A DNA stretch of 64,000 nt, taken from contig JAKLLA010000013.1 in NCBI GenBank assembly GCA_023150375.1, positions 62,001 through 126,000 of the forward strand. The letters run 5' to 3'. Below, piece by piece: positions 1 to 64,000 of this stretch. Made by a program: the position numbers and the translations under genes. The DNA comes from Burkholderiaceae bacterium. Lineage in GTDB: Bacteria > Pseudomonadota > Gammaproteobacteria > Burkholderiales > Burkholderiaceae_C. The stretch's first letter is position 1. Each line of letters opens with the position of its first letter. The notes beneath the pieces are model-generated. The model made no database searches. It had not been told where the DNA came from and worked only from the letters and a program-made list of their open reading frames with translations.

Positions 1-151
1 GCAGGCGCTGCAGGTCGTCCTCGCTTTCCAGTCGGACGTCCAGCAGACGGCACAGCCGGGCGATGCGCGTGTTCAGTTCGACGAAGCGGGACTCGACCCG
101 CCGCAGGCGCTCATGCAGGGCGTCGTCATGCTCGGGCAAAGAGGTCGACAT
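1..151 (-). CDS. Partial unknown protein, N-terminal 50 residues
   Basis: The frame opens at an ATG at 151 and runs off the window start, so only the first 50 residues are visible. They are strongly charged and helix-forming, with Leu/Arg/Glu spacing (for example LHERLRRVESRFVELNTRI) that suggests a short coiled coil. No signal peptide or catalytic motif is seen and I do not recognise the family. No clear Shine-Dalgarno sequence precedes the ATG. The gene is divergent from the copper-related pair that begins at 268 and shares a 116-nt intergenic region with it. The protein may be a SlyX-like or other small coiled-coil protein, but that is a guess. Confidence 0.5.
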   Translation of the reverse strand, partial: MSTSLPEHDDALHERLRRVESRFVELNTRIARLCRLLDVRLESEDDLQRL

Positions 152-187
152 CCGGGTCTCGGGCAAGGGTGGGCACATGCCGGGATC

Positions 188-207
188 TTATACCCCATGC
201 CGTATAA
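188..207. promoter_or_regulatory. Inverted repeat in divergent promoter region
   Basis: The arms TTATAC (188-193) and GTATAA (202-207) are exact reverse complements around an 8-nt centre. They lie in the AT-richer part of the spacer between the minus-strand gene at 1-151 and the DUF2946-like gene. The site could be an operator, or one arm could be part of a -10 element. No regulator is assigned. Confidence 0.35.
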
Positions 208-267
208 AAGTCGACCTGTTGCAGCGGATCGACCGGCCGGCATCTGCCGCTGCCTACAATGCACGGC

Positions 268-687
268 ATGAAACGCCTCACGCGCCGCAAGGGCTGGAGC
301 TGGCTCGGCATCCTGCTGGTGCTGGCGCAGCTCTGGGCGCCGACGGTGTCGCATGCCCTGCGCGCGGCGGATGCGGCGGCGCTGCCGCTGAGCCTGGAAG
401 ATCTCTGCTCGAGCCTGCACGGTGGCGCCGTGCCGGGGGCTGCGGCGTTCGACGCGGACGGCCGCGATGCGGCCCTGCCGGACCCGGTCTGCGGCTATTG
501 CCTGCAGGCCGGCGCGACAGCGCCCCCATCCTGCCTGCCCTCGGCGGGCCTCCCGCCCCGGCCGACCGCAGCGCCCGCCCCCGACCGGGACGGGGGCTGG
601 TGCGGCCGTCCTCCGCTGCGCCACGATGCCGCCCGAGCACCGCCGGCATCCGACGTCGGCACGCCGCGGCGCCAGGTCACGCACTGA
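268..687 (+). CDS. DUF2946-like small membrane/exported protein
   Basis: About 139 residues from the second of two nearby ATGs (259 and 268); the second is preferred because MKRL then a hydrophobic stretch gives a normal N-terminal signal or membrane anchor (about residues 10-30). A CGYC motif near residue 75 and further cysteines resemble the CxxC region of DUF2946 proteins, which are often encoded beside copper genes. The C-terminal third is Pro/Arg-rich and low in complexity, so the true stop-proximal sequence may be unstructured. The next gene on the same strand is a PCu(A)C copper chaperone about 200 nt downstream, which supports a periplasmic metal-related role. Family assignment is from pattern only. 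Confidence 0.5.
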   Translation: MKRLTRRKGWSWLGILLVLAQLWAPTVSHALRAADAAALPLSLEDLCSSLHGGAVPGAAAFDADGRDAALPDPVCGYCLQAGATAPPSCLPSAGLPPRPTAAPAPDRDGGWCGRPPLRHDAARAPPASDVGTPRRQVTH

Positions 688-889
688 GCGTCTGCGCCCG
701 GGCGGCGAGCCCTCCACGGACCGTCGACCGTCGGCGACAGGCACTGCGGGTGGCCCTGCCGCCTGCCCGATGCCTGCCAGGTCGATCCGCGGCCCCGCCC
801 CTCTCCCGATCCTGTCGAATTCTGTCCATCCCGCTCGGCTGAAGCCGGCCACTGTCCGGCCCCGACGCTCCCTGACCGAAGAGGCTCTC

Positions 890-1357
890 ATGAAGATCCG
901 TTCCCTGCTCATCGCCCTCACCGCCGGCCTCGCCGTGGCCGGCAGCGCCTTCGCCCAGGTCGCCGCCAAGGACGCCTGGGTGCGCGCCACCGTCACGCAG
1001 CAGAAGGCCACCGGCCTGTTCGTGCAGCTCACCTCGCCGGCCGACGCCCGACTCGTCGCCGCGGCCTCGCCGGTGGCCGGCGTGGTGGAAATCCACGAGA
1101 TGGTGATGGACGGCAACGTCATGCGCATGCGCGCCGTCCCCGGTCTGGACCTGCCTGCGGGCAAGACCGTCAAGCTCGAGCCGGGCGGCTACCACGTCAT
1201 GCTGATGGACCTGAAGCAGCCGATCAAGGAAGGCGATCTGGTCGACGTCTCGCTCACCGTCGAGGGCAAGGACGGCAAGCGCGAAACGCTGTCGCTGAAG
1301 GCCCCGGCGCGCCCGCTCACCGCCCGCGCGGGCGACATGTCCAGGCACAAGCACTGA
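890..1357 (+). CDS. PCu(A)C periplasmic copper chaperone
   Basis: A 155-residue protein with a Sec signal peptide (MKIRSLLIAL.., cleavage probably after AFA at residue 22). It carries the full PCu(A)C copper site: H69, ten residues, M80, twenty-one residues, H102, one residue, M104 (HEM... and YHVMLM segments). Family members bind Cu(I) in the periplasm and deliver copper to the CuA site of cytochrome c oxidase subunit II, usually with Sco-type proteins. The His-rich tail (SRHKH) is typical of many members. The ATG is preceded by a weak purine-rich stretch. It follows the DUF2946-like gene on the same strand, so the two probably form a copper-handling unit. Confidence 0.9.
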   Translation: MKIRSLLIALTAGLAVAGSAFAQVAAKDAWVRATVTQQKATGLFVQLTSPADARLVAAASPVAGVVEIHEMVMDGNVMRMRAVPGLDLPAGKTVKLEPGGYHVMLMDLKQPIKEGDLVDVSLTVEGKDGKRETLSLKAPARPLTARAGDMSRHKH

Positions 1358-1370
1358 GGCCGCCGCCCCA

Positions 1371-1477
1371 CGGCGCCGTGCGCCGTGAGCTGGTTCAGGG
1401 CGCCGTGCGCCGTGAGCTGGTTCAGGGCGCCGCGCGCCGTGGGCTGGCTCAGGGCGCGCAGCGCGGGTGCCGGCTCA
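1371..1477. repeat. 27-bp tandem repeat overlapping a stop codon
   Basis: Four adjoining units at 1371-1397, 1398-1424, 1425-1451 and 1452-1477. The first two are almost identical and the last two are diverged. Each ends in TCA, which is TGA on the minus strand; the last TCA (1475-1477) is the actual stop codon of the DUF1993 gene. Because 27 is a multiple of three, every unit carries a stop in the same frame. Confidence 0.75.
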
Positions 1478-1996
1478 GGGCGCTGCGTCGCCCTGCAGGA
1501 AGTCGGCCTTGCCGAGGTCCACGCCGGCCTGGCGCAGCAGCGCGTAGGTCGTCGTGACGTGGAAGAAGAGGTTCGGCAGCACCCAGTGCTTCAGGTAGGC
1601 CTCGCCGGCCATCACGCGCGGCTCGGCCGCCCGACCCACCGTGAAGCGGATCTCGCGCGCCTCGCTGCCGTCGATCGCCTCGGCGGGCACCGTCCCCAGC
1701 CAGTCCAGCGTGCGGGCGATGCGGGCCTTCAGCTGGTCCAGGGTGGTCTCGTCGTCCGCATCCCGCGGCGCCTGCAGGCCCCCCAGGCGCGCGGCGCCGT
1801 ACTTGGCCACGTCGCAGGCGATGCGCACCTGCGCGGCCAGGGGCAGCATGTCCGGCGCGAGCCGAAGACCCACGAAGACGTCGGGATCGAAGCCGCGCCG
1901 CCGGGCGTTGTCCGACGCCTTGACCAGGCAGTGATACAGGTTGGACAGCGCCGTGCGCAACACCGGCAGGCTGGCGCTGGACATCGTGATCGACAT
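1475..1996 (-). CDS. DUF1993 family protein
   Basis: A 173-residue soluble protein starting MSITMSS; a second in-frame ATG lies four codons later at 1984. It matches the DUF1993 pattern: an N-terminal helix containing LSNLYHCLVKASDNA, a central LAPDMLPLAAQVRIACDVAK helix, and a C-terminal GEAYLKHWVLPNLFFHVTT segment. The fold is expected to be a DinB-like four-helix bundle, but the function of the family is not established. No signal peptide is present. The 3' end coincides with the 27-bp tandem repeat, so the last residues may vary between strains. It is divergent from the CHAT-like gene at 2158. Confidence 0.85.
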   Translation of the reverse strand: MSITMSSASLPVLRTALSNLYHCLVKASDNARRRGFDPDVFVGLRLAPDMLPLAAQVRIACDVAKYGAARLGGLQAPRDADDETTLDQLKARIARTLDWLGTVPAEAIDGSEAREIRFTVGRAAEPRVMAGEAYLKHWVLPNLFFHVTTTYALLRQAGVDLGKADFLQGDAAP

Positions 1997-2123
1997 GGCA
2001 GTTCCCCCGCCCCGGGTGCGACGCCCTGCGCGTCGCCTTCGCGGGGCGGCGCGAATTATCCCCGCCACCCGGGTCGGATCCTGCGCCAGGTCATGCGCGC
2101 GCCCGGGCACCGGGCTGCCGCCA

Positions 2124-2151
2124 TTGAAAGAGTCGAACAGGTAGTTACACT
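2124..2151 (+). promoter_or_regulatory. Sigma-70-like promoter placing +1 at the ATG
   Basis: TTGAAA (2124-2129), a 16-nt spacer and TACACT (2146-2151). The expected start point is about 2158, the same base as the ATG of the downstream gene, which has no Shine-Dalgarno sequence. This predicts a leaderless mRNA. Confidence 0.5.
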
Positions 2152-2157
2152 TTGGGC

Positions 2158-3894
2158 ATGCCTGCCCGACCTGCACCTGTCCGGCCCCCCGCCGACCGCG
2201 CCCGTGCTGGCGCAGGGGCGGCGCGCTGGTGGGCGCCGGTCGCGGCGTTGCTGCTGGCATTCGCCGGCTCGATCGGCCCGGCATTCGCCGCCGCGCGCAC
2301 CGTCTGCAGCGTCACGGTCAACTCCCCCGACGAGCAGGCTGCACTGCGCCGTCACCTGGGCGAGGGCGAGTTCCGCTTCGTCGAGCTGGTGGAGCCGGGC
2401 CGGCGCGACTGGCTGGCCTCGGCCTGCCGCGCCGGCCTGCGCTGCGACGTGCTGGTGATCTCCGGCCACTTCGACGGCCACAACGAGTTCTTCTCCGACG
2501 ATCCGCTGCGACGCGAGTACCTGACCGTCGACGAGCTGGAGCGGGTGTCCTGCAGCGGCAGCTGCCCGGGCCTGTTCGAGCGCCTGCGCGAGGTCTACCT
2601 GTTCGGCTGCAACACCCTCAACCCGCAGCCGCTGGGCAGCGCTTCGGCCGAGGTGATGCGCAACCTGGTGCGCGACGGCGCATCACGCCATGAAGCCGAT
2701 CAGCTGATGTCGTCGCCCGGCGCCCGGCTGGGCGAGAGCAGCCGTGACCGCATGCGACAGGTGTTTCCCGGTGTGCCGGTGATCTACGGCTTCGCCGGCT
2801 TCGCCCCGGTGGGACCGGTGGCCGCCCAGACGCTGGAGCTCTACCTGCAGGCCGGCGGTACCCGTGAGGTGGGACAGGGTCGGCGCAGTGCGCGGCTGCT
2901 CGGGCAGTTCGCCGGCTTCGGCCTGACCGCGGTGGCGGGCGTGACCGAACGTGATGCGCTGGCCGGTGCGCGGCGCGACATGTGCCAGTTCGCCGACGAC
3001 CGCCGCAACGACCTGCAGCGCCTGACCTTCCTGCACCGCCTGCTGCAGCGTCCGGTGGCCGAGGTGATGCTGCACCTGGACCGCATCGAACGCGCGCTGG
3101 ACCGCATCGATCCGCGCCTGCGTCGCCAGGCCGACGTGGCGCGGCGGCTGGAGGCCATCGCGCAGGACCTCGGCGCCCGCTCGCGCGTCTTCGCACTGGC
3201 CCGCGACGCCGGCCCGGGCAGCGCCCGGGTACGTCTGCTCGACCTCGGCCAGCGCCTGGGCTGGCTGAGCGAGGAGCACCGCTGGCTCGAACTGGCCCGC
3301 ATGCTCGGCGAGCTGCAGCAGCGCGCCCAGCTCGGCCCCGGCGACGTCGACCTGGCCTGCGCCCTGAACCGCGGCGGCGACCTGGACGGCGCCTATGCCC
3401 GCCGCGTCGCCGCGGGGGGGCCGACCGACAGCGTCGCCCACGCCGCCCTGCGTGCCTGCCTGGGCAGCAGCGAAGCCCGCGCGCTCACCCTGGCCGGGCT
3501 GGCCAGCCCGCAGGAGGCCGATGTGCGGGCCGCCCGCGCCTACCTGCGCCACCACCCCATCGAGGACCCGCAGGAGCTGCACCGCGTGACCGACGCGATC
3601 GCCGCGATGGCGCCCTCGCCTGCCCAGGCGCAGGCGGTGGAGTCGCTCGGTCGGCTCTACCTGTCCGACCGCGAGGTGCTGCAGCGCCTGCTGCGCCTGT
3701 ACGCCCAGACGCCCTCCCCGGCGGTGCAGGCCGCGGTGGCCGGCAGTCTGCTGCGCGCCGACCCGCGGGTGATGCCGGCCGAGCACAGCGCCGAGCGGGT
3801 CCGGCTGCTGGAGCTGCTGCGCCAGCAGCGCCGCCCCAATGGCGCGGCCGGCGGCATGATCGATGCGCTGATCCACAAGCTGGAAAGTTCCTGA
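2158..3894 (+). CDS. Exported CHAT/caspase-like predicted cysteine protease, paralog 1
   Basis: A 578-residue protein from ATG 2158; a TTG two codons earlier is possible but less likely. Residues 24-45 form a signal peptide (WWAPVAALLLAFAG, cleavage near AFAAA). The N-terminal domain has two signatures of clan CD proteases: a hydrophobic strand followed by SGH (CDVLVISGHFDG, H104) and a hydrophobic strand followed by Cys (EVYLFGCNTL, C151), close to the CHAT-domain SACNT pattern. A conserved VIYGF segment follows near residue 212. The C-terminal half is Leu/Ala/Arg helical with HEAT-like periodicity. Nine cysteines match those of the next gene one for one, consistent with disulfides outside the cytoplasm. 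Protease activity is inferred from motifs only; a non-catalytic role is possible. Confidence 0.6.
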   Translation: MPARPAPVRPPADRARAGAGAARWWAPVAALLLAFAGSIGPAFAAARTVCSVTVNSPDEQAALRRHLGEGEFRFVELVEPGRRDWLASACRAGLRCDVLVISGHFDGHNEFFSDDPLRREYLTVDELERVSCSGSCPGLFERLREVYLFGCNTLNPQPLGSASAEVMRNLVRDGASRHEADQLMSSPGARLGESSRDRMRQVFPGVPVIYGFAGFAPVGPVAAQTLELYLQAGGTREVGQGRRSARLLGQFAGFGLTAVAGVTERDALAGARRDMCQFADDRRNDLQRLTFLHRLLQRPVAEVMLHLDRIERALDRIDPRLRRQADVARRLEAIAQDLGARSRVFALARDAGPGSARVRLLDLGQRLGWLSEEHRWLELARMLGELQQRAQLGPGDVDLACALNRGGDLDGAYARRVAAGGPTDSVAHAALRACLGSSEARALTLAGLASPQEADVRAARAYLRHHPIEDPQELHRVTDAIAAMAPSPAQAQAVESLGRLYLSDREVLQRLLRLYAQTPSPAVQAAVAGSLLRADPRVMPAEHSAERVRLLELLRQQRRPNGAAGGMIDALIHKLESS

Positions 3895-3972
3895 CCGGTG
3901 CGGCAGGGCCCGCGGCGACGGGCCGGTTCCGGCAGCTCGGCACGGCCCGGGCCGGCGCGCGGTTACGTCGGG

Positions 3973-4002
3973 TTGCAGCGCTGCGAGCGGCTGTGAAAGA
4001 CT
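3973..4002 (+). promoter_or_regulatory. Weak sigma-70-like promoter before paralog 2
   Basis: TTGCAG (3973-3978), an 18-nt spacer and AAGACT (3997-4002). As for the first paralog, the expected start point falls at the ATG (4009) and no Shine-Dalgarno sequence is visible. The match is weaker than the upstream one. Confidence 0.3.
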
Positions 4003-4008
4003 GGCGCG

Positions 4009-5814
4009 ATGTCGTGCAGCAGTATCCCGACCCGCCTGTCGAACGCCCTTTCCCGGGTGGCCGCAGATCGCCCACCCGCACGCCGGCCCGAGCGGACAGA
4101 CGGTGGCGCCCGGCCCGCCGGGCCCGCGGCGTCCCGCCGTCGCCTCGTTCGGGCCCGGGCCCTGCCCGGCCTGCTGGCCGCGCTGCTGCTGGCCGGCCTG
4201 GGCGGGCCGGCCGCCGCCGCGCCGCCGCGCACGGTCTGCGCGATCACGATCAACTCCGACGACGAACGCGAGTCCTTCCGCCGCCACCTGCCGCCCGAGC
4301 AGTTCCGCGTCGTCGAGCTGGTGCAGCGCGGCCGCGCCGACTGGCTCGACGCGGCCTGCCGCAGCGGGGTGCGCTGCGACGCGCTGATCGTCTCCGGCCA
4401 TTTCGACGACGGCAGCGAGTTCTACGCCGACCAGCGCGACCACCAGGACGTGCTGACCGTGCCGCAGCTGCAGCAGGCGGCCTGCAGCCCCTCCTGCAGC
4501 GGGCTGTTCGCGCAGCTCCAGGAGGTCTACCTGTTCGGCTGCAAGACCCTGGGCACCGACCCCCGCCTGGGCGCCGGCGCGGAACTGCGCCGCGCCCTGC
4601 AGCGCGATGGCCTGGGCGCGGACGCCGCAGCGCGTGCCGCCGACCAGCTCGCCCAGCGCTACGGCCAGAGCAACCGCGACCGGCTGCGCCACATCTTCCA
4701 GGGCGTGCCGCTGCTGTACGGCTTTCCCGGCCAGGCCCCGCTGGGCCGCTTCGCCGGGCCGCTGCTGGACCGCTACTTCCAGACCGTGCCCGGCGCCGCG
4801 GCCGAGGTGGCCGGCGGCCGCCCGAGCCCGGCCCTGCTCGGCCTGTTCTCGCATGTCGCGCTGCAGGCCACGCCGGGCCTGAGCGCAGCCGATCCCCACG
4901 CGGGCTTCCGCCAGGACCTCTGCGGCCTGACCAACCGCGACGCCGCCCCGGCACAGCGGCTGGCCGCCCAGCACGCGCTGCTGCAGCGCGGTGGCGCCGA
5001 GGCGCGCATGTGGCTGGACCACTTCGAGCGCCTGGACGCCGAGATCGGCCCCCTGCAGCGCGTGCAGCCCGAGGTCGATGCCGCGCTGCGCGCCATCGCC
5101 GCCGATGCCGCCGCGCGCGATTCCTTCCTCGCCTTCGCCCGCGACGCCGACGAGGCCACGGTGCAGACCCGCATGCTGGCACTGGCCCGGCGCTTCGGCT
5201 GGCTCGACGAGGTCCAGGCGCGCGAGGAGCTGGCCGGCGTGATCGCCCGTCGCATGGGCGAGGGCCGCCTGGGCAAGTACGAGGTCGACCATGTCTGCAG
5301 CACCGCCCGGCCGGATCCGGGCCTGCTCGAAGCGCTGCGCGAGCGCCGCGCCGCACCCGCGGCCGAGACGGCCCACGCCGCGGTGCTGGCCTGCCTGGGC
5401 GACCCGCAGGCGCACCGGCACACCGTGCAGGCCCTGCTGGCCCCGCGTGAGGCGGACGCCGAGATCGCCCAGGTCTACCTGCGCCGCCGCAGCCTGGCCG
5501 ACGCCGGCGAACTGCGCGCACTGGCCGACGGCATTCCTCAGCTGCGCGGCAGCGCCGCCCAGCTGCGCGCCCTGGAGGCCCTGACCCGCCAGCGCCTGGA
5601 CGACCCGGCCAGCCTGCAGGTCATCGCGGGGCTGTTTCCGCGCGCGGGCTCGCTCGAGCTGCAGCGCGCCATTGCCGCGCTGCTGCTGCGCGCCGACTGG
5701 CGCAGCCTCGGCCAGCCGGCCGAGCTGGCGCGCCAGCTGCGCCGCCACCGCCTGCATTCGCCCGACGGGCGCGACGTGATCGACATGCTGATCCGCGTGC
5801 TGCAGCAGGCGTGA
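4009..5814 (+). CDS. Exported CHAT/caspase-like predicted cysteine protease, paralog 2
   Basis: A 601-residue tandem duplicate of the preceding gene, colinear over its whole length. The dyad is kept: CDALIVSGHFDD (H131) and EVYLFGCKTL (C178), as are the nine shared cysteines, the LYGFPG segment and the helical-repeat C-terminus (ARDADEATVQTRM corresponds to ARDAGPGSARVRL). The signal-like hydrophobic core (ALPGLLAALLLAGLGG) sits unusually far in, at about residues 51-66, after an Arg-rich stretch with SRRRLV that resembles a twin-arginine motif. An internal GTG at 4057 is another possible start. The gap between the genes is 114 nt. Function is inferred from motifs; substrate is unknown. Confidence 0.6.
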   Translation: MSCSSIPTRLSNALSRVAADRPPARRPERTDGGARPAGPAASRRRLVRARALPGLLAALLLAGLGGPAAAAPPRTVCAITINSDDERESFRRHLPPEQFRVVELVQRGRADWLDAACRSGVRCDALIVSGHFDDGSEFYADQRDHQDVLTVPQLQQAACSPSCSGLFAQLQEVYLFGCKTLGTDPRLGAGAELRRALQRDGLGADAAARAADQLAQRYGQSNRDRLRHIFQGVPLLYGFPGQAPLGRFAGPLLDRYFQTVPGAAAEVAGGRPSPALLGLFSHVALQATPGLSAADPHAGFRQDLCGLTNRDAAPAQRLAAQHALLQRGGAEARMWLDHFERLDAEIGPLQRVQPEVDAALRAIAADAAARDSFLAFARDADEATVQTRMLALARRFGWLDEVQAREELAGVIARRMGEGRLGKYEVDHVCSTARPDPGLLEALRERRAAPAAETAHAAVLACLGDPQAHRHTVQALLAPREADAEIAQVYLRRRSLADAGELRALADGIPQLRGSAAQLRALEALTRQRLDDPASLQVIAGLFPRAGSLELQRAIAALLLRADWRSLGQPAELARQLRRHRLHSPDGRDVIDMLIRVLQQA

Positions 5815-5853
5815 CCGCGCAGGCCTGGACGCGCAGGCCTGGACGCGGTGAGC

Positions 5854-5876
5854 GCACCGGCCAGCCCGGCCGGTGC
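5854..5876. terminator. Perfect hairpin between convergent genes
   Basis: Arms GCACCGGCC (5854-5862) and GGCCGGTGC (5868-5876) flank a 5-nt loop, between the end of the second CHAT-like gene and the end of the DsrE gene. There is no U-tract, so it may act as a hairpin barrier rather than a classical intrinsic terminator. A short direct repeat (GCAGGCCTGGACG) lies just upstream. Confidence 0.4.
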
Positions 5877-5885
5877 AGCGCTCGG

Positions 5886-6248
5886 TCAGAAGGTCAGGAC
5901 CTTGTCGGCCCAGAGGGTCGACTCGGCCAGCTCGGCCAGGGTGCCGATGCGGGTGCCGGGAATCAGCGCCAGCTCGCCCAGCCCGCGCGCCAGCGCACAG
6001 GTGCGGCAGACCACCAGCGGCACCTGGCGCGACACCAGTTCCTCGACCATCTTCTGCAGGCCGTTGCCGCCGCCGTCCTGCTGGTTGGGCAGGGCCAGCA
6101 CGGTGGCATCGGACATCAGGAACACCCGCAGCTCGGGCGTGGCCGGCGCCTCCAGCCCGGCCAGGGCATTGGCCACCCGCAGCGCGGACAGGCAGCGCTC
6201 GCTGCCGTAGGGCGGCGCATGGACGACGATCAGGATCTTCTGCGACAT
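5886..6248 (-). CDS. DsrE/DsrF-like (YchN-type) small protein
   Basis: A 120-residue protein starting MSQKILIVVHAPPYGSERC. It follows the DsrE-like fold pattern: a first beta strand (KILIVVHAPPYG), a middle strand with LRVFLMSDATVLAL, and a VPLVVCRTCALARG segment with two cysteines, followed by a terminal TLAELAESTLWADKVLTF segment. Such proteins form oligomers; DsrE/TusD relatives relay sulfur on a cysteine. Here the CRTC cysteines (near residue 81) are the candidate sulfur-carrying residues, but no tus or dsr partner genes lie nearby, so a sulfur-transfer role is not shown. Soluble, with no signal peptide. It is convergent with the CHAT-like pair. Confidence 0.8.
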   Translation of the reverse strand: MSQKILIVVHAPPYGSERCLSALRVANALAGLEAPATPELRVFLMSDATVLALPNQQDGGGNGLQKMVEELVSRQVPLVVCRTCALARGLGELALIPGTRIGTLAELAESTLWADKVLTF

Positions 6249-6368
6249 GGTGGACGAGGGCCGGAAGTGAACGAAACCCCGAGCTTACGCGCCGCAGCGC
6301 CGGCGGTGCCATCGACGCCCCCCGCACGCCCCGGGGCAGTGCCGGCCGCGGGCCGGGTCGCAGGCCGC

Positions 6369-7055
6369 TCAGGCACCGTCCGCGCGCCCGGTGCCAGGCT
6401 GCGCCGCGCGCAGGTGCTGCTGCGCGGTCACGCCCATCGAGACATAGATGCTGGTCAGCGCCTCCATGCCCACCTCGGCCGGCCGCACCCAGGCCTGCGG
6501 CACGAACAGCAGGCCGCCGCCCACCGGCACCGGTGCGGTGGGCACGATCACCGCCAGGTGGGCCCGTCCCTCGAGCACCAGCGGCTCGGGTGAGGACAGC
6601 AGGCCGAGCACCACCACCCCCTCCTGGCCCGCGCCGCCGAAGTGCACCCAGACCGCCGACATCGACTTGGGCCCCTCGCGGTCGCGCTGGCGCATCAGGT
6701 CGACCAGGCGGTGCGACAGGTCGTAGACCGTGCGCACCAGCGGGATGCGGCGCAGCGCGTCGTCGAGCAGCCGGCTGGCGCCCTGCTGCACGCCGGTGCG
6801 CACCAGCGCGCCGAGCAGCACCAGCGCCAGCGCCACCAGGCCCACGCCGATCAGGTAGCCGACCAGCTCCGAGCCGCTCACGCCCAGGCCCAGCGCGATC
6901 AGCGTGCGCCCCACCGCGCTGTCGGGCCCCAGCCAGCGCAGCAGCAGGCTGGCCGCCCAGGCAAAGATCGCCAAGGTGGCCGCCAGCGGCAGTGCGGCCA
7001 GCGCACCGGTGACGAAGAGTTGCAGCAGGTGGCGGGAGGTTCGACGCAGGGGCAT
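6369..7055 (-). CDS. DUF502 family integral membrane protein
   Basis: A 228-residue protein if started at ATG 7055 (MPLRRTSRHLLQLF); 63 nt of open frame upstream contain another ATG that is less likely. Two transmembrane helices are visible: residues about 14-38 (ALAALPLAATLAIFAWAA) and about 57-80 (GYLIGVGLVALALVLLGALV). The RIPLVRTVYDLSHRLVDLM segment and the later VVVLGLLSSPEPLVLEG and VPTAPVPVGGGLLFVP stretches are characteristic of DUF502. The family is widespread in bacteria and its function is unknown. It is divergent from the DUF2322 gene, with starts 83 nt apart. Confidence 0.85.
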   Translation of the reverse strand: MPLRRTSRHLLQLFVTGALAALPLAATLAIFAWAASLLLRWLGPDSAVGRTLIALGLGVSGSELVGYLIGVGLVALALVLLGALVRTGVQQGASRLLDDALRRIPLVRTVYDLSHRLVDLMRQRDREGPKSMSAVWVHFGGAGQEGVVVLGLLSSPEPLVLEGRAHLAVIVPTAPVPVGGGLLFVPQAWVRPAEVGMEALTSIYVSMGVTAQQHLRAAQPGTGRADGA

Positions 7056-7138
7056 GGAAAGGGGACCGGGGCGGCAGCGGCGCGATGATGCCAGGGCGGC
7101 GACAATGGCGCCCTGCATCCCGACGTCCTCCCGATCCC

Positions 7139-7465
7139 ATGTCCTTTGCCGAGACCCTGAAGACCCTGCCGCCGGTGACCCACCTGGCCGCGCTGCAGCT
7201 GCGCGATGCCGACGGGCAGCTCGTCGCCACGATCGAGAACCGGCCCGGCCAGGCCGGCTCGCTGGCGGTCTACCATGCCCTGGCCCGGCGCCACGGCGGG
7301 CAGATCACCCCGGCAGCCGCGGCCGAAGGCCTCGCGCTGTACGGCGAGCACAGCGACGACGCGCGCGCCCATCCCGGCAAGCACCCCAACATCGACCGGT
7401 TGCTGGCCCTGCAGGCCGGCGGTCCGGCGCTGCAGGTGCAGGAAGTGCCCGCCGCCACGGCATGA
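7139..7465 (+). CDS. DUF2322 family protein
   Basis: A 108-residue soluble protein starting MSFAETLKTLPPVTHLA. It has the features I associate with DUF2322: an N-terminal beta-rich part (AALQLRDADGQLVATIENRPG), then SLAVYHALARRHGG and AAAAEGLALYGEHSDDA, and a HPGKHPNIDRLL segment. Members are found mainly in beta- and gammaproteobacteria and have no assigned function. No signal peptide. The start was chosen at the ATG whose context best fits family length; an upstream ATG at 7085 would add 18 residues of Arg/Pro-rich sequence that looks non-coding. Confidence 0.75.
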   Translation: MSFAETLKTLPPVTHLAALQLRDADGQLVATIENRPGQAGSLAVYHALARRHGGQITPAAAAEGLALYGEHSDDARAHPGKHPNIDRLLALQAGGPALQVQEVPAATA

Positions 7466-7606
7466 CCGCTGCCGCACGACGCCCCATGGCGGAAGTCTTG
7501 CTTGCCTTCGCGGCAGGGGCGGCCGCCGCGTAGGAAGTCCGACACACCGACACCAGCAGCCGCCCTCCTGCATGGGCCCCGAACGGGTCCGCCCGGAGCG
7601 CCTGCC

Positions 7607-8398
7607 ATGTCCGATCCGTCCCCGCTGCGACCCCTTCGCCTGCTGATGTACACCCTGATCTGCGCGCTGGTTTCCGCCCTGTTGCTGCTGTGGACCGGGC
7701 CGGTGCTGGCCGCCGAGGTACGCGTCGCGGTGGCCTCGAACTTCGCCCCGGTGATGCCGGCGCTGGCCGAGCGTTTCGAGCGCGACAGTGGCCACCGCCT
7801 GCAGGTGTCGCTCGGCGCCTCGGGGAAGATCTATGCCCAGATCCGCCATGGTGCGCCCTTCGAGGTCTTTCTCAGCGCCGATGCGGACAAACCTGCCCAG
7901 CTCGAACGCGACGGCCTGGCGATGCCGGGCAGCCGCTTCACCTATGCGCTGGGTCGGCTGGTGCTGTGGTCACCCCGCCCCGGCGCGGTCGATGCCGAGG
8001 GCGCCGTGCTGGCCCGCGGCGACTTCCGCAAGCTCGCACTGGCCAACCCCCGCGTGGCGCCCTACGGACAGGCCGCCGTCGAGATCCTGCGTGCGCGCGG
8101 CCTGCTCGAGGCGCTGCAGCCGCGCTTCGTGATGGGCGAGAACATCGCCCAGGCGTACAAGTTCGTCGCCAGCGGCAATGCCGAGCTGGGCTTCGTCGCG
8201 CTCTCGCAGGTCTGGCAGGGCGGCCGGCTCACCTCGGGTTCGGGCTGGATCGTGCCTGCGGCGCTGCACGCACCGATCCGGCAGGAGGCCGCCCTGCTCG
8301 AGGCCGGCCGCCACCAGCCGGCGGCCCGGGCCTTCCTCGCCTTCCTGAGATCGCCCGCGGCCCATGCCATCATCCAGGCGCATGGCTACGGACTCTGA
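7607..8398 (+). CDS. modA: Molybdate-binding periplasmic protein ModA
   Basis: A 263-residue substrate-binding protein, start ATG 7607 with GGAG about 10 nt upstream. An N-terminal signal peptide (hydrophobic LLMYTLICALVSALLLLW, cleavage near VLAAE) precedes the mature sequence EVRVAVASNFAPVMPALAERF, the classical ModA opening. LGASGKIYAQIRHGAPFEVF contributes oxyanion-binding residues, and VAPYGQAAVEIL and GENIAQAYKFVASGNAELGF are further family blocks. It binds molybdate or tungstate and delivers it to ModBC. It heads the modABC operon, 45 nt before modB. No ModE-type operator was recognised upstream. Confidence 0.93.
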   Translation: MSDPSPLRPLRLLMYTLICALVSALLLLWTGPVLAAEVRVAVASNFAPVMPALAERFERDSGHRLQVSLGASGKIYAQIRHGAPFEVFLSADADKPAQLERDGLAMPGSRFTYALGRLVLWSPRPGAVDAEGAVLARGDFRKLALANPRVAPYGQAAVEILRARGLLEALQPRFVMGENIAQAYKFVASGNAELGFVALSQVWQGGRLTSGSGWIVPAALHAPIRQEAALLEAGRHQPAARAFLAFLRSPAAHAIIQAHGYGL

Positions 8399-8443
8399 CC
8401 TCCTGCGCGCGGACTGTCCCCGGCTTCGCACGGAACGCCCCGC

Positions 8444-9139
8444 ATGATCGGCCTGAGCGCTGCCGACACCCAGGCCCTGCTGCTGACGCTGAAGCTGGCC
8501 GCCGTCGTCACCGCCTTGCTGGTCGTGCTCGCCACGCCGCTGGCCTGGTGGCTGGCGCGCAGCCGCAGCCGCTGGCGCGGCGTCGTGGCGGCGGTGGTCG
8601 CCTTGCCGCTGGTGCTGCCGCCGACCGTGCTGGGCTTCTACCTGCTGGTCGCGATGGGGCCGCAGGGGCCGCTGGGACAGCTCGCCGCGGCGCTGGGCGC
8701 GGGCCGGCTGCCGTTCACTTTCTGGGGGCTGGTGCTGGGCTCGCTGGTCTACTCGCTGCCCTTCATGGTGCAGCCGCTGCAGAACGCCTTCGAGGCCATC
8801 GGCGATCGCCCGCTGGAAGTCGCGGCCACACTGCGCGCCTCGCCGCTGGACGCCTTCTTCACGGTGGCGCTGCCGCTGGCCGCACCCGGCTTCCTGACCG
8901 GCGCCGTCCTGACCTTCGCCCACACGCTGGGCGAGTTCGGCGTGGTGCTGATGATCGGCGGCAACATCCCCGGCGAAACGCGGGTGGCCTCGGTGCAGAT
9001 CTACGACCATGTCGAGGCGCTGGCCTACGCCGATGCGCATCGCCTGTCGGCCGTGCTGCTGGCCTTCTCCTTCGTCGTGCTGCTGCTCGTCTACGGCTGG
9101 AACGGCCGGCGTCGTGGTCAGGGCAGGCTGTCGCCATGA
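8444..9139 (+). CDS. modB: Molybdate ABC transporter permease ModB
   Basis: A 231-residue inner-membrane permease with about five transmembrane segments, including [40 protein letters not shown] and the C-terminal [15 protein letters not shown]. The coupling loop that contacts the ATPase is at [20 protein letters not shown], followed by [20 protein letters not shown] and [11 protein letters not shown], both typical of ModB/CysT-type permeases. It forms the channel for molybdate delivered by ModA. The stop codon overlaps the modC ATG (ATGA), indicating translational coupling. Confidence 0.94.
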
Positions 9140-10269
9140 GCCCACCGCTGCCGCTCGCCCCCCCGACTGCGCGGCCCGCGCCGCGTCCTGGCATCGAGCT
9201 GGCGCTGCGGCTGGATCGCCCCGGCTTCACGCTGGACGTGCAGACCCTGCTGCCGGGCCGGGGCGTCACCGCGCTGTTCGGCCCCTCCGGCTCGGGCAAG
9301 ACCACGCTGCTGCGCTGCATTGCCGGGCTGGAACGCGCGCCGGGCGGCCGGGTGGTGTTCCAGGGCGAGGTCTGGCAGGACGGCCGGCAGTGGCTGCCGA
9401 CGCACCGCCGCGCGCTGGGCTACGTGTTCCAGGAGGCCAGCCTGTTCGCGCACCTGGACGTGGCGGGCAACCTGCGCTACGGCTTGAAGCGCCTGGGCGC
9501 GGACGACCAGGCCCTCGAGCAGGCCGTCGCGCTGCTGGGCATCGGCCATCTGCTCGAGCGTCGACCGCAGGGCCTGTCGGGTGGTGAACGCCAGCGGGTG
9601 GGCATCGCACGGGCCCTGGCACTGCGCCCGCGCGTCCTGCTGATGGACGAGCCGCTGGCCGCGCTGGACCCGGCGCGTCGGCGCGAGGTTCTGCCCTACC
9701 TCGAGCGACTGCGCGAGGAGCTGGACATCCCGGTGCTGTACGTCAGCCATGCGGTCGACGAGGTGGCCCGCCTGGCCGATCACCTGCTGCTGCTCGACGG
9801 CGGGCGGGTGCAGGCCCAGGGCCCGCTGGACGAGCTGCTGACCCGGCTGGACGGCCCGCTGCGCCTGGGCGAGGACGCCGGTGTGGTGCTGGCCGGCACG
9901 CTCGCCGAACGCGACACGGCCTGGCATCTGGTGCGGGTGGACTTTCCCGGCGGCCGGCTCTGGACGCGCGACCCAGGCCTGCCGCTGGGCCGCCCGGTGC
10001 GGGTCCGGGTGCTGGCGCGCGATGTCAGCCTGGCCCGCCAGCCGCCCTGGAGCAGCAGCATCCAGAACGTGCTGACCGGCGTGGTCGATGCCGTCGCCGG
10101 CGAGGCCCATCCCGCCGTCGCGCTGCTGCGCATCGAGGTCACCGACAGCAGCGGTGCGCACGCGCGCCTGCTCGCCCGCGTGACGCGCCGCGCCGCCGCC
10201 CTGCTCGACCTGCAGCCCGGCACCCCGGTGTGGGTGCAGGTCAAGTCGGCCGCCTTGCTGGAAGGTTGA
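9136..10269 (+). CDS. modC: Molybdate ABC transporter ATPase ModC
   Basis: A 377-residue ATP-binding subunit. It shows Walker A (GPSGSGKTT, about residue 53), the signature LSGGERQR, Walker B ([12 protein letters not shown]), and a switch histidine in [10 protein letters not shown]. The C-terminal 120 residues form a Mop/TOBE-like domain ([15 protein letters not shown] and the VKSAALLEG end) that in other ModC proteins binds oxyanion and regulates activity. It powers molybdate uptake with ModB. The first 20 residues are Pro/Ala-rich and longer than usual. It is the last gene of the operon; a strong intrinsic terminator follows at 10408-10436. Confidence 0.94.
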
Positions 10270-10357
10270 TGCCGCAGGCGTGCCTTCCCGCACGCTGGAC
10301 GACCTGCCGGGCCGAAGATCGATACATGTGAACAAATGCAAGTCGTTTAGACTCGGG

Positions 10358-10436
10358 GCCTGGTCGACCACCTACCATCCTGGCCGTCCAGGCTTGTTCA
10401 TGTGTTTACGGGGACCCTGGCGTCCCCGTCTTTTTT
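10358..10436 (+). ncRNA. Candidate small RNA ending in an intrinsic terminator
   Basis: A -10-like TAGACT (10348-10353) lies in an AT-rich island downstream of modC, so a transcript could start near 10360. It would be about 77 nt: a 5' hairpin (CCTGG, loop CCGT, CCAGG at 10379-10392; alternatively GCCTGG with CCAGGC), a single-stranded U-rich stretch TTGTTCATGTGTTT, and a perfect terminator with a U-tract. This layout resembles Hfq-dependent small RNAs. No good -35 is seen, so the element may instead simply be the modABC terminator. Confidence 0.3.
10408..10436 (+). terminator. Intrinsic terminator after modABC
   Basis: A perfect 8-bp stem, ACGGGGAC (10408-10415) with GTCCCCGT (10422-10429), a 6-nt loop CCTGGC, then CTTTTTT. 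Strong by any rule. It lies between modC and the convergent MarR gene. Confidence 0.9.
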
Positions 10437-10475
10437 CGTCGCCGTCTTTTTTCTGCCCGACGGACCCGGGGGGCC

Positions 10476-10991
10476 TCACAGGCCCAGCGGCACCCCGGCC
10501 CCGGCCGTGTCGGCATCCAGGGTCTCGATCAACGCCGCAAGATCCTCCTCGAGGCGGGCCAGGGTGGCGGGATCGAGTCGCGCCAGGGCCTCGGGCAGCA
10601 CCCCGCTGAAGGGGCCCGGGGCACGTTGCAGGATCTCGCGACCCGCCGGCAGCAGGCGCAGCTGCACCACCCGCCGATCCGGCCCCTGCCGCACCGACTC
10701 GACCAGCGACCGTTCGGTAAGCACACGCACCAGGTTGCTGGCGGTGGACTGGTGGATGTCCAGCGCGCGCGCCAATTCGCTCACCGCGAGACCGTCCCGC
10801 TCGCCGATCACGCTGAGCGCCCAGAGCTGCGCGCCGCCGATGCCGGCGGCCTTCTCGACCTGCTGGAAGTGGGTGCGCACCGCATTGAAGACCTGACGGA
10901 ACTGCCTCAACACGCGGGCCGGGGCCGGATCGGCCGGCATACGCTCCACCACGCCGGCGACCGGAAGGCTCGGGGTTTCGATCTCGCTCAT
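10476..10991 (-). CDS. MarR family transcriptional regulator
   Basis: A 171-residue winged-helix protein starting MSEIETPSLP. The DNA-binding part is clear: GIGGAQLWALSVIGERDGLAVSELARALDIHQSTASNLVRVLTERSLV (about residues 58-105), with the wing at RQGPDRRVVQLRLLPAGREIL. The flanking helices suit a MarR dimer. Ligand and targets are unknown. It is convergent with modC and lies 62 nt downstream of the ClC gene on the same strand, so the two might be co-transcribed. No strong Shine-Dalgarno sequence precedes the ATG. Confidence 0.88.
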   Translation of the reverse strand: MSEIETPSLPVAGVVERMPADPAPARVLRQFRQVFNAVRTHFQQVEKAAGIGGAQLWALSVIGERDGLAVSELARALDIHQSTASNLVRVLTERSLVESVRQGPDRRVVQLRLLPAGREILQRAPGPFSGVLPEALARLDPATLARLEEDLAALIETLDADTAGAGVPLGL

Positions 10992-11053
10992 CGCAGGAGG
11001 ATACCGCGCCCCTCGCCGGCCACGGGTGGCCGCAGGCGCCCGGCATCGCAGCG

Positions 11054-12520
11054 TCAGCCCCGCTCCTGCGACCGACTGCCGGGCTCGACATTGGCCGGCG
11101 GCTCGGCACCCAGCGGACGCGGCGGCATCAGCCCGGCGGCCAGCTCCAGGTACATCGGCGGCGACACCAGCCGCGACACCCCGCTGGAAAGCAGTGCGCA
11201 GGCCATCAGACTGAGCACCATCGCCTGGCCGGAGACCATCTCCATCACGATGATGAAGGCGGTGATGGGCCCCTGGGTGCTGGCGGCGAGGAAGCCCACC
11301 ATGCCCAGCGCGATCAGGGGAATCGCCGCCTCGCCCAGCAGGCCGGCCGTGGCCGCGACATCGTGGCCGATGCTGGCCCCGATGGTCAGCGACGGGGCGA
11401 ACACCCCGGCGGGCAGGCCCGTCCAGGCCGACAGCCAGGTGGCACAGAACTTCAGCAGCGTGTAGATGCCCGGCAGGTCGGCCCGGCCCTCCAGCAGGTC
11501 GCGCGTGGCCGCATAGCCGGCGCCGGCCGTGGCCCCGCCGGTCACCAGCCCGATCACCGCCACCGCCAGCGCGCAGACCGCGGCGAAACGATAGGGGTAG
11601 ACCCGCCGCCAGTGGCCCAGCCGGCCCGGCAGGCGCTGCAGCGACAGCACGAGCAGCCGCGCGAACAGCCCGCCGGCCAGGCCGCAGGCCAGCGCCACGG
11701 CCAGGCCCGGCAGCCACAGCGCCGAGGACAGCTCCTGCACCTTCAGGCGGCCGAAGTAAGTCTCGTTGCCGAACACCGACACCGCGACGATGCCCGCCAG
11801 CACGATGCTCGAGATCACCAGCGCGCTGTGCGACATGCCGCGCCGGCGCGTCAGCTGCTCGAGCGCGAACACGATGCCGCCCAGCGGTGTGTTGAAGGCC
11901 GCGGCGATGCCGGCCGCGGCGCCGGCCACCATCAGGTCGTGCGCATCCAGGCCGCTGCCCGGCGACAGAAAGCGCCGCGCCTGCAGCATGACGCCGGCGC
12001 CGACCTGCACCGTCGGCCCCTCGCGCCCGATCGACAGGCCGGCCAGCAGGCCGCCCGATACCAGGCCGACCTTGTGCAGGGCCACGCGCAGCCCGACCAG
12101 CCGGCTGCGTTCGACCGGCGCCAGATCGTCCTCCAGCGCCCGCATCACCTGCGGAATGCCCGAACCCGCCGCCCCGGGCGCGAAGCGCCGCGTCCAGGCC
12201 AGCAGCAGCACCGTCAGCAGCGGCGTCCAGACCAGGGCCGCCCAGGGACCGGCGGGATTGGACTGCATCAGCACCCCGAAGGCGTGGTGGGCGCCTTCCG
12301 CAGCCAGCGTGAAACCCACCACCACCAGCCCGGTCAGCGCGGCGGCCAGCAGCACCACCGCCCGGTCCACCCAGTGCAGGCCGATGCGCAGCTCGGCGCG
12401 CAGGCGCTGCCAGAACTCCGGGTCGAGATCACGCAGACGCCACCAGCCCCACCGGGCCCAGCGCCGCGACAGCAGCGTCCACCCCGCCGTGCGTCCTCGG
12501 CGTGCACAAAGTCGGCCCAT
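11054..12520 (-). CDS. ClC-type chloride channel/antiporter
   Basis: A 488-residue polytopic membrane protein with the three ClC selectivity-filter signatures: GSGIP (residues 119-123), GREGPTVQVGA with the gating glutamate E167, and GVFAPSLTIGASIG. These place it among ClC proteins that conduct Cl- or exchange Cl-/H+. It has about 10-12 hydrophobic segments and no C-terminal CBS pair; it ends with a short Pro-rich tail. The N-terminal about 45 residues are Arg/Trp-rich cytoplasmic sequence. It sits next to the gene-poor stretch before the CRISPR locus. Whether it is a channel or an exchanger cannot be decided here. Confidence 0.92.
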   Translation of the reverse strand: MGRLCARRGRTAGWTLLSRRWARWGWWRLRDLDPEFWQRLRAELRIGLHWVDRAVVLLAAALTGLVVVGFTLAAEGAHHAFGVLMQSNPAGPWAALVWTPLLTVLLLAWTRRFAPGAAGSGIPQVMRALEDDLAPVERSRLVGLRVALHKVGLVSGGLLAGLSIGREGPTVQVGAGVMLQARRFLSPGSGLDAHDLMVAGAAAGIAAAFNTPLGGIVFALEQLTRRRGMSHSALVISSIVLAGIVAVSVFGNETYFGRLKVQELSSALWLPGLAVALACGLAGGLFARLLVLSLQRLPGRLGHWRRVYPYRFAAVCALAVAVIGLVTGGATAGAGYAATRDLLEGRADLPGIYTLLKFCATWLSAWTGLPAGVFAPSLTIGASIGHDVAATAGLLGEAAIPLIALGMVGFLAASTQGPITAFIIVMEMVSGQAMVLSLMACALLSSGVSRLVSPPMYLELAAGLMPPRPLGAEPPANVEPGSRSQERG

Positions 12521-13658
12521 CAGGCGTCACCCTTTCGAGGCCCGGCCGCATCGCGCTGCCTGGGCCGGCGTCATCCGTGGATTGTATTTGGACGCATGCA
12601 ATCCTCGGGCCGAGTCGGGCATCGCTGCACGGCGCGCTGCGACATCGACTGCAGTACGTCCTGGAGGACTCGACGAACTGGCTCGTTGCAGGGACCATCT
12701 ATGCGTCCCAGAGCTCTGCCTGTCCTCAGCCCCTGCAATCGGGGCGCCGGAATGTCCACCACTGGTCGAGCCCCGATTCCCAGCACCGCTCGTCGAAGGA
12801 GTGCGCCGAAATGACCCGCCGCAGCCCCAAGACCAGGCCCCCTCCAATGTCGCCTTGCCGGCAAGTTCCTCCGTGTTCGCGTCGTGGGTGGAGCGTGCAA
12901 GCGTCTTCGCCGCAGAAAGCCAGCCGATCAACCGCACTGGCCGAAGACCAGGCCCTGGAAGAGCGCCGCAGATCGGCCAGCCCGCATAAACGCCCATGCG
13001 GATCGCGGCAAGACGCTGCGGCCGGCTTACCAGCGTGGCCGATCTCCGACGCCGACGTGCCAGTCACACTCGATGTCTGCCTGATCCGGCCAAACGTGGC
13101 AGTCACGCATGCACGGCTCCGGCGTGGTGGGAAGCCCATGCCAACGGCCGCGCCAACACCGGAGCATGTTCAGCCTTCCGCACCGGGCGCAGCAATCGAC
13201 CGCACCCGGATGATCAGCGACCACGCGAGCGCCCACCGTGGCACGAGATGAAGGAGGGATCGTGACCCCGCTGCTCGTAGACCTAGCGGAGTCCCCGGGC
13301 GCAGGGCCGACCTGCTCCTCCGGACCGCACGCTGGCGGTACCCGATCACCGGGCACAGCAGGAAGGACTCCATGCGCAGCAACCAACATGCGCCAGGACC
13401 TCGCACTTCCGGTGGATGGCAGACAGCCACCACCGAGGGCACGATCGACGCAGGATCTGCTACGAAGCTCGATTGGCCGTGCTGTCAGCGCTCCGAGTGA
13501 CTCGATCGATGAGATCAACGGCCAACTTTGACAACTTTGTCACGAAAGCACTGCGGAGAAGTGCCACCTTTGCGTAGCAATGGTGAATTCGATCGCGAAA
13601 CAGGGGAACGCTCCGGCGAGACTGCAGGCTCGAAGGGAGTCGACAAGAGAGCTATCAG
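12521..13658. other. Gene-poor stretch before cas operon
   Basis: About 1.1 kb between the ClC gene and cas3 with no frame I can recognise. Several open frames of 90-250 codons exist on both strands, but their translations are rich in Ser/Arg/Pro, lack family motifs or membrane segments, and have no ribosome binding sites. Base composition is less GC-rich than in the flanking genes. I saw no transposase fragment, no terminal inverted repeat of an insertion sequence and no RNA gene. The last 150 nt probably hold the cas promoter. Confidence 0.6.
13529..13542. promoter_or_regulatory. Palindrome in the cas operon promoter region
   Basis: TGACAA and TTGTCA flank a CT centre (14 bp), with a TTGACA hexamer at 13528-13533 overlapping it. 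It lies about 120 nt before the cas3 start and is followed by a second dyad (GCACT...AGTGC, 13548-13564). A regulator binding here would cover the possible -35. No convincing -10 was found at the right spacing. Confidence 0.3.
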
Positions 13659-16546
<2,888 letters not shown>

Positions 16547-16550
<4 letters not shown>

Positions 16551-18163
16551 CACCCCCCCCTGCGTTCAACCTGCTCGATCAGCCCTGGATTCCGGTGCGA
16601 CTGCGCGGCGGGCAGGTCACCGAGCTGGGCCTGCTGGCGCTGTTCGAGCGCGCCGGCGACATCGAGGCACTGGCCGAGACCTCGCCGCCCAACCTCGTCG
16701 CGCTGCACCGCCTGCTGCTGGCCGTCACCCACCGTGCCCTGTGCCGCGACCCCGGTTCCTGGAAAGATGCCGACCGCGCCCGCTGGTGGCGCACCGGCCT
16801 GCCGGTGGCACCGCTGCACGCCTACCTGGAACACTGGCGCGAACGCTTCTGGCTGTTCCACCCGACCGAGCCGTTCATGCAGGTGGCGGCGCTGGCCCGT
16901 GCCCCGGAAACCGCCGACAAGCTCAAGCCCTGGACACAGGTGGCGCTGGAAAGCGCCAACGGCAACACCCCGGTGGTGTTCGATCACGCCGTCGATGACT
17001 GCCCGGTCGCGGTGCCGGCCGCGCGGGCGCTGCGGCAACTGCTGGGCTTCCTGCAGTTCACGCCGGGCGGGCTGGTCAAGGTGTTCCGCAGCGCCGACAA
17101 GGCCGGCCCGCTGTCCAACACGGCCGCCGTGATGCCGCTGGGTGCCACGCTGGCGCAGGCGCTGCTGCTCGGGCTGCCTCCGCATCGGGCGGCATCGGCA
17201 AGCGATCTGCCGTGCTGGGAGCGCCCGCCGGTGACCACCGCCGACTTGCAGGCCGACCCGCAGCCTGCCACCGGCCCGTGCGACCGCTACAGCCGCTTGT
17301 CTCGGGCCGTGCTGCTGCTGCAGGAGCCGGAGCCGGAGCCTACGCAGGTGCGCTGGATCCGCTTCGGTGCCGGCGTGGCGCTGCTGGAAGACGAGGCCGC
17401 GCCCGATCCGATGAGTTCCTACCGCGCCGGCAGCAACGGTCTGGTGCGGCTCAACTTTGCCGAGGGCAAGGCCGCATGGCGCGACCTGGGTGCCCTGCTG
17501 CCCGACGCCACCGGCAAGGAGGCCCAGCCGGCGGCCATCCTGAGCGGGGCGGCCAACCTGCAGGATGCGCTGGGGGATCTGGACAGCGACATCCCGGTGC
17601 TGCTGGCCGGCCTGACTTCCGATCAGGCCAAGCTGGTGCGCTGGCGCAGCGAGCATTTCCGCCTGCCGATGGTGGCCTTGACCCGCTTCGAGGTCGCGCA
17701 ACTGGTGCGCGAGGCGCTGCAGGCGGCCGAGACACAGCACCGCGAACTGCGCCGGCTGGCCAACCAGATGCTGGCGCACACGCTGCCCGATCCCGGCAGC
17801 AAGGACACCCTGGAGCGTGCCCGCGAGATGGTGGCCCGCAGCCCGCTGTCCACCGCCTTCTTCGTCGTGCTGGAGCAGGCGCTGCCGCACTGGCTGCAGC
17901 GCATCGGCCGGGCCGAGATCGACGAGGCTGCCCGCGACTGGCAGCGCGCCCTGCTGCGCGCCAGCCAGAACGCCTGGGACACCACGCTGGCGCTGCTGGG
18001 TACCTCGGCCCCGGCACTGAAGGCCCAGGCACAGATGCACGGCCGCCACCTACACCTGCTCAAGCCGCTGCGCGAGGCCGCCGGGGAGGGAGGCGGTACA
18101 GCCGGCATAGCCACGACGACCACGACGACCACGATCAGCAAGGAGCCGACCCATCATGAGTGA
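16547..18163 (+). CDS. cse1: Cascade large subunit Cse1/CasA (Cas8e)
   Basis: A 538-residue protein starting MTPPPAFNLLDQPWIPVRL, the diagnostic NLLDxPWIPV opening of Cse1. It recognises the PAM and, with the four-helix bundle at its C-terminus, positions target DNA and recruits Cas3. The N-terminal part has GDIEALAETSPPNLVALHRLLLAV, with a FWLFHPTEPFMQV block and FQFTPGGLVKVF (PAM-recognition region in relatives). Length is normal. It ends in an unusual Gly/Thr run (seven consecutive Thr) encoded by an ACG/ACC microsatellite, which is likely disordered. It overlaps cas3 by 4 nt and cse2 by 8 nt. Confidence 0.95.
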
Positions 18164-18776
18164 GCACAGCGACCCGATCGCCAGCCCCGGGCTGCCCGAC
18201 GCGGCACAGGCCACGCCGCCGCGTCTGTCCGAACAGTTCATCGTCTGGCTGGAGGCGCTGGCCGGGCGTGACCGGGGCGCGCTGGCCGTGCTGCGGCGCA
18301 GCCTCGGGTTTGCGCCGGGCAGTCATCCGGCGGCGTTTCCGTTCGTCGAACGCTTCGTGCCCGACGCAGCGGGGCAGGACGCACTGCGGCCGGCGCTCTA
18401 TCTGACGGCCGGCCTCTACGCCAGCCACCCGCAGCACCGGCCCGGCCTGAGTCTGGCGCGCAGCTTCGGCCTGCTGATGCACGAGCGCCAGAGCCCGAGC
18501 ATCGAGAAACGCTTCATCACGCTGCTGTCCACCGATGCCGAGGGGCTGCCCGAACTGCTGCGGCAGGTGATCGCGCTGCTGGCGGCCGACGAGCGCGGGC
18601 TCGATTACGCCGCACTGCTCGACGATCTGGTGCTGTGGTGGCGGCCGTGGGCGATCGAGCCGCGCGACCGCATGCGCCAGCGCTGGGCGCGCGACTTCTA
18701 CCGCAGCGCCCCGGCGGCCGGTGGCGACGGTGCCGATCCGGCCGATCCGGCCCCTGCGTCCGATCCCGGCCGGTGA
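18156..18776 (+). CDS. cse2: Cascade small subunit Cse2/CasB
   Basis: A 206-residue, mostly helical protein. LSEQFIVWLEALAGRDRGALAVLRRSLGFAPG near the N-terminus and the later ARSFGLLMHERQSPSIEKRFITLLST block fit Cse2. Two copies form the belly of Cascade and stabilise the crRNA and the displaced strand. The C-terminal RQRWARDFYRSAP segment is also typical. It starts within the end of cse1, which implies coupled translation. The last about 20 residues are Ala/Asp/Pro-rich. Confidence 0.92.
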   Translation: MSEHSDPIASPGLPDAAQATPPRLSEQFIVWLEALAGRDRGALAVLRRSLGFAPGSHPAAFPFVERFVPDAAGQDALRPALYLTAGLYASHPQHRPGLSLARSFGLLMHERQSPSIEKRFITLLSTDAEGLPELLRQVIALLAADERGLDYAALLDDLVLWWRPWAIEPRDRMRQRWARDFYRSAPAAGGDGADPADPAPASDPGR

Positions 18777-18838
18777 CCCCCGGCTTTGCGTCTCTGTTTT
18801 TGTCTCCATTGCCGTCCCCATTCCACCAGGAGGAATCC

Positions 18839-20014
18839 ATGAGCCTGTTCGTCGAATACCACCTGATCCAGAACTTCGCCCCGTCCAACCTGAACCGCGA
18901 CGACACCGGTGCCCCCAAGGACGCCGTGTTCGGCGGCTATCGCCGGGCGCGTGTCAGCAGCCAGTGCTTCAAGCGGGCGGTGCGGCTGCTGTCGGCCGAG
19001 CAGAACCTGCTGCCGGCCACGGCGCGCGGTGTGCGCACCAAGAAGCTGCTGACCCTGCTGCTGGAGCACCCGCTGCTGAAAGACCGTGCCGAGCCCCGGC
19101 CGCGCATCGAGATTGCGCTGGCGGCGGCCGGTCTGCAGCTCGACGACAAGGGCCAGACCCAGTACCTGCTGTTCCTGGGTCAGGGCGAGATCGACAGTCT
19201 GGCGGCCCTGATTGCCGAGCACTGGGACGAGCTGGCCCCGCCGCCCCCGGCCGAGGATGGCAAGAAGAAGTCCAAGAAGGAAGCCAAGGCCGCCGCCCCC
19301 GATGAAGTGGTCAAGAAGGCCAAGCGGCTGCTGGATGGCGGCAAGGCCGTGGACGTGGCACTGTTCGGGCGCATGCTGGCCGACATGCCGGCGGCCAACC
19401 AGGACGCTGCCTGTCAGGTGGCGCACGCCCTCAGCACGCACCGCGTGGAGCGCGAGTTCGACTACTTCACCGCCGTCGATGACCAGGGCGGCCCGGACGA
19501 GACCGGGGCCGGCATGATCGGCCAGATCGAGTTCACCTCCGCCACCTTCTACCGCTACGCGGCGCTGGATGCGCGCAAGCTGCTGGCCAACCTGCAGGGC
19601 GACCAGGAACTGGCGCTGGCCGGCCTGGGGGCGTTCACCACGGCCTTCGCGCGGGCCATCCCGAGCGGCAAGCAGAACACCTTTGCGGCCCACAACCCGC
19701 CCAGCTTCATCGGCGTGGTGCTGCGCCATGCCAGCCCGCTGAATCTGGCCAACGCCTTCGAGCGGCCGGTGGTGCCACGTCACGATCAGCCGCTCACGGC
19801 GCAATCGGTGGCGGCGCTGGCCCGGCACGAGCAGCAGCTCGGGGCCGTCTACGGCAGTGCACGTGACCGCTGGGCGGTGCTCGACCTCACCGGCGCCTGG
19901 CCGCAGGCGCAGGGCAAAGCCGTGACCAGCCTGGAGGCGCTGAACGCCTGGGTGCAGGCTGCCGTGCAGGCCGCCATTCAAGCCGAACTGGCCGGCAGCC
20001 AGCCGGGAGCCTGA
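18839..20014 (+). CDS. cas7: Cascade backbone subunit Cas7 (Cse4/CasC)
   Basis: A 391-residue protein; AGGAGG at 18828-18833 supports the ATG at 18839. It opens with FVEYHLIQNFAPSNLNRDDTGAPK and RRARVSSQCFKRAVR, the classical Cas7e start. Six copies coat the crRNA spacer in Cascade. Later blocks include HRVEREFDYFTAVDD, GAGMIGQIEFTSATFYRYA and GKQNTFAAHNPPSF. It is somewhat longer than the E. coli protein, mainly because of a Lys/Ala-rich insert at about residues 137-165 (EDGKKKSKKEAKAAA), presumably a surface loop. It is preceded by a 62-nt gap, the largest in the operon. Confidence 0.95.
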   Translation: MSLFVEYHLIQNFAPSNLNRDDTGAPKDAVFGGYRRARVSSQCFKRAVRLLSAEQNLLPATARGVRTKKLLTLLLEHPLLKDRAEPRPRIEIALAAAGLQLDDKGQTQYLLFLGQGEIDSLAALIAEHWDELAPPPPAEDGKKKSKKEAKAAAPDEVVKKAKRLLDGGKAVDVALFGRMLADMPAANQDAACQVAHALSTHRVEREFDYFTAVDDQGGPDETGAGMIGQIEFTSATFYRYAALDARKLLANLQGDQELALAGLGAFTTAFARAIPSGKQNTFAAHNPPSFIGVVLRHASPLNLANAFERPVVPRHDQPLTAQSVAALARHEQQLGAVYGSARDRWAVLDLTGAWPQAQGKAVTSLEALNAWVQAAVQAAIQAELAGSQPGA

Positions 20015-20015
20015 C

Positions 20016-20693
20016 ATGCCGACCCTGCTGCTGCGGCTGGCGGGCCCGATGCAGGCGTGGGGCACCACCAGCCGGTTCGACGAGCGCGACAGCCAGCTGG
20101 AGCCCAGCAAGTCGGGCGTGCTCGGGCTGGTCTGCGCCGCGCTGGGGCGTGACCGGGCCGAGCCGGTCGAAGATCTGGCCGCGCTGCACATGGGCGTGCG
20201 CGCCGACCGCGAAGGGCTGCTGATGCGCGACTACCAGACCGCCACCGGCGTGCTGGTGGCCGCCAGCGGCAAGCCCGATCTGGGGCGCACGGTTGTCAGC
20301 CCGCGCTACTACCTATCGGATGCGGTCTTCCTGGTCGGGCTGTGCGGGGACGACGCTGCCCTGCTGGCGCAGATCCAGCAGGCGCTGCAGCGCCCGCACT
20401 GGCCTCTGGCGCTGGGGCGCAAGGCCTGCGTGCCGGGGTGGCCGGTCTGGCTGCCTGAGGGCGTGCAGCCCGGCCCGCTGGCCGAGGTGCTGGCCGGCTG
20501 GCCGCGCATTGCCCCGGCCCGGCCCGAGCACCGCGACCAGCCGGTGCGCCTGCTGCTGGAACACGCCAGCGAAGGTGCGCTGCGCCACGACCAGCCGGTC
20601 GCCCCGTTCGCCGCGCGCCGGTTCGGCCCGCGTTTCGTGATGCCTGGAGTTCTCGACCATGTACCTGAGCCGGCTGCGACTCAACCCTGCTGA
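20016..20693 (+). CDS. cas5: Cascade subunit Cas5e (CasD)
   Basis: A 225-residue RAMP protein opening MPTLLLRLAGPMQAWGTTSR, the signature Cas5 N-terminus, with SQLEPSKSGVLGLVCAALG (the glycine-rich loop region). It caps the 5' handle of the crRNA in Cascade and contacts Cse1. Other family blocks are REGLLMRDYQTATG and PDLGRTVVSPRYYLSDAVF. Only one base separates it from the cas7 stop, and it overlaps cas6e by 35 nt. Confidence 0.94.
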   Translation: MPTLLLRLAGPMQAWGTTSRFDERDSQLEPSKSGVLGLVCAALGRDRAEPVEDLAALHMGVRADREGLLMRDYQTATGVLVAASGKPDLGRTVVSPRYYLSDAVFLVGLCGDDAALLAQIQQALQRPHWPLALGRKACVPGWPVWLPEGVQPGPLAEVLAGWPRIAPARPEHRDQPVRLLLEHASEGALRHDQPVAPFAARRFGPRFVMPGVLDHVPEPAATQPC

Positions 20694-21303
20694 CCCGCGC
20701 GCCCGCCGCGATCTGGCCGACCCCTACGAGATGCACCGCACCCTGGCGCGCGTCTACGCCCTCGATGCCACGCAGCCCCCGGCCCGCTTCCTGTGGCGTA
20801 AGGAACGCGGTGCCGGCGGCTGGCCCGACGGCACGGTGCTGGTGCAGGCCGCCGAGCCCGGCCGCTGGGCCGTGCTGGACGAGCCGGCCGGCTACCTGCA
20901 GTCGCTGGAGCCCGACAAGCCGGTCGATCTGGCGGCGCTGGTGCAGCCTGGCCGGTGCTTTCGCTTCCGCCTGCAGGCCAACCCGACCGTGACCCGCCAG
21001 GGCAAGCGGTACGGCCTCGTGCGCGAGGACGAGCAGCTCGGCTGGCTGAACCGCCAGGGCGAGCGCTGCGGCTTCGCGGTGCAGGCCGCACTCTGCAGCG
21101 CCAGCGAGCGCCTGAGCACCCGCCAGGGGCGTCAGGGACATCAGCCCGGAGGCGGCCAGCGCATCACCGTGCAGAGCGTGCTGTTCGAGGGTGTGCTGTG
21201 CGCCACCGATGCAGCGGCGCTGCAGGCGGCGCTGCCACGGGGCCTGGGGCATGCCAAGGCCCTCGGGCTCGGGCTGCTGTCGCTGGCCCCGCTGGCCGAC
21301 TGA
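20659..21303 (+). CDS. cas6e: CRISPR RNA endoribonuclease Cas6e (CasE)
   Basis: A 214-residue RAMP endonuclease starting MYLSRLRLNPADPRARRDL. H26 in DPYEMHRTLARVYA lines up with the catalytic His of Cas6e. It cleaves the array transcript at the base of the repeat hairpin and stays bound to the 3' stem. The glycine-rich ending GLGHAKALGLGLLSLAPL is the conserved C-terminal motif of the family. The repeats at 22591-27281 can form a matching stem (CCCCACCC with GGGTGGGG-type pairing around CGC). Confidence 0.94.
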   Translation: MYLSRLRLNPADPRARRDLADPYEMHRTLARVYALDATQPPARFLWRKERGAGGWPDGTVLVQAAEPGRWAVLDEPAGYLQSLEPDKPVDLAALVQPGRCFRFRLQANPTVTRQGKRYGLVREDEQLGWLNRQGERCGFAVQAALCSASERLSTRQGRQGHQPGGGQRITVQSVLFEGVLCATDAAALQAALPRGLGHAKALGLGLLSLAPLAD

Positions 21304-21321
21304 CGCTGGAGCCCCGCCACC

Positions 21322-22507
<1,186 letters not shown>

Positions 22508-22590
22508 CAATTTGCCGTACGCGTGAGCTGCAAGTTGGTAGATCTGGCGACAGCCAGATTTGCAGCCAAAATCAACAGGATGGAGTTGGT
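22508..22590 (+). promoter_or_regulatory. CRISPR leader
   Basis: The 83 nt between the cas2 stop and the first repeat are the most AT-rich part of the locus. They contain a perfect dyad (ATCTGGC 22542-22548, loop GACA, GCCAGAT 22553-22559) and, next to the first repeat, AATCAACAGGATG (22570-22582), one mismatch from the IHF consensus WATCAAN4TTR. In type I-E systems IHF binds the leader to direct Cas1-Cas2 to the first repeat. The array promoter should also lie here or within cas2. Confidence 0.75.
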
Positions 22591-25500
22591 GTGGTCCCCA
22601 CCCGCGTGGGGATGAACCGTAGTCCGCATGGTTGGCGGTGGTGGGCGTCTCGTGGTCCCCACCCGCGTGGGGATGAACCGTCACCGGCTCCGCGCGTGCC
22701 GCGCCTGCACCGGTGGTCCCCACCCGCGTGGGGATGAACCGCTGACGCGCCTGTATCTGCGGCGCGGCTGGTCGTGGTCCCCACCCGCGTGGGGATGAAC
22801 CGTCAGCACAGGCCACGCGGTATCCCTTGGCCTCGTGGTCCCCACCCGCGTGGGGATGAACCGCACCACCGGCAGGGCTGCGGCGAGGTCGGGAGGTGGT
22901 CCCCACCCGCGTGGGGATGAACCGCTACGCCGGTGGCACTCGGCTCGAACGCCGAGGTGGTCCCCACCCGCGTGGGGATGAACCGACATCGACGGCCGGC
23001 CCGAGGGGCGCGGCGCAGTGGTCCCCACCCGCGTGGGGATGAACCGCTGCCGCCGCTGGGCGTGGCGGGCGCGCTGGTGTGGTCCCCACCCGCGTGGGGA
23101 TGAACCGGCGCGCTGTCTCGGGCGCGCGCGCCCGCGCCCGTGGTCCCCACCCGCGTGGGGATGAACCGGCCGGCATCGATGCGCCCGAGGTGGCGATCGA
23201 GTGGTCCCCACCCGCGTGGGGATGAACCGGATGGCGAATCGCACGATGAAACCGAGTGGCAGTGGTCCCCACCCGCGTGGGGATGAACCGACGCTTCGAT
23301 CCAGCACAACGCTGGGGTTGAAGTGGTCCCCACCCGCGTGGGGATGAACCGCGGGATCTCCAGATGTCCACACGAACAGCCGCGTGGTCCCCACCCGCGT
23401 GGGGATGAACCGTCGAACTCGCCGCCCAGCAGCTCGTGGCCAGCGTGGTCCCCACCCGCGTGGGGATGAACCGGGCGCGCAGCCGAGCCGGGACGACATC
23501 ATCGCGTGGTCCCCACCCGCGTGGGGATGAACCGTCGCGAGCGCGCGCGGGCGGCGCGGGCATGCGGTGGTCCCCACCCGCGTGGGGATGAACCGCCGGT
23601 GGGCCAAAAGTCCTTGTCGCGCCCGAGGTGGTCCCCACCCGCGTGGGGATGAACCGTCGTGGATCACGCCGCGTCTCCGATCATCATCGTGGTCCCCACC
23701 CGCGTGGGGATGAACCGGCCGCGGAGGCGCGTGCGGAGGCCGCCAAGGCGTGGTCCCCACCCGCGTGGGGATGAACCGGCCTCGCGGTCGATCTTGCTGA
23801 GCAGGTTGTAGTGGTCCCCACCCGCGTGGGGATGAACCGCGCGAGGGCTGCTATGCCTCGGACGAGGCCGTGTGGTCCCCACCCGCGTGGGGATGAACCG
23901 AGTACCTTCACCTGGTCGTGGCCCTGGCTGGGGTGGTCCCCACCCGCGTGGGGATGAACCGTAGCCAACCCACCGGGCCAGCTTGCCGATGAGGTGGTCC
24001 CCACCCGCGTGGGGATGAACCGACCACGAGCGCGCGGCCGCCGCGGCAGAGCAGGTGGTCCCCACCCGCGTGGGGATGAACCGCCAACACGGTGGTGTTC
24101 AGGTCGCAGATCTGCGTGGTCCCCACCCGCGTGGGGATGAACCGTACGCCGCCGGGGTCTGCGCCTGCTCGCCGGCCGTGGTCCCCACCCGCGTGGGGAT
24201 GAACCGGCGGTGGACGCGGTGGCCAAGAGCGTGCTGTTGTGGTCCCCACCCGCGTGGGGATGAACCGGGCCAGGTGCTGGCCGAGGTGCAGAGCTTCCTG
24301 TGGTCCCCACCCGCGTGGGGATGAACCGTGGTGCTGTCGACCCCGCGCGGGGGTGCGCTGGTGGTCCCCACCCGCGTGGGGATGAACCGGGCTGGCGGCT
24401 GCCGGCCGATGCGGTCAAGGTGTGGTCCCCACCCGCGTGGGGATGAACCGCCCAGCGCCGGGGTGTAGGTCTGCCCCGACCAGTGGTCCCCACCCGCGTG
24501 GGGATGAACCGGTCCACTCGGCAAACTCTGGCACGTTCTCGACCGTGGTCCCCACCCGCGTGGGGATGAACCGACGCGCCGGTGGAGGCGTGGAGACGTA
24601 CAGCGGTGGTCCCCACCCGCGTGGGGATGAACCGGTGCGATCGTCCGATATCAGCATTGGGTATTGGTGGTCCCCACCCGCGTGGGGATGAACCGGCTTA
24701 CCTCCTCCAACGCGATCGCGGGGCGACGTGGTCCCCACCCGCGTGGGGATGAACCGGTAGTTGCACAGGTCGGCCATCAGCCGCCATGCGTGGTCCCCAC
24801 CCGCGTGGGGATGAACCGTTCGTGGAGTGATCTGCGTGGCTGAGGTGCAGGTGGTCCCCACCCGCGTGGGGATGAACCGGAATCGCGCGAGGACCTGTTC
24901 ATCCGGCTGAAGTGGTCCCCACCCGCGTGGGGATGAACCGGCGACGATGCTCGCCAAGCTCCCGCCTCACCAGTGGTCCCCACCCGCGTGGGGATGAACC
25001 GACGCCGCTGGCCAGCACCAGCGTCAACACCGCGTGGTCCCCACCCGCGTGGGGATGAACCGTTTGTGTCCATCTGACCCCCTGCCGGTGGTGAGTGGTC
25101 CCCACCCGCGTGGGGATGAACCGGCATGGCCGCCGCCTGGGCGAAGCGGGTCGAGGTGGTCCCCACCCGCGTGGGGATGAACCGTCGTCGGGGTGGACCC
25201 AGCGCTTGTAGAGCCGGTGGTCCCCACCCGCGTGGGGATGAACCGGAGGACCAGGTGACTACAGCCATGGAAATCATGTGGTCCCCACCCGCGTGGGGAT
25301 GAACCGGCCGACGCGAAAAAACAGGCCCCGCCAGCTTGGTGGTCCCCACCCGCGTGGGGATGAACCGAACATGGCCCTGACGGCCAAGCTGGAGACCGTG
25401 TGGTCCCCACCCGCGTGGGGATGAACCGTTCGACTACATGCTCATCCTGGAGTCGCCCAGGTGGTCCCCACCCGCGTGGGGATGGTCCCCACCCGCGTGG

Positions 25501-27281
25501 GGATGAACCGCTGCAGGTCATCGACCGGTTGGTGACTTCCGCGTGGTCCCCACCCGCGTGGGGATGAACCGGTCGAGCAGGAGGTGGTCGCAAAGCTGGG
25601 CTTGTGGTCCCCACCCGCGTGGGGATGAACCGTTCGACGCACGCCTGGACGGCAGCGAGTGGGAGTGGTCCCCACCCGCGTGGGGATGAACCGCGCCTGC
25701 GCCGGCCAGGGCGCGCTCCTCGGGCGTGGTCCCCACCCGCGTGGGGATGAACCGCCACGATGACGAGCGGGGAACAACATGGATCAGTGGTCCCCACCCG
25801 CGTGGGGATGAACCGTACCCAGACTCCTTGCCATGGGTGCAGCCTGGGTGGTCCCCACCCGCGTGGGGATGAACCGATCGTCCGCCGGCCGATCGGCGTC
25901 ACCTCAGAGTGGTCCCCACCCGCGTGGGGATGAACCGAGGGCGCCACCTGGCTGCAGGCCCTGGAGGTGGTGGTCCCCACCCGCGTGGGGATGAACCGTT
26001 TCCGTGCATGCGATTGTCAACCAGCCGAACGTGGTCCCCACCCGCGTGGGGATGAACCGCCGGCGGCCAGACCAATGGCCGCGAGGATGGAGTGGTCCCC
26101 ACCCGCGTGGGGATGAACCGGCGGTGCAGCATGACTCGCATCGCCCAGCAGGGTGGTCCCCACCCGCGTGGGGATGAACCGGCCTCCACCGTGTCCTTGA
26201 TCGGCTGCCCGGTGTGGTCCCCACCCGCGTGGGGATGAACCGACAGCGCCACGGACACGCCCAGCAGCAGCATGGTGGTCCCCACCCGCGTGGGGATGAA
26301 CCGCGCCTGCACGAGATGCGCCTGGGCCGCAAGCCGTGGTCCCCACCCGCGTGGGGATGAACCGAGCTGGGACACGCTGATCCCTACGATTCGCAAGTGG
26401 TCCCCACCCGCGTGGGGATGAACCGGTGCCGCTGCGCAAGGCATACCCGCCAGACACGTGGTCCCCACCCGCGTGGGGATGAACCGTCATCAGGCGACAG
26501 CTCTGTGAGCCACCGCTGGTGGTCCCCACCCGCGTGGGGATGAACCGGCCCCCAAGGGCCGCAGGGCGTCGCCGGTTCGGTGGTCCCCACCCGCGTGGGG
26601 ATGAACCGCTGCTCGCTGCAGCGGCCGAGCAGCTCGGCGAGTGGTCCCCACCCGCGTGGGGATGAACCATCGTGGCCATCCAGGACGGCAGCCACCAGCG
26701 CGTGGTCCCCACCCGCGTGGGGATGAACCGCACACCCCTGGATCGATCTGGATCGAGATCGTGTGGTCCCCACCCGCGTGGGGATGAACCGTGGTGGAGC
26801 GTGCAGGACGCCAACCTGGAAACGTGGTCCCCACCCGCGTGGGGATGAACCGCTCGCCGAGGCCCATGCCCTGCTGAGGTCGCGCGTGGTCCCCACCCGC
26901 GTGGGGATGAACCATCGTGGTCATCCAGGACGGCAGCCACCAGCGCGTGGTCCCCACCCGCGTGGGGATGAACCGAGAACGCAGCGCATCACCCACATGA
27001 GCGAGCAGTGGTCCCCAACCGCGTGGGGACGAACCGCAGGCCGCCGCCGAGCGCCACGCCGGCCAGCGGTGGTCCCCACCCGCGTAGGGATGAACCGCCG
27101 GCTGACATCGTCACGGTGTTCGAGGAGGGGTGGTCCCCACCCGCGTGGGGATGAACCGCACGCCGACCTCTCGCACGCCGAGATTGCCCAGGTGGTCCCC
27201 ACCCGCGTGGGGATGAACCGCGCCCGATCACAGGCAGATTGCGCGCCATGTCGTGGTCCCCACCCGGGTGGGGATGTTCTG
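22591..27281 (+). CRISPR. Type I-E CRISPR array, 77 repeats and 76 spacers
   Basis: A 29-bp repeat begins GTGGTCCCCACCCGC and ends GGGGATGAACCG; the ATGAACCG end is the crRNA 5' handle. Repeats follow at 61 bp (32-nt spacers) except for five 33-nt spacers, ending before repeats 27, 33, 37, 71 and 76. I counted 77 repeat starts, from 22591 to 27253. Repeat 48 (25461-25510) is a 50-nt composite. Repeats 67 and 71 end in A instead of G and carry spacers differing by one base. Repeats 73, 74 and 77 have substitutions, marking the distal (oldest) end. Orientation follows the cas operon and the leader is at the cas2 side. Confidence 0.98.
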
Positions 27282-27681
27282 ACCGTGGCCGTTCAGCCGG
27301 GGATGGAAAATGGCTATGACCGCCGCAGCAGCATGAGCTCAGACCAGACGCCGTGGTACCGGCTCGCCAGAGCCTTGCAGTGCCGGCACGCCATTGCAGT
27401 AGAGATGTCGATCTGGGGCGCGACGGCTCGGAATGAGAGGCATCCCAGAGATCTGGGACCGCCCTACGGAGCGCCGGGCTAAGCGGATAGTCTGAGGCCG
27501 GTTCACGCTGCAGGCCAGTCAGGAGGTTCGCCGACGCCAGGGAACGGAAGGCTCAGTGGTCGCGCAGCAGCAACACCTGGCTCCGCAGTGGTAGCGCACA
27601 GAAGCCGAGATCATCAAGACCTGTCGGCGCCATACGGGAGGTCACCAGCGCGGAGATTTCGAAGATCTAGGCCTGGAACGG
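27282..27681. other. Gene-free stretch after the array
   Basis: About 400 nt between the last degenerate repeat and the tRNA terminator. No frame with a recognisable product, no further repeat and no clear promoter was found. Composition is less GC-rich than that of nearby genes. It may be eroded DNA at the edge of the CRISPR island. Confidence 0.6.
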
Positions 27682-27715
27682 AAAACGGGCCGGCTTCTTG
27701 TGGAAACCGGCCCGT
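27682..27715 (-). terminator. Terminator of tRNA-Pro
   Basis: Arms at 27685-27693 and 27707-27715 (ACGGGCCGG / CCGGCCCGT) form a 9-bp stem. Read on the minus strand it is followed by TTTTCC. It lies 13 nt past the 3' end of the tRNA gene. Confidence 0.75.
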
Positions 27716-27728
27716 CCGTAGGTCTCGT

Positions 27729-27805
27729 TGGTCGGGGTGGCGGGATTCGAACTCGCGACCCCTTGCACCCCATGCAAGTGCGCTACCAGGCTGCGCTACA
27801 CCCCG
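27729..27805 (-). tRNA. tRNA-Pro (anticodon GGG)
   Basis: A 77-nt cloverleaf on the minus strand. The acceptor strands are CGGGGTG (5') and CACCCCG (3') with discriminator A and an encoded CCA (TGG at 27729-27731 on plus). The anticodon stem CTTGC/GCAAG encloses the 7-nt loop ATGGGGT, giving anticodon GGG for proline codon CCC. The T loop reads GTTCGAATC. It lies downstream of the ihfA-merR genes, an order that is common in Burkholderiales. Confidence 0.95.
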
Positions 27806-27875
27806 ACTGAGCCTTGCATTATAGGGACCTCCGGCAGGGGTCGTCCAGTGCTCTGGCGCATTTTTGCCACAGCTT

Positions 27876-28403
27876 TCAGCCCCAAGGCTCGAGCAGGCTG
27901 CGAATCGCGATCAACTCGTCGCGCAGGCTGCGCCCGGGGACCGGGACGGCCCGCGTGTTCACAGCGGTTGCCGCGACGACAGGGGCAGGTGCAGCAGGCG
28001 CCGACTGGGGGACATCGGCCAGCAACGGTCGAGCCGACGAGGGCTGTGCGTTCAAGCCGAGTGCGAGTTCCGCGGCGGCGTCCGTGTCCGGCTCGAAGCG
28101 GTCGCCAGCTTCGGCGGCCTCCCAGGCCTCGGCCTGCGCGGCCGCCCCGCCCAGTTCGGTCAGGCGGTTGCGCGCCCCGCTGATCGTGAAGCCCTGCTCG
28201 TAGAGCAGGTCGCGGATGCGCCGGATCAACAGCACCTCATGGTGCTGGTAATAGCGCCGGTTGCCGCGCCGCTTCATGGGGCGCAGCTGGGTGAACTCCT
28301 GCTCCCAGTACCTCAGCACGTAGGGCTTGACGCCGCACAGCTCGCTGACTTCACCGATCGTGAAGTAGCGTTTGGGCGGGATGGCCGGGAGGGCGTTTTC
28401 CAT
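27876..28403 (-). CDS. MerR family transcriptional regulator
   Basis: A 175-residue protein. The N-terminal MerR winged helix is clear: RYFTIGEVSELCGVKPYVLRYWEQEFTQLRPMKRRGNRRYY is represented by residues about 12-52. A helix (VLLIRRIRDLLYEQGFTISGARNRL) follows. The C-terminal 90 residues are Ala/Pro-rich and lack metal-binding cysteines, so this is the short-effector type found beside ihfA in beta- and gammaproteobacteria rather than a metal sensor. It starts 36 nt after ihfA and is likely in the same transcript. Its targets are unknown. Confidence 0.88.
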   Translation of the reverse strand: MENALPAIPPKRYFTIGEVSELCGVKPYVLRYWEQEFTQLRPMKRRGNRRYYQHHEVLLIRRIRDLLYEQGFTISGARNRLTELGGAAAQAEAWEAAEAGDRFEPDTDAAAELALGLNAQPSSARPLLADVPQSAPAAPAPVVAATAVNTRAVPVPGRSLRDELIAIRSLLEPWG

Positions 28404-28438
28404 TGGAAATCAATGGGTTCGAGCGGTCGGCTTCGACT

Positions 28439-28801
28439 TTACTCGAACTCTCCGGGGGGCGGAGCCTCCCCCTGCACGACGGCCTTGAGTTTGTGGCTCG
28501 CGTGAAACGTGACCACATTGCGGGCCTCGATCGGGATCGATTCGCCGGTGCGCGGGTTGCGCCCCGGCCGCGGCGCCTTGCGGCGCACCTGGAAGTTGCC
28601 GAAGCCCGAGAGCTTGACCTCCTCGCCGCGCACCAGGGCCTCGTGCACATGCTGGAAGAAGGCTTCGACCATGTCCTTCGATTCGCGCTTGTTCAGCCCG
28701 AGACGTTCGAACAGCAGTTCGGCCAGCTCGGCCTTGGTGAGCGTCGGGGTCTCCAGGCTGGGCAAGGGGAAGGATTCCAAGGGGGTCGAGCGGTCGTCCA
28801 T
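28439..28801 (-). CDS. ihfA: Integration host factor subunit alpha
   Basis: A 120-residue HU/IHF protein. [20 protein letters not shown] is the conserved first helix, [20 protein letters not shown] the beta saddle, and [12 protein letters not shown] the DNA-inserting arm with its proline. It is longer than the roughly 100-residue norm owing to an N-terminal tail ([17 protein letters not shown]) and an acidic/Pro end. It pairs with IHF beta to bend DNA. The gene lies directly after pheT as in many proteobacteria. IHF is also needed for type I-E spacer acquisition, and the CRISPR leader nearby has an IHF-like site. Confidence 0.95.
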
Positions 28802-28827
28802 GGGTAGAGTCTCCAGCGGAACCCGCC

Positions 28828-31278
28828 TCAGGCGCCGCGCAGGCGCGCGCCGACGGCCTGCCGGGCGGCTTCGACGATGGCTCGCACCACCTCTTCGCTG
28901 CGCTCGTCGGTCAGTGCGGCCTGCTCGTCGAGCAGCTCCAGCCGGATCGCCAGGCTGCGCTCGTCGGCCGCAAGTCCCGTGCTGGCGGCACCAGGGCGGT
29001 AGACGTCGAAGAGCCGCGCGCCGCGCAGCAGCCCGCCGGTGGGGGCGGCCAGGATGGCGTCCATGAGCGCATCGTGGCGCACGTCGTCGCGCACGATCAG
29101 CGCGATGTCGCGGGTCACGGCCTGCTGCCGGGGCACCGGAACGTAGGCCGGCACGTCACGCGCCAGCAGCGCCGGCACGTCCAGCTCGAAAACGACCGGG
29201 GCGCCCTGACCGGCCGGCAGCTCGTAGCCCTGGCACCAGCGCGGATGCAGCTCGCCGACATGGCCGACGGTCTGGCCGTCGAGTTCGACGCGCGCGCAGC
29301 GGCCCGGATGCAGGGCCGGGTGGCTGGCCGCGACGAAGCGCAGCGGGCGCGGAGCGAACAGCGCCTCGACATCGCCCTTGACGTCGAAGAAGTCCACCGG
29401 GCGCTCGGCGCTGCCCCACTGCAGGGCGTCGACCGGCCCCCAGGCCAGGCCGGCCAGGCGCAGCGGCTGATGCACCCCGGCCACGCTGTGCTCCGTAGTG
29501 GCCACAGCGGCATCGCGCTGGAAGACCCGGCCCAGCTCGAAGATGCGCACCCGCGAGGCGCGGCGGGCCTGGTTGTGGCGCAGCACCTGCAGCAGGCTGC
29601 CGATCAGGCTGGACCGCATCACGGCCAGCGGTGCCGCGATGGGGTTGAGCAGGCGGATCGGCTCGGCATTGCCGGCCAGTTCGCGCTCCCAGCGCACCTC
29701 GACGAAACTGAAGTTGATCGTTTCCTGGTAGTCCAGCGCCGCCACCGCACGGCGCAGCGCATGGCTGCTGCGCTGCGACTCGGGACGCACGCGCGAGGTC
29801 ACCGGCGCCTGCGGCGGCACCAGCGGCAGCTGGTCGAAGCCGATCACACGGATCACATCCTCGATCAGGTCCTCCTCGATCTGCAGGTCGAAGCGCCAGC
29901 TCGGCGGGGTGACGGTCAGCACACCCTCACCCTCCTCGACCGCCAGCCCGAGACGGCGCAGCACCGCGCTGCACTGCGCCTGGGTGACCGGCATGCCGAT
30001 CACCTTGGCGGCACGGCCGACGCGCAGGCGCACCGGCGCGCGCTCGGGCAGGCGGGTGACCTGATCGTCGATCGGGCCGGCCTGGCCGCCGCAGACCTGC
30101 TGGATCAGCGCCGTGATGCGCTCGATGTGCTCGACGGTCAGCGCCGCGTCCACGCCACGCTCGAAGCGATGCCCGGCGTCGGTGGAGAAATTGAAGCGCC
30201 TCGACCGGCCGGCCACCGCCTCGGGCCACCAGAAGGCCGCCTCGACGTAGACGTTGCGGGTGTCGTCGCTCACCGCGGTGGCGTCGCCGCCCATGATGCC
30301 GGCCAGTGACTCGACGGTCTGGGTGCCGGCCCGGTCGTCGGCAATCACCCCGACCTGCTCGTCCAGCGTGATGGTGTTGCCGTTGAGCAGCTTCAGCGTC
30401 TCTCCGGCGCGGCCCCAGCGCACCACCAGTCCACCGCGGATCTTGTCGAGGTCGAAGATGTGGGTCGGCCGGCCGTACTCGAACATCACGTAGTTGGAGA
30501 TGTCCACCAGGGCGCTCACCGAACGCTGCCCGCAGCGGGCCAGGCGATCGACCATCCACTGAGGCGTTTTGGCGGTGGGGTCGATGCCTCGCAGCACGCG
30601 GCCGGAGAAGCGTCCGCACAGGTCTGCCGCCTCGATGCGCACCGGCAGCCGGGCGTCGTGCTGCGGCGTGATCGGCGTGATGGCCGGCGTGACCAGCGGC
30701 GCACCGGTCAGCGCAGCCACCTCGCGGGCGATGCCGAAGACGCTCAGGCAGTGGCCCAGGTTGGGCGTGAGCTTGAGGGTGAACAGCGTGTCGTCGAGCG
30801 ACAGGTAGGCGCGGATGTCCTGGCCGACCGGCGCGTCCTCGGGCAGCTCGAGCAGGCCGCCGTGGTCCTCGGACAGCTTCAGCTCGCGCGCCGAGCAGAG
30901 CATGCCGAAGCTCTCGACGCCACGCAGCTTGCCCTTGCCGATGACGAAGGGCTTGCCGTCCTCGCCAGGGGGCAGCTCGGCGCCGACGGTGGCCAGCGGC
31001 ACCTTGATGCCCGCGCGCGCATTGGGCGCACCGCAGGCGATCTGCAGCGGACCGTCCTTGCTGAAGGGGCCGGCGTCGACGGTGCACACGCGCAGGCGAT
31101 CGGCGTTGGGGTGCTGGTCGGCGGTGAGGATCTCGGCCACCACGATGCCGTGGAAGGGCGGCGCCACCGGGCGCAGCTCCTCGACTTCCATGCCGGCCAT
31201 GGTCAGCAGGTCGGCCAGGGCCTGGGTGCTCAGGTCAGGGTTGCAGAACTCGCGCAACCACGATTCGGGGAATTGCAT
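28828..31278 (-). CDS. pheT: Phenylalanyl-tRNA synthetase beta subunit
   Basis: An 816-residue subunit starting [19 protein letters not shown]. Domains in order: N-terminal tRNA-binding OB domain (about residues 40-150; [21 protein letters not shown]), B3/4 editing domain (about 210-380; editing of Tyr-tRNA), B5 domain (about 400-480), the catalytic-like core, and the C-terminal ferredoxin-like anticodon-binding domain ending [10 protein letters not shown]. With PheS it forms the (alpha beta)2 enzyme that charges tRNA-Phe. It follows pheS after 31 nt. Length is normal. Confidence 0.97.
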
Positions 31279-31309
31279 CTCTTCGTTCCTGGAACAGGGG
31301 TCGGCGGAC

Positions 31310-32353
31310 TTACTTGAACTGGCCGAGGAAGCGCAGGTCGCCGTCGAAGAACAGGCGCAGGTCGTTGACGCCGTAGCGCAGCATGGTCAGCCGGTCCGGG
31401 CCCATGCCGAAGGCGAAGCCGATGTAGCGCTCCGGATCGAGCCCGAAGTTGCGTACCACGTTCGGGTGCACCTGGCCGGAGCCGGCCACCTCCAGCCAGC
31501 GACCCTTGAGCGGGCCGTCGGCGAAGGCGATGTCCACCTCGGCCGAAGGCTCGGTGAAGGGGAAGAAGGACGGGCGGAAGCGCAGCTGCAGGTCGTCGGT
31601 CTCGAAGAAGGTGCGGAAGAAGTCGGTGAAGACCGCCTTCAGGTCCTTGAAGGAGACGTTCTCGCCGATCCACAGGCCCTCGCACTGGTGGAACATCGGA
31701 GAGTGGGTGGCGTCGCTGTCGACCCGGTAGGTGCGCCCCGGCGCGATGACGCGGATCTCGGGCATCGGCTCCAGGCCCGCATGCCGCTGGGCGTGCACGC
31801 GCGAATAGCGCACCTGCATCGGCGAGGTGTGCGGGCGCAGGCACAGCGGGCGGCCCGCCTCGTCGTTCAGGTCGACGTAGAAGGTGTCCTGCATCGAACG
31901 CGCCGGATGGTTCTCCGGGTTGTTCAGCGCGGTGAAGCTGTACCAGTCGGTCTCGATCTCGGGGCCGTCGGCGACGTCGAACCCCATCGAGGCGAAGATC
32001 TGCTCGATGCGCTCCATGGTGCGCGACACCGGGTGCAGCCCGCCCACGCCGCGCTGGCGGCCGGGCAGCGTCACGTCCAGCGCCTCGGCCCGAAGCTGGG
32101 CCTCGAGCTGGGCGGCAGCCAGGGCCTCGCGGCGCTCGGTCAGCGCGGCCTCGATGCGGCGCTTGGTCTCGTTGATGGCGGCACCGCGGGTCTTCTTCTC
32201 TTCGGGCGTCAGCGCGGCCATGCCCTTGAGCAGCTCGGTGACGCGGCCGGACTTGCCGGTGTAGCGCGCCTTGGCGTCTTCCAGCTGGGCCGGCGTGAGC
32301 GCGGCGGCGAAATCGGCCGACGCCGCCTGGACCAGTTCTTCGAGATCGTTCAT
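31310..32353 (-). CDS. pheS: Phenylalanyl-tRNA synthetase alpha subunit
   Basis: A 347-residue class II synthetase subunit; the ATG at 32353 ([12 protein letters not shown]) fits family length. The N-terminal coiled coil (residues about 1-90) is followed by the catalytic core with [19 protein letters not shown], motif 2 (around [12 protein letters not shown]), the [17 protein letters not shown] block and motif 3 [17 protein letters not shown] near the C-terminus. It activates Phe and transfers it to tRNA-Phe. A terminator lies 57-84 nt upstream of its start, so it may be controlled by read-through from rplT or by its own promoter. Confidence 0.97.
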
Positions 32354-32409
32354 GACGGGACGTTCTGAATCCGTTGCCCGCCACAGCCACCGGGCCGCGC
32401 TGCGGGCAG

Positions 32410-32437
32410 AAAAAAAGGCCGAACGGTGTCGGCCTTT
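32410..32437 (-). terminator. Terminator or attenuator between rplT and pheS
   Basis: Stem arms at 32414-32422 and 32429-32437 (AAAGGCCGA / TCGGCCTTT) with a 6-nt loop. On the minus strand the stem is followed by seven T (32410-32416 on plus). A second dyad (GGCTGGC/GCCAGCC) lies just upstream in the transcript. I found no Phe-rich leader peptide, so a PheM-type attenuator is not supported. Confidence 0.85.
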
Positions 32438-32481
32438 CCAGGTCGCGCGGGCTGGCAAGCCAGCCTGTCACGACGAGTCAC

Positions 32482-32838
32482 TCAAGCGAGCTGGGCCTTC
32501 ACCTGATTCACGATGCTGCCGAAACCGGCGGGATCGTTGACGGCCAGATCGGCCAGCACCTTGCGGTCCACTTCGATGTTGGCCTTCTTCAGGCCCGCCA
32601 TGAAGCGGCTGTAGGTCAGGCCGAGCGCACGGCTGGCGGCGTTGATACGTGCGATCCACAGGCGGCGGAACTCACGCTTCTTGGCACGACGGTCACGGTA
32701 GGCGTACTGGCCCGCCTTCATCACCGCCTGCTTGGCGATGCGATAGACGTTCTTGCGACGACCCCGGAAGCCCTTGGCCAGGGCCAGGACCTTCTTGTGA
32801 CGGGCATGAGCGGTAACACCACGTTTGACGCGAGGCAT
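32482..32838 (-). CDS. rplT: 50S ribosomal protein L20
   Basis: A 118-residue basic protein with the standard opening [24 protein letters not shown], then [29 protein letters not shown] and the C-terminal globular part ([23 protein letters not shown]). It binds 23S rRNA and is needed early in 50S assembly. It sits in the infC-rpmI-rplT operon 27 nt after rpmI. In E. coli L20 represses translation of this operon; the sequence here does not show a clear site. Confidence 0.98.
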
Positions 32839-32865
32839 GTGTCGACTCCTTCAGGACGTGGTGGA

Positions 32866-33069
32866 TCAGAGACCGGCGAACGGCAGCATCTGTGCGATGT
32901 GACCCATGTTGGTCTCATGCACATTCACCGCACCGCGCAGCTGACGCTTGTTCTTGGTGGTCTTCTTCGTCAGGATGTGACGCTTGAAGGCCTGGCCCCG
33001 CTTGACGGTGCCACCAGGACGCACGCGAAAGCGCTTTTTCGCGCTGCTCTTGGTCTTCATCTTGGGCAT
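32866..33069 (-). CDS. rpmI: 50S ribosomal protein L35
   Basis: A 67-residue basic protein starting [20 protein letters not shown], the usual L35 N-terminus, followed by [24 protein letters not shown]. Length and sequence are normal. It lies between infC and rplT. AGGAGCAG (on the minus strand, immediately upstream) acts as the ribosome binding site. A 146-nt spacer separates it from infC and may hold regulatory RNA structure. Confidence 0.97.
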
Positions 33070-33215
33070 GACTGCTCCTTCTGCTTGTTCCCGTACGGCG
33101 CCGCGAAACCAATCGCGATCTTGGGAGCCGACGGGCACCGGGTGGCGGCAGCGACCAGACCGCCGCCTCCTCGTCCTTCGTTCGAGTCCGACCACTTCAG
33201 CGGCCGGACATCGAA

Positions 33216-33764
33216 TCACTTCTTCTTCTTCGGGCCCAGCACCATGATCATCTGGCGCCCTTCGAGCTTGGGCATGTGCTCCACCAGCGAAACGTCGGCC
33301 AGCTCGTCGCGGATGCGCTCGAGCAATCGCATGCCGATGTCCTGATGCGTGATCTCGCGGCCACGGAATCGCAGCGTCACCTTGCCCTTGTCGCCATCTT
33401 CCAGGAAGCGACGCAGGTTGCGCATCTTGATGTTGTAGTCGCCTTCGTCCGTACCCGGGCGGAACTTGACTTCCTTGACGTCGATGACGTGCTGCTTGGC
33501 CTTGGCCTCGGCCGCCTTCTTCTGCTCCTGATACTTGAACTTGCCATAGTCCATCAGGCGGCAGACCGGCGGCTGCGCAGTCGGCGCGATTTCCACGAGA
33601 TCCACATCGTGCTCGGCCGACAGGCGCAGAGCCTCCTGGATGCTCACGATGCCCAGGGGCTCGTTCTCCGGCCCGTTCAGGCGCACTTCGAGCGCGGTGA
33701 TCTCGCGGTTCAGGCGGTGCTTGCGCTCGGCATTGGGAATGCGCCGATCAAGAAAGGTAGCGAT
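33216..33764 (-). CDS. infC: Translation initiation factor IF-3, probable ATC start
   Basis: A 182-residue protein if it starts at ATC 33764. The first in-frame ATG (33785) lies inside the Shine-Dalgarno region and gives an odd N-terminus, whereas GGAGG (33774-33778) is 9 nt before the ATC, and the product then begins (M)[10 protein letters not shown]. infC genes are well known for non-standard ATT/ATC starts, which allow IF-3 to limit its own synthesis. Family blocks: [37 protein letters not shown], and the C-terminal domain with [28 protein letters not shown]. It ends in PKKKK. IF-3 binds the 30S subunit and proofreads initiator tRNA pairing. Confidence 0.93.
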
Positions 33765-33839
33765 GGTCCAAGTCCTCCAGGGCATCAGGCCCGATGATCC
33801 ATGCAGCGCACCCCGGCGAACCGGCAGCCCGCTGCCACC

Positions 33840-35753
33840 TCAATGGTGCAGCTCGACTGCGAGCTTCTGGGAGAAGGCCTCGAGGGCCATCACACCGAGA
33901 TCCTGGTTGCCTCGGGCGCGCACCGCAACGGCTCCGGAGGCCTTTTCCTTGTCACCGACAACGAGCAGGTACGGAACCTTTTGCAAAGAATGCTCCCGTA
34001 TTTTATACGTGATCTTTTCGTTGCGCAAATCGACTGCCACCCTAAGTCCTTGTTTTTGCAGCTCTTTGGCCACATCCCGGACATAGTCGGCCTGACCGTC
34101 GGTGATGTTGAGCACCACCACCTGGGTCGGCGCCAGCCACAGCGGCAGCGCGCCGGCATGCTCTTCGATCAGGATGCCGATGAAGCGCTCCAGGCTGCCG
34201 AGGATCGCGCGGTGCAGCATCACCGGGTGCTGACGCTCGCCGGACTCGGCGACGAACTCGGCGCCCAGCCGCTCGGGCAGCGAGAAGTCGACCTGGATCG
34301 TGCCGCACTGCCAATGGCGGCCCAGCGCATCCTTCAGGGTGTATTCGATCTTCGGCCCGTAGAAGGCACCCTCTCCGGGCGAGATCTCGAACTCGCAACC
34401 GGAATGGCGCAGGCTGGCGATCAGGGCCGCCTCGGCCTTGTCCCAGAGGTCGTCCGAGCCGATGCGCTTGTCGGGCCGCGTGGCCACCTTGTAGAGGATC
34501 TCGGTGAAGCCGAAGTCCGCATACACCTTCTTCAGCAGCGCGGTGAAGGCGTCGCACTCCGGCAGGATCTGGTCCTCGGTGCAGAAGATGTGGCCGTCGT
34601 CCTGCGTGAAGCCGCGCACCCGCATGATGCCGTGCAGGCCGCCGGTGGGCTCGTTGCGGTGGCAGGCACCGAACTCGCCGTAGCGCAGCGGCAGATCACG
34701 GTAGCTCTTGATGCCCTGCTTGTAGATCAGGATGTGGCCGGGGCAGTTCATCGGCTTGAGCGCGTAGTCGCGCTTCTCCGACTCCGTGGTGAACATGTTC
34801 TCCCGGTACTTGTCCCAGTGGCCGGTCTTCTCCCACAGGCTCCTGTCCAGGATCTGCGGCCCCTTGACCTCGTGGTAGCCGTTGTCGCGGTAGACGCGAC
34901 GCATGTACTGCTCGACCTCCTGCCAGATCGCCCAGCCCTTGGGATGCCAGAACACCGTGCCAGGCGAATGCTCGTCGAGGTGGAACAGGTCGAGTTCGCG
35001 CCCGAGCCGGCGGTGGTCGCGCTTCTCGGCCTCCTCGAGCATCGTCAGGTACTTCTGCAGGTCGTCCTTGGTCGCCCAGGCGGTGCCGTAGACGCGCTGC
35101 AGCATCTCGTTGCGGTGGTCGCCGCGCCAGTACGCGCCGGCCACCTTCATCAGCTTGAAGAACTTCAGCTTGCCGGTGGAGGGCACGTGCGGGCCGCGGC
35201 ACAGGTCGGTGAAGCTGCCCTCGGCGTACAGCGACACGTCCTCGCCGGCAGGGATGCTCTCGATGATCTCGGCCTTGTAGGCCTCGCCGATGGACTTGAA
35301 GTAGGCCACCGCCTCGTCGCGCGGCAGCACGCGGCGCTGCACCGGCTCGTCGCGGGCCGCCAGTTCGGCCATCTTCTTCTCGATCGCGGCCAGGTCCTCC
35401 GGCGTGAAGGGGCGCTTGTACGAGAAGTCGTAATAGAAGCCGTGCTCGATGGTCGGGCCGATCGTCACCTGCGCGTCGGGGAACAGCTCCTTGACCGCGT
35501 AGGCCAGCAGGTGCGCCGTCGAGTGGCGGATCAGGTCCAGGCCGTCGGCGTCGCGGGCAGTGACGATGGACAGGGCCGAGTCGGCCTCGATGCGATGGCT
35601 CAGGTCGACCAGGCGGGCCGACGCCCCGCTGCCGATGCGGCCGGCCAGCGCCGCCTTGGCCAGGCCGGCGCCGATGGAGGCAGCCACCTCGCCGACCGTG
35701 ACCGGGCCGTCGAACTCCCGACGCGAACCGTCGGGCAACTGGATGGAAATCAT
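33840..35753 (-). CDS. thrS: Threonyl-tRNA synthetase
   Basis: A 637-residue class II synthetase from ATG 35753 ([20 protein letters not shown]). Domains: N-terminal TGS (about 1-60), editing domain with the [11 protein letters not shown] zinc/editing motif (about 65-225), catalytic core with [20 protein letters not shown] leading into it, [12 protein letters not shown] and [24 protein letters not shown] (motif 2), [22 protein letters not shown] (motif 3), and a C-terminal anticodon-binding domain. It charges tRNA-Thr and heads the thrS-infC-rpmI-rplT-pheST-ihfA run. The 5' region carries a Thr-rich leader peptide and an intrinsic terminator. Confidence 0.97.
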
Positions 35754-35799
35754 GCGGAGTCCTTTCGTCGCGGCCCGCGCCAGCCGCTGATCAGGCAAG

Positions 35800-35824
35800 A
35801 AAAAAGCGCGGCGGTCGCCGCGCT
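35800..35824 (-). terminator. Attenuator-type terminator in the thrS leader
   Basis: Stem arms 35805-35812 and 35817-35824 (AGCGCGGC / GCCGCGCT, palindromic in type) with a GGTC loop on plus; on the minus strand six T follow. It ends 46 nt before the thrS ATG and 45 nt after the stop of the Thr-rich leader peptide. A competing pairing is available between 35855-35862 and 35813-35820 (8 bp with one mismatch), which would break the terminator. Confidence 0.8.
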
Positions 35825-35868
35825 GATCTCTGGAGAAAGGTGTACGTGCGAGAACGGCGGCCGACCGA

Positions 35869-35919
35869 CTAGCCCTCGGTGGAGGCAGTCAAGGGGGCAG
35901 TGCTCGTTCGCGGTGTCAT
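35869..35919 (-). CDS. Threonine-rich leader peptide of thrS (predicted)
   Basis: A 16-codon frame upstream of thrS encoding [16 protein letters not shown] and ending in TAG. Five of the 16 residues are Thr, using ACA, ACG, ACT, ACT and ACC. A weak AAAGG lies 10 nt before the ATG. Downstream in the transcript come a possible antiterminator arm (35855-35862) and a strong intrinsic terminator. The order matches ribosome-mediated attenuation, in which stalling at Thr codons when charged tRNA-Thr is scarce would favour antitermination and raise ThrRS synthesis. This mechanism is inferred; I know of thrL-type leaders for biosynthetic operons but not of an established case for thrS in this group. 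Confidence 0.6.
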
Positions 35920-35985
35920 AACCGGGTTGCCTTTCTCGTCCTTGCTCGTGGATCGGAGCCGGCATTTTAAGGCGCGGGAAGCGAA

Positions 35986-36009
35986 AAAGCCCGGCCGTGG
36001 CCGGGCTTT
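35986..36009 (-). terminator. aceA: Terminator after isocitrate lyase gene
   Basis: A perfect 11-bp stem, AAAGCCCGGCC (35986-35996) with GGCCGGGCTTT (35999-36009). On the minus strand it continues with extra T residues before CGC, so it ends aceA transcription. The A/T ends make it potentially bidirectional. Confidence 0.88.
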
Positions 36010-36060
36010 GTGCGCGGGCGGGCGGGAATCGGGCCCGCCGCCGCCGATCCTCCAGGCGGA

Positions 36061-37377
36061 TCAGTGGAACTGCTCTTCCTCGGTCGAGCCGGTCAGGGCC
36101 TTCACGGAGGACGAACCGCCCTGAATCACCGTGGTCACGTCGTCGAAGTAGCCCGCGCCGACTTCCTGCTGGTGCGACACGAAGGTGTAGCCCTTCTCGC
36201 GTGCGGCGAATTCCGGCTCCTGCACCATCTCGGTGTAGTGCTTCATGCCTTCGCCACGGGCGTAGGCGTGGGCAAACTGGAACGTGTTGTACCAGTTGAT
36301 GTGGATGCCCGCCAGGGTGATGAACTGGTACTTGTAGCCCAGCGCGCTCAGCTCTTCCTGGAAGGAAGCGATCTGGCTGTCGTTCAGGTTCTTCTTCCAG
36401 TTGAACGACGGCGAGCAGTTGTAGCTCAGCAGCTTGCCCGGGCAGGACGCATGCACGGCCTGGGCGAACTCGCGGGCGAAGCCGATGTCGGGCACGCCGG
36501 TCTCGCACCACACCAGGTCGGCGTAGGGCGCGTAGGCCACACCCCGGCTGATGGCCTGCTCCAGACCGTTCTTGACGCGGTAGAAGCCCTCCTGGGTGCG
36601 CTCACCGGTCAGGAAGGGACGGTCGTTGGCGTCGTGGTCGCTGGTGATCAGGTTGGCGGCTTCCGCGTCGGTACGAGCCAGCACGATGGTGGGCACGCCC
36701 ATCACGTCGGCGGCGAAGCGCGCGGCGATCAGCTTCTCGATCGCTTCCTGCGTCGGCACCAGCACCTTGCCACCCATGTGGCCGCACTTCTTCACCGCGG
36801 CCAGCTGGTCTTCGAAGTGAACGCCGGCGGCACCCGCGGCGATCATGTTCTTCATCAGCTCGAAGGCGTTGAGCACGCCGCCGAAGCCGGCTTCCGCGTC
36901 AGCGACGATCGGCAGGAAGTAGTCGACGAAGCCCTCGTCGCCGGGGCCGATGCCACGGCTCCACTGGATCTCGTCGGCACGCTTGAAGGTGTTGTTGATG
37001 CGACGCACCATCGTCGGCACCGAGTCGTAGGCGTACAGCGACTGGTCCGGGTACATCGTCTCGGAGGTGTTGCCGTCGGCGGCCACCTGCCAGCCCGACA
37101 GGTACACCGCTTCCAGGCCGGCCTTGGCCTGCTGCATCGCCTGGCCGGCGGTGATCGCGCCGAAGGCGTTCACGTAGCCCTTCTTGGCGCCGCCGTTGAC
37201 CTTTTCCCACAGCTTCTCGGCACCGCGCTTGGCCAGCGTGTACTCGGGCTGCAGGCTGCCACGCAGGCGCACCACGTCGGCGGCGCTGTAGCCGCGCTTG
37301 ACGAGCTTCCAGCGGGGGTTGGTTTCCCAGTCGGTGATCAGGGCGTCGATCTGTTGCTGGCGGGTCGGTTGCGTCAT
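36061..37377 (-). CDS. aceA: Isocitrate lyase
   Basis: A 438-residue enzyme. The catalytic loop KKCGH is at residues 196-200 (C198), with [30 protein letters not shown] and [14 protein letters not shown] as substrate/Mg-binding blocks and [10 protein letters not shown] as a late active-site segment. It cleaves isocitrate to glyoxylate and succinate, the first step of the glyoxylate shunt, allowing growth on acetate or fatty acids. Length matches the short (about 430 residue) isocitrate lyase subfamily. No malate synthase gene is in the window. A 26-bp palindrome 79 nt upstream of the start is the likely operator. Confidence 0.97.
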
Positions 37378-37455
37378 GGAAGACCTCCGGAACGGTTGGG
37401 AGAAGAAGACCTGAGATGGGCGAGAGCATACCGGCGCAAGGCGGCGCAGGGAAGG

Positions 37456-37481
37456 ACTTATGTCTTATATAAGACATAAGT
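37456..37481. promoter_or_regulatory. 26-bp perfect palindrome upstream of aceA
   Basis: The half-site ACTTATGTCTTAT (37456-37468) is followed immediately by its exact reverse complement (37469-37481). It stands out as an AT-rich block in GC-rich DNA. TCTTATATAAGA-type palindromes before acetate or propionate genes are, to my recollection, seen in other betaproteobacteria. The next 80 nt contain further dyads, TTTTGC-GAT-GCAAAA (about 37519-37533) and TTTCCCA-CGA-TGGGAAA, so the aceA/speB intergenic region is rich in likely regulator sites. Confidence 0.75.
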
Positions 37482-37753
37482 GTCGACGCAATGAAATCAA
37501 AGACTTGCGTACGATTTTTTGCGATGCAAAATTCTGTTTCCCACGATGGGAAAAATTGTGGCGCCGCAGCATTCCATGATTTCATGATGCGGAATGCCAT
37601 TCGCACCCGTGAAAACCCTGAATCGGCACGGCCAGCACCGGACGCCCCTTCCGGGCGCCCGGATCGCTGGCATCCTTCGGGAACACGGCCTCCCGCCGTG
37701 GCCGGGGAATCGGCCTGCACCGGCTCTCCCGCCTGACCCGTCCGAACGCCGCC

Positions 37754-38737
37754 ATGACCGACTTCGCCTACCGCAGTGCCGCCCACTTCCTGAAGGCACC
37801 CGACGCCACCGCCACCCATCGCTACGCCGTGGCAGGCATCGCCTGGGACGGTGCGGTGACGAACCGGCCGGGCGCGCGCTTCGGCCCGCGGGCGATCCGG
37901 CAGGCCAGCCACATGCTCTGCGACGGCATCCACCCGCTGTTCGATGTCAGCCCGCTGACCGGACCGGGGGGCGCCTCCTGCCTGGGCGACCTGGGCGACC
38001 TGCCGCTGCCCAATACCTCGCTGGAACGCCTGCGCACCGCCCTGGAGACGCAGGCGGCCGACCTGCTGCCTCGCCACCACATGCTCTGGCTGGGCGGCGA
38101 CCATGCGGTCACGCTCAGCCTGCTGCGCGCCTACCGGCGCTGGCTCGGCCGGCCGCTGGCGGTGCTGCATTTCGACGCCCACTGCGACACCTGGGGCGAC
38201 CATTTCGGCGAACCCAGCGGGCACGGCACCTGGGTGCGCGAGGCCTTCGAGGAGGGCTTGGTGGAGCCTGCCCTCTTCACGCAGGTCGGCATCCGCTCCG
38301 CGGGCGAGCGTACGGCGCGCGAGTACGTCACCGACCACGGCGGGCGCATCCACACGGCACGCGCCCTGCGCGGGCTGGACGGTACGGCCCTGGCGGCCCG
38401 GGTGATCGACGATCTGACCACCCGCTGGTCGGCAGCGGGCCGCCCGCCGCTCTACATGAGCCTGGACATCGACTGCCTCGATCCGGCCTTCGCGCCCGGC
38501 ACCGGCACGCCCGAACCCGGTGGCCTGCACAGCACGCAGCTGCTGACCCTGCTGGAAGCCGCCGCCCCGCTGCCCTGGGTGGGTATGGACTGCGTCGAAG
38601 TGGCCCCGCCCTACGACCATGCGGAAATCACCTCCCTGGCTGCCGCGACCCTGGTCTGGACCTACCTCTGCGGGCGCATCCACCACGACGGGCCGTCGCA
38701 GGCGCCGGCCCTGTCGGCGGCGCACCACAGCGGCTGA
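37754..38737 (+). CDS. speB: Ureohydrolase, agmatinase type
   Basis: A 327-residue arginase-superfamily enzyme. The binuclear manganese ligands are present: GGDHAVT, FDAHCDTWGDHFG and SLDIDCLDPAFAPGTGTPEPGG. Agmatinase releases urea from agmatine to give putrescine, which fits the downstream putrescine transport and degradation genes. The position of Cys in DAHCDT and the overall similarity also allow a guanidinobutyrase or related guanidino-acid hydrolase, so substrate is inferred from context. It is divergent from aceA. Confidence 0.8.
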   Translation: MTDFAYRSAAHFLKAPDATATHRYAVAGIAWDGAVTNRPGARFGPRAIRQASHMLCDGIHPLFDVSPLTGPGGASCLGDLGDLPLPNTSLERLRTALETQAADLLPRHHMLWLGGDHAVTLSLLRAYRRWLGRPLAVLHFDAHCDTWGDHFGEPSGHGTWVREAFEEGLVEPALFTQVGIRSAGERTAREYVTDHGGRIHTARALRGLDGTALAARVIDDLTTRWSAAGRPPLYMSLDIDCLDPAFAPGTGTPEPGGLHSTQLLTLLEAAAPLPWVGMDCVEVAPPYDHAEITSLAAATLVWTYLCGRIHHDGPSQAPALSAAHHSG

Positions 38738-38903
38738 ACCTGCCGCGCCCCGAACGCGGCCGGCCCGGCCGCGCCGATGCCCCACCCTGGCGTCCGTCAT
38801 ACCTGCGCCCGCCCTATCGCGGTGCCACCCGGCCGGCGGCTGCACCGGATCGTGGCAGCGCGACGACCTGACTCGAGGCCTGGCCAGCTCCCCTCGCCGG
38901 AGC

Positions 38904-38917
38904 TTGATATTGCGCAA
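38904..38917 (+). promoter_or_regulatory. FNR/DNR-like box upstream of hemerythrin gene
   Basis: TTGAT, four bases, CGCAA (38904-38917) matches the FNR-family consensus TTGATN4ATCAA except at two positions of the right half. It ends 69 nt before the hemerythrin start. The 249-nt spacer after the ureohydrolase gene otherwise holds no gene. Confidence 0.4.
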
Positions 38918-38986
38918 CCACCGCTGCTGCACCGCGACAAGAATGTGCCATCGCCCCGCACCCGGGGAGCACCACCGGAGTCCACC

Positions 38987-39526
38987 ATGTCCCTGCAAGC
39001 CGCTGCCGCCGAGCCCGTCGCGGGCACCTCCTCCTTCGAAGCCCTGGACAGCGCCCACCGTGACGTGCTGAAGACGCTCGACCAGCTGGCCGAGCTGATC
39101 GAGCACCTCGACGACCAGGGTGTGGACGCCCGGGCGCAGACCCTGGCCGGCGAAATCGTGACCTTCTTCGGCGAGCATGCCCGCCAGCACCACGCCGACG
39201 AGGAGAAGCTGATCTTCCCGGGCCTGCTGTCCAGCGGCGACGCCGAGCTGGTGCAGCATGTGCAGCGCCTGCAGCAGGACCACGGCTGGCTCGAGGAGGA
39301 CTGGCTGGAGCTGGCCCCGCAGCTCGAGGCCGTCGCCAAGGGCTACAGCTGGTACGAGATCGACGCGCTGCGTGCCGCCCTGCCGGTGTTCAAGTCGCTG
39401 TACCTGGACCACATCGACCTGGAGGAATCGCTGATCTACCCCGAGGCCAAGCGCCGCATGGCCGCGCTGCCCGGCGCCGGCAGTGGCCGCGAAGGGGCCG
39501 CCGGACGCCGCGCCGCGCGCAACTGA
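38987..39526 (+). CDS. Hemerythrin HHE domain protein
   Basis: A 179-residue helical-bundle protein. Candidate di-iron ligands are H29 in DSAHRDVL, the histidines and glutamate of FFGEHARQHHADEEKLIFP, H in QQDHGWLEE, and DHIDLEESLIYPE near the end, following the HHE pattern. Such cytoplasmic proteins bind O2 or NO or sense redox state; some repair or protect under nitrosative stress. A possible FNR-type site upstream would fit low-oxygen control. GGAG lies 7 nt before the ATG. The last 20 residues are Gly/Arg/Ala-rich. A clear terminator follows. Confidence 0.88.
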   Translation: MSLQAAAAEPVAGTSSFEALDSAHRDVLKTLDQLAELIEHLDDQGVDARAQTLAGEIVTFFGEHARQHHADEEKLIFPGLLSSGDAELVQHVQRLQQDHGWLEEDWLELAPQLEAVAKGYSWYEIDALRAALPVFKSLYLDHIDLEESLIYPEAKRRMAALPGAGSGREGAAGRRAARN

Positions 39527-39550
39527 GCCGCCCGCCGCGCTCCCGCCAGG

Positions 39551-39576
39551 ACGGCCACCTCCGGGTGGCCGTTTTT
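39551..39576 (+). terminator. Intrinsic terminator after hemerythrin gene
   Basis: Stem ACGGCCAC (39551-39558) with GTGGCCGT (39565-39572), loop CTCCGG, then TTTT. It separates the gene from the convergent Lrp regulator. Confidence 0.9.
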
Positions 39577-39607
39577 CATGGCCGCCGGCCGACCGGCGGG
39601 CGGCCGC

Positions 39608-40087
39608 TCAGATGTTCAGTGCCGTGGTCCGCTTGACGGTGCGCAGCACCAGCATCGAGTTCAGCCGCGACACCCCGGGCAGGCGCACCAGCACCTCACT
39701 GTGCAGGCGCTCGAGGTCCTCGGCATCGCGGTAGGTGAAGCGGATCAGGTAGTCGTGGCTGCCGGCCACGTAATGGCAGTCGAGGATCGCCGGCTCCTGC
39801 CGCACCGCCTCCTCGAAGCGCGCCAGCGACTCGACCGTGGTGCGCTCCAGGTTCACGATCGTGAACGAGGTGCCGCCCTGCCCCACCGCACGCGGCTCGA
39901 GCAGCGCCACCACCTGGGCGATCACACCGGACTCCTCGAGCGCGCGCACCCGCCGCAGGCAGGCCGACGGCGACAGATGCACCCGCTGCGCCAGCTCCAC
40001 GTTGGTCAGCCGCGCATCGCGCTGCAGCTGGCGCAGGATGGCCCGGTCGATCGCATCGAGTTGCACTGCAGCGTGGAGATTCGGCAT
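39608..40087 (-). CDS. Lrp/AsnC family transcriptional regulator
   Basis: A 159-residue regulator. The N-terminal HTH is LDAIDRAILRQLQRDARLTNVELAQRVHLSPSACLRRVRALEESGVI (about residues 10-57), and the C-terminal RAM domain includes DCHYVAGSHDYLIRFTYRD. It is divergent from the omega-amino-acid transaminase gene, with 183 nt between starts. By analogy with other Lrp-type local regulators it probably controls that gene and the amine-catabolic genes after it, with an amino acid as effector. This link is inferred from position. Confidence 0.93.
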   Translation of the reverse strand: MPNLHAAVQLDAIDRAILRQLQRDARLTNVELAQRVHLSPSACLRRVRALEESGVIAQVVALLEPRAVGQGGTSFTIVNLERTTVESLARFEEAVRQEPAILDCHYVAGSHDYLIRFTYRDAEDLERLHSEVLVRLPGVSRLNSMLVLRTVKRTTALNI

Positions 40088-40270
40088 CGGATTGCGTTCC
40101 GTTCAACTTCTGCGCCATGTTATGCCAAGCGCGCGTGTCGACCGGACCCAACCTGCAACCCTGTTGCGCTGCTTCCTGCCTAGACTTCCCGGCGAGAGGT
40201 CCTGCCGGCCACGCGCCGGTGCAGGGCCGGTCACACGCAGCGGGGCGCCGGCCCCGGGAGTCCTTCGCGC

Positions 40271-41599
40271 ATGGATCACACCGCCCCGAATCACGACGGC
40301 AGGCTCGACGCCTACTGGATGCCCTTCACCGCCAACCGCCAGTTCAAGAAGGCCCCGCGCCTGCTGGTGCGCGCCGAAGGCATGCACTACTGGACCGACG
40401 ACGGTCGGCAGATCCTCGATGGCGTGGCGGGCCTGTGGTGCGTCAACGCCGGCCACGGCCGGCCGCGCATCGTGCAGGCCATCCAGGCGCAGGCTGCCGA
40501 GATGGACTACGCCCCGCCCTTCCAGATGGGCCACCCCAAGGCCTTCGAGCTGGCCAACCGGCTGGCGCGGCTGGCGCCGCCGGGACTGGACCGGGTGTTC
40601 TTCACCAACTCCGGGTCGGAGTCGGTCGAGACCGCGCTGAAGATCGCGATCGCCTGGCAGCGTGCCCGCGGCGAGGCCTCGCGCACCCGGCTGATCGGGC
40701 GCGAACGTGGCTACCACGGCGTCAACTTCGGTGGCATCTCGGTGGGCGGCATCGTGGCCAACCGCAAGATGTTCGGCACCCTGCTGGCCGGGGTGGACCA
40801 CATCCGCCACACCCACGACCCGGCGCGCAATGCCTTCAGCGTGGGCCAGCCGGCCCACGGCGCCGAACTGGCCGACGACCTCGAGCGCCTGGTGGCGCTG
40901 CACGACGCCTCGACCATCGCGGCGGTCATCGTCGAGCCGGTGGCCGGCTCCACCGGTGTGCTGATCCCGCCGCAGGGCTACCTGCAGCGCCTGCGCGAGA
41001 TCTGCGATCGGCACGGCATCCTGCTGATCTTCGACGAGGTCATCACCGGCTTCGGTCGCACCGGCGCGCCCTTCGCGGCGCAGACCTTCGGCGTCACGCC
41101 GGACCTGATCACCACCGCCAAGGGGGTTACCAACGGCTGCGTGCCGATGGGCGCGGTGTTCGTCCGGCGCGAGATCCACGACACCTTCATGAACGGGCCG
41201 GAGCACCTGATCGAGCTCTTCCACGGCTACACCTACTCGGCCCACCCGCTGGCCTGCGCCGCCGGCCTGGCCACGCTGGACACCTACGCCGAGGAGGGCC
41301 TGCTGACCCGCGCGGCCGACCTGCAGGCTCCCTTCGCCGCGGCGGTGCATGCCCTGCGCGACTGCCCGCACGTGATCGACGTGCGCAACATCGGCCTGGT
41401 GGGCGGCATCGAGCTGGCGCCGCGGCCGGGCGAGCCGGGCCGGCGCGCCTTCGAGGTCTTCCTGGACTGCTTCGAGCGCGGCCTGCTGATCCGCACCACC
41501 GGCGACACCGTCGCGCTGTCGCCGCCGCTGATCATCACCCCCGCGCAGATCCAGCAGATCACCGAGACGCTGCGCGGCGCGCTGCAGCGCGTGGCCTGA
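40271..41599 (+). CDS. Class III omega-amino acid:pyruvate aminotransferase
   Basis: A 442-residue PLP enzyme. LDAYWMPFTANRQFKKAPRL and GVAGLWCVNAGHGRP closely follow the beta-alanine/omega-amino acid:pyruvate transaminase family. The PLP lysine is K284 in TTAKGVTNG, and NSGSESVETALK and IFDEVITGFGRTG are the phosphate- and cofactor-binding blocks. It would move the terminal amino group of beta-alanine, GABA or similar compounds to pyruvate. With the neighbouring genes it could remove GABA formed from putrescine. A TAGACT -10-like hexamer lies at 40181-40186. It is 47 nt ahead of the oxidoreductase gene. Confidence 0.9.
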   Translation: MDHTAPNHDGRLDAYWMPFTANRQFKKAPRLLVRAEGMHYWTDDGRQILDGVAGLWCVNAGHGRPRIVQAIQAQAAEMDYAPPFQMGHPKAFELANRLARLAPPGLDRVFFTNSGSESVETALKIAIAWQRARGEASRTRLIGRERGYHGVNFGGISVGGIVANRKMFGTLLAGVDHIRHTHDPARNAFSVGQPAHGAELADDLERLVALHDASTIAAVIVEPVAGSTGVLIPPQGYLQRLREICDRHGILLIFDEVITGFGRTGAPFAAQTFGVTPDLITTAKGVTNGCVPMGAVFVRREIHDTFMNGPEHLIELFHGYTYSAHPLACAAGLATLDTYAEEGLLTRAADLQAPFAAAVHALRDCPHVIDVRNIGLVGGIELAPRPGEPGRRAFEVFLDCFERGLLIRTTGDTVALSPPLIITPAQIQQITETLRGALQRVA

Positions 41600-41646
41600 A
41601 CCTTGCGGGCACGAGCCCCTGCCCTGCCGCTCTTTCGCCCTCGCAC

Positions 41647-42957
41647 ATGGCCCTGCTCGACACCGACCTGGCACTGGCGCGTGACTCCTGGTACGCCGCC
41701 ACGGCCCCGCGCCACACGCCCTACCCACCGCTGCAGGGCAGCGTGCAGGCCGACGTGGCGATCGTCGGCGGCGGTCTGGCCGGCCTGTCGGCCGCGCTGG
41801 AGCTGGCCGGGCGAGGCCGCCGCGTGGTGCTGCTCGAGGCGCGCGAGATCGGCTCGGGGGCGAGCGGCCGCAACGGCGGCCAGGTCATTCATGGCCTGGC
41901 CTGCGCGCCCGGGGAGATCGAGGCGCAGCTCGGTCTGGACGAGGCCCGGCGGGTCTTCGCGATGTCGCTGCAGGCCATCGAGCTGATCCGCCAGCGCTGT
42001 GCCCGCCACGCCATCGACTGCGACTGGCGCGACGGCTGGCTGGGCGTGGCGGTGCAGCCGCGCAAGGTGCGTGACCTCTTCGCCGATGCGCAGCATCTGG
42101 AGCAGGCCTACGGTTATGCGCTGCGGCGCATCCCGCGCGGGGAGCTGCCGGACTGGATCGCCAGCCCGCGGGTCTGTGCCGCGGTGCACGATCCGAACTC
42201 GGGCCACCTGCACCCGCTGAAGTACACCCTGGGGCTGGCGCGGGCCGCCACCGAAGCCGGCGCCACGCTGCACGAGCACAGCCCGGTGACCGCCCTGGTC
42301 GAGGGCGCGCGCGTGCGGCTGCGCACCGCACAGGGCGAGGTGCAGGCCGACCAGGTGCTGCTGGCCGGCAACGTCTACCTACAGGGGCTGGTGCCGGCAC
42401 TCGAAGCCCGCATCATGCCGGTGGGCACCTACATCGCTGCCTCCGAGCCGCTCGGCGCCGAGCGCGCCCAGGCGCTGATTCCCTGCGGCGCGGCGGTGTG
42501 CGACAACAACTGGGTGCTCGACTACTACCGCCTGTCGGCCGACCACCGCCTGCTCTACGGCGGCCGGGCCACCTACAGCACGATGACGCCGCTGCGCCTG
42601 GCCGAGGACCTGCGAAGGCGCATGCAGGCCACCTTCCCGCAGCTCGGCGACGTGCGGGTCACGCACACCTGGGGGGGCTTCGTCGACGTGTCGATGAACC
42701 GCGCCCCGGACTTCGGCCGGCTGCCAGCGACCGGGCGGCCGGCCAACATCTACTACCTGCAGGGATTCTCGGGCCACGGCGTGGCGCTCACCGGGCTGGC
42801 CGGCCAGCTGGTCGCGCAGGCCATGGCCGGCGACGCGGAACGCTTCGACCTGTTCGCCCGGCTGCGCCACCATCCCTTCCCGGGCGGGCGCTGGCTGCGA
42901 ACGCCGAGCCTGGTGCTCGGCATGGCCTGGTACCGCCTGCGCGATGCGCTGGGCTGA
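41647..42957 (+). CDS. puuB: FAD-dependent oxidoreductase, gamma-glutamylputrescine oxidase type
   Basis: A 436-residue DAO-family flavoprotein. The dinucleotide-binding motif is VAIVGGGLAGLSAALELAGRG (residues about 37-57), preceded by the family N-terminus with DSWYAATAPRH. GSGASGRNGGQVIHGL and the C-terminal YYLQGFSGHGVALTGLAGQL are typical of PuuB-like oxidases, as is TWGGFVDVSMNRAPDFGRL. It would oxidise gamma-glutamylputrescine to gamma-glutamyl-aminobutyraldehyde, releasing ammonia and H2O2. It lies between two genes of amine degradation and is followed by puuD. Related glycine/D-amino-acid oxidases cannot be excluded on sequence alone. Confidence 0.85.
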   Translation: MALLDTDLALARDSWYAATAPRHTPYPPLQGSVQADVAIVGGGLAGLSAALELAGRGRRVVLLEAREIGSGASGRNGGQVIHGLACAPGEIEAQLGLDEARRVFAMSLQAIELIRQRCARHAIDCDWRDGWLGVAVQPRKVRDLFADAQHLEQAYGYALRRIPRGELPDWIASPRVCAAVHDPNSGHLHPLKYTLGLARAATEAGATLHEHSPVTALVEGARVRLRTAQGEVQADQVLLAGNVYLQGLVPALEARIMPVGTYIAASEPLGAERAQALIPCGAAVCDNNWVLDYYRLSADHRLLYGGRATYSTMTPLRLAEDLRRRMQATFPQLGDVRVTHTWGGFVDVSMNRAPDFGRLPATGRPANIYYLQGFSGHGVALTGLAGQLVAQAMAGDAERFDLFARLRHHPFPGGRWLRTPSLVLGMAWYRLRDALG

Positions 42958-42999
42958 ATTCCCCTGGGGGAAGCCCGCGAGGCAGCTGTCACGGGCCTC

Positions 43000-43015
43000 T
43001 GGCACACTCCCTGCG
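43000..43015 (+). promoter_or_regulatory. Sigma-54-type promoter candidate before puuD
   Basis: TGGCAC-N5-CTGCG has GG at 43001-43002 and GC at 43013-43014 with exactly ten bases between them, the hallmark spacing of sigma-54 promoters (consensus TGGCACN5TTGCW). The start of puuD is 72 nt downstream. Nitrogen control of amine use would fit, but no NtrC-type enhancer was recognised. Confidence 0.45.
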
Positions 43016-43086
43016 AAGGCAGGAACAACCGACCCTTTCAGCAAGCCCAGGGTCGCGGCTCCTTCGACGCCGCGGCTGCAAGCCCA

Positions 43087-43875
43087 ATGAGCACCCCTTT
43101 CACCCCCCGCCCGCCCGTCGTGCTGGTCCCGGCCTGCAACCGCATGCTCGGCGCCCACCCCTTCCATGTGGCCGGCGGCAAGTACATCGATGCCGTGCGC
43201 CTGGCCGGCGGCCTGCCCCTCGTGGTGCCCTCGGCCACGCCAGCCGAGCTCGACGCCCTGCTGGATCTGGCCGACGGCGTGCTGCTGACGGGCTCGCCCT
43301 CCAACGTGCACCCCAGCCACTACGGCGAGGAGGTCTACGACCAGCGCCTGCCCCTGGACCCGGTGCGCGACGACTGGACGCTGCCGCTGATTCCCCGCGT
43401 GCTGGCGCGCGGCATGCCGCTGCTGGCGATCTGCCGGGGTTTCCAGGAAACCAACGTCGCCCTGGGTGGCAGCCTGCTCCAGGCCGTGCAGGAGGTGCCC
43501 GGCCGGCAGGACCACCGTGCCCCGGAAACCGCCCCCGTCGAGGTGCAGTACGGCCCGGCCCACCCCATCGTGGTGCAGCCGGGCGGCCTGCTGGAGGGCC
43601 TGTTCGGTGCCGGCGCCGAGCTGCAGGTCAACAGCGTGCATGGCCAGGGGGTGAACCGCCTGGCCGACGGGCTGCGCGTGGAGGCGCTGGCGCCCGACGG
43701 CCTGGTCGAGGCCTTCTCGACGCTGCCCAGCGCCGCCACCCCCGGCTTCGTGCTCGGCGTGCAGTGGCACCCCGAGTGGCGCGCCGCCGACAACCCGGTA
43801 TCGACCAGCCTGCTGCGCGCCTTCGGCGCCGCCTGCCAGGCCTACCGCGACACGCACCGCCCCCCCGATCGCTGA
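43087..43875 (+). CDS. puuD: Gamma-glutamyl-GABA hydrolase
   Basis: A 262-residue class I glutamine amidotransferase-like (C26) peptidase. The nucleophile is C116 in LLAICRGFQETNVALGGSL and the histidine/glutamate pair is in GVQWHPEWRA. The substrate-side blocks DGVLLTGSPSNVHPSHYG and VNSVHGQGVNRLADGL match PuuD. It hydrolyses gamma-glutamyl-GABA to GABA and glutamate, the last step of the Puu pathway. It stands between the oxidase gene and the ligase gene, and may have its own sigma-54-type promoter. Confidence 0.93.
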   Translation: MSTPFTPRPPVVLVPACNRMLGAHPFHVAGGKYIDAVRLAGGLPLVVPSATPAELDALLDLADGVLLTGSPSNVHPSHYGEEVYDQRLPLDPVRDDWTLPLIPRVLARGMPLLAICRGFQETNVALGGSLLQAVQEVPGRQDHRAPETAPVEVQYGPAHPIVVQPGGLLEGLFGAGAELQVNSVHGQGVNRLADGLRVEALAPDGLVEAFSTLPSAATPGFVLGVQWHPEWRAADNPVSTSLLRAFGAACQAYRDTHRPPDR

Positions 43876-43877
43876 CC

Positions 43878-43900
43878 ACAGGCCGGCACAGCCGGCCTGT
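43878..43900 (+). terminator. Strong hairpin between puuD and puuA
   Basis: Arms ACAGGCCGGC (43878-43887) and GCCGGCCTGT (43891-43900) form a perfect 10-bp stem with a 3-nt loop, starting 3 nt after the puuD stop. No U-tract follows, so it may stabilise mRNA ends or reduce read-through rather than terminate fully. Confidence 0.45.
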
Positions 43901-43969
43901 CCGCCCCAGGCCATCGCATCCCGGCCTGCCGCCCCGGCGCGGCGAACGGGATGGTCCACGGGAGTCCCC

Positions 43970-45334
43970 ATGGTCAGCAAGGAACACTTCACCTTCGCCG
44001 AGCTCGAGAACTGGCTCAACGAGCGGCGCGTCACCGAAATCGAATGCCTGGTGCCGGACCTCACCGGCGTGGCGCGCGGCAAGATCCTGCCGCGGCAGAA
44101 GTTCACCGAGGATCGCGGCATGCGCCTGCCCGAGGCGGTGGTCGCGATGGGGGTGACGGGCGAGTTCCCCGAGGAGGGGCCGTACTACGACGTCATCAAT
44201 CCCACCGACCGCGACATGCACCTGCGGCCCGACCCGCGCACCGTGCGCATCGTGCCCTGGGCCAGCGACCCCACCGCTCAGGTCGTGCACGACTGCTACG
44301 ACAAGGAAGGCCGTCTGGTGCCCTTCGCGCCGCGCTCGGTGCTGCGGCGGGTGTGCGACCTCTACGCCGGCGCCGGCTGGAAGCCGATCGTCGCGCCCGA
44401 GCTGGAGTTCTACCTGGTGGCGCGCAACACCGACCCGGACATGCCGCTGAAGCCGCCGATCGGCCGCAGCGGCCGCGCCGAGACCTCGCGCCAGGCCTAT
44501 TCGATCGATGCGGTCAACGAGTTCGACCCGCTGTTCGAGGACGTCTACTCCTATTGCGAGCAGATGGAGCTGAACGTCGACACGCTGATCCACGAGATCG
44601 GCGCCGGGCAGATGGAGATCAACTTCTTCCACGACCACCCGCTGGGGCTGGCCGACGAGGTGTTCTTCTTCAAGCGCACCGTGCGCGAGGCGGCGATGCG
44701 CCACAACATGTTCGCCACCTTCATGGCCAAGCCGATCGCCGGCGAGCCGGGCAGCGCGATGCATGTGCACCAGAGCATCGTCGACGCCGAGGGGCGCAAC
44801 CTGTTCAGCAACCCGGACGGCAGCCCCAGCCAGGCCTTCTACTGGTACATCGGCGGCCTGCAGCGCTACATCCCGGCGGCCATGGCGCTGTTCGCGCCCT
44901 ACGTCAACAGCTACCGCCGCCTGGCGCGCTTCACGGCCGCGCCGATCAACATCCAGTGGGGCACCGACAACCGCACGGTGGGCATCCGCTCGCCGGTGGC
45001 CGGCCCGGCCGCACGCCGCATCGAGAACCGCGTGATCGGGGCGGATGCCAACCCCTATGTCGCCCTGGCCGCCACGCTGGCCTGCGGCTGGCTGGGCATC
45101 CAGAACCGCATCGAGCCCACCCCCGAGTGCAAGGGCGACGCCTACCTGGGCGACTACCAGCTGCCGCGCAGCCTGGGCGAGGCGCTGGAGAAGCTGCGCC
45201 GCGAGAAGGACCTGGCCGACGTGCTGGGCGAGGCCTTCGTCACCGTCTACACCGAGGTCAAGGAGATCGAGCACGCCGAGTTCATGAAGGTGATCTCGCC
45301 GTGGGAGCGCGAGCATCTCCTGCTTCACGTCTGA
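43970..45334 (+). CDS. puuA: Gamma-glutamylputrescine synthetase (glutamine synthetase-like)
   Basis: A 454-residue GlnA-superfamily ligase. ELEFYLVARN, IHEIGAGQMEINF, KPIAGEPGSAMHVHQSI and NRTVGIRSPVAGPAARRIENR provide the metal and ATP/glutamate site residues. The N-terminal beta-grasp region (RRVTEIECLVPDLTGVARGKILPR) is the PuuA/GlnT type rather than nitrogen-assimilating GlnA, and there is no adenylylation-site motif at the C-terminus. It joins glutamate to putrescine using ATP, the first step of the Puu pathway. The context (puuB, puuD, spuC, pot genes) supports putrescine as substrate. Confidence 0.92.
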   Translation: MVSKEHFTFAELENWLNERRVTEIECLVPDLTGVARGKILPRQKFTEDRGMRLPEAVVAMGVTGEFPEEGPYYDVINPTDRDMHLRPDPRTVRIVPWASDPTAQVVHDCYDKEGRLVPFAPRSVLRRVCDLYAGAGWKPIVAPELEFYLVARNTDPDMPLKPPIGRSGRAETSRQAYSIDAVNEFDPLFEDVYSYCEQMELNVDTLIHEIGAGQMEINFFHDHPLGLADEVFFFKRTVREAAMRHNMFATFMAKPIAGEPGSAMHVHQSIVDAEGRNLFSNPDGSPSQAFYWYIGGLQRYIPAAMALFAPYVNSYRRLARFTAAPINIQWGTDNRTVGIRSPVAGPAARRIENRVIGADANPYVALAATLACGWLGIQNRIEPTPECKGDAYLGDYQLPRSLGEALEKLRREKDLADVLGEAFVTVYTEVKEIEHAEFMKVISPWEREHLLLHV

Positions 45335-45348
45335 ACGAGTCCCCCACC

Positions 45349-46734
45349 ATGACGACCCGAACCACCGCCGAATGGCAGGCCGCCGATGCGGCCCACTTCC
45401 TGCACCCCTTCACCGACTTCCAGGCGCTGGCGAAGAAGGGCGCGCGCATCATCACCCACGCCGAAAACATCTACCTGCGCGACAGCGAGGGCCAGCGCAT
45501 CCTCGACGCGATGAGCGGCCTGTGGTGCGTCAACGTCGGCTACGGCCAGCAGGCCCTGATCGACGCGGCGACCCGGCAGATGCAGGAACTGCCCTTCTAC
45601 AACGCCTTCTTCCAGACCGCCACGCCACCGGCCATCGAGCTGGCCGAGCTGCTCGCCGAGGTGGCGCCGCCGGGATTGCGCCATGTCTTCTTCGCCGGCT
45701 CGGGCTCGGAGGGCAACGACACCGTGGTGCGCATGGTGCGCCGCTACTGGGACCTGCAGGGCCAGCCCGAGCGCCAGGTGATCATCGGCCGCTGGAACGG
45801 CTACCACGGCTCGACGATGGCCGGCGCCTCGCTGGGCGGCATGAAGTACATGCACGCCCAGGGCGGCCTGCCGATCCCCGGCATCACCCACATCGAACAG
45901 CCCTACTGGTGGCTGCACGGCCGCCCGGCGGGGCTGAGCCGAGACGACTTCGGCAAGGTGGCCGCCGGCTGGCTGGAGCAGAAGATCCTCGAGGTCGGCC
46001 CGGAGAAGGTCGCCGCCTTCATCGGCGAGCCGATCCAGGGCGCCGGTGGCGTGATCGTGCCGCCGGCGACCTACTGGCCCGAGATCCAGCGCATCTGCGA
46101 CCAGTACGGCATCCTGCTGGTCTCCGACGAGGTCATCTGCGGCTTCGGCCGCACCGGCAACTGGTTCGGCTGCCAGACGGTGGGCTCCCGGCCCGACCTG
46201 ATCACCTTCGCCAAGGGCGTGACCAGCGGCTACGTGCCGCTGGGTGGCGTGCTGGTGGGCGAGCGGGTCGCCCGCGCGCTGATCGAGCAGGGCGGCGAGT
46301 TCGAGCATGGCTATACCTACTCGGGCCACCCGGTGGCCTGCGCGGTGGCGCTGGCCAACATCCGGCTGATCCGCGAGCAGCACCTGGTCGAGCATGTGCG
46401 CGACGAGCTCGGCCCCTGGCTGGCCGAGGCCTTCGCGCAGCTGGCCGAGCACCCGCTGGTGGGCGAGGTGCAGACCTGCGGGGCGATGGGCGCGCTGCTG
46501 CTGGTCAAGGACAAGTCCAGCGGCGAGGCCTTCCCGGCCGAGCAGGAGGTCGGCATGCTCTGCCGCGGCCACTGCTTCGGCAACGGCCTGATCATGCGCG
46601 CCGTGGGCGACCGCATGATCATCGCCCCCCCGCTGGTGATGACCCGCGCGCAGGTCGACGAGATGGTCGCGCTGATCCGGCGCTGCCTCGACCTGACGCT
46701 GGCCGACCTGAACGCGCGCGGGTGGGTCGCATGA
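45349..46734 (+). CDS. spuC: Putrescine aminotransferase (SpuC type)
   Basis: A 461-residue class III PLP aminotransferase. HFLHPFTDFQALAKKGARII at the N-terminus and GYGQQALIDAATRQMQELPFY are hallmarks of the putrescine/polyamine:pyruvate group. The PLP lysine is K289 in TFAKGVTSGYVPLGG; SGSEGNDTVVRMVRRYW and LLVSDEVICGFGRTG are cofactor-binding blocks. It converts putrescine to 4-aminobutyraldehyde, which the aldehyde dehydrogenase at 52517 can oxidise to GABA. It is 14 nt after puuA and so almost certainly co-transcribed. Confidence 0.93.
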   Translation: MTTRTTAEWQAADAAHFLHPFTDFQALAKKGARIITHAENIYLRDSEGQRILDAMSGLWCVNVGYGQQALIDAATRQMQELPFYNAFFQTATPPAIELAELLAEVAPPGLRHVFFAGSGSEGNDTVVRMVRRYWDLQGQPERQVIIGRWNGYHGSTMAGASLGGMKYMHAQGGLPIPGITHIEQPYWWLHGRPAGLSRDDFGKVAAGWLEQKILEVGPEKVAAFIGEPIQGAGGVIVPPATYWPEIQRICDQYGILLVSDEVICGFGRTGNWFGCQTVGSRPDLITFAKGVTSGYVPLGGVLVGERVARALIEQGGEFEHGYTYSGHPVACAVALANIRLIREQHLVEHVRDELGPWLAEAFAQLAEHPLVGEVQTCGAMGALLLVKDKSSGEAFPAEQEVGMLCRGHCFGNGLIMRAVGDRMIIAPPLVMTRAQVDEMVALIRRCLDLTLADLNARGWVA

Positions 46735-46757
46735 GAGGGCCCGTCCGGCCTGCTGCG

Positions 46758-46781
46758 GCACGACCCTTGCTCAGGTCGTGC
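46758..46781 (+). terminator. Hairpin between spuC and potF
   Basis: Arms GCACGACC (46758-46765) and GGTCGTGC (46774-46781) with an 8-nt loop. It lacks a U-tract. A TAGACT -10-like hexamer at 46893-46898 lies downstream, before potF, so the two transcription units may be separate. The rest of the 243-nt gap holds no gene. Confidence 0.4.
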
Positions 46782-46977
46782 GGTGGGCGCGGCCGGGTCG
46801 AGCGCAGGCGGGTCTGTTGTATGCAAGTCATCGCCGCAGGCGCTGCCGGATCGATCGAAGCCTTGCGACGCTCCCGCGACCCCGCCCCCCTTTAGACTCG
46901 TTGCATCCGTCACGTTCGGGCGCGCCGGCCACTGCCCTGCCGTCGCGTCGCCGCCTCACCCTCCTGGAGGAACCTTC

Positions 46978-48093
46978 ATGAAACTGATGTCTGTCCGTTC
47001 GGTCGTGTCCCTGGCGGTGGCCGCCTTCTCGATGCTCGCCGGGCCCGCCTCGGCCCAGGAAGAGGAGAAGGTGCTCAACATCTACAACTGGTCGGACTAC
47101 ATCGCCGAGGACACGATCCGCAATTTCGAGAAGGAAACCGGCATCAAGGTCCGCTACGACAACTTCGACAACAACGAGATCGTGCACGCCAAGCTGGTGG
47201 CGGGCAAGACCGGCTACGACATCGTCGTGCCCTCGTCGAACTGGGCCAAGCTGCAGGCCGACGGCGGTCTGCTGCGCAAGCTCGACAAGTCGCTGCTGCC
47301 CAACCTGAAGAACCTCGACCCGGCCGTGCAGGCCCAGCTGGCGGCCATGGACCCGGGCAACGAGTACATGGTCAACTGGATGTGGGGCTACACCACGGTG
47401 GGCATCAACGTGGAGAAGGTCAAGGCCGCGCTGGGCTCGATGCCGATGCCCGACAACGCCTGGGACCTGGTCTTCAAGCCCGAGTACATCTCGAAGCTGA
47501 AGTCCTGCGGCGTGTCCTTCCTCGACTCGGCCACCGAGGTGGTGCCCGCCGCGCTGCACTATCTGGGCAAGCCCAGCTTCAGCCGCAGCCCGGGCGACTA
47601 CGCCGCCGCAGCCAGCCTGCTCAAGAGCGTGCGCCCGCACGTGACGCTGTTCAGCTCCTCGGGCTACATCAACGACATGGCCAACGGCTCGATCTGCCTG
47701 GCGCTGGGCTGGTCGGGCGACATGAACATCGCCCGCCAGCGGGCCATCGACGGCAAGACCGGCCAGAACATCCAGGTGCTGCTGCCCAAGACCGGCGGCC
47801 TGCTGTTCTTCGACGTGATGGTGATTCCGGCCGACGCGGCGCGTCCGGGCAACGCGCACAAGTTCATCGACTACATCATGCGGCCGCAGGTGCACGCCTC
47901 GCTGACCAACAAGGTCTTCTACGCCAACCCGAACAAGGAGTCGAGGAAGTTCGTCAAGCCCGAGGTGGCCAACAACCCCACTGTCTTCCTCTCCGATGCC
48001 GACATGAAGAAGATGGTGCCGCCCGGCACGCTCAACAACGACATGCGCCGCCTGATGACGCGCACCTACACCGCCTTCAAGACCGGGCTGTGA
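46978..48093 (+). CDS. potF: Putrescine-binding periplasmic protein
   Basis: A 371-residue solute-binding protein, TGGAGG 8 nt before the ATG. A Sec signal peptide ends at PASAQ (about residue 26). The mature protein begins EEKVLNIYNWSDYIAEDTIRNFEKETGIKVRYD, the typical PotF/SpuD start with the SDY residues that contact the diamine. Later blocks include YDIVVPSSNWAKLQADG, MNWMWGYTTVGIN-like sequence, CLALGWSGDMNIARQRA and FFDVMVIPADA. It binds putrescine (possibly spermidine) in the periplasm and feeds PotGHI. First gene of the transporter operon. Confidence 0.93.
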   Translation: MKLMSVRSVVSLAVAAFSMLAGPASAQEEEKVLNIYNWSDYIAEDTIRNFEKETGIKVRYDNFDNNEIVHAKLVAGKTGYDIVVPSSNWAKLQADGGLLRKLDKSLLPNLKNLDPAVQAQLAAMDPGNEYMVNWMWGYTTVGINVEKVKAALGSMPMPDNAWDLVFKPEYISKLKSCGVSFLDSATEVVPAALHYLGKPSFSRSPGDYAAAASLLKSVRPHVTLFSSSGYINDMANGSICLALGWSGDMNIARQRAIDGKTGQNIQVLLPKTGGLLFFDVMVIPADAARPGNAHKFIDYIMRPQVHASLTNKVFYANPNKESRKFVKPEVANNPTVFLSDADMKKMVPPGTLNNDMRRLMTRTYTAFKTGL

Positions 48094-48132
48094 AGCCCCG
48101 GCCCGGCCGCCCCACCGCATGACACCGACGTG

Positions 48133-49266
48133 ATGGCAAGCAGCAGCAACCCCGCAGGGCCCGCCGCCGCGGGCGACCGACCGGACTCCGCCTTCCTGCG
48201 CATCCGAGATGTCGTGAAGGACTTCGGCGGCTACCGGGCGGTCGACCAGGTGAACCTGGACATCGCCAAGGGCGAGATCTTCGCGCTGCTGGGCTCGTCG
48301 GGCTGCGGCAAGACCACCCTGCTGCGCATGCTGGCGGGCTTCGAGACGCCGACCTCGGGGCAGATCGTCCTCAACGGCCAGGACCTCGCCGGGCTGCCGC
48401 CCTACCAACGGCCGCTGAACATGATGTTCCAGTCCTACGCGCTGTTCCCGCACCTCACGGTGTGGGACAACATCGCCTTCGGGCTGCGGCGCGACGGCCT
48501 GCCCAAGGCGCAGATCGCCGAGCGGGTCGAAGCCATGCTGCGGCTGACCCAGCTGGGCAAGTACGCCCAGCGCAAGCCGCACCAGCTCTCCGGCGGCCAG
48601 CAGCAGCGCGTCGCGCTGGCGCGCAGCCTGGCCAAGCAGCCGCAGCTGCTGCTGCTCGACGAGCCGCTGGGGGCGCTGGACAAGAAGCTGCGCGAGCAGA
48701 CCCAGATCGAGCTGGTCAACATCATCGAGCAGGTCGGCGTGACCTGCGTGATGGTCACGCACGACCAGGAGGAGGCGATGACCATGGCCTCGCGCATCGC
48801 GGTGATGAGCGAGGGCCGCTTCCTGCAGGTCGGACCGCCTCAGGAGATCTACGAGACGCCGGCCAGCCGCTTCGTGGCCGACTTCATCGGCAACGTCAAC
48901 CTGATGGACGGCACGCTGGCGGTGGACGAGCCCGACCATGTGGTGATCGACTGCGCCGACTGCCGCCACTATGTCGGCCACGGCATCACCGGCACCGCCG
49001 GCATGGCGGTCACCGTCGCGCTGCGTCCCGAGAAGATCCACCTGGGCCGGCACGCCCCCAACGACCCCTTCAACACGGCGCGCGGCACGATCAAGGAGAT
49101 GTCCTACTTCGGCGGCTACACCGTCTACCACCTGCAGCTGGCCAGCGGCGCGGTGCTCAAGGTCACGCAGGCCAACACCCAGCGGCACCGCGACGACGAG
49201 CTGACCTGGGGCGACGAGGCCTGGGCGCACTGGTCGCGCTCGGCCCATGTGGTGCTGACCCAATGA
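48133..49266 (+). CDS. potG: Polyamine ABC transporter ATPase
   Basis: A 377-residue ATPase from ATG 48133; a GTG directly before it is possible. Walker A GSSGCGKTT (about residue 56), signature LSGGQQQR, Walker B LLLLDEPLGALD and switch VTHDQEEAMTM are intact. A C-terminal TOBE domain (RPEKIHLGRHAPND, GTIKEMSYFGGYTVYHL) follows. It drives putrescine uptake with PotHI. The stop overlaps the potH ATG (ATGA). Confidence 0.94.
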   Translation: MASSSNPAGPAAAGDRPDSAFLRIRDVVKDFGGYRAVDQVNLDIAKGEIFALLGSSGCGKTTLLRMLAGFETPTSGQIVLNGQDLAGLPPYQRPLNMMFQSYALFPHLTVWDNIAFGLRRDGLPKAQIAERVEAMLRLTQLGKYAQRKPHQLSGGQQQRVALARSLAKQPQLLLLDEPLGALDKKLREQTQIELVNIIEQVGVTCVMVTHDQEEAMTMASRIAVMSEGRFLQVGPPQEIYETPASRFVADFIGNVNLMDGTLAVDEPDHVVIDCADCRHYVGHGITGTAGMAVTVALRPEKIHLGRHAPNDPFNTARGTIKEMSYFGGYTVYHLQLASGAVLKVTQANTQRHRDDELTWGDEAWAHWSRSAHVVLTQ

Positions 49267-50201
49267 GCTCCGCAGCGCTGGTCACCCGGCTGCGCGGCTG
49301 GTTCACCGGCCGGCGCATGGTGATCGGCATTCCCTACCTCTGGCTGCTGCTGTTCTTCCTGCTGCCCTTCCTGATCCTCGCCAAGATCAGCGTCTCCGAG
49401 ATGGAGACGGTGCAGTTCAAGGACCTGCTCACCTACCGAGACGGCCTGCTGCAGCTCAGCCTCAAGCTGGGCAACTACGTCTTCATCACCGAGGACGAGC
49501 TGTACTGGCGCACCTACGTGGCCAGCCTGAAGTACGCCGGCATCACCACGCTGCTCTGCCTGGCCATCGGCTACCCCTTCGCCTACTTCATGGCCCGGGC
49601 GCGCTCGACGGTGCAACCGGTGCTGCTGATGCTGGTGATGCTGCCGTTCTGGACCTCCTTCCTGCTGCGCGTGTACTCCTGGAAGGCGCTGCTGTCGGAG
49701 AACGGCTGGGTGTCCGACCTGCTGATCGGCAGCGGCATCGACCAGCTGCTCGCCTGGGCCGGCTTCATCACCGCGCCGGGCAAGCTGATGAACACGCCCT
49801 TCTCGCTGGTGCTGGGCATGGTCTACACCTACCTGCCCTTCATGGTGCTGCCGCTGTACGGCACGCTGGCCAAGATGGACCTGCGTCTGCTGGAAGCCGC
49901 CGCCGACCTGGGCGCCACGCCCTGGGTGGCGTTCTGGAAGGTCACCGTGCCGCTGTCGAAGGCCGGCATCATCGCCGGCTCGATGCTGGTCTTCATTCCC
50001 TGCGTGGGCGAATTCGTCATCCCCGAGCTGCTCGGCGGCCCCGAGACGATGATGATCGGCCGCACGATGTGGGACGAGTTCTTCTCCAACAACGACTGGC
50101 CGATGGCCTCGGCGGTCGCGGTGGTGATGATCCTGCTGATCATCGTGCCGCTGGCGATCTTCAACAAGTACCAGGCCGAGGCCCAGGAGGTACGGCGATG
50201 A
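49263..50201 (+). CDS. potH: Polyamine ABC transporter permease PotH
   Basis: A 312-residue permease with six predicted helices, including GIPYLWLLLFFLLPFLILAK, ITTLLCLAIGYPFAYFMARA and VLLMLVMLPFWTSFLLRVYSW. The EAA coupling loop is LEAAADLGATPWVAFWKVTVPLS. A periplasmic loop after the first helix (KDLLTYRDGLLQLSLKLGNY) is typical of PotH. It pairs with PotI to form the channel. Translationally coupled to both neighbours by ATGA overlaps. Confidence 0.94.
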   Translation: MSSAALVTRLRGWFTGRRMVIGIPYLWLLLFFLLPFLILAKISVSEMETVQFKDLLTYRDGLLQLSLKLGNYVFITEDELYWRTYVASLKYAGITTLLCLAIGYPFAYFMARARSTVQPVLLMLVMLPFWTSFLLRVYSWKALLSENGWVSDLLIGSGIDQLLAWAGFITAPGKLMNTPFSLVLGMVYTYLPFMVLPLYGTLAKMDLRLLEAAADLGATPWVAFWKVTVPLSKAGIIAGSMLVFIPCVGEFVIPELLGGPETMMIGRTMWDEFFSNNDWPMASAVAVVMILLIIVPLAIFNKYQAEAQEVRR

Positions 50202-51061
50202 AGGGCACCTCCGCGGCCTTCAACCGCCGCTTCGCGATCGGCTGGCTGATCGCCGGCTTCGTCTTCCTGTACCTGCCCATCGTCGGGCTGATCGTCTACT
50301 CCTTCAACGACTCGCCGGTGCCCAACGTCTGGCGCGGCTTCACGCTGAAGTGGTACGCCGCGCTGGCCGAGGACCGCGAGCTGATCACCGGCCTGTGGCT
50401 GTCGCTGAAGATCGCCTTCTTCACCGCCTGCGGGTCGGTGCTGCTGGGCACGCTGGCGGCCTTCGCGCTGGTGAAGTACCGGCGCTTCTCCGGCCGCACG
50501 ATCTTCTCCGGCATGGTCAACGCCCCGCTGGTGATGCCCGAGGTGGTGGTGGGGCTGTCGCTGCTGCTGATGCTGGTGTCGATCCAGCGCGCCACCCAGG
50601 AGGCCTTCGGCTGGGGCTTTCCCGAGCGCGGCATGCTGACCATCTGGCTGGGCCACCTGCTGCTGGGCATGGCCTACGCGACCGTGGTGATCCAGGCCCG
50701 CCTGAGCGAGCTCAACCCGCAGCTCGAGGAGGCGGCGATGGACCTCGGCGCGCGGCCGCAGCAGGTCTTCCTGCTGGTCACGCTGCCGATGATCGCGCAG
50801 TCGCTGCTGTCGGCCTGGCTGCTCACCTTCACGCTGTCGCTCGACGACGTGGTGCTGTCGGCCTTCCTGTCCGGCCCGGGCGCCACCACGATGCCGTTGG
50901 TGATCTTCTCGCGCGCCCGCCTGGGGCTCAACCCCAGCGTGAATGCGATCGCCACCGTGGTCGTCGTCGTGGTGGCCGTCGGGGTGGTGGTGGCCAGCTA
51001 CCTGATCGCCCGCGCCGAGCGCCGTCGCATGCTCGAGATGTCCCAGGCGGGCCGCCCCTGA
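50198..51061 (+). CDS. potI: Polyamine ABC transporter permease PotI
   Basis: A 287-residue permease with six helices, opening RRFAIGWLIAGFVFLYLPIVGLIVYSFNDS. The coupling loop is LEEAAMDLGARPQQVFLLVTLP, followed by TFTLSLDDVVLSAFLSGPGATTMPLVIFS, a block found in PotC/PotI proteins. It is the second channel subunit for putrescine uptake. It ends 52 nt before the DUF3138 gene, so that gene may be part of the same transcript. Confidence 0.94.
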   Translation: MKGTSAAFNRRFAIGWLIAGFVFLYLPIVGLIVYSFNDSPVPNVWRGFTLKWYAALAEDRELITGLWLSLKIAFFTACGSVLLGTLAAFALVKYRRFSGRTIFSGMVNAPLVMPEVVVGLSLLLMLVSIQRATQEAFGWGFPERGMLTIWLGHLLLGMAYATVVIQARLSELNPQLEEAAMDLGARPQQVFLLVTLPMIAQSLLSAWLLTFTLSLDDVVLSAFLSGPGATTMPLVIFSRARLGLNPSVNAIATVVVVVVAVGVVVASYLIARAERRRMLEMSQAGRP

Positions 51062-51113
51062 GCCCGCCGCTTCGATTCATCCATCCCTGCCCTGATCCCG
51101 AGAGGAGAGCCCG

Positions 51114-52514
51114 ATGACTTCCAGACAAGCCGCCCCCCTGATGCTGGCCCCCGTCGTGCTGGCGCTGGCCGCCGCCTTCCCGCTGCAGGCGGCCGCGCAG
51201 GGCAGCGACGACCTGGTCAAGGAACTGCGCGCGCTGAAGGAGAAGGTGGCCGAGCTCGAGAAGAAGCTCGAAGCCAAGGCTGCCGCGCCGGCACCCGCCG
51301 AGCGCCAGTGGGGCATGACCCCCGAGCAGGTCGCCGAGCTCAACCGCGTCGCCGTCAAGGCCGAGGCGCTGGAGGACGGCCGTGACGCCGCCGGCCTGAA
51401 ACTGCTGAAGATCAGCGGCTACGTGGATCCGACCTTCGTCTACAACCGCGCCCAGGACCGCGCCGGCTTCCAGTTCCTGAACCGGGTCGACGACGACGGC
51501 TACAACTACGACAACTCCTACTTCGGTGCCGCGGTGATCGACTTCCAGAAGGAAACCGACTCCGGCACCCGCTGGCGCCTGACCCTGGCGCCCAACCGCG
51601 GCGTGGGTGCCGTGGTCGACGGCGCATCGCCGGTGCACGAGGCCAGCCTCTCGGTGCCGCTGGGCAGCCTGCAGACGCGCTTCATCGCCGGCCAGGTGCC
51701 CGACTGGTCGGGCTACGAGTACCTGCAGCCCACGCTGAACAAGCTCATCACGCACAACCTGCTGTTCGACTTCACCCTGCCCACGGCCTACACCGGCGCC
51801 GGCATGGAGTACACGCGCAGCAAGTGGCTGTCCAAGGTCATGCTGGCCAACGTCAACATGACCCGCAAGGGCAGCGGCAACAAGACACCCGCGCTGGCCT
51901 ACCGGGTCGACTACGCCAAGGGCGAGTTCCAGGGCTTCGGCTTTGCCGGGGTGCACGGCAAGCTGGCGAACTTCCGCGCCGACGAGACCGACGCGGACGA
52001 CAACCCGCTCTTCCCCGACCAGGCCGGCAAGGACACGATGGCGCATCTCTTCGAGGTCGACGCCTACTTCATCCGCGGCGACGTCACCTGGCAGGGCCAG
52101 CTGAGCTACGGCACCCAGAAGGACGCCGCCATCACCGCGGGTGCCGATGGCGCCCTGCGCGACGCGCGCTGGATGGGCCTGTCGACCCTGCTGGCCTACA
52201 AGTGGACGCCGCGCTTCGAGACCATCGCCCGCTTCGACTACCTGAACAACAAGAAGAACGGTGGCGGCCTGCTGGGCTACACCAGTGCGGACGGCCGCAA
52301 CGGCATCGGCCCCGACCCGGCAGGCGACCCCGAGAAGGGCGCCAACCGCATGGCGCTGTCGATGGGCGCGTCCTACCTCTGGGACATGAACACCACCTTC
52401 AAGGCCGAATACCGCCTGGACCGCGCCAACCTGCCAGTGTTCGAGTACGTCCAGGACGGCCTGTTCAAGAAGAGCAACCACCTCTTCGGCGCCTCGGTCA
52501 TCGTGAGCTTCTGA
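51114..52514 (+). CDS. DUF3138-type outer-membrane porin-like protein
   Basis: A 466-residue exported protein: signal peptide (APVVLALAAAFPLQAAAQ), then a coiled coil at about residues 31-55 (DLVKELRALKEKVAELEKKLEAK is one run of heptads), then a beta-strand-rich region with alternating aromatic and polar residues (YVDPTFVYNRAQDRAGF, GGLLGYTSADGRNG) and a C-terminal Phe (GASVIVSF), the usual outer-membrane barrel end. This combination fits DUF3138 proteins of Burkholderiales, which I recall near polyamine genes. It may form the outer-membrane entry for putrescine, an inference from context. GAGAGGAGA precedes the ATG. Confidence 0.75.
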   Translation: MTSRQAAPLMLAPVVLALAAAFPLQAAAQGSDDLVKELRALKEKVAELEKKLEAKAAAPAPAERQWGMTPEQVAELNRVAVKAEALEDGRDAAGLKLLKISGYVDPTFVYNRAQDRAGFQFLNRVDDDGYNYDNSYFGAAVIDFQKETDSGTRWRLTLAPNRGVGAVVDGASPVHEASLSVPLGSLQTRFIAGQVPDWSGYEYLQPTLNKLITHNLLFDFTLPTAYTGAGMEYTRSKWLSKVMLANVNMTRKGSGNKTPALAYRVDYAKGEFQGFGFAGVHGKLANFRADETDADDNPLFPDQAGKDTMAHLFEVDAYFIRGDVTWQGQLSYGTQKDAAITAGADGALRDARWMGLSTLLAYKWTPRFETIARFDYLNNKKNGGGLLGYTSADGRNGIGPDPAGDPEKGANRMALSMGASYLWDMNTTFKAEYRLDRANLPVFEYVQDGLFKKSNHLFGASVIVSF

Positions 52515-52516
52515 CC

Positions 52517-54013
52517 ATGGCCGTGTCGAACGTGAACTGGCAGGAACGCGCCGCGGCCCTCGTGCCCGACGGCCGGGCCTTCGTCGACGGACAGCGCCGT
52601 GCCGCCGCGGACGGCGCCGTCTTCGCCAGGCACTCGCCCATCGACGGGCGCCGCCTCGGCGAGGTGGCGCGGGGCCAGGCGGCGGACATCGACGCCGCGG
52701 TGGCCGCTGCGCGCGCGGCCTTCGACGACGGCCGCTGGGCGCGCCGGGCGCCCGCGGCACGCAAGAAGGTGCTGCAGGCCTTCGCCGAGAAGATCCTCGC
52801 CGCGCGCGACGAGCTGGCGCTGCTCGAGACGCTGGACATGGGCAAGCCCATCCAGTTCGCCCGCACGGTCGACGTGCCGGCCACGGCGCGCTGCATCCAG
52901 TGGTACGCCGAGGCCATCGACAAGGTCTACGACGAGATCGCCCCCACCGGGCCGAACGCGCTGGCGCTGATCGCCCGCGAGGCCATGGGCGTGATCGGCT
53001 GCATCGTGCCCTGGAACTACCCGATGATCATGGCGGCCTGGAAGCTCGGCCCCGCCCTGGCCACCGGCAACTCCGTGGTGCTCAAGCCCAGCGAGAAGTC
53101 GCCCTACACCGCGCTGCGCCTGGCCGAGCTGGCCCTGGAGGCCGGCCTGCCGCCGGGCGTGTTCAGCGTCGTGCCCGGCTACGGCCACGAGGCGGGCGAG
53201 GCGCTGGCGCTGCACCCGCAGGTGGACGCCATCGGCTTCACCGGCTCGACCCGCACCGGCCGGCGCATGCTCGAGTACGCCGCGCGCTCCAACCTCAAGC
53301 GGGTCTACAACGAGCTGGGCGGCAAGAGCGCCTTCGTCGTCTTCCCGGACTTCGAGGACCTGCCGCGCGCAGCCAGGACCCTGGCCGAGTCGATGTTCTT
53401 CAACCAGGGCGAGAGCTGCAACGCGCCGTCGCGGGTGCTGGTGCACGCAGACATCGCCGACCGCTTCGTCGAGCTGCTGGCCAGCCATGCCCCGGCCTGG
53501 CAGCCCGCCGACCCGCTCGCCAGCAGCACCGTGATGGGCGCGCTGGTCGACGAGACCCAGCTGCGCACCGTGCTGGGCTACATCGACGCGGGCCGCGAGC
53601 AGGGCGCGCACTGCGTCGTCGGCGGCCGGCAGGCCCGCGCCGAGACCGGTGGCTACTACGTCGAGCCCACCGTGTTCGACCGGGTCGATCCGGCCATGAA
53701 GATCGCCCAGGAGGAGATCTTCGGCCCCGTGACCAGCGTCATCCGCTTCGAGGACGAGGCCCAGGCGATCGCGATCGCCAACGGCACCGCCTACGGCCTG
53801 CAGGCCAGCGTCTGGAGCGACAACCTCAACCGTGCCCACCGCGTCGCCCGGGCGCTGCGCGCCGGCACCGTGCATGTCAACCAGTACGACGAGGACGACA
53901 TCACCGTGCCCTTCGGCGGCTACAAGCAGAGCGGCAACGGGCGCGACAAGAGCCTGCATGCGCTCGAGAAGTACACCGAGCTGAAGACCACCTGGGTGCG
54001 CATCGACCCGTGA
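52517..54013 (+). CDS. puuC: Aldehyde dehydrogenase, gamma-(glutamylamino)butyraldehyde type
   Basis: A 498-residue NAD(P)-dependent enzyme. The catalytic cysteine is C301 in FFNQGESCNAPSRV, the general base glutamate lies in VYNELGGKSAF, and cofactor contacts are in GCIVPWNYPMIMAAWKLGPAL and GFTGSTRTGRRM. PuuC-like enzymes oxidise gamma-glutamyl-aminobutyraldehyde and 4-aminobutyraldehyde, so this one can serve both putrescine routes encoded here. It starts 2 nt after the DUF3138 stop and its stop overlaps the GTG of the exporter gene, making a tight operon. Confidence 0.9.
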   Translation: MAVSNVNWQERAAALVPDGRAFVDGQRRAAADGAVFARHSPIDGRRLGEVARGQAADIDAAVAAARAAFDDGRWARRAPAARKKVLQAFAEKILAARDELALLETLDMGKPIQFARTVDVPATARCIQWYAEAIDKVYDEIAPTGPNALALIAREAMGVIGCIVPWNYPMIMAAWKLGPALATGNSVVLKPSEKSPYTALRLAELALEAGLPPGVFSVVPGYGHEAGEALALHPQVDAIGFTGSTRTGRRMLEYAARSNLKRVYNELGGKSAFVVFPDFEDLPRAARTLAESMFFNQGESCNAPSRVLVHADIADRFVELLASHAPAWQPADPLASSTVMGALVDETQLRTVLGYIDAGREQGAHCVVGGRQARAETGGYYVEPTVFDRVDPAMKIAQEEIFGPVTSVIRFEDEAQAIAIANGTAYGLQASVWSDNLNRAHRVARALRAGTVHVNQYDEDDITVPFGGYKQSGNGRDKSLHALEKYTELKTTWVRIDP

Positions 54014-54966
54014 CCCCCCCCGTTCCCTGGCTGGCCTATGCCAGCCTGGCGGCCAGCATGGCGCTGGTCGGCTCCTACGTGGGCCTGTCCAAGCTGCTGG
54101 TGGGGATCTTCCCGATCTTCCTGCTGGCCTGGCTGCGCTTCGGCATCGCCGCGCTGGCCATGGCCGGCTGGCTGCGCCGACCGGCCGGCGAGGCGCCGCT
54201 GGACGCGCGCAGCCGCCGCCTGCTATTCTGGGAGAGCTTCCTCGGCAACTTCCTGTTCTCGATCTGCATGCTCTACGGCGTGGCCCTGTCCACAGCGCTG
54301 GCCGCCGGTGTGATCATGGCCGCGCTGCCGGGGGCGGTGGCGCTGCTGTCGCGCCTCTTCCTGAAGGAGCGCCTCACCCCCCGGGTGCTGGCCGGCGTGG
54401 CCTGCGCGGTCGGCGGCATCGCGCTGGTGTCGCTGGCCAAGGCGCCGGCCGGCGAGGCCGCCGGGGTGTCGGCCGGGGCAGTGGCCGGCCCGGCGGCGGC
54501 GCCGTCGCAGGTCTGGCTCGGCAACCTGCTGCTGCTGGGCGCGGTGTTCTGCGAGGCCAGCTACGTGGTGATCGGCAAGCAGCTCACCGGCCGGGTCGGC
54601 CCGCGGCGCATCAGCGCGCTGGTCAACCTCTGGGGCCTGGCCCTGGTCACGCCGCTGGGCCTGTGGCAGGCGCTGCAGTTCGATTTCACCCAGGTCACCC
54701 TGCCCACCTGGAGCCTGCTGCTGTTCTACGCCCTGGCGGCCAGCATGGTCACGGTGTGGCTGTGGATGACCGGCCTGCGCCAGGTTCCGGCCGCCCAGGC
54801 GGGCGTGTTCACCGTGCTGCTGCCGCTGGCCGCTGCCGCGGTGGGCGTGGGCTTCCTGGGCGAGACGATCCGCCCGGCGCAGGCCGCAGCCTTCGCCCTC
54901 GCGCTGGCCGGCGTCGTACTGGCCACATGGCCCGCAAGTCGCCGCGCCGGTCCCGATCCGGCCTAG
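54010..54966 (+). CDS. EamA/DMT-family transporter
   Basis: A 318-residue inner-membrane protein started at GTG 54010, overlapping the aldehyde dehydrogenase stop (GTGA). About ten transmembrane segments form two EamA repeats; the first includes GSYVGLSKLLVGIFPIFLLAWLRFGIAALA and the second LLLLGAVFCEASYVVIGKQL and GETIRPAQAAAFALALAGVVLA. The halves are joined by a Gly/Ala-rich loop (residues about 145-165). Family members export amino acids, metabolites or amines. Its place at the end of the polyamine genes suggests export of a related compound, but the substrate is unknown. Confidence 0.88.
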   Translation: MTPPVPWLAYASLAASMALVGSYVGLSKLLVGIFPIFLLAWLRFGIAALAMAGWLRRPAGEAPLDARSRRLLFWESFLGNFLFSICMLYGVALSTALAAGVIMAALPGAVALLSRLFLKERLTPRVLAGVACAVGGIALVSLAKAPAGEAAGVSAGAVAGPAAAPSQVWLGNLLLLGAVFCEASYVVIGKQLTGRVGPRRISALVNLWGLALVTPLGLWQALQFDFTQVTLPTWSLLLFYALAASMVTVWLWMTGLRQVPAAQAGVFTVLLPLAAAAVGVGFLGETIRPAQAAAFALALAGVVLATWPASRRAGPDPA

Positions 54967-55071
54967 AGGCGCGCACCGGTGGGCCGAACGGGCCGCCGCG
55001 CATCGCCCACAATGCGGCCCCGACGGTCGGCGCCGCCGACCGACCCCCGCGAAACGGCCCGCAGCCCTGCC

Positions 55072-55602
55072 ATGACCGCCCCTCACCTCGTTTCCTGCAC
55101 CTTCGAGCGCCACGCCGACGCGATCCTGGAGATCTTCAACGAGGCCATCGTGAACTCGACGGCCCTGTACGACTATCGCCCCCGCCCACGCGAGAACATG
55201 GTCGCCTGGTTCGAGACCAAGCGCCAGGGCGGCTTCCCGGTGCTCGGCCTGGAGGACGACGCGGGCCGGCTGCTGGCCTTCGCCAGCTGGGGCACCTTCC
55301 GCGCCTGGCCGGCCTACAAGTACAGCGTCGAGCATTCGGTGTACGTGCACGCCGAGCACCGCGGCCGCGGACTGGGTGCCCTCGCGCTGCGCGCACTGAT
55401 CGACGAGGCGCGCCGCCGCGAGGTGCACGCCCTGGTGGGCGGCATCGACGCCACCAACGCCGGCAGCATCGCGCTGCACGAGCGCCTGGGCTTCCGCCAT
55501 GCCGGCACGCTGCCGCAGGTGGGCTTCAAGTTCGGCCGCTGGCTCGACCTGGCCTTCTACGTCCTGCTGCTGGAGACGCCGGCCGCGCCGGTCGACGGCT
55601 GA
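55072..55602 (+). CDS. GNAT acetyltransferase, phosphinothricin N-acetyltransferase-like
   Basis: A 176-residue GNAT enzyme. ILEIFNEAIVNSTALYDYRPRP is the classical start of the Pat/YncA (MnaT) group, and acetyl-CoA binding is at HRGRGLGALALRALID (Q/RxxGxG/A). VGGIDATNAGSIALHERLGFRHAG and VGFKFGRWLDLAFY complete the family pattern. Members N-acetylate amino-acid-like compounds such as methionine sulfoximine or phosphinothricin. It lies 105 nt after the exporter gene and could be transcribed with it. Confidence 0.88.
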   Translation: MTAPHLVSCTFERHADAILEIFNEAIVNSTALYDYRPRPRENMVAWFETKRQGGFPVLGLEDDAGRLLAFASWGTFRAWPAYKYSVEHSVYVHAEHRGRGLGALALRALIDEARRREVHALVGGIDATNAGSIALHERLGFRHAGTLPQVGFKFGRWLDLAFYVLLLETPAAPVDG

Positions 55603-55647
55603 TCGCCCGGCCTGCCGGCGCAGGCGCCGCGGGCCCCTTACCTGACC

Positions 55648-55977
55648 ATGCCGGCGTTGCGCAGGAGCCCGCCTCGAGTGCCGATCCGCCCCCCCTCCCC
55701 CCATCCCTTCGCCCGCCTGCGGCTGGCCACCGAGGGCAGCGAGTACGACCGCCCGGCCGAGCAGACCGCGCTGGCGACGGCGCAGCGCTGCGGCCTGCCG
55801 CTGCAGGAGGTGCCGCCGCTGCGCAGCAACCCCGACGACGAACTCCCCGCGCCCGGGCGCCCCTGCGAGGCCATCGTGCGGGCCGCCGAGCGCATCGGCG
55901 CCGACCTGCCGATGGGCCGCACCGCCCTGCGCGCGGTGGGCCTGGCGCAGCACGCCGTGCGACTGGTGCAGGCCTGA
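55648..55977 (+). pseudogene. Shortened UspA-like universal stress protein frame
   Basis: A 109-codon frame from ATG 55648 with no ribosome binding site. From about residue 22 it reads ARLRLATEGSEYDRPAEQTAL, then QRCGLPLQEVPPLRSNPDDELPAP, which resembles the first half of UspA-type proteins of this group, and it ends with a degenerate IGADLPMGRTALRAVGLAQHAVRLVQ that recalls the UspA C-terminal region (GRxG...A..V...PVLVV). About 40 residues of the middle, including most of the nucleotide-binding part, seem to be missing. I read it as a decayed or internally deleted gene; it could be a functional small protein. Confidence 0.4.
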
Positions 55978-56035
55978 GCACCGGCCCGACCGATCACTCC
56001 CGACCCCTCCTTCCCCCTGCCACACCCACCCCCCG

Positions 56036-56725
56036 ATGAGCGACGCCCTCACCTACCTCGTCAAGGCCCGCCCCGATGCGGTCGGCCACTACTTCGCCTT
56101 CCTGAAGGCCTGCGGCACCCACCTCGACCCGAAGACGCGCAACCTCATCAGCGTCATCACCAAGGTGGACGCGCAGACCGCACGCGGTTTTCGCCAGTAC
56201 CTGAACCGCGCGCTGCGCGAGGGCTGCACGCCCATGGAGGTGCTCGACGCCCTGCTGATGGCCTTCCCGACCCTGGGCCTGGCCAAGATCGTCTGGGCGG
56301 TGGACATCATCCTGGCGATGGACCTGCCCGGCTTCGACCCCGCCGCCCTGCAGGCCGGCGGCACGACCGCGCCCGCCACCCCACCCGCTGCGGCGCCCGC
56401 CACCACGCCTGCGCCCGAGCCCGTCTGGCACGACCTGCTCGCCACCCGCGGCGTCGAGGTCGGCTCTACCCGGCGGGTGGAGTGCGACGGCCGCGCCGTC
56501 TTCGTGCACCGGCTGTCGACCCGGTCCTGGAAGGTCTACGACAGCCTCTGCCCGCACCAGACCACCGACCTCCCGCACCTGGCGCTGCAGGGGCACACGC
56601 TGACCTGCCCGAAGCACCAGTGGCAGTTCGACATCCGCAGCGGCGCCTGCACCGCCAAGGGCGACCAGCCGCTGCGCGAATGGCCCTGCCGGGTCGAAAA
56701 GGGCCGCCTGCGCGCGCAGTGGTGA
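56036..56725 (+). CDS. AhpD/CMD-like domain fused to a Rieske [2Fe-2S] domain
   Basis: A 229-residue protein with two parts. Residues about 15-105 are helical and resemble carboxymuconolactone decarboxylase/AhpD-like folds (LDPKTRNLISVITKV, GCTPMEVLDALLMAFPTLGL), but the redox CxxC of AhpD is absent. A Pro/Ala/Thr linker (about 106-128) leads to a complete Rieske centre: C172-x-H174 (CPHQTTDLPH) and C191-x2-H194 (CPKHQWQF). The second part could be a ferredoxin-like electron carrier. The fusion suggests electron delivery to, or control of, the first domain's reaction. No oxygenase subunit is encoded nearby. Function not assigned. Confidence 0.75.
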   Translation: MSDALTYLVKARPDAVGHYFAFLKACGTHLDPKTRNLISVITKVDAQTARGFRQYLNRALREGCTPMEVLDALLMAFPTLGLAKIVWAVDIILAMDLPGFDPAALQAGGTTAPATPPAAAPATTPAPEPVWHDLLATRGVEVGSTRRVECDGRAVFVHRLSTRSWKVYDSLCPHQTTDLPHLALQGHTLTCPKHQWQFDIRSGACTAKGDQPLREWPCRVEKGRLRAQW

Positions 56726-56936
56726 GTCGGAACGCGCCCGCCCCGCACCCGGTCGGCGCCGGGCCGCGGCGCAGACGCTGGCTCAGCCCTGCATCGCGCG
56801 GGCCAGCTCCCACTTGATCGGCGCGGCGACGCCCGGCCGCCCGCTACCGACGAGCGCCTCGAGCCCCTGCTCCGGCACTGCCGCTACGCATGCGCTGGCT
56901 CACCCCGACGGGCCTGCGTGGCCCACGGGCGGAACC

Positions 56937-58892
56937 TCAACGCCACTGCAGGCGGTACAGCACGTCCTGCCCGGCGTCGGACACGTAGAGGCTGCCGCTG
57001 GCGTCGAAGGCCAGTCCCCAGGCGCAGCCGATCGGGGTGTCGACCGGGAGTGCGGACACCGCGCCCGTGGGCGTGACGACGCGGATCGTCTCGCAGGCGG
57101 CCACGTACAGGTTGCCGGACGCGTCGAAGGCCGCGCCGTTGGGCTTTTCCGGCAGCGCGGCGAAGACGCTCACGCTGCCGGTGGGCGACACCCGGCTGAT
57201 CGAGCCGCTGCCGCCGTCGTTGCCGGCCACGTAGAGGTGGCCGTCCCGGCCCATCGCCATGCCGACGTTGTAGCGCGTGGCCAGGGTGGCGAAGGCCGCC
57301 GCGCTGCCGCCGGTGGCGCCGACCCGGCTGATGCGGGTGTTCCAGCTGTTCACGACGAAGAGCTGGCCGGCGCCGTCGAAGGCCAGCCCCTGCGTGTTGG
57401 TGTAGCCGGTCGAGAAGGGGCTGACGACCCCGGTCGGCGAGATGCGCACCACGCTGCCGCGGTTGTACTGCGACACATAGAGCTGCCCATCGGGGCCGAA
57501 GGCCAGCATCGAGGGGCTGTCCACGCTGGCGAAGACGGTCTTGCTGCCCTGCGCCGTCAGCTTGTAGACCACGTTGTTGGGCGCATCGGCCAGGTAGATC
57601 GCCCCGGCCGCATCGATGGCCAGCCCCTGCGGCCACGAGAAGCCGCTGGCCACCCGGGTCGCCCGGGCCTGGCCCAGGGCGGTGACGCTGTACTTCATCG
57701 TCCGGGTCAGCCCGGAGGTCGGGACGGTGGTCGGGCAGACGCCGCTGGCCGGGGCGGCCGAGCGCTGAAGGAAGGCCGCCCCGGTCTGGCCCGCCGCACC
57801 GGCGGTCAGCCCGACGACGAGGCGGTCGCCCTTGACCGCCTTGACCGTGCCGGCCACGGCCACGCCGTTGCGGTAGAGCTGCCCGGCCGAGACGCTGAAG
57901 CAGCGGCCGGCGTCGTCCGTGCCTGCGACGTACTCCGGCGAGCGGCTCTGCGCCCCCACCGGCACGCCCGAGTCGGCGAACTTGAACCGATCGATCACCT
58001 GATCGACCCCGCCGGAGCTGTCCACCCACTGCTTCAGGTTCACCGCCGTGTAGGCCGTGGTGCGGTAGAAGGTGTTGAGATGGGTCGCGACGCGGCTCCA
58101 GTCGACGCTCCTGGCCGCGGAATCGAGCTGGCTGCGCACCGAGGTCGCGAAACCCGGGCTGTTGTTCAGGGCCCCATCGTCGGCCAGGTCCGCCTCGAAG
58201 CGGTTGGCCACCTGCCCGATGCTGCCCCCCGCGCTGCCACCGGCCTGCACGATCACGGCCGACAGCGCGGCCAGGATCTGGTCGGCCGGGCGCGACTGGC
58301 CCAGGTCGAGTTCGCCGAAGCCGGCCGGACCGGCCGCGCCGCCGGGCATCAGGTCGGCCCGGTTGTGGATGTGGAAGGCCCGCAGCACCTCCCCCTGCGC
58401 GGTGGCGCGCGCACTGGCGAAGGGGTACGGGTTGCTCGCGCGGGTGGCCAGCGCGCGGGTGCGCTCGTGCGCCAGGTCGGTCAGCACGTTGATGTTGAGC
58501 GCACGGTCGGCGTCCAGGTCGTTGAGCCCGCGCAGGATGGCGAAGTCCGACGAGATGCGGCCGGTGATTTCGTCGAAGTAGTAGCCCAGCGCGGTGGACT
58601 GCACATAGCGGCGCGTGAACACCGTGGCCGCCGGATTGAAGCGGCCGGTGTCGTCGACGATCTGGAAATCGAAGGACGTGCCCACGGGCTGCAGGCTGCG
58701 CGGGTCGAGTTCGTTGACGCTGACCCAGGCGCCGCGCTGCAGCGGTCCCTTCTGCGCCAGCCCCACCTCCACCGTGTAGCCCGAGGCGGTGGCGTGCACG
58801 GACGAATCGGAGCCCCCGCCGCAGCCGGCCAGTGCCGAGGCCAGGAGGGCCGTGATCGCCAGGGAACCTGCAGCGCGAGGACGTGGGGACAT
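56937..58892 (-). CDS. Lipoprotein with C-terminal NHL-like beta-propeller
   Basis: A 651-residue protein. The lipobox is LAGC with C24, followed by GGGSDSS, so it should be lipid-anchored in the cell envelope. Residues about 40-330 form an unrecognised domain with GLAQKGPLQRGAWVSVNELD and DDTGRFN segments, similar in type to adhesin-like lipoproteins of unknown function. From about residue 400 onward there are six or so NHL/SMP-30-type repeats (WPQGLAIDAAGAIYLADA, SPSMLAFGPDGQLYVSQYN, TQGLAFDGAGQLFVVNSWN, AWGLAFDASGSLYVSDAG) that make a beta-propeller. Substrate or partner is unknown. It is convergent with the fusion gene and divergent from nothing nearby; a 200-nt gap separates it from the Lrp gene. 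Confidence 0.8.
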   Translation of the reverse strand: MSPRPRAAGSLAITALLASALAGCGGGSDSSVHATASGYTVEVGLAQKGPLQRGAWVSVNELDPRSLQPVGTSFDFQIVDDTGRFNPAATVFTRRYVQSTALGYYFDEITGRISSDFAILRGLNDLDADRALNINVLTDLAHERTRALATRASNPYPFASARATAQGEVLRAFHIHNRADLMPGGAAGPAGFGELDLGQSRPADQILAALSAVIVQAGGSAGGSIGQVANRFEADLADDGALNNSPGFATSVRSQLDSAARSVDWSRVATHLNTFYRTTAYTAVNLKQWVDSSGGVDQVIDRFKFADSGVPVGAQSRSPEYVAGTDDAGRCFSVSAGQLYRNGVAVAGTVKAVKGDRLVVGLTAGAAGQTGAAFLQRSAAPASGVCPTTVPTSGLTRTMKYSVTALGQARATRVASGFSWPQGLAIDAAGAIYLADAPNNVVYKLTAQGSKTVFASVDSPSMLAFGPDGQLYVSQYNRGSVVRISPTGVVSPFSTGYTNTQGLAFDGAGQLFVVNSWNTRISRVGATGGSAAAFATLATRYNVGMAMGRDGHLYVAGNDGGSGSISRVSPTGSVSVFAALPEKPNGAAFDASGNLYVAACETIRVVTPTGAVSALPVDTPIGCAWGLAFDASGSLYVSDAGQDVLYRLQWR

Positions 58893-59092
58893 GGTGCAGC
58901 GAGGTGAAGAGGGAACGAACCCGCCGCCGAACCGGGCTCGGCCGATCGGCGAGGAGGATGGGAGATCGCGCCGATATCGGCGGGCTGCGCCCACAGGTGA
59001 GCCCCGGCCACGACCGCCGGGCCCGACTGCGTGCGAATGTCACGCCGCAGCCCTCCGGTTCACGTCCGGCGGCCCCGGCCGCCACCGCTGCC

Positions 59093-59611
59093 TCACCCCG
59101 CGAAGCGCACCCGCACCCCCTGGGGCCTCGGGCGCGTCAGTGCGTCCAGCGGCAGTTCGTGGGTCTGCTTGACCTTCGACAGCGCGATGTGGGTCTTGAC
59201 CTGCGCCACGCCGGGCAGGGTGAGCAGGCGCTTCATCATCAGGTCGGAGAAGGCGGCCAGGTCGGGCGCGACGATGCGCAGCATGTAGTCGGCCTCGCCG
59301 GTCACCGCGAAGCACTCCAGCACCTCGGGCAGCGCGGCGATCTGCCGTTCGAACTCGGCCGGGCGGGTGCGGTCGTGGCGCTCGAGGAGGACCTGCGCAT
59401 AGGCGGTCACGCCCAGGCCGAGCGCCGCGGCGTCGAGCAGCGCGGCCCAGCCGCCGATCACGCGGGCCTCCTCGAGGCGCTGGATGCGCCGGCTGATCTG
59501 CGAGGCCGACAGCGCGGCCTGCTCGCCCAGCGCGGCGTTGGTGGCCCGGCCGTCGCGCTGCAGCGCGGCCAGCAGCGCGAGGTCGTAGCGGTCGATGCCC
59601 AGTTCGTTCAC
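59093..59611 (-). CDS. Lrp/AsnC family regulator divergent from ipdC
   Basis: A 172-residue regulator from GTG 59611, chosen because AGGAGGG lies 8 nt upstream. The HTH is LGIDRYDLALLAALQRDGRATNAALGEQAALSASQISRRIQRLEE (about residues 4-48), and the RAM effector domain contains VLECFAVTGEADYMLRIVAPD. It is divergent from the decarboxylase gene with 134 nt between starts. Lrp-type regulators of aromatic amino acid degradation are common, so control of ipdC by an aromatic amino acid is a fair inference. Gene order alone supports it. Confidence 0.92.
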   Translation of the reverse strand: MNELGIDRYDLALLAALQRDGRATNAALGEQAALSASQISRRIQRLEEARVIGGWAALLDAAALGLGVTAYAQVLLERHDRTRPAEFERQIAALPEVLECFAVTGEADYMLRIVAPDLAAFSDLMMKRLLTLPGVAQVKTHIALSKVKQTHELPLDALTRPRPQGVRVRFAG

Positions 59612-59745
59612 GTCGGCCCTCCTGGATGCACGGAATGTGCATGAGAGGGCCATCTTAGGGCCCACAACGAACACCCCTTGCAGCCCGGGCGCGCGATAGT
59701 GACGGCATTGCTGCTCCTGCCGCGCGCTGCGGCGCCGCCCCCGCC

Positions 59746-61380
<1,635 letters not shown>

Positions 61381-61460
61381 CGCGGTCGGGGCCGGGCCGC
61401 CGGCACGGTCCCTCGTCCACCCTATACGTGACAGGGTAGGGTATGGGCAGGCAGAATGGC

Positions 61461-61476
61461 AAGTATTCGATTACTT
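61461..61476. promoter_or_regulatory. Palindrome before TetR gene, likely operator
   Basis: AAGTA (61461-61465) and TACTT (61472-61476) flank TTCGAT, ending 7 nt before the TetR start. It is placed where a TetR-type dimer could repress its own operon. A second dyad-like stretch (CCCTATACGTGACAGGGTAGGG) lies just upstream. Confidence 0.5.
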
Positions 61477-61483
61477 ACCGACC

Positions 61484-62119
61484 ATGCCTGCCCTCGACGC
61501 CCCTGTTGCCGCGCCGGCGCGCCTGCCCACCGAGGAAAGGCAGGCGGCCATCGTCGCCGCGCTGTTCCGCCTGGCGGCCGAGCGCAGTCCGGCGCTGATC
61601 ACCACCGCCGAGATCGCCGCCGCGCTGGGCCTGACGCAGGGAGCGCTGTTTCGCCACTTCCCGAACAAGGAGGCGATCTGGTGCGCCGCGCTGGACTGGG
61701 TGCAGGCGCAGCTGCTGCAGCGCCTGGATGCCGCGCTGGCCAGCCCGGCCGCGCAGGCCTCGCCGCGCGCCGGCCTGGCGGCGATGTTCCACGCCCATGT
61801 CGACTTCGTCGCCGCGCACCCGGGGGTGCCGCGGCTGATCTTCCAGGAGCTGCAGCAGCCCGGCGACTCGGCCGCCCGGCGGCAGGTGCGCGCGCTGCTG
61901 CAGGCCTATCGACAGCGGCTGCTGGGCACGCTGGCGCGCGCCGAGGCGGCCGGTGAGCTGGCGCCGGGGCTGGACCAGGACGCCGCCGCGACGCTCTTCG
62001 TCGGCATCGTGCAGGGCCTGGTGATGCAGGCGCTGATCAGCGGCCAGCCGGCGCAGATGCCGGCGCAGGCGGCGCGGCTCTATCCCCTCTTCGAACGTGC
62101 CCTGCGGGAGGCCCCATGA
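61484..62119 (+). CDS. TetR family transcriptional regulator
   Basis: A 211-residue regulator. The HTH is ITTAEIAAALGLTQGALFRHFPNKEAIW (about residues 37-66). The C-terminal ligand domain is Ala/Leu helical (ATLFVGIVQGLVMQALIS). It is the first gene of an efflux operon; its stop overlaps the adaptor ATG (ATGA). It probably represses the operon through the palindrome at 61461-61476 and responds to a transported compound. Confidence 0.93.
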   Translation: MPALDAPVAAPARLPTEERQAAIVAALFRLAAERSPALITTAEIAAALGLTQGALFRHFPNKEAIWCAALDWVQAQLLQRLDAALASPAAQASPRAGLAAMFHAHVDFVAAHPGVPRLIFQELQQPGDSAARRQVRALLQAYRQRLLGTLARAEAAGELAPGLDQDAAATLFVGIVQGLVMQALISGQPAQMPAQAARLYPLFERALREAP

Positions 62120-63339
62120 CGACGGCTTCGGTCTGGAAACGACGCACCGGCCTCGGCCTGGGCGCATTGCTTCTGCTGGGCGCCCTGGGCTGGGTGGCGC
62201 TGCGCTCGGGGCCCTGGGCGCCGGTGCGCGTCACGGTGACCCGGGTGGAGGAGGCGCGGGTGCAGCCGGCGCTGTTCGGCATCGGCACGGTGGAGGCGCG
62301 GCGCAGCCTGCCGGTGGGCCCCACCGCCGCGGCACGGCTGCTGCAGGTGCATGTGGACGTCGGCGATGCGGTGCGGCCCGGCCAGCTGCTGGCCGAGCTG
62401 GACGCGGTGGACCTGGCGCCGCGCCTGCAGGCGCTGGATGCCGCCCAGGCGCGCGCGCGCAGCCTGGCCGTGGCGGCCGAGGCGCAGCAGCGCGACGCCC
62501 AGGCGCGCCTGGCGCTGGCCCGTGCGAACACGCGCCGCTGGGCCGAGCTGGGCGCGCAGGCCTTCGTCAGCGCCGGTGCGGTGGAGGCACGCGAGCAGGA
62601 ACAGCGCTCCGCCGAGGCCGCGCTGCAGGCCGCCGACGCCAGCCTGCTGGCGGCCCGGCAGGAGCTGCAGCGCCTGGGCGCCGAGCAGGACGGGCTGCGC
62701 GCCCAGCGCGACCGGCTGCAGCTGCGCGCGCCCAGCGCGGCGGTGGTCGCCAGCCGCGAGGCCGAACCGGGCGCCGCCGTGGTGGCCGGGCAGGCGGTGC
62801 TGCGGCTGATCGACCCGACCAGCCTGTGGCTGCGGGTGCGCTTCGACCAGGGCCGCGCCGGCGCGCTGGCACCGGGCCAGCCGGCCCGCGTGACGCTGCG
62901 CTCGCGTCCGGGCGAGCGCTTCCCCGGCCGGGTCGCGCGGCTCGAACCGCTGGGCGACGCGGTGACCGAGGAGCGCATCGCCCAGGTCACGCTGGACGAC
63001 CCGGGCGTGGCGCACACCCTGGGCGAGCTGGTCGAAGTGACCGTAGACCTGCCGGCCGGCGCCGTCGGGCCCTGGGTGCCCAATGCCGCGCTGCAGCCGC
63101 AGGGCGGGCAGATCGGCGTGTGGAAACTCGTGGACGGTCGGCCGGTCTTCGCCCCGCTGCAGCTGGGTGCGGCCAGCCTGGACGGGCGCGTCGCGGTGCG
63201 CGCCGGCCTGGCCGCGGGCGACGAGATCGTGCTGCACAGCGAGCGCACGCTCACCCCTGCCAGCCGGCTGCGCGTGGTGGAGTCGCTCGTCGCCGCCCCA
63301 GCGGCTGCCCGCGCCAGCGCCGCCGGAGCCCGGCCGTGA
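62116..63339 (+). CDS. Efflux periplasmic adaptor (HlyD/MacA-like)
   Basis: A 407-residue membrane fusion protein. An N-terminal membrane anchor (residues about 11-32) is followed by the lipoyl-type half-motif AARLLQVHVDVGDAVRPGQLLAELD, an alpha-helical hairpin of about 110 residues (AQARARSLAVAAEAQQRDAQARL to the second helix), a beta-barrel domain with LRSRPGERFPGRVARLEPLGD, and a membrane-proximal end. It links an inner-membrane transporter to an outer-membrane channel. Here the partner is the ABC-type permease that follows, so the set resembles MacAB or YbhGFSR-like exporters. It overlaps the next gene by GTGA. Confidence 0.92.
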   Translation: MTTASVWKRRTGLGLGALLLLGALGWVALRSGPWAPVRVTVTRVEEARVQPALFGIGTVEARRSLPVGPTAAARLLQVHVDVGDAVRPGQLLAELDAVDLAPRLQALDAAQARARSLAVAAEAQQRDAQARLALARANTRRWAELGAQAFVSAGAVEAREQEQRSAEAALQAADASLLAARQELQRLGAEQDGLRAQRDRLQLRAPSAAVVASREAEPGAAVVAGQAVLRLIDPTSLWLRVRFDQGRAGALAPGQPARVTLRSRPGERFPGRVARLEPLGDAVTEERIAQVTLDDPGVAHTLGELVEVTVDLPAGAVGPWVPNAALQPQGGQIGVWKLVDGRPVFAPLQLGAASLDGRVAVRAGLAAGDEIVLHSERTLTPASRLRVVESLVAAPAAARASAAGARP

Positions 63340-64000
63340 TCAGCCTGGCCGGCCGGGACATCCTGCACGGCTGGGGCCGCTTCGTGCTCACCGGGCTGGG
63401 GCTGGGGCTGCTGATCGGCGTCACGCTGACCATGGCAGGGGTCTACCGCGGCATGGTCGACGATGCCCGCGCCCTGCTGGACCACAGCGGCGCCGACCTC
63501 TGGGTGGTGCAGCAGGACACGCAGGGGCCCTATGCCGAATCCTCCAGCCTGCGCGACGACGTGGTGCACAGCCTGCGCGGCCTGCCCGGCGTGGCGCGCG
63601 CTGCCAACGTGACCTACCTGACGATGCAGGTGCGCCGCGTCGGCCCGGAAGGGTCCGGGAGCTCGGCCGGCAGCGACGTGCGCGCGATGGTGGTCGGCCA
63701 CGAGATCGCCCCGCCCGGCCAGCCGGGCGCGCCGGGCACGCTGGTGGCCGGCCGGCAGATCACGCGCAGCCACTACGAGGCGGTGGCGGATGTGAAGACC
63801 GGCTTCCAGCTCGGCGAGCGCATCCGCATCCGCCGGCAGGTCTACACCGTCGTCGGGCTGACGCAGCGCCGCGTCTCCTCCGGCGGCGACCCGATGGTCT
63901 TCGTGCCGCTGGCCGATGCCCAGGCGGCCCAGTTCCTGAAGGACAACGCGGCCATCCTGAACGAGCGCAGCCGCACCCTGGCCAACCCGGCGCTGAACCG
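63336..64000 (+). CDS. ABC transporter permease, FtsX/MacB type (partial)
   Basis: Open from GTG 63336 to the window end, 221 codons visible. The first helix is GRFVLTGLGLGLLIGVTLTMAGVY (about residues 15-38), followed by a large periplasmic domain (ALLDHSGADLWVVQQDTQGPY, GVARAANVTYLTMQV), the MacB periplasmic-core pattern; GFQLGERIRIRRQVYTVVGL is another family block. The remaining three helices and the ATPase gene should lie beyond the window. With the adaptor it would export a small molecule or peptide. The GTG start is supported by the 4-nt overlap with the adaptor. Confidence 0.85.
   Translation, partial: MISLAGRDILHGWGRFVLTGLGLGLLIGVTLTMAGVYRGMVDDARALLDHSGADLWVVQQDTQGPYAESSSLRDDVVHSLRGLPGVARAANVTYLTMQVRRVGPEGSGSSAGSDVRAMVVGHEIAPPGQPGAPGTLVAGRQITRSHYEAVADVKTGFQLGERIRIRRQVYTVVGLTQRRVSSGGDPMVFVPLADAQAAQFLKDNAAILNERSRTLANPALN

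Follow-up and report, generated by a model that had tools for sequence, protein, structure and literature searches.

We identified two adjoining genes, A and B, in the window (G000:C7:62001-126000, a 64,000-nucleotide stretch of DNA from a Burkholderiaceae bacterium), whose products are very probably exported, disulfide-braced cysteine endopeptidases that join a caspase fold (MEROPS clan CD) to a C-terminal HEAT-like solenoid. The core proposal of the first-pass annotation, exported caspase-fold proteins encoded in tandem, stands. The features of the locus are listed below; mature numbering of A starts after residue 45.

2124..2151, plus strand: candidate sigma-70-like promoter (TTGAAA-16-TACACT), a consensus match only, ending 6 bases before gene A
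2158..3894, plus strand: gene A, 578 residues, predicted exported caspase-fold protein with a HEAT-like C-terminus
2158..2292, plus strand: signal-peptide-like N-terminus of A, residues 1-45 (from sequence, by a crude rule)
2293..2937, plus strand: predicted caspase-fold domain of A, mature residues 1-215
2332..2334, plus strand: Glu59 of A (mature E14) at the start of helix 1, proposed acidic S1-pocket residue (conservation, model and the consulted part of PMC4357240)
2467..2469, plus strand: His104 of A (mature H59), after strand 3 (conservation and model)
2608..2610, plus strand: Cys151 of A (mature C106), after strand 4 (conservation and model)
2962..3891, plus strand: predicted helical-repeat (HEAT-like) C-terminal half of A
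4009..5814, plus strand: gene B, 601 residues, paralog of A (44% identical)
4009..4224, plus strand: N-terminus of B with a signal-like hydrophobic stretch (from sequence, by a crude rule)
4264..4266, plus strand: Glu86 of B, counterpart of Glu59 of A by alignment
4399..4401, plus strand: His131 of B, by alignment
4540..4542, plus strand: Cys178 of B, by alignment
4894..5811, plus strand: putative helical-repeat C-terminal half of B, by alignment to A

The two genes have the places and lengths given for them by the first-pass annotation, which had called them adjacent colinear paralogs, and their products are the only two matches in the window's genome (E up to 0.01). The true start of gene B may lie downstream of 4009. 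The GC content across 2158-5814 is 75.7%, and other frames there also carry long open reading frames. We take the plus-strand frames to be the real genes despite these rivals, because homologues of both occur in the same A-B order in five records of Piscinibacter, which supplies the nearest named relatives of the window's genome; the Piscinibacter proteins are 53-61% identical to the product of A and 54-56% identical to that of B (best segment). Between 1900 and 6000, one sigma-70-like site was found against 0.0 expected in shuffles, and no terminator-like site was found.

The motifs on which the caspase-like reading was first based are present in the translations: the His of SGH at residue 104 of A and 131 of B, the Cys of FGC at 151 and 178, and the conserved (I/L)YGF segment as VIYGF and LLYGF. 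In an 18-member full-length alignment the His, the Cys and 29 further columns are invariant. To cover the wider family we used 118 distinct cores, obtained from 200 matching open reading frames by removing duplicates and partial cores (L025, L130, L137 and L142 are not among them). The His is kept in 116 of these and the Cys in 117, together with a Ser two residues before the His (117/118) and a Glu 45 residues before it (118/118), and this retention across both sets argues that the motifs are not chance occurrences. The exceptions are L188, in which the His is replaced by Glu and the Cys is retained, and L136, which has lost both; L130, a short relative outside the 118, has neither. In the 42-row alignment A5, from which the dyad-less L130 and L136 were excluded together with L134, L137, one L124 paralog and several near-copies, only S57, H59 and C106 are invariant. 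Alignment A7 comprises 101 of the 118 cores, leaving out L136 (no dyad), L188 (no His) and 15 others, mostly Burkholderiales paralogs, so that the invariance of H59 within it is conditional on these exclusions and the count over all 118 is the fair one.

One alternative is that A and B are caspase-fold pseudoenzymes, in which the fold serves as a binding scaffold and function resides in the HEAT arm. Raptor, with its caspase-like domain, is a precedent for such a non-catalytic scaffold. We consider this unlikely for A and B, since the dyad persists across the cores while most other columns have drifted, and since both paralogs of the window carry it.

The family also includes divergent branches that show SGHH and GCRT motifs, and a branch with a WD40 tail.

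The predicted structure of A places strand 3 at mature residues 53-57, followed by H59, and strand 4 at 100-104, followed by C106. The order of core elements along the sequence, b1-a1-b2-a2-b3-a3-b4, and the placement of the His and the Cys at the ends of strands 3 and 4, respectively, agree with the topology of the caspase sheet as described for clan CD in the consulted part of PMC4357240. The best solved-structure match to model residues 1-215 is a CHAT protease, and the model has the fold expected of CHAT (PF12770). The caspase fold that had been proposed is thus predicted for A, in both topology and structure matches. The model of A also matches HEAT/ARM solenoids, at Z values common for helical repeats generally; Pfam HEAT_2 lies above its cut-off in two relatives, L014 (40.4 bits) and L018 (33.3), and not in A or B of the window.

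Curated sequence models gave a different answer from the fold. Neither Pfam nor NCBIfam has a model matching the core in A, B or their relatives (for Pfam, also in the 101 cores), and neither A nor B was matched in PADLOC or PHROGs (E up to 1). The curated Pfam cut-off for CHAT is reached by no member, the best being one of the 101 cores at E 0.06, and no member reaches that for peptidase C14 (PF00656). For C50, a single core of the 101 matched, at E 0.2, and among the matches listed there was none to C11 in the window proteins, relatives or 101 cores. The label CHAT/caspase-like therefore holds for the fold and fails as membership of CHAT or C14 by curated sequence model.

A profile of the 101 cores aligned to 20 CHAT domains (of 24 matches listed) with a score of 30.6 (E 0.0011, hhalign probability 20%), pairing His with His and Cys with Cys. 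None of 200 column-shuffled CHAT alignments reached this score (maximum 19.3), and the reversed control gave 11.9. Masking both catalytic columns lowered the score to 12.8, so the link to CHAT by sequence consists of the motif and its spacing only, and the clan CD assignment is argued from the fold. As a yardstick, the known relation between CHAT and C14 scores 60.3. When sequences of the PDB were searched, caspases headed the matches with alignments A5 and A7 (E about 0.1 and above) and were absent with alignment A4, and the full-length profile retrieved mostly alpha-Rep and other helical designs, with no significant match to the core. Membership of bacterial C14 was rejected at the sequence level, the family profile scoring 14.9 against C14 (26 of 30 loci), which is noise.

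Sortases, L,D-transpeptidases and DJ-1/PfpI-like proteins all use Cys and His, and some of them are envelope enzymes, which would favour A and B being another exported enzyme of this kind that shares only the residue order or a look-alike motif. This is highly improbable: the predicted topology and the structure matches are caspase-like, the family profile scores at noise level against 17 DJ-1 domains (15.9; 17 of 28 matches listed), and none of the three families appeared among the matches listed for the 101 cores (25 of 30 Pfam families, E up to 1).

The caspase-fold proteins appear to be exported. A crude home-made rule (a hydrophobic stretch followed by small-x-small) classed the N-termini of 114 of 118 members as signal-like. 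A has nine cysteines and B has ten; nine align, as had been noted from the sequence, and B alone has a further one at residue 3. Six of the conserved cysteines vary in pairs. Among the 118 cores, C5 and C51 are both present in 115 and both absent in 3, with no mixed case; C45 and C91 are both present in 102 and both absent in 15, with one mixed case; and C87 and C231 are both present in 108 and both absent in 6, with one mixed case (n=115, with a Cys up to 6 columns away from 231 accepted). The remaining, unpaired cysteine conserved in the family core is C106, that is, C151 of A. The paired losses map to about two events for C45/C91 and one for C5/C51 on the quick tree, which excluded L136, and since the losses are few, the co-variation is suggestive of disulfides. 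In the model of A, C5 lies in strand 1 (residues 2-8) and C51 two residues ahead of strand 3 (53-57), which makes a C5-C51 bridge plausible, given that strand 1 lies next to strand 3 in the caspase sheet according to the consulted part of PMC4357240. Together, the N-termini and the three co-varying pairs support, at the level of sequence, an exported location. Export had been called unusual for such proteins; it is less so in light of a survey of prokaryotic metacaspases, which, in the part consulted, counts 46 sequences with a single N-terminal helix, possibly a signal peptide, and assigns 30 to an extracellular group (PMC3501461).

We then propose a mechanistic model. The N-terminal signal would send A and B across the inner membrane. 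Under the oxidising conditions of the periplasm, or outside the cell, the disulfides C50-C96, C90-C136 and C132-C276 of A would form, leaving C151 free as the putative nucleophile, to be activated by H104 as placed by the model. The solenoid may hold the substrate, or else an inhibitor or partner. An acid at helix 1 (Asp365 of MALT1, Asp163 of RgpB, Asp95 of TbMCA2) is described as binding Arg or Lys at P1 in the consulted parts of PMC4357240 and PMC12445089. The invariant Glu opens helix 1, the place at which the S1 acid is found in Arg-specific clan CD enzymes, an equivalence judged by sequence place and predicted secondary structure; A and B would therefore most likely cleave after Arg or Lys. 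Their likeliest job would be to process or degrade proteins in the envelope or outside the cell, foreign protein included.

In a tree of 26 full-length proteins, the nine A copies group together (99/100), as do the eight B copies (98/100), and the two subtrees have a broadly similar order of lineages, except that G298 is placed differently. This pattern points to one old tandem duplication that would have been inherited as a pair. A and B adjoin in the window's genome, in G012, in G298 (where about 530 bases separate the frames) and in the five Piscinibacter records, and A occurs alone in G010. Two genomes from another family of the same order, G057 and G284, have an adjoining pair of their own, X1/X2 (tree support 83/80). 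The 21-base stretch running into the catalytic Cys codon is identical in A and B, and longer surrounding stretches are 76-81% alike.

One possible arrangement is that one paralog regulates the other, as proprotease and activator or through an inhibitor-like partner, rather than the two being proteases with different substrates. The tandem is retained in eight of the nine genomes that have A, the Cys is followed by different residues (N in A; K in B of the window; D or E in the G057/G284 pair), and B has lost one cysteine pair in three Piscinibacter records (L009, L010, L012), all of which would fit regulation. However, both copies keep the dyad in all aligned pairs, and G010, with A and no B, shows that B is not an absolute requirement; we regard regulation as possible but doubtful. 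In our main reading, the two paralogs, retained side by side since their duplication, most likely have different cut sites or act as an unlike pair.

The first-pass annotation had proposed a look for co-conserved neighbours in related genomes, and none was found beyond the paralog. In a comparison of 32 loci (6 to 21.6 kb, open reading frames of at least 90 residues), no other group occurred at more than five loci, family genes and other-frame reading frames over them being left out of the count, and the paralog is the one neighbour shared by most carriers within the window's order. The pair is flanked in the window by a DUF1993 gene (1475-2284, minus strand), a DsrE gene (5886-6248, minus strand) and DUF502, DUF2322 and molybdate-type transporter genes. 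None of DUF1993, DsrE, DUF502, DUF2322, PCu(A)C and DUF2946 was matched elsewhere in the 32-locus set, and the downstream DsrE gene occurs in one of 24 genomes, the window's own. Counterparts of the transporter genes lie near the pair in L009 (ModA 56%, ModB 74%, ModC region 60%) and L012 (ModA), on the opposite side relative to the window; the other nine Betaproteobacteria-type loci in the comparison (L010, L011, L013, L019 and L079-L083) yielded none, apart from a weak ATPase match in L083. In five Bdellovibrionota-type loci (L092-L096; L094 annotated, the other four assigned by similarity) the family gene sits between a Mur ligase and ftsQ, on the opposite strand to this division/cell-wall cluster, and a second group (L090, L091 and L097; L090 annotated) has different neighbours. 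We treat both contexts as local synteny.

A scan of genome contigs gave 11 loci, from five Piscinibacter records and six metagenome-assembled genomes labelled Betaproteobacteria, Deltaproteobacteria, Proteobacteria, Pseudobdellovibrionaceae, Bacteriovoracaceae and Bdellovibrionales (one each). Carriers number at least 4 of 60 genomes among relatives, at least 6 of 399 in the window's order, Burkholderiales (one of them, G322, with only a weak match to the distant protein L025) and at least 2 of 398 in its phylum, Pseudomonadota, the window's own genome included each time, and at least 77 of 290 in the phylum of the Bdellovibrionales genome, centre included; all are lower bounds because few first-look candidates were scored per genome. 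The latter phylum is known for predators, and it is among such Bdellovibrio-like bacteria that the family was most frequent in this sampling. The main Burkholderiales group (21 sequences) forms one branch, with SH-aLRT 100 in the quick tree and 100/100 against five outgroups, and the Betaproteobacteria sequence L019 falls outside it with weak support (31, quick tree). This single branch and the distribution suggest, on unrooted trees, gene transfer, probably from Bdellovibrio-like bacteria to the window's relatives. A role in predation is possible for the Bdellovibrionota members. It is tempting to speculate, though only tentatively, that the family represents clan CD peptidases not described before, which are Arg/Lys-specific, carry three disulfides, are steered by their HEAT arm and work in predation or envelope remodelling within the periplasm or the prey-facing space of Bdellovibrio-like predators, and that one copy moved to the window's lineage and was duplicated into a two-protease system.

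Bacterial caspase-fold proteases are mostly discussed within defence or cell-death systems. The family described here, for which the searched libraries contain no curated domain model, is apparently exported and combines a near-invariant catalytic core with a repeat arm. Its members are concrete, testable candidates for proteolysis linked to predation or to processing of the envelope. The family also points to movement of genes between Burkholderiales and Bdellovibrio-like bacteria, and it could become the basis of a new clan CD peptidase family. No description of it was found in the consulted parts of the open-licence literature on Bdellovibrio, CHAT, prokaryotic caspase homologs, clan CD and HEAT/periplasm.

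Among known systems, CHAT proteases (PF12770; SAVED-CHAT 8tl0) resemble A in fold, with no family member over the Pfam cut-off. CHAT is usually C-terminal, behind TPR or SAVED, whereas A and B are apparently exported and cysteine-paired, with the caspase domain N-terminal and HEAT following it. In the window, the ten neighbouring open reading frames scanned include neither a CRISPR nor a cyclic-nucleotide gene, and the pair has no PADLOC match. Caspases and metacaspases (C14) differ at the sequence level, in both profile score and Pfam matches over cut-off. Secreted clostripain-type peptidases (C11; 6n9j) differ in that the present family has a HEAT arm and three cysteine pairs and, among the matches listed, no Pfam C11 match. 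Separase (C50) and Raptor also unite a caspase-like fold and a helical solenoid in one chain, and Raptor 6zpn is among the structure matches of A; both are intracellular eukaryotic proteins, the domain order of separase is reversed relative to the caspase-then-solenoid arrangement, and the family has no significant sequence similarity to either. The proteins should be classified as a new and so far unnamed family of the clan CD fold, distinct from CHAT and C14 by sequence and structurally most like CHAT.

A and B, the tandem paralogs of the window, have 21 identical bases (2591-2611 in A and 4523-4543 in B) that extend into the codon of the catalytic cysteine, and the longer stretches surrounding these bases are 76-81% alike. 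Molybdate-type ABC transporter genes lie downstream of the pair (window 7502-10269). Their counterparts, 56-74% identical, are found upstream of the pair at one Piscinibacter locus (L009:2251-4980), and a second Piscinibacter locus has ModA only, at its edge (L012:1-438).

Two genomes of the window's order, which belong to another taxonomic family, encode their own adjacent pair X1/X2. In their X2 paralogs (L007:1501-3315 in G057 and L029:1051-2640 in G284) the His-Cys dyad is retained, but a stretch of roughly 24 residues that would join the Cys strand to the YGF segment is missing. Both catalytic residues are absent in the relatives at L130:2419-3153 and L136:1242-4274, and thus dead copies seem to be present in the family.

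The same SGH/ACNN core recurs in a divergent branch in Bdellovibrionota-type genomes (L124:1013-8890 and L051:1300-3447), in which the HEAT tail is replaced by a WD40 beta-propeller, as indicated by a Pfam match in L051:1300-3447. The L124 locus contains three consecutive family genes, the middle one from another branch. At five other loci (L092-L096), a family gene is located between a Mur ligase gene and ftsQ in a division/cell-wall cluster and runs antisense to the cluster; at L094:3585-9102 it is accompanied by chemotaxis-receptor, Usp and 2-hydroxyacid dehydrogenase genes.

A very distant protein from the window's order (L025:1249-2589) carries the motifs VVISGHHSGG and YLFGCETV. It may link this family with others that have the caspase fold.
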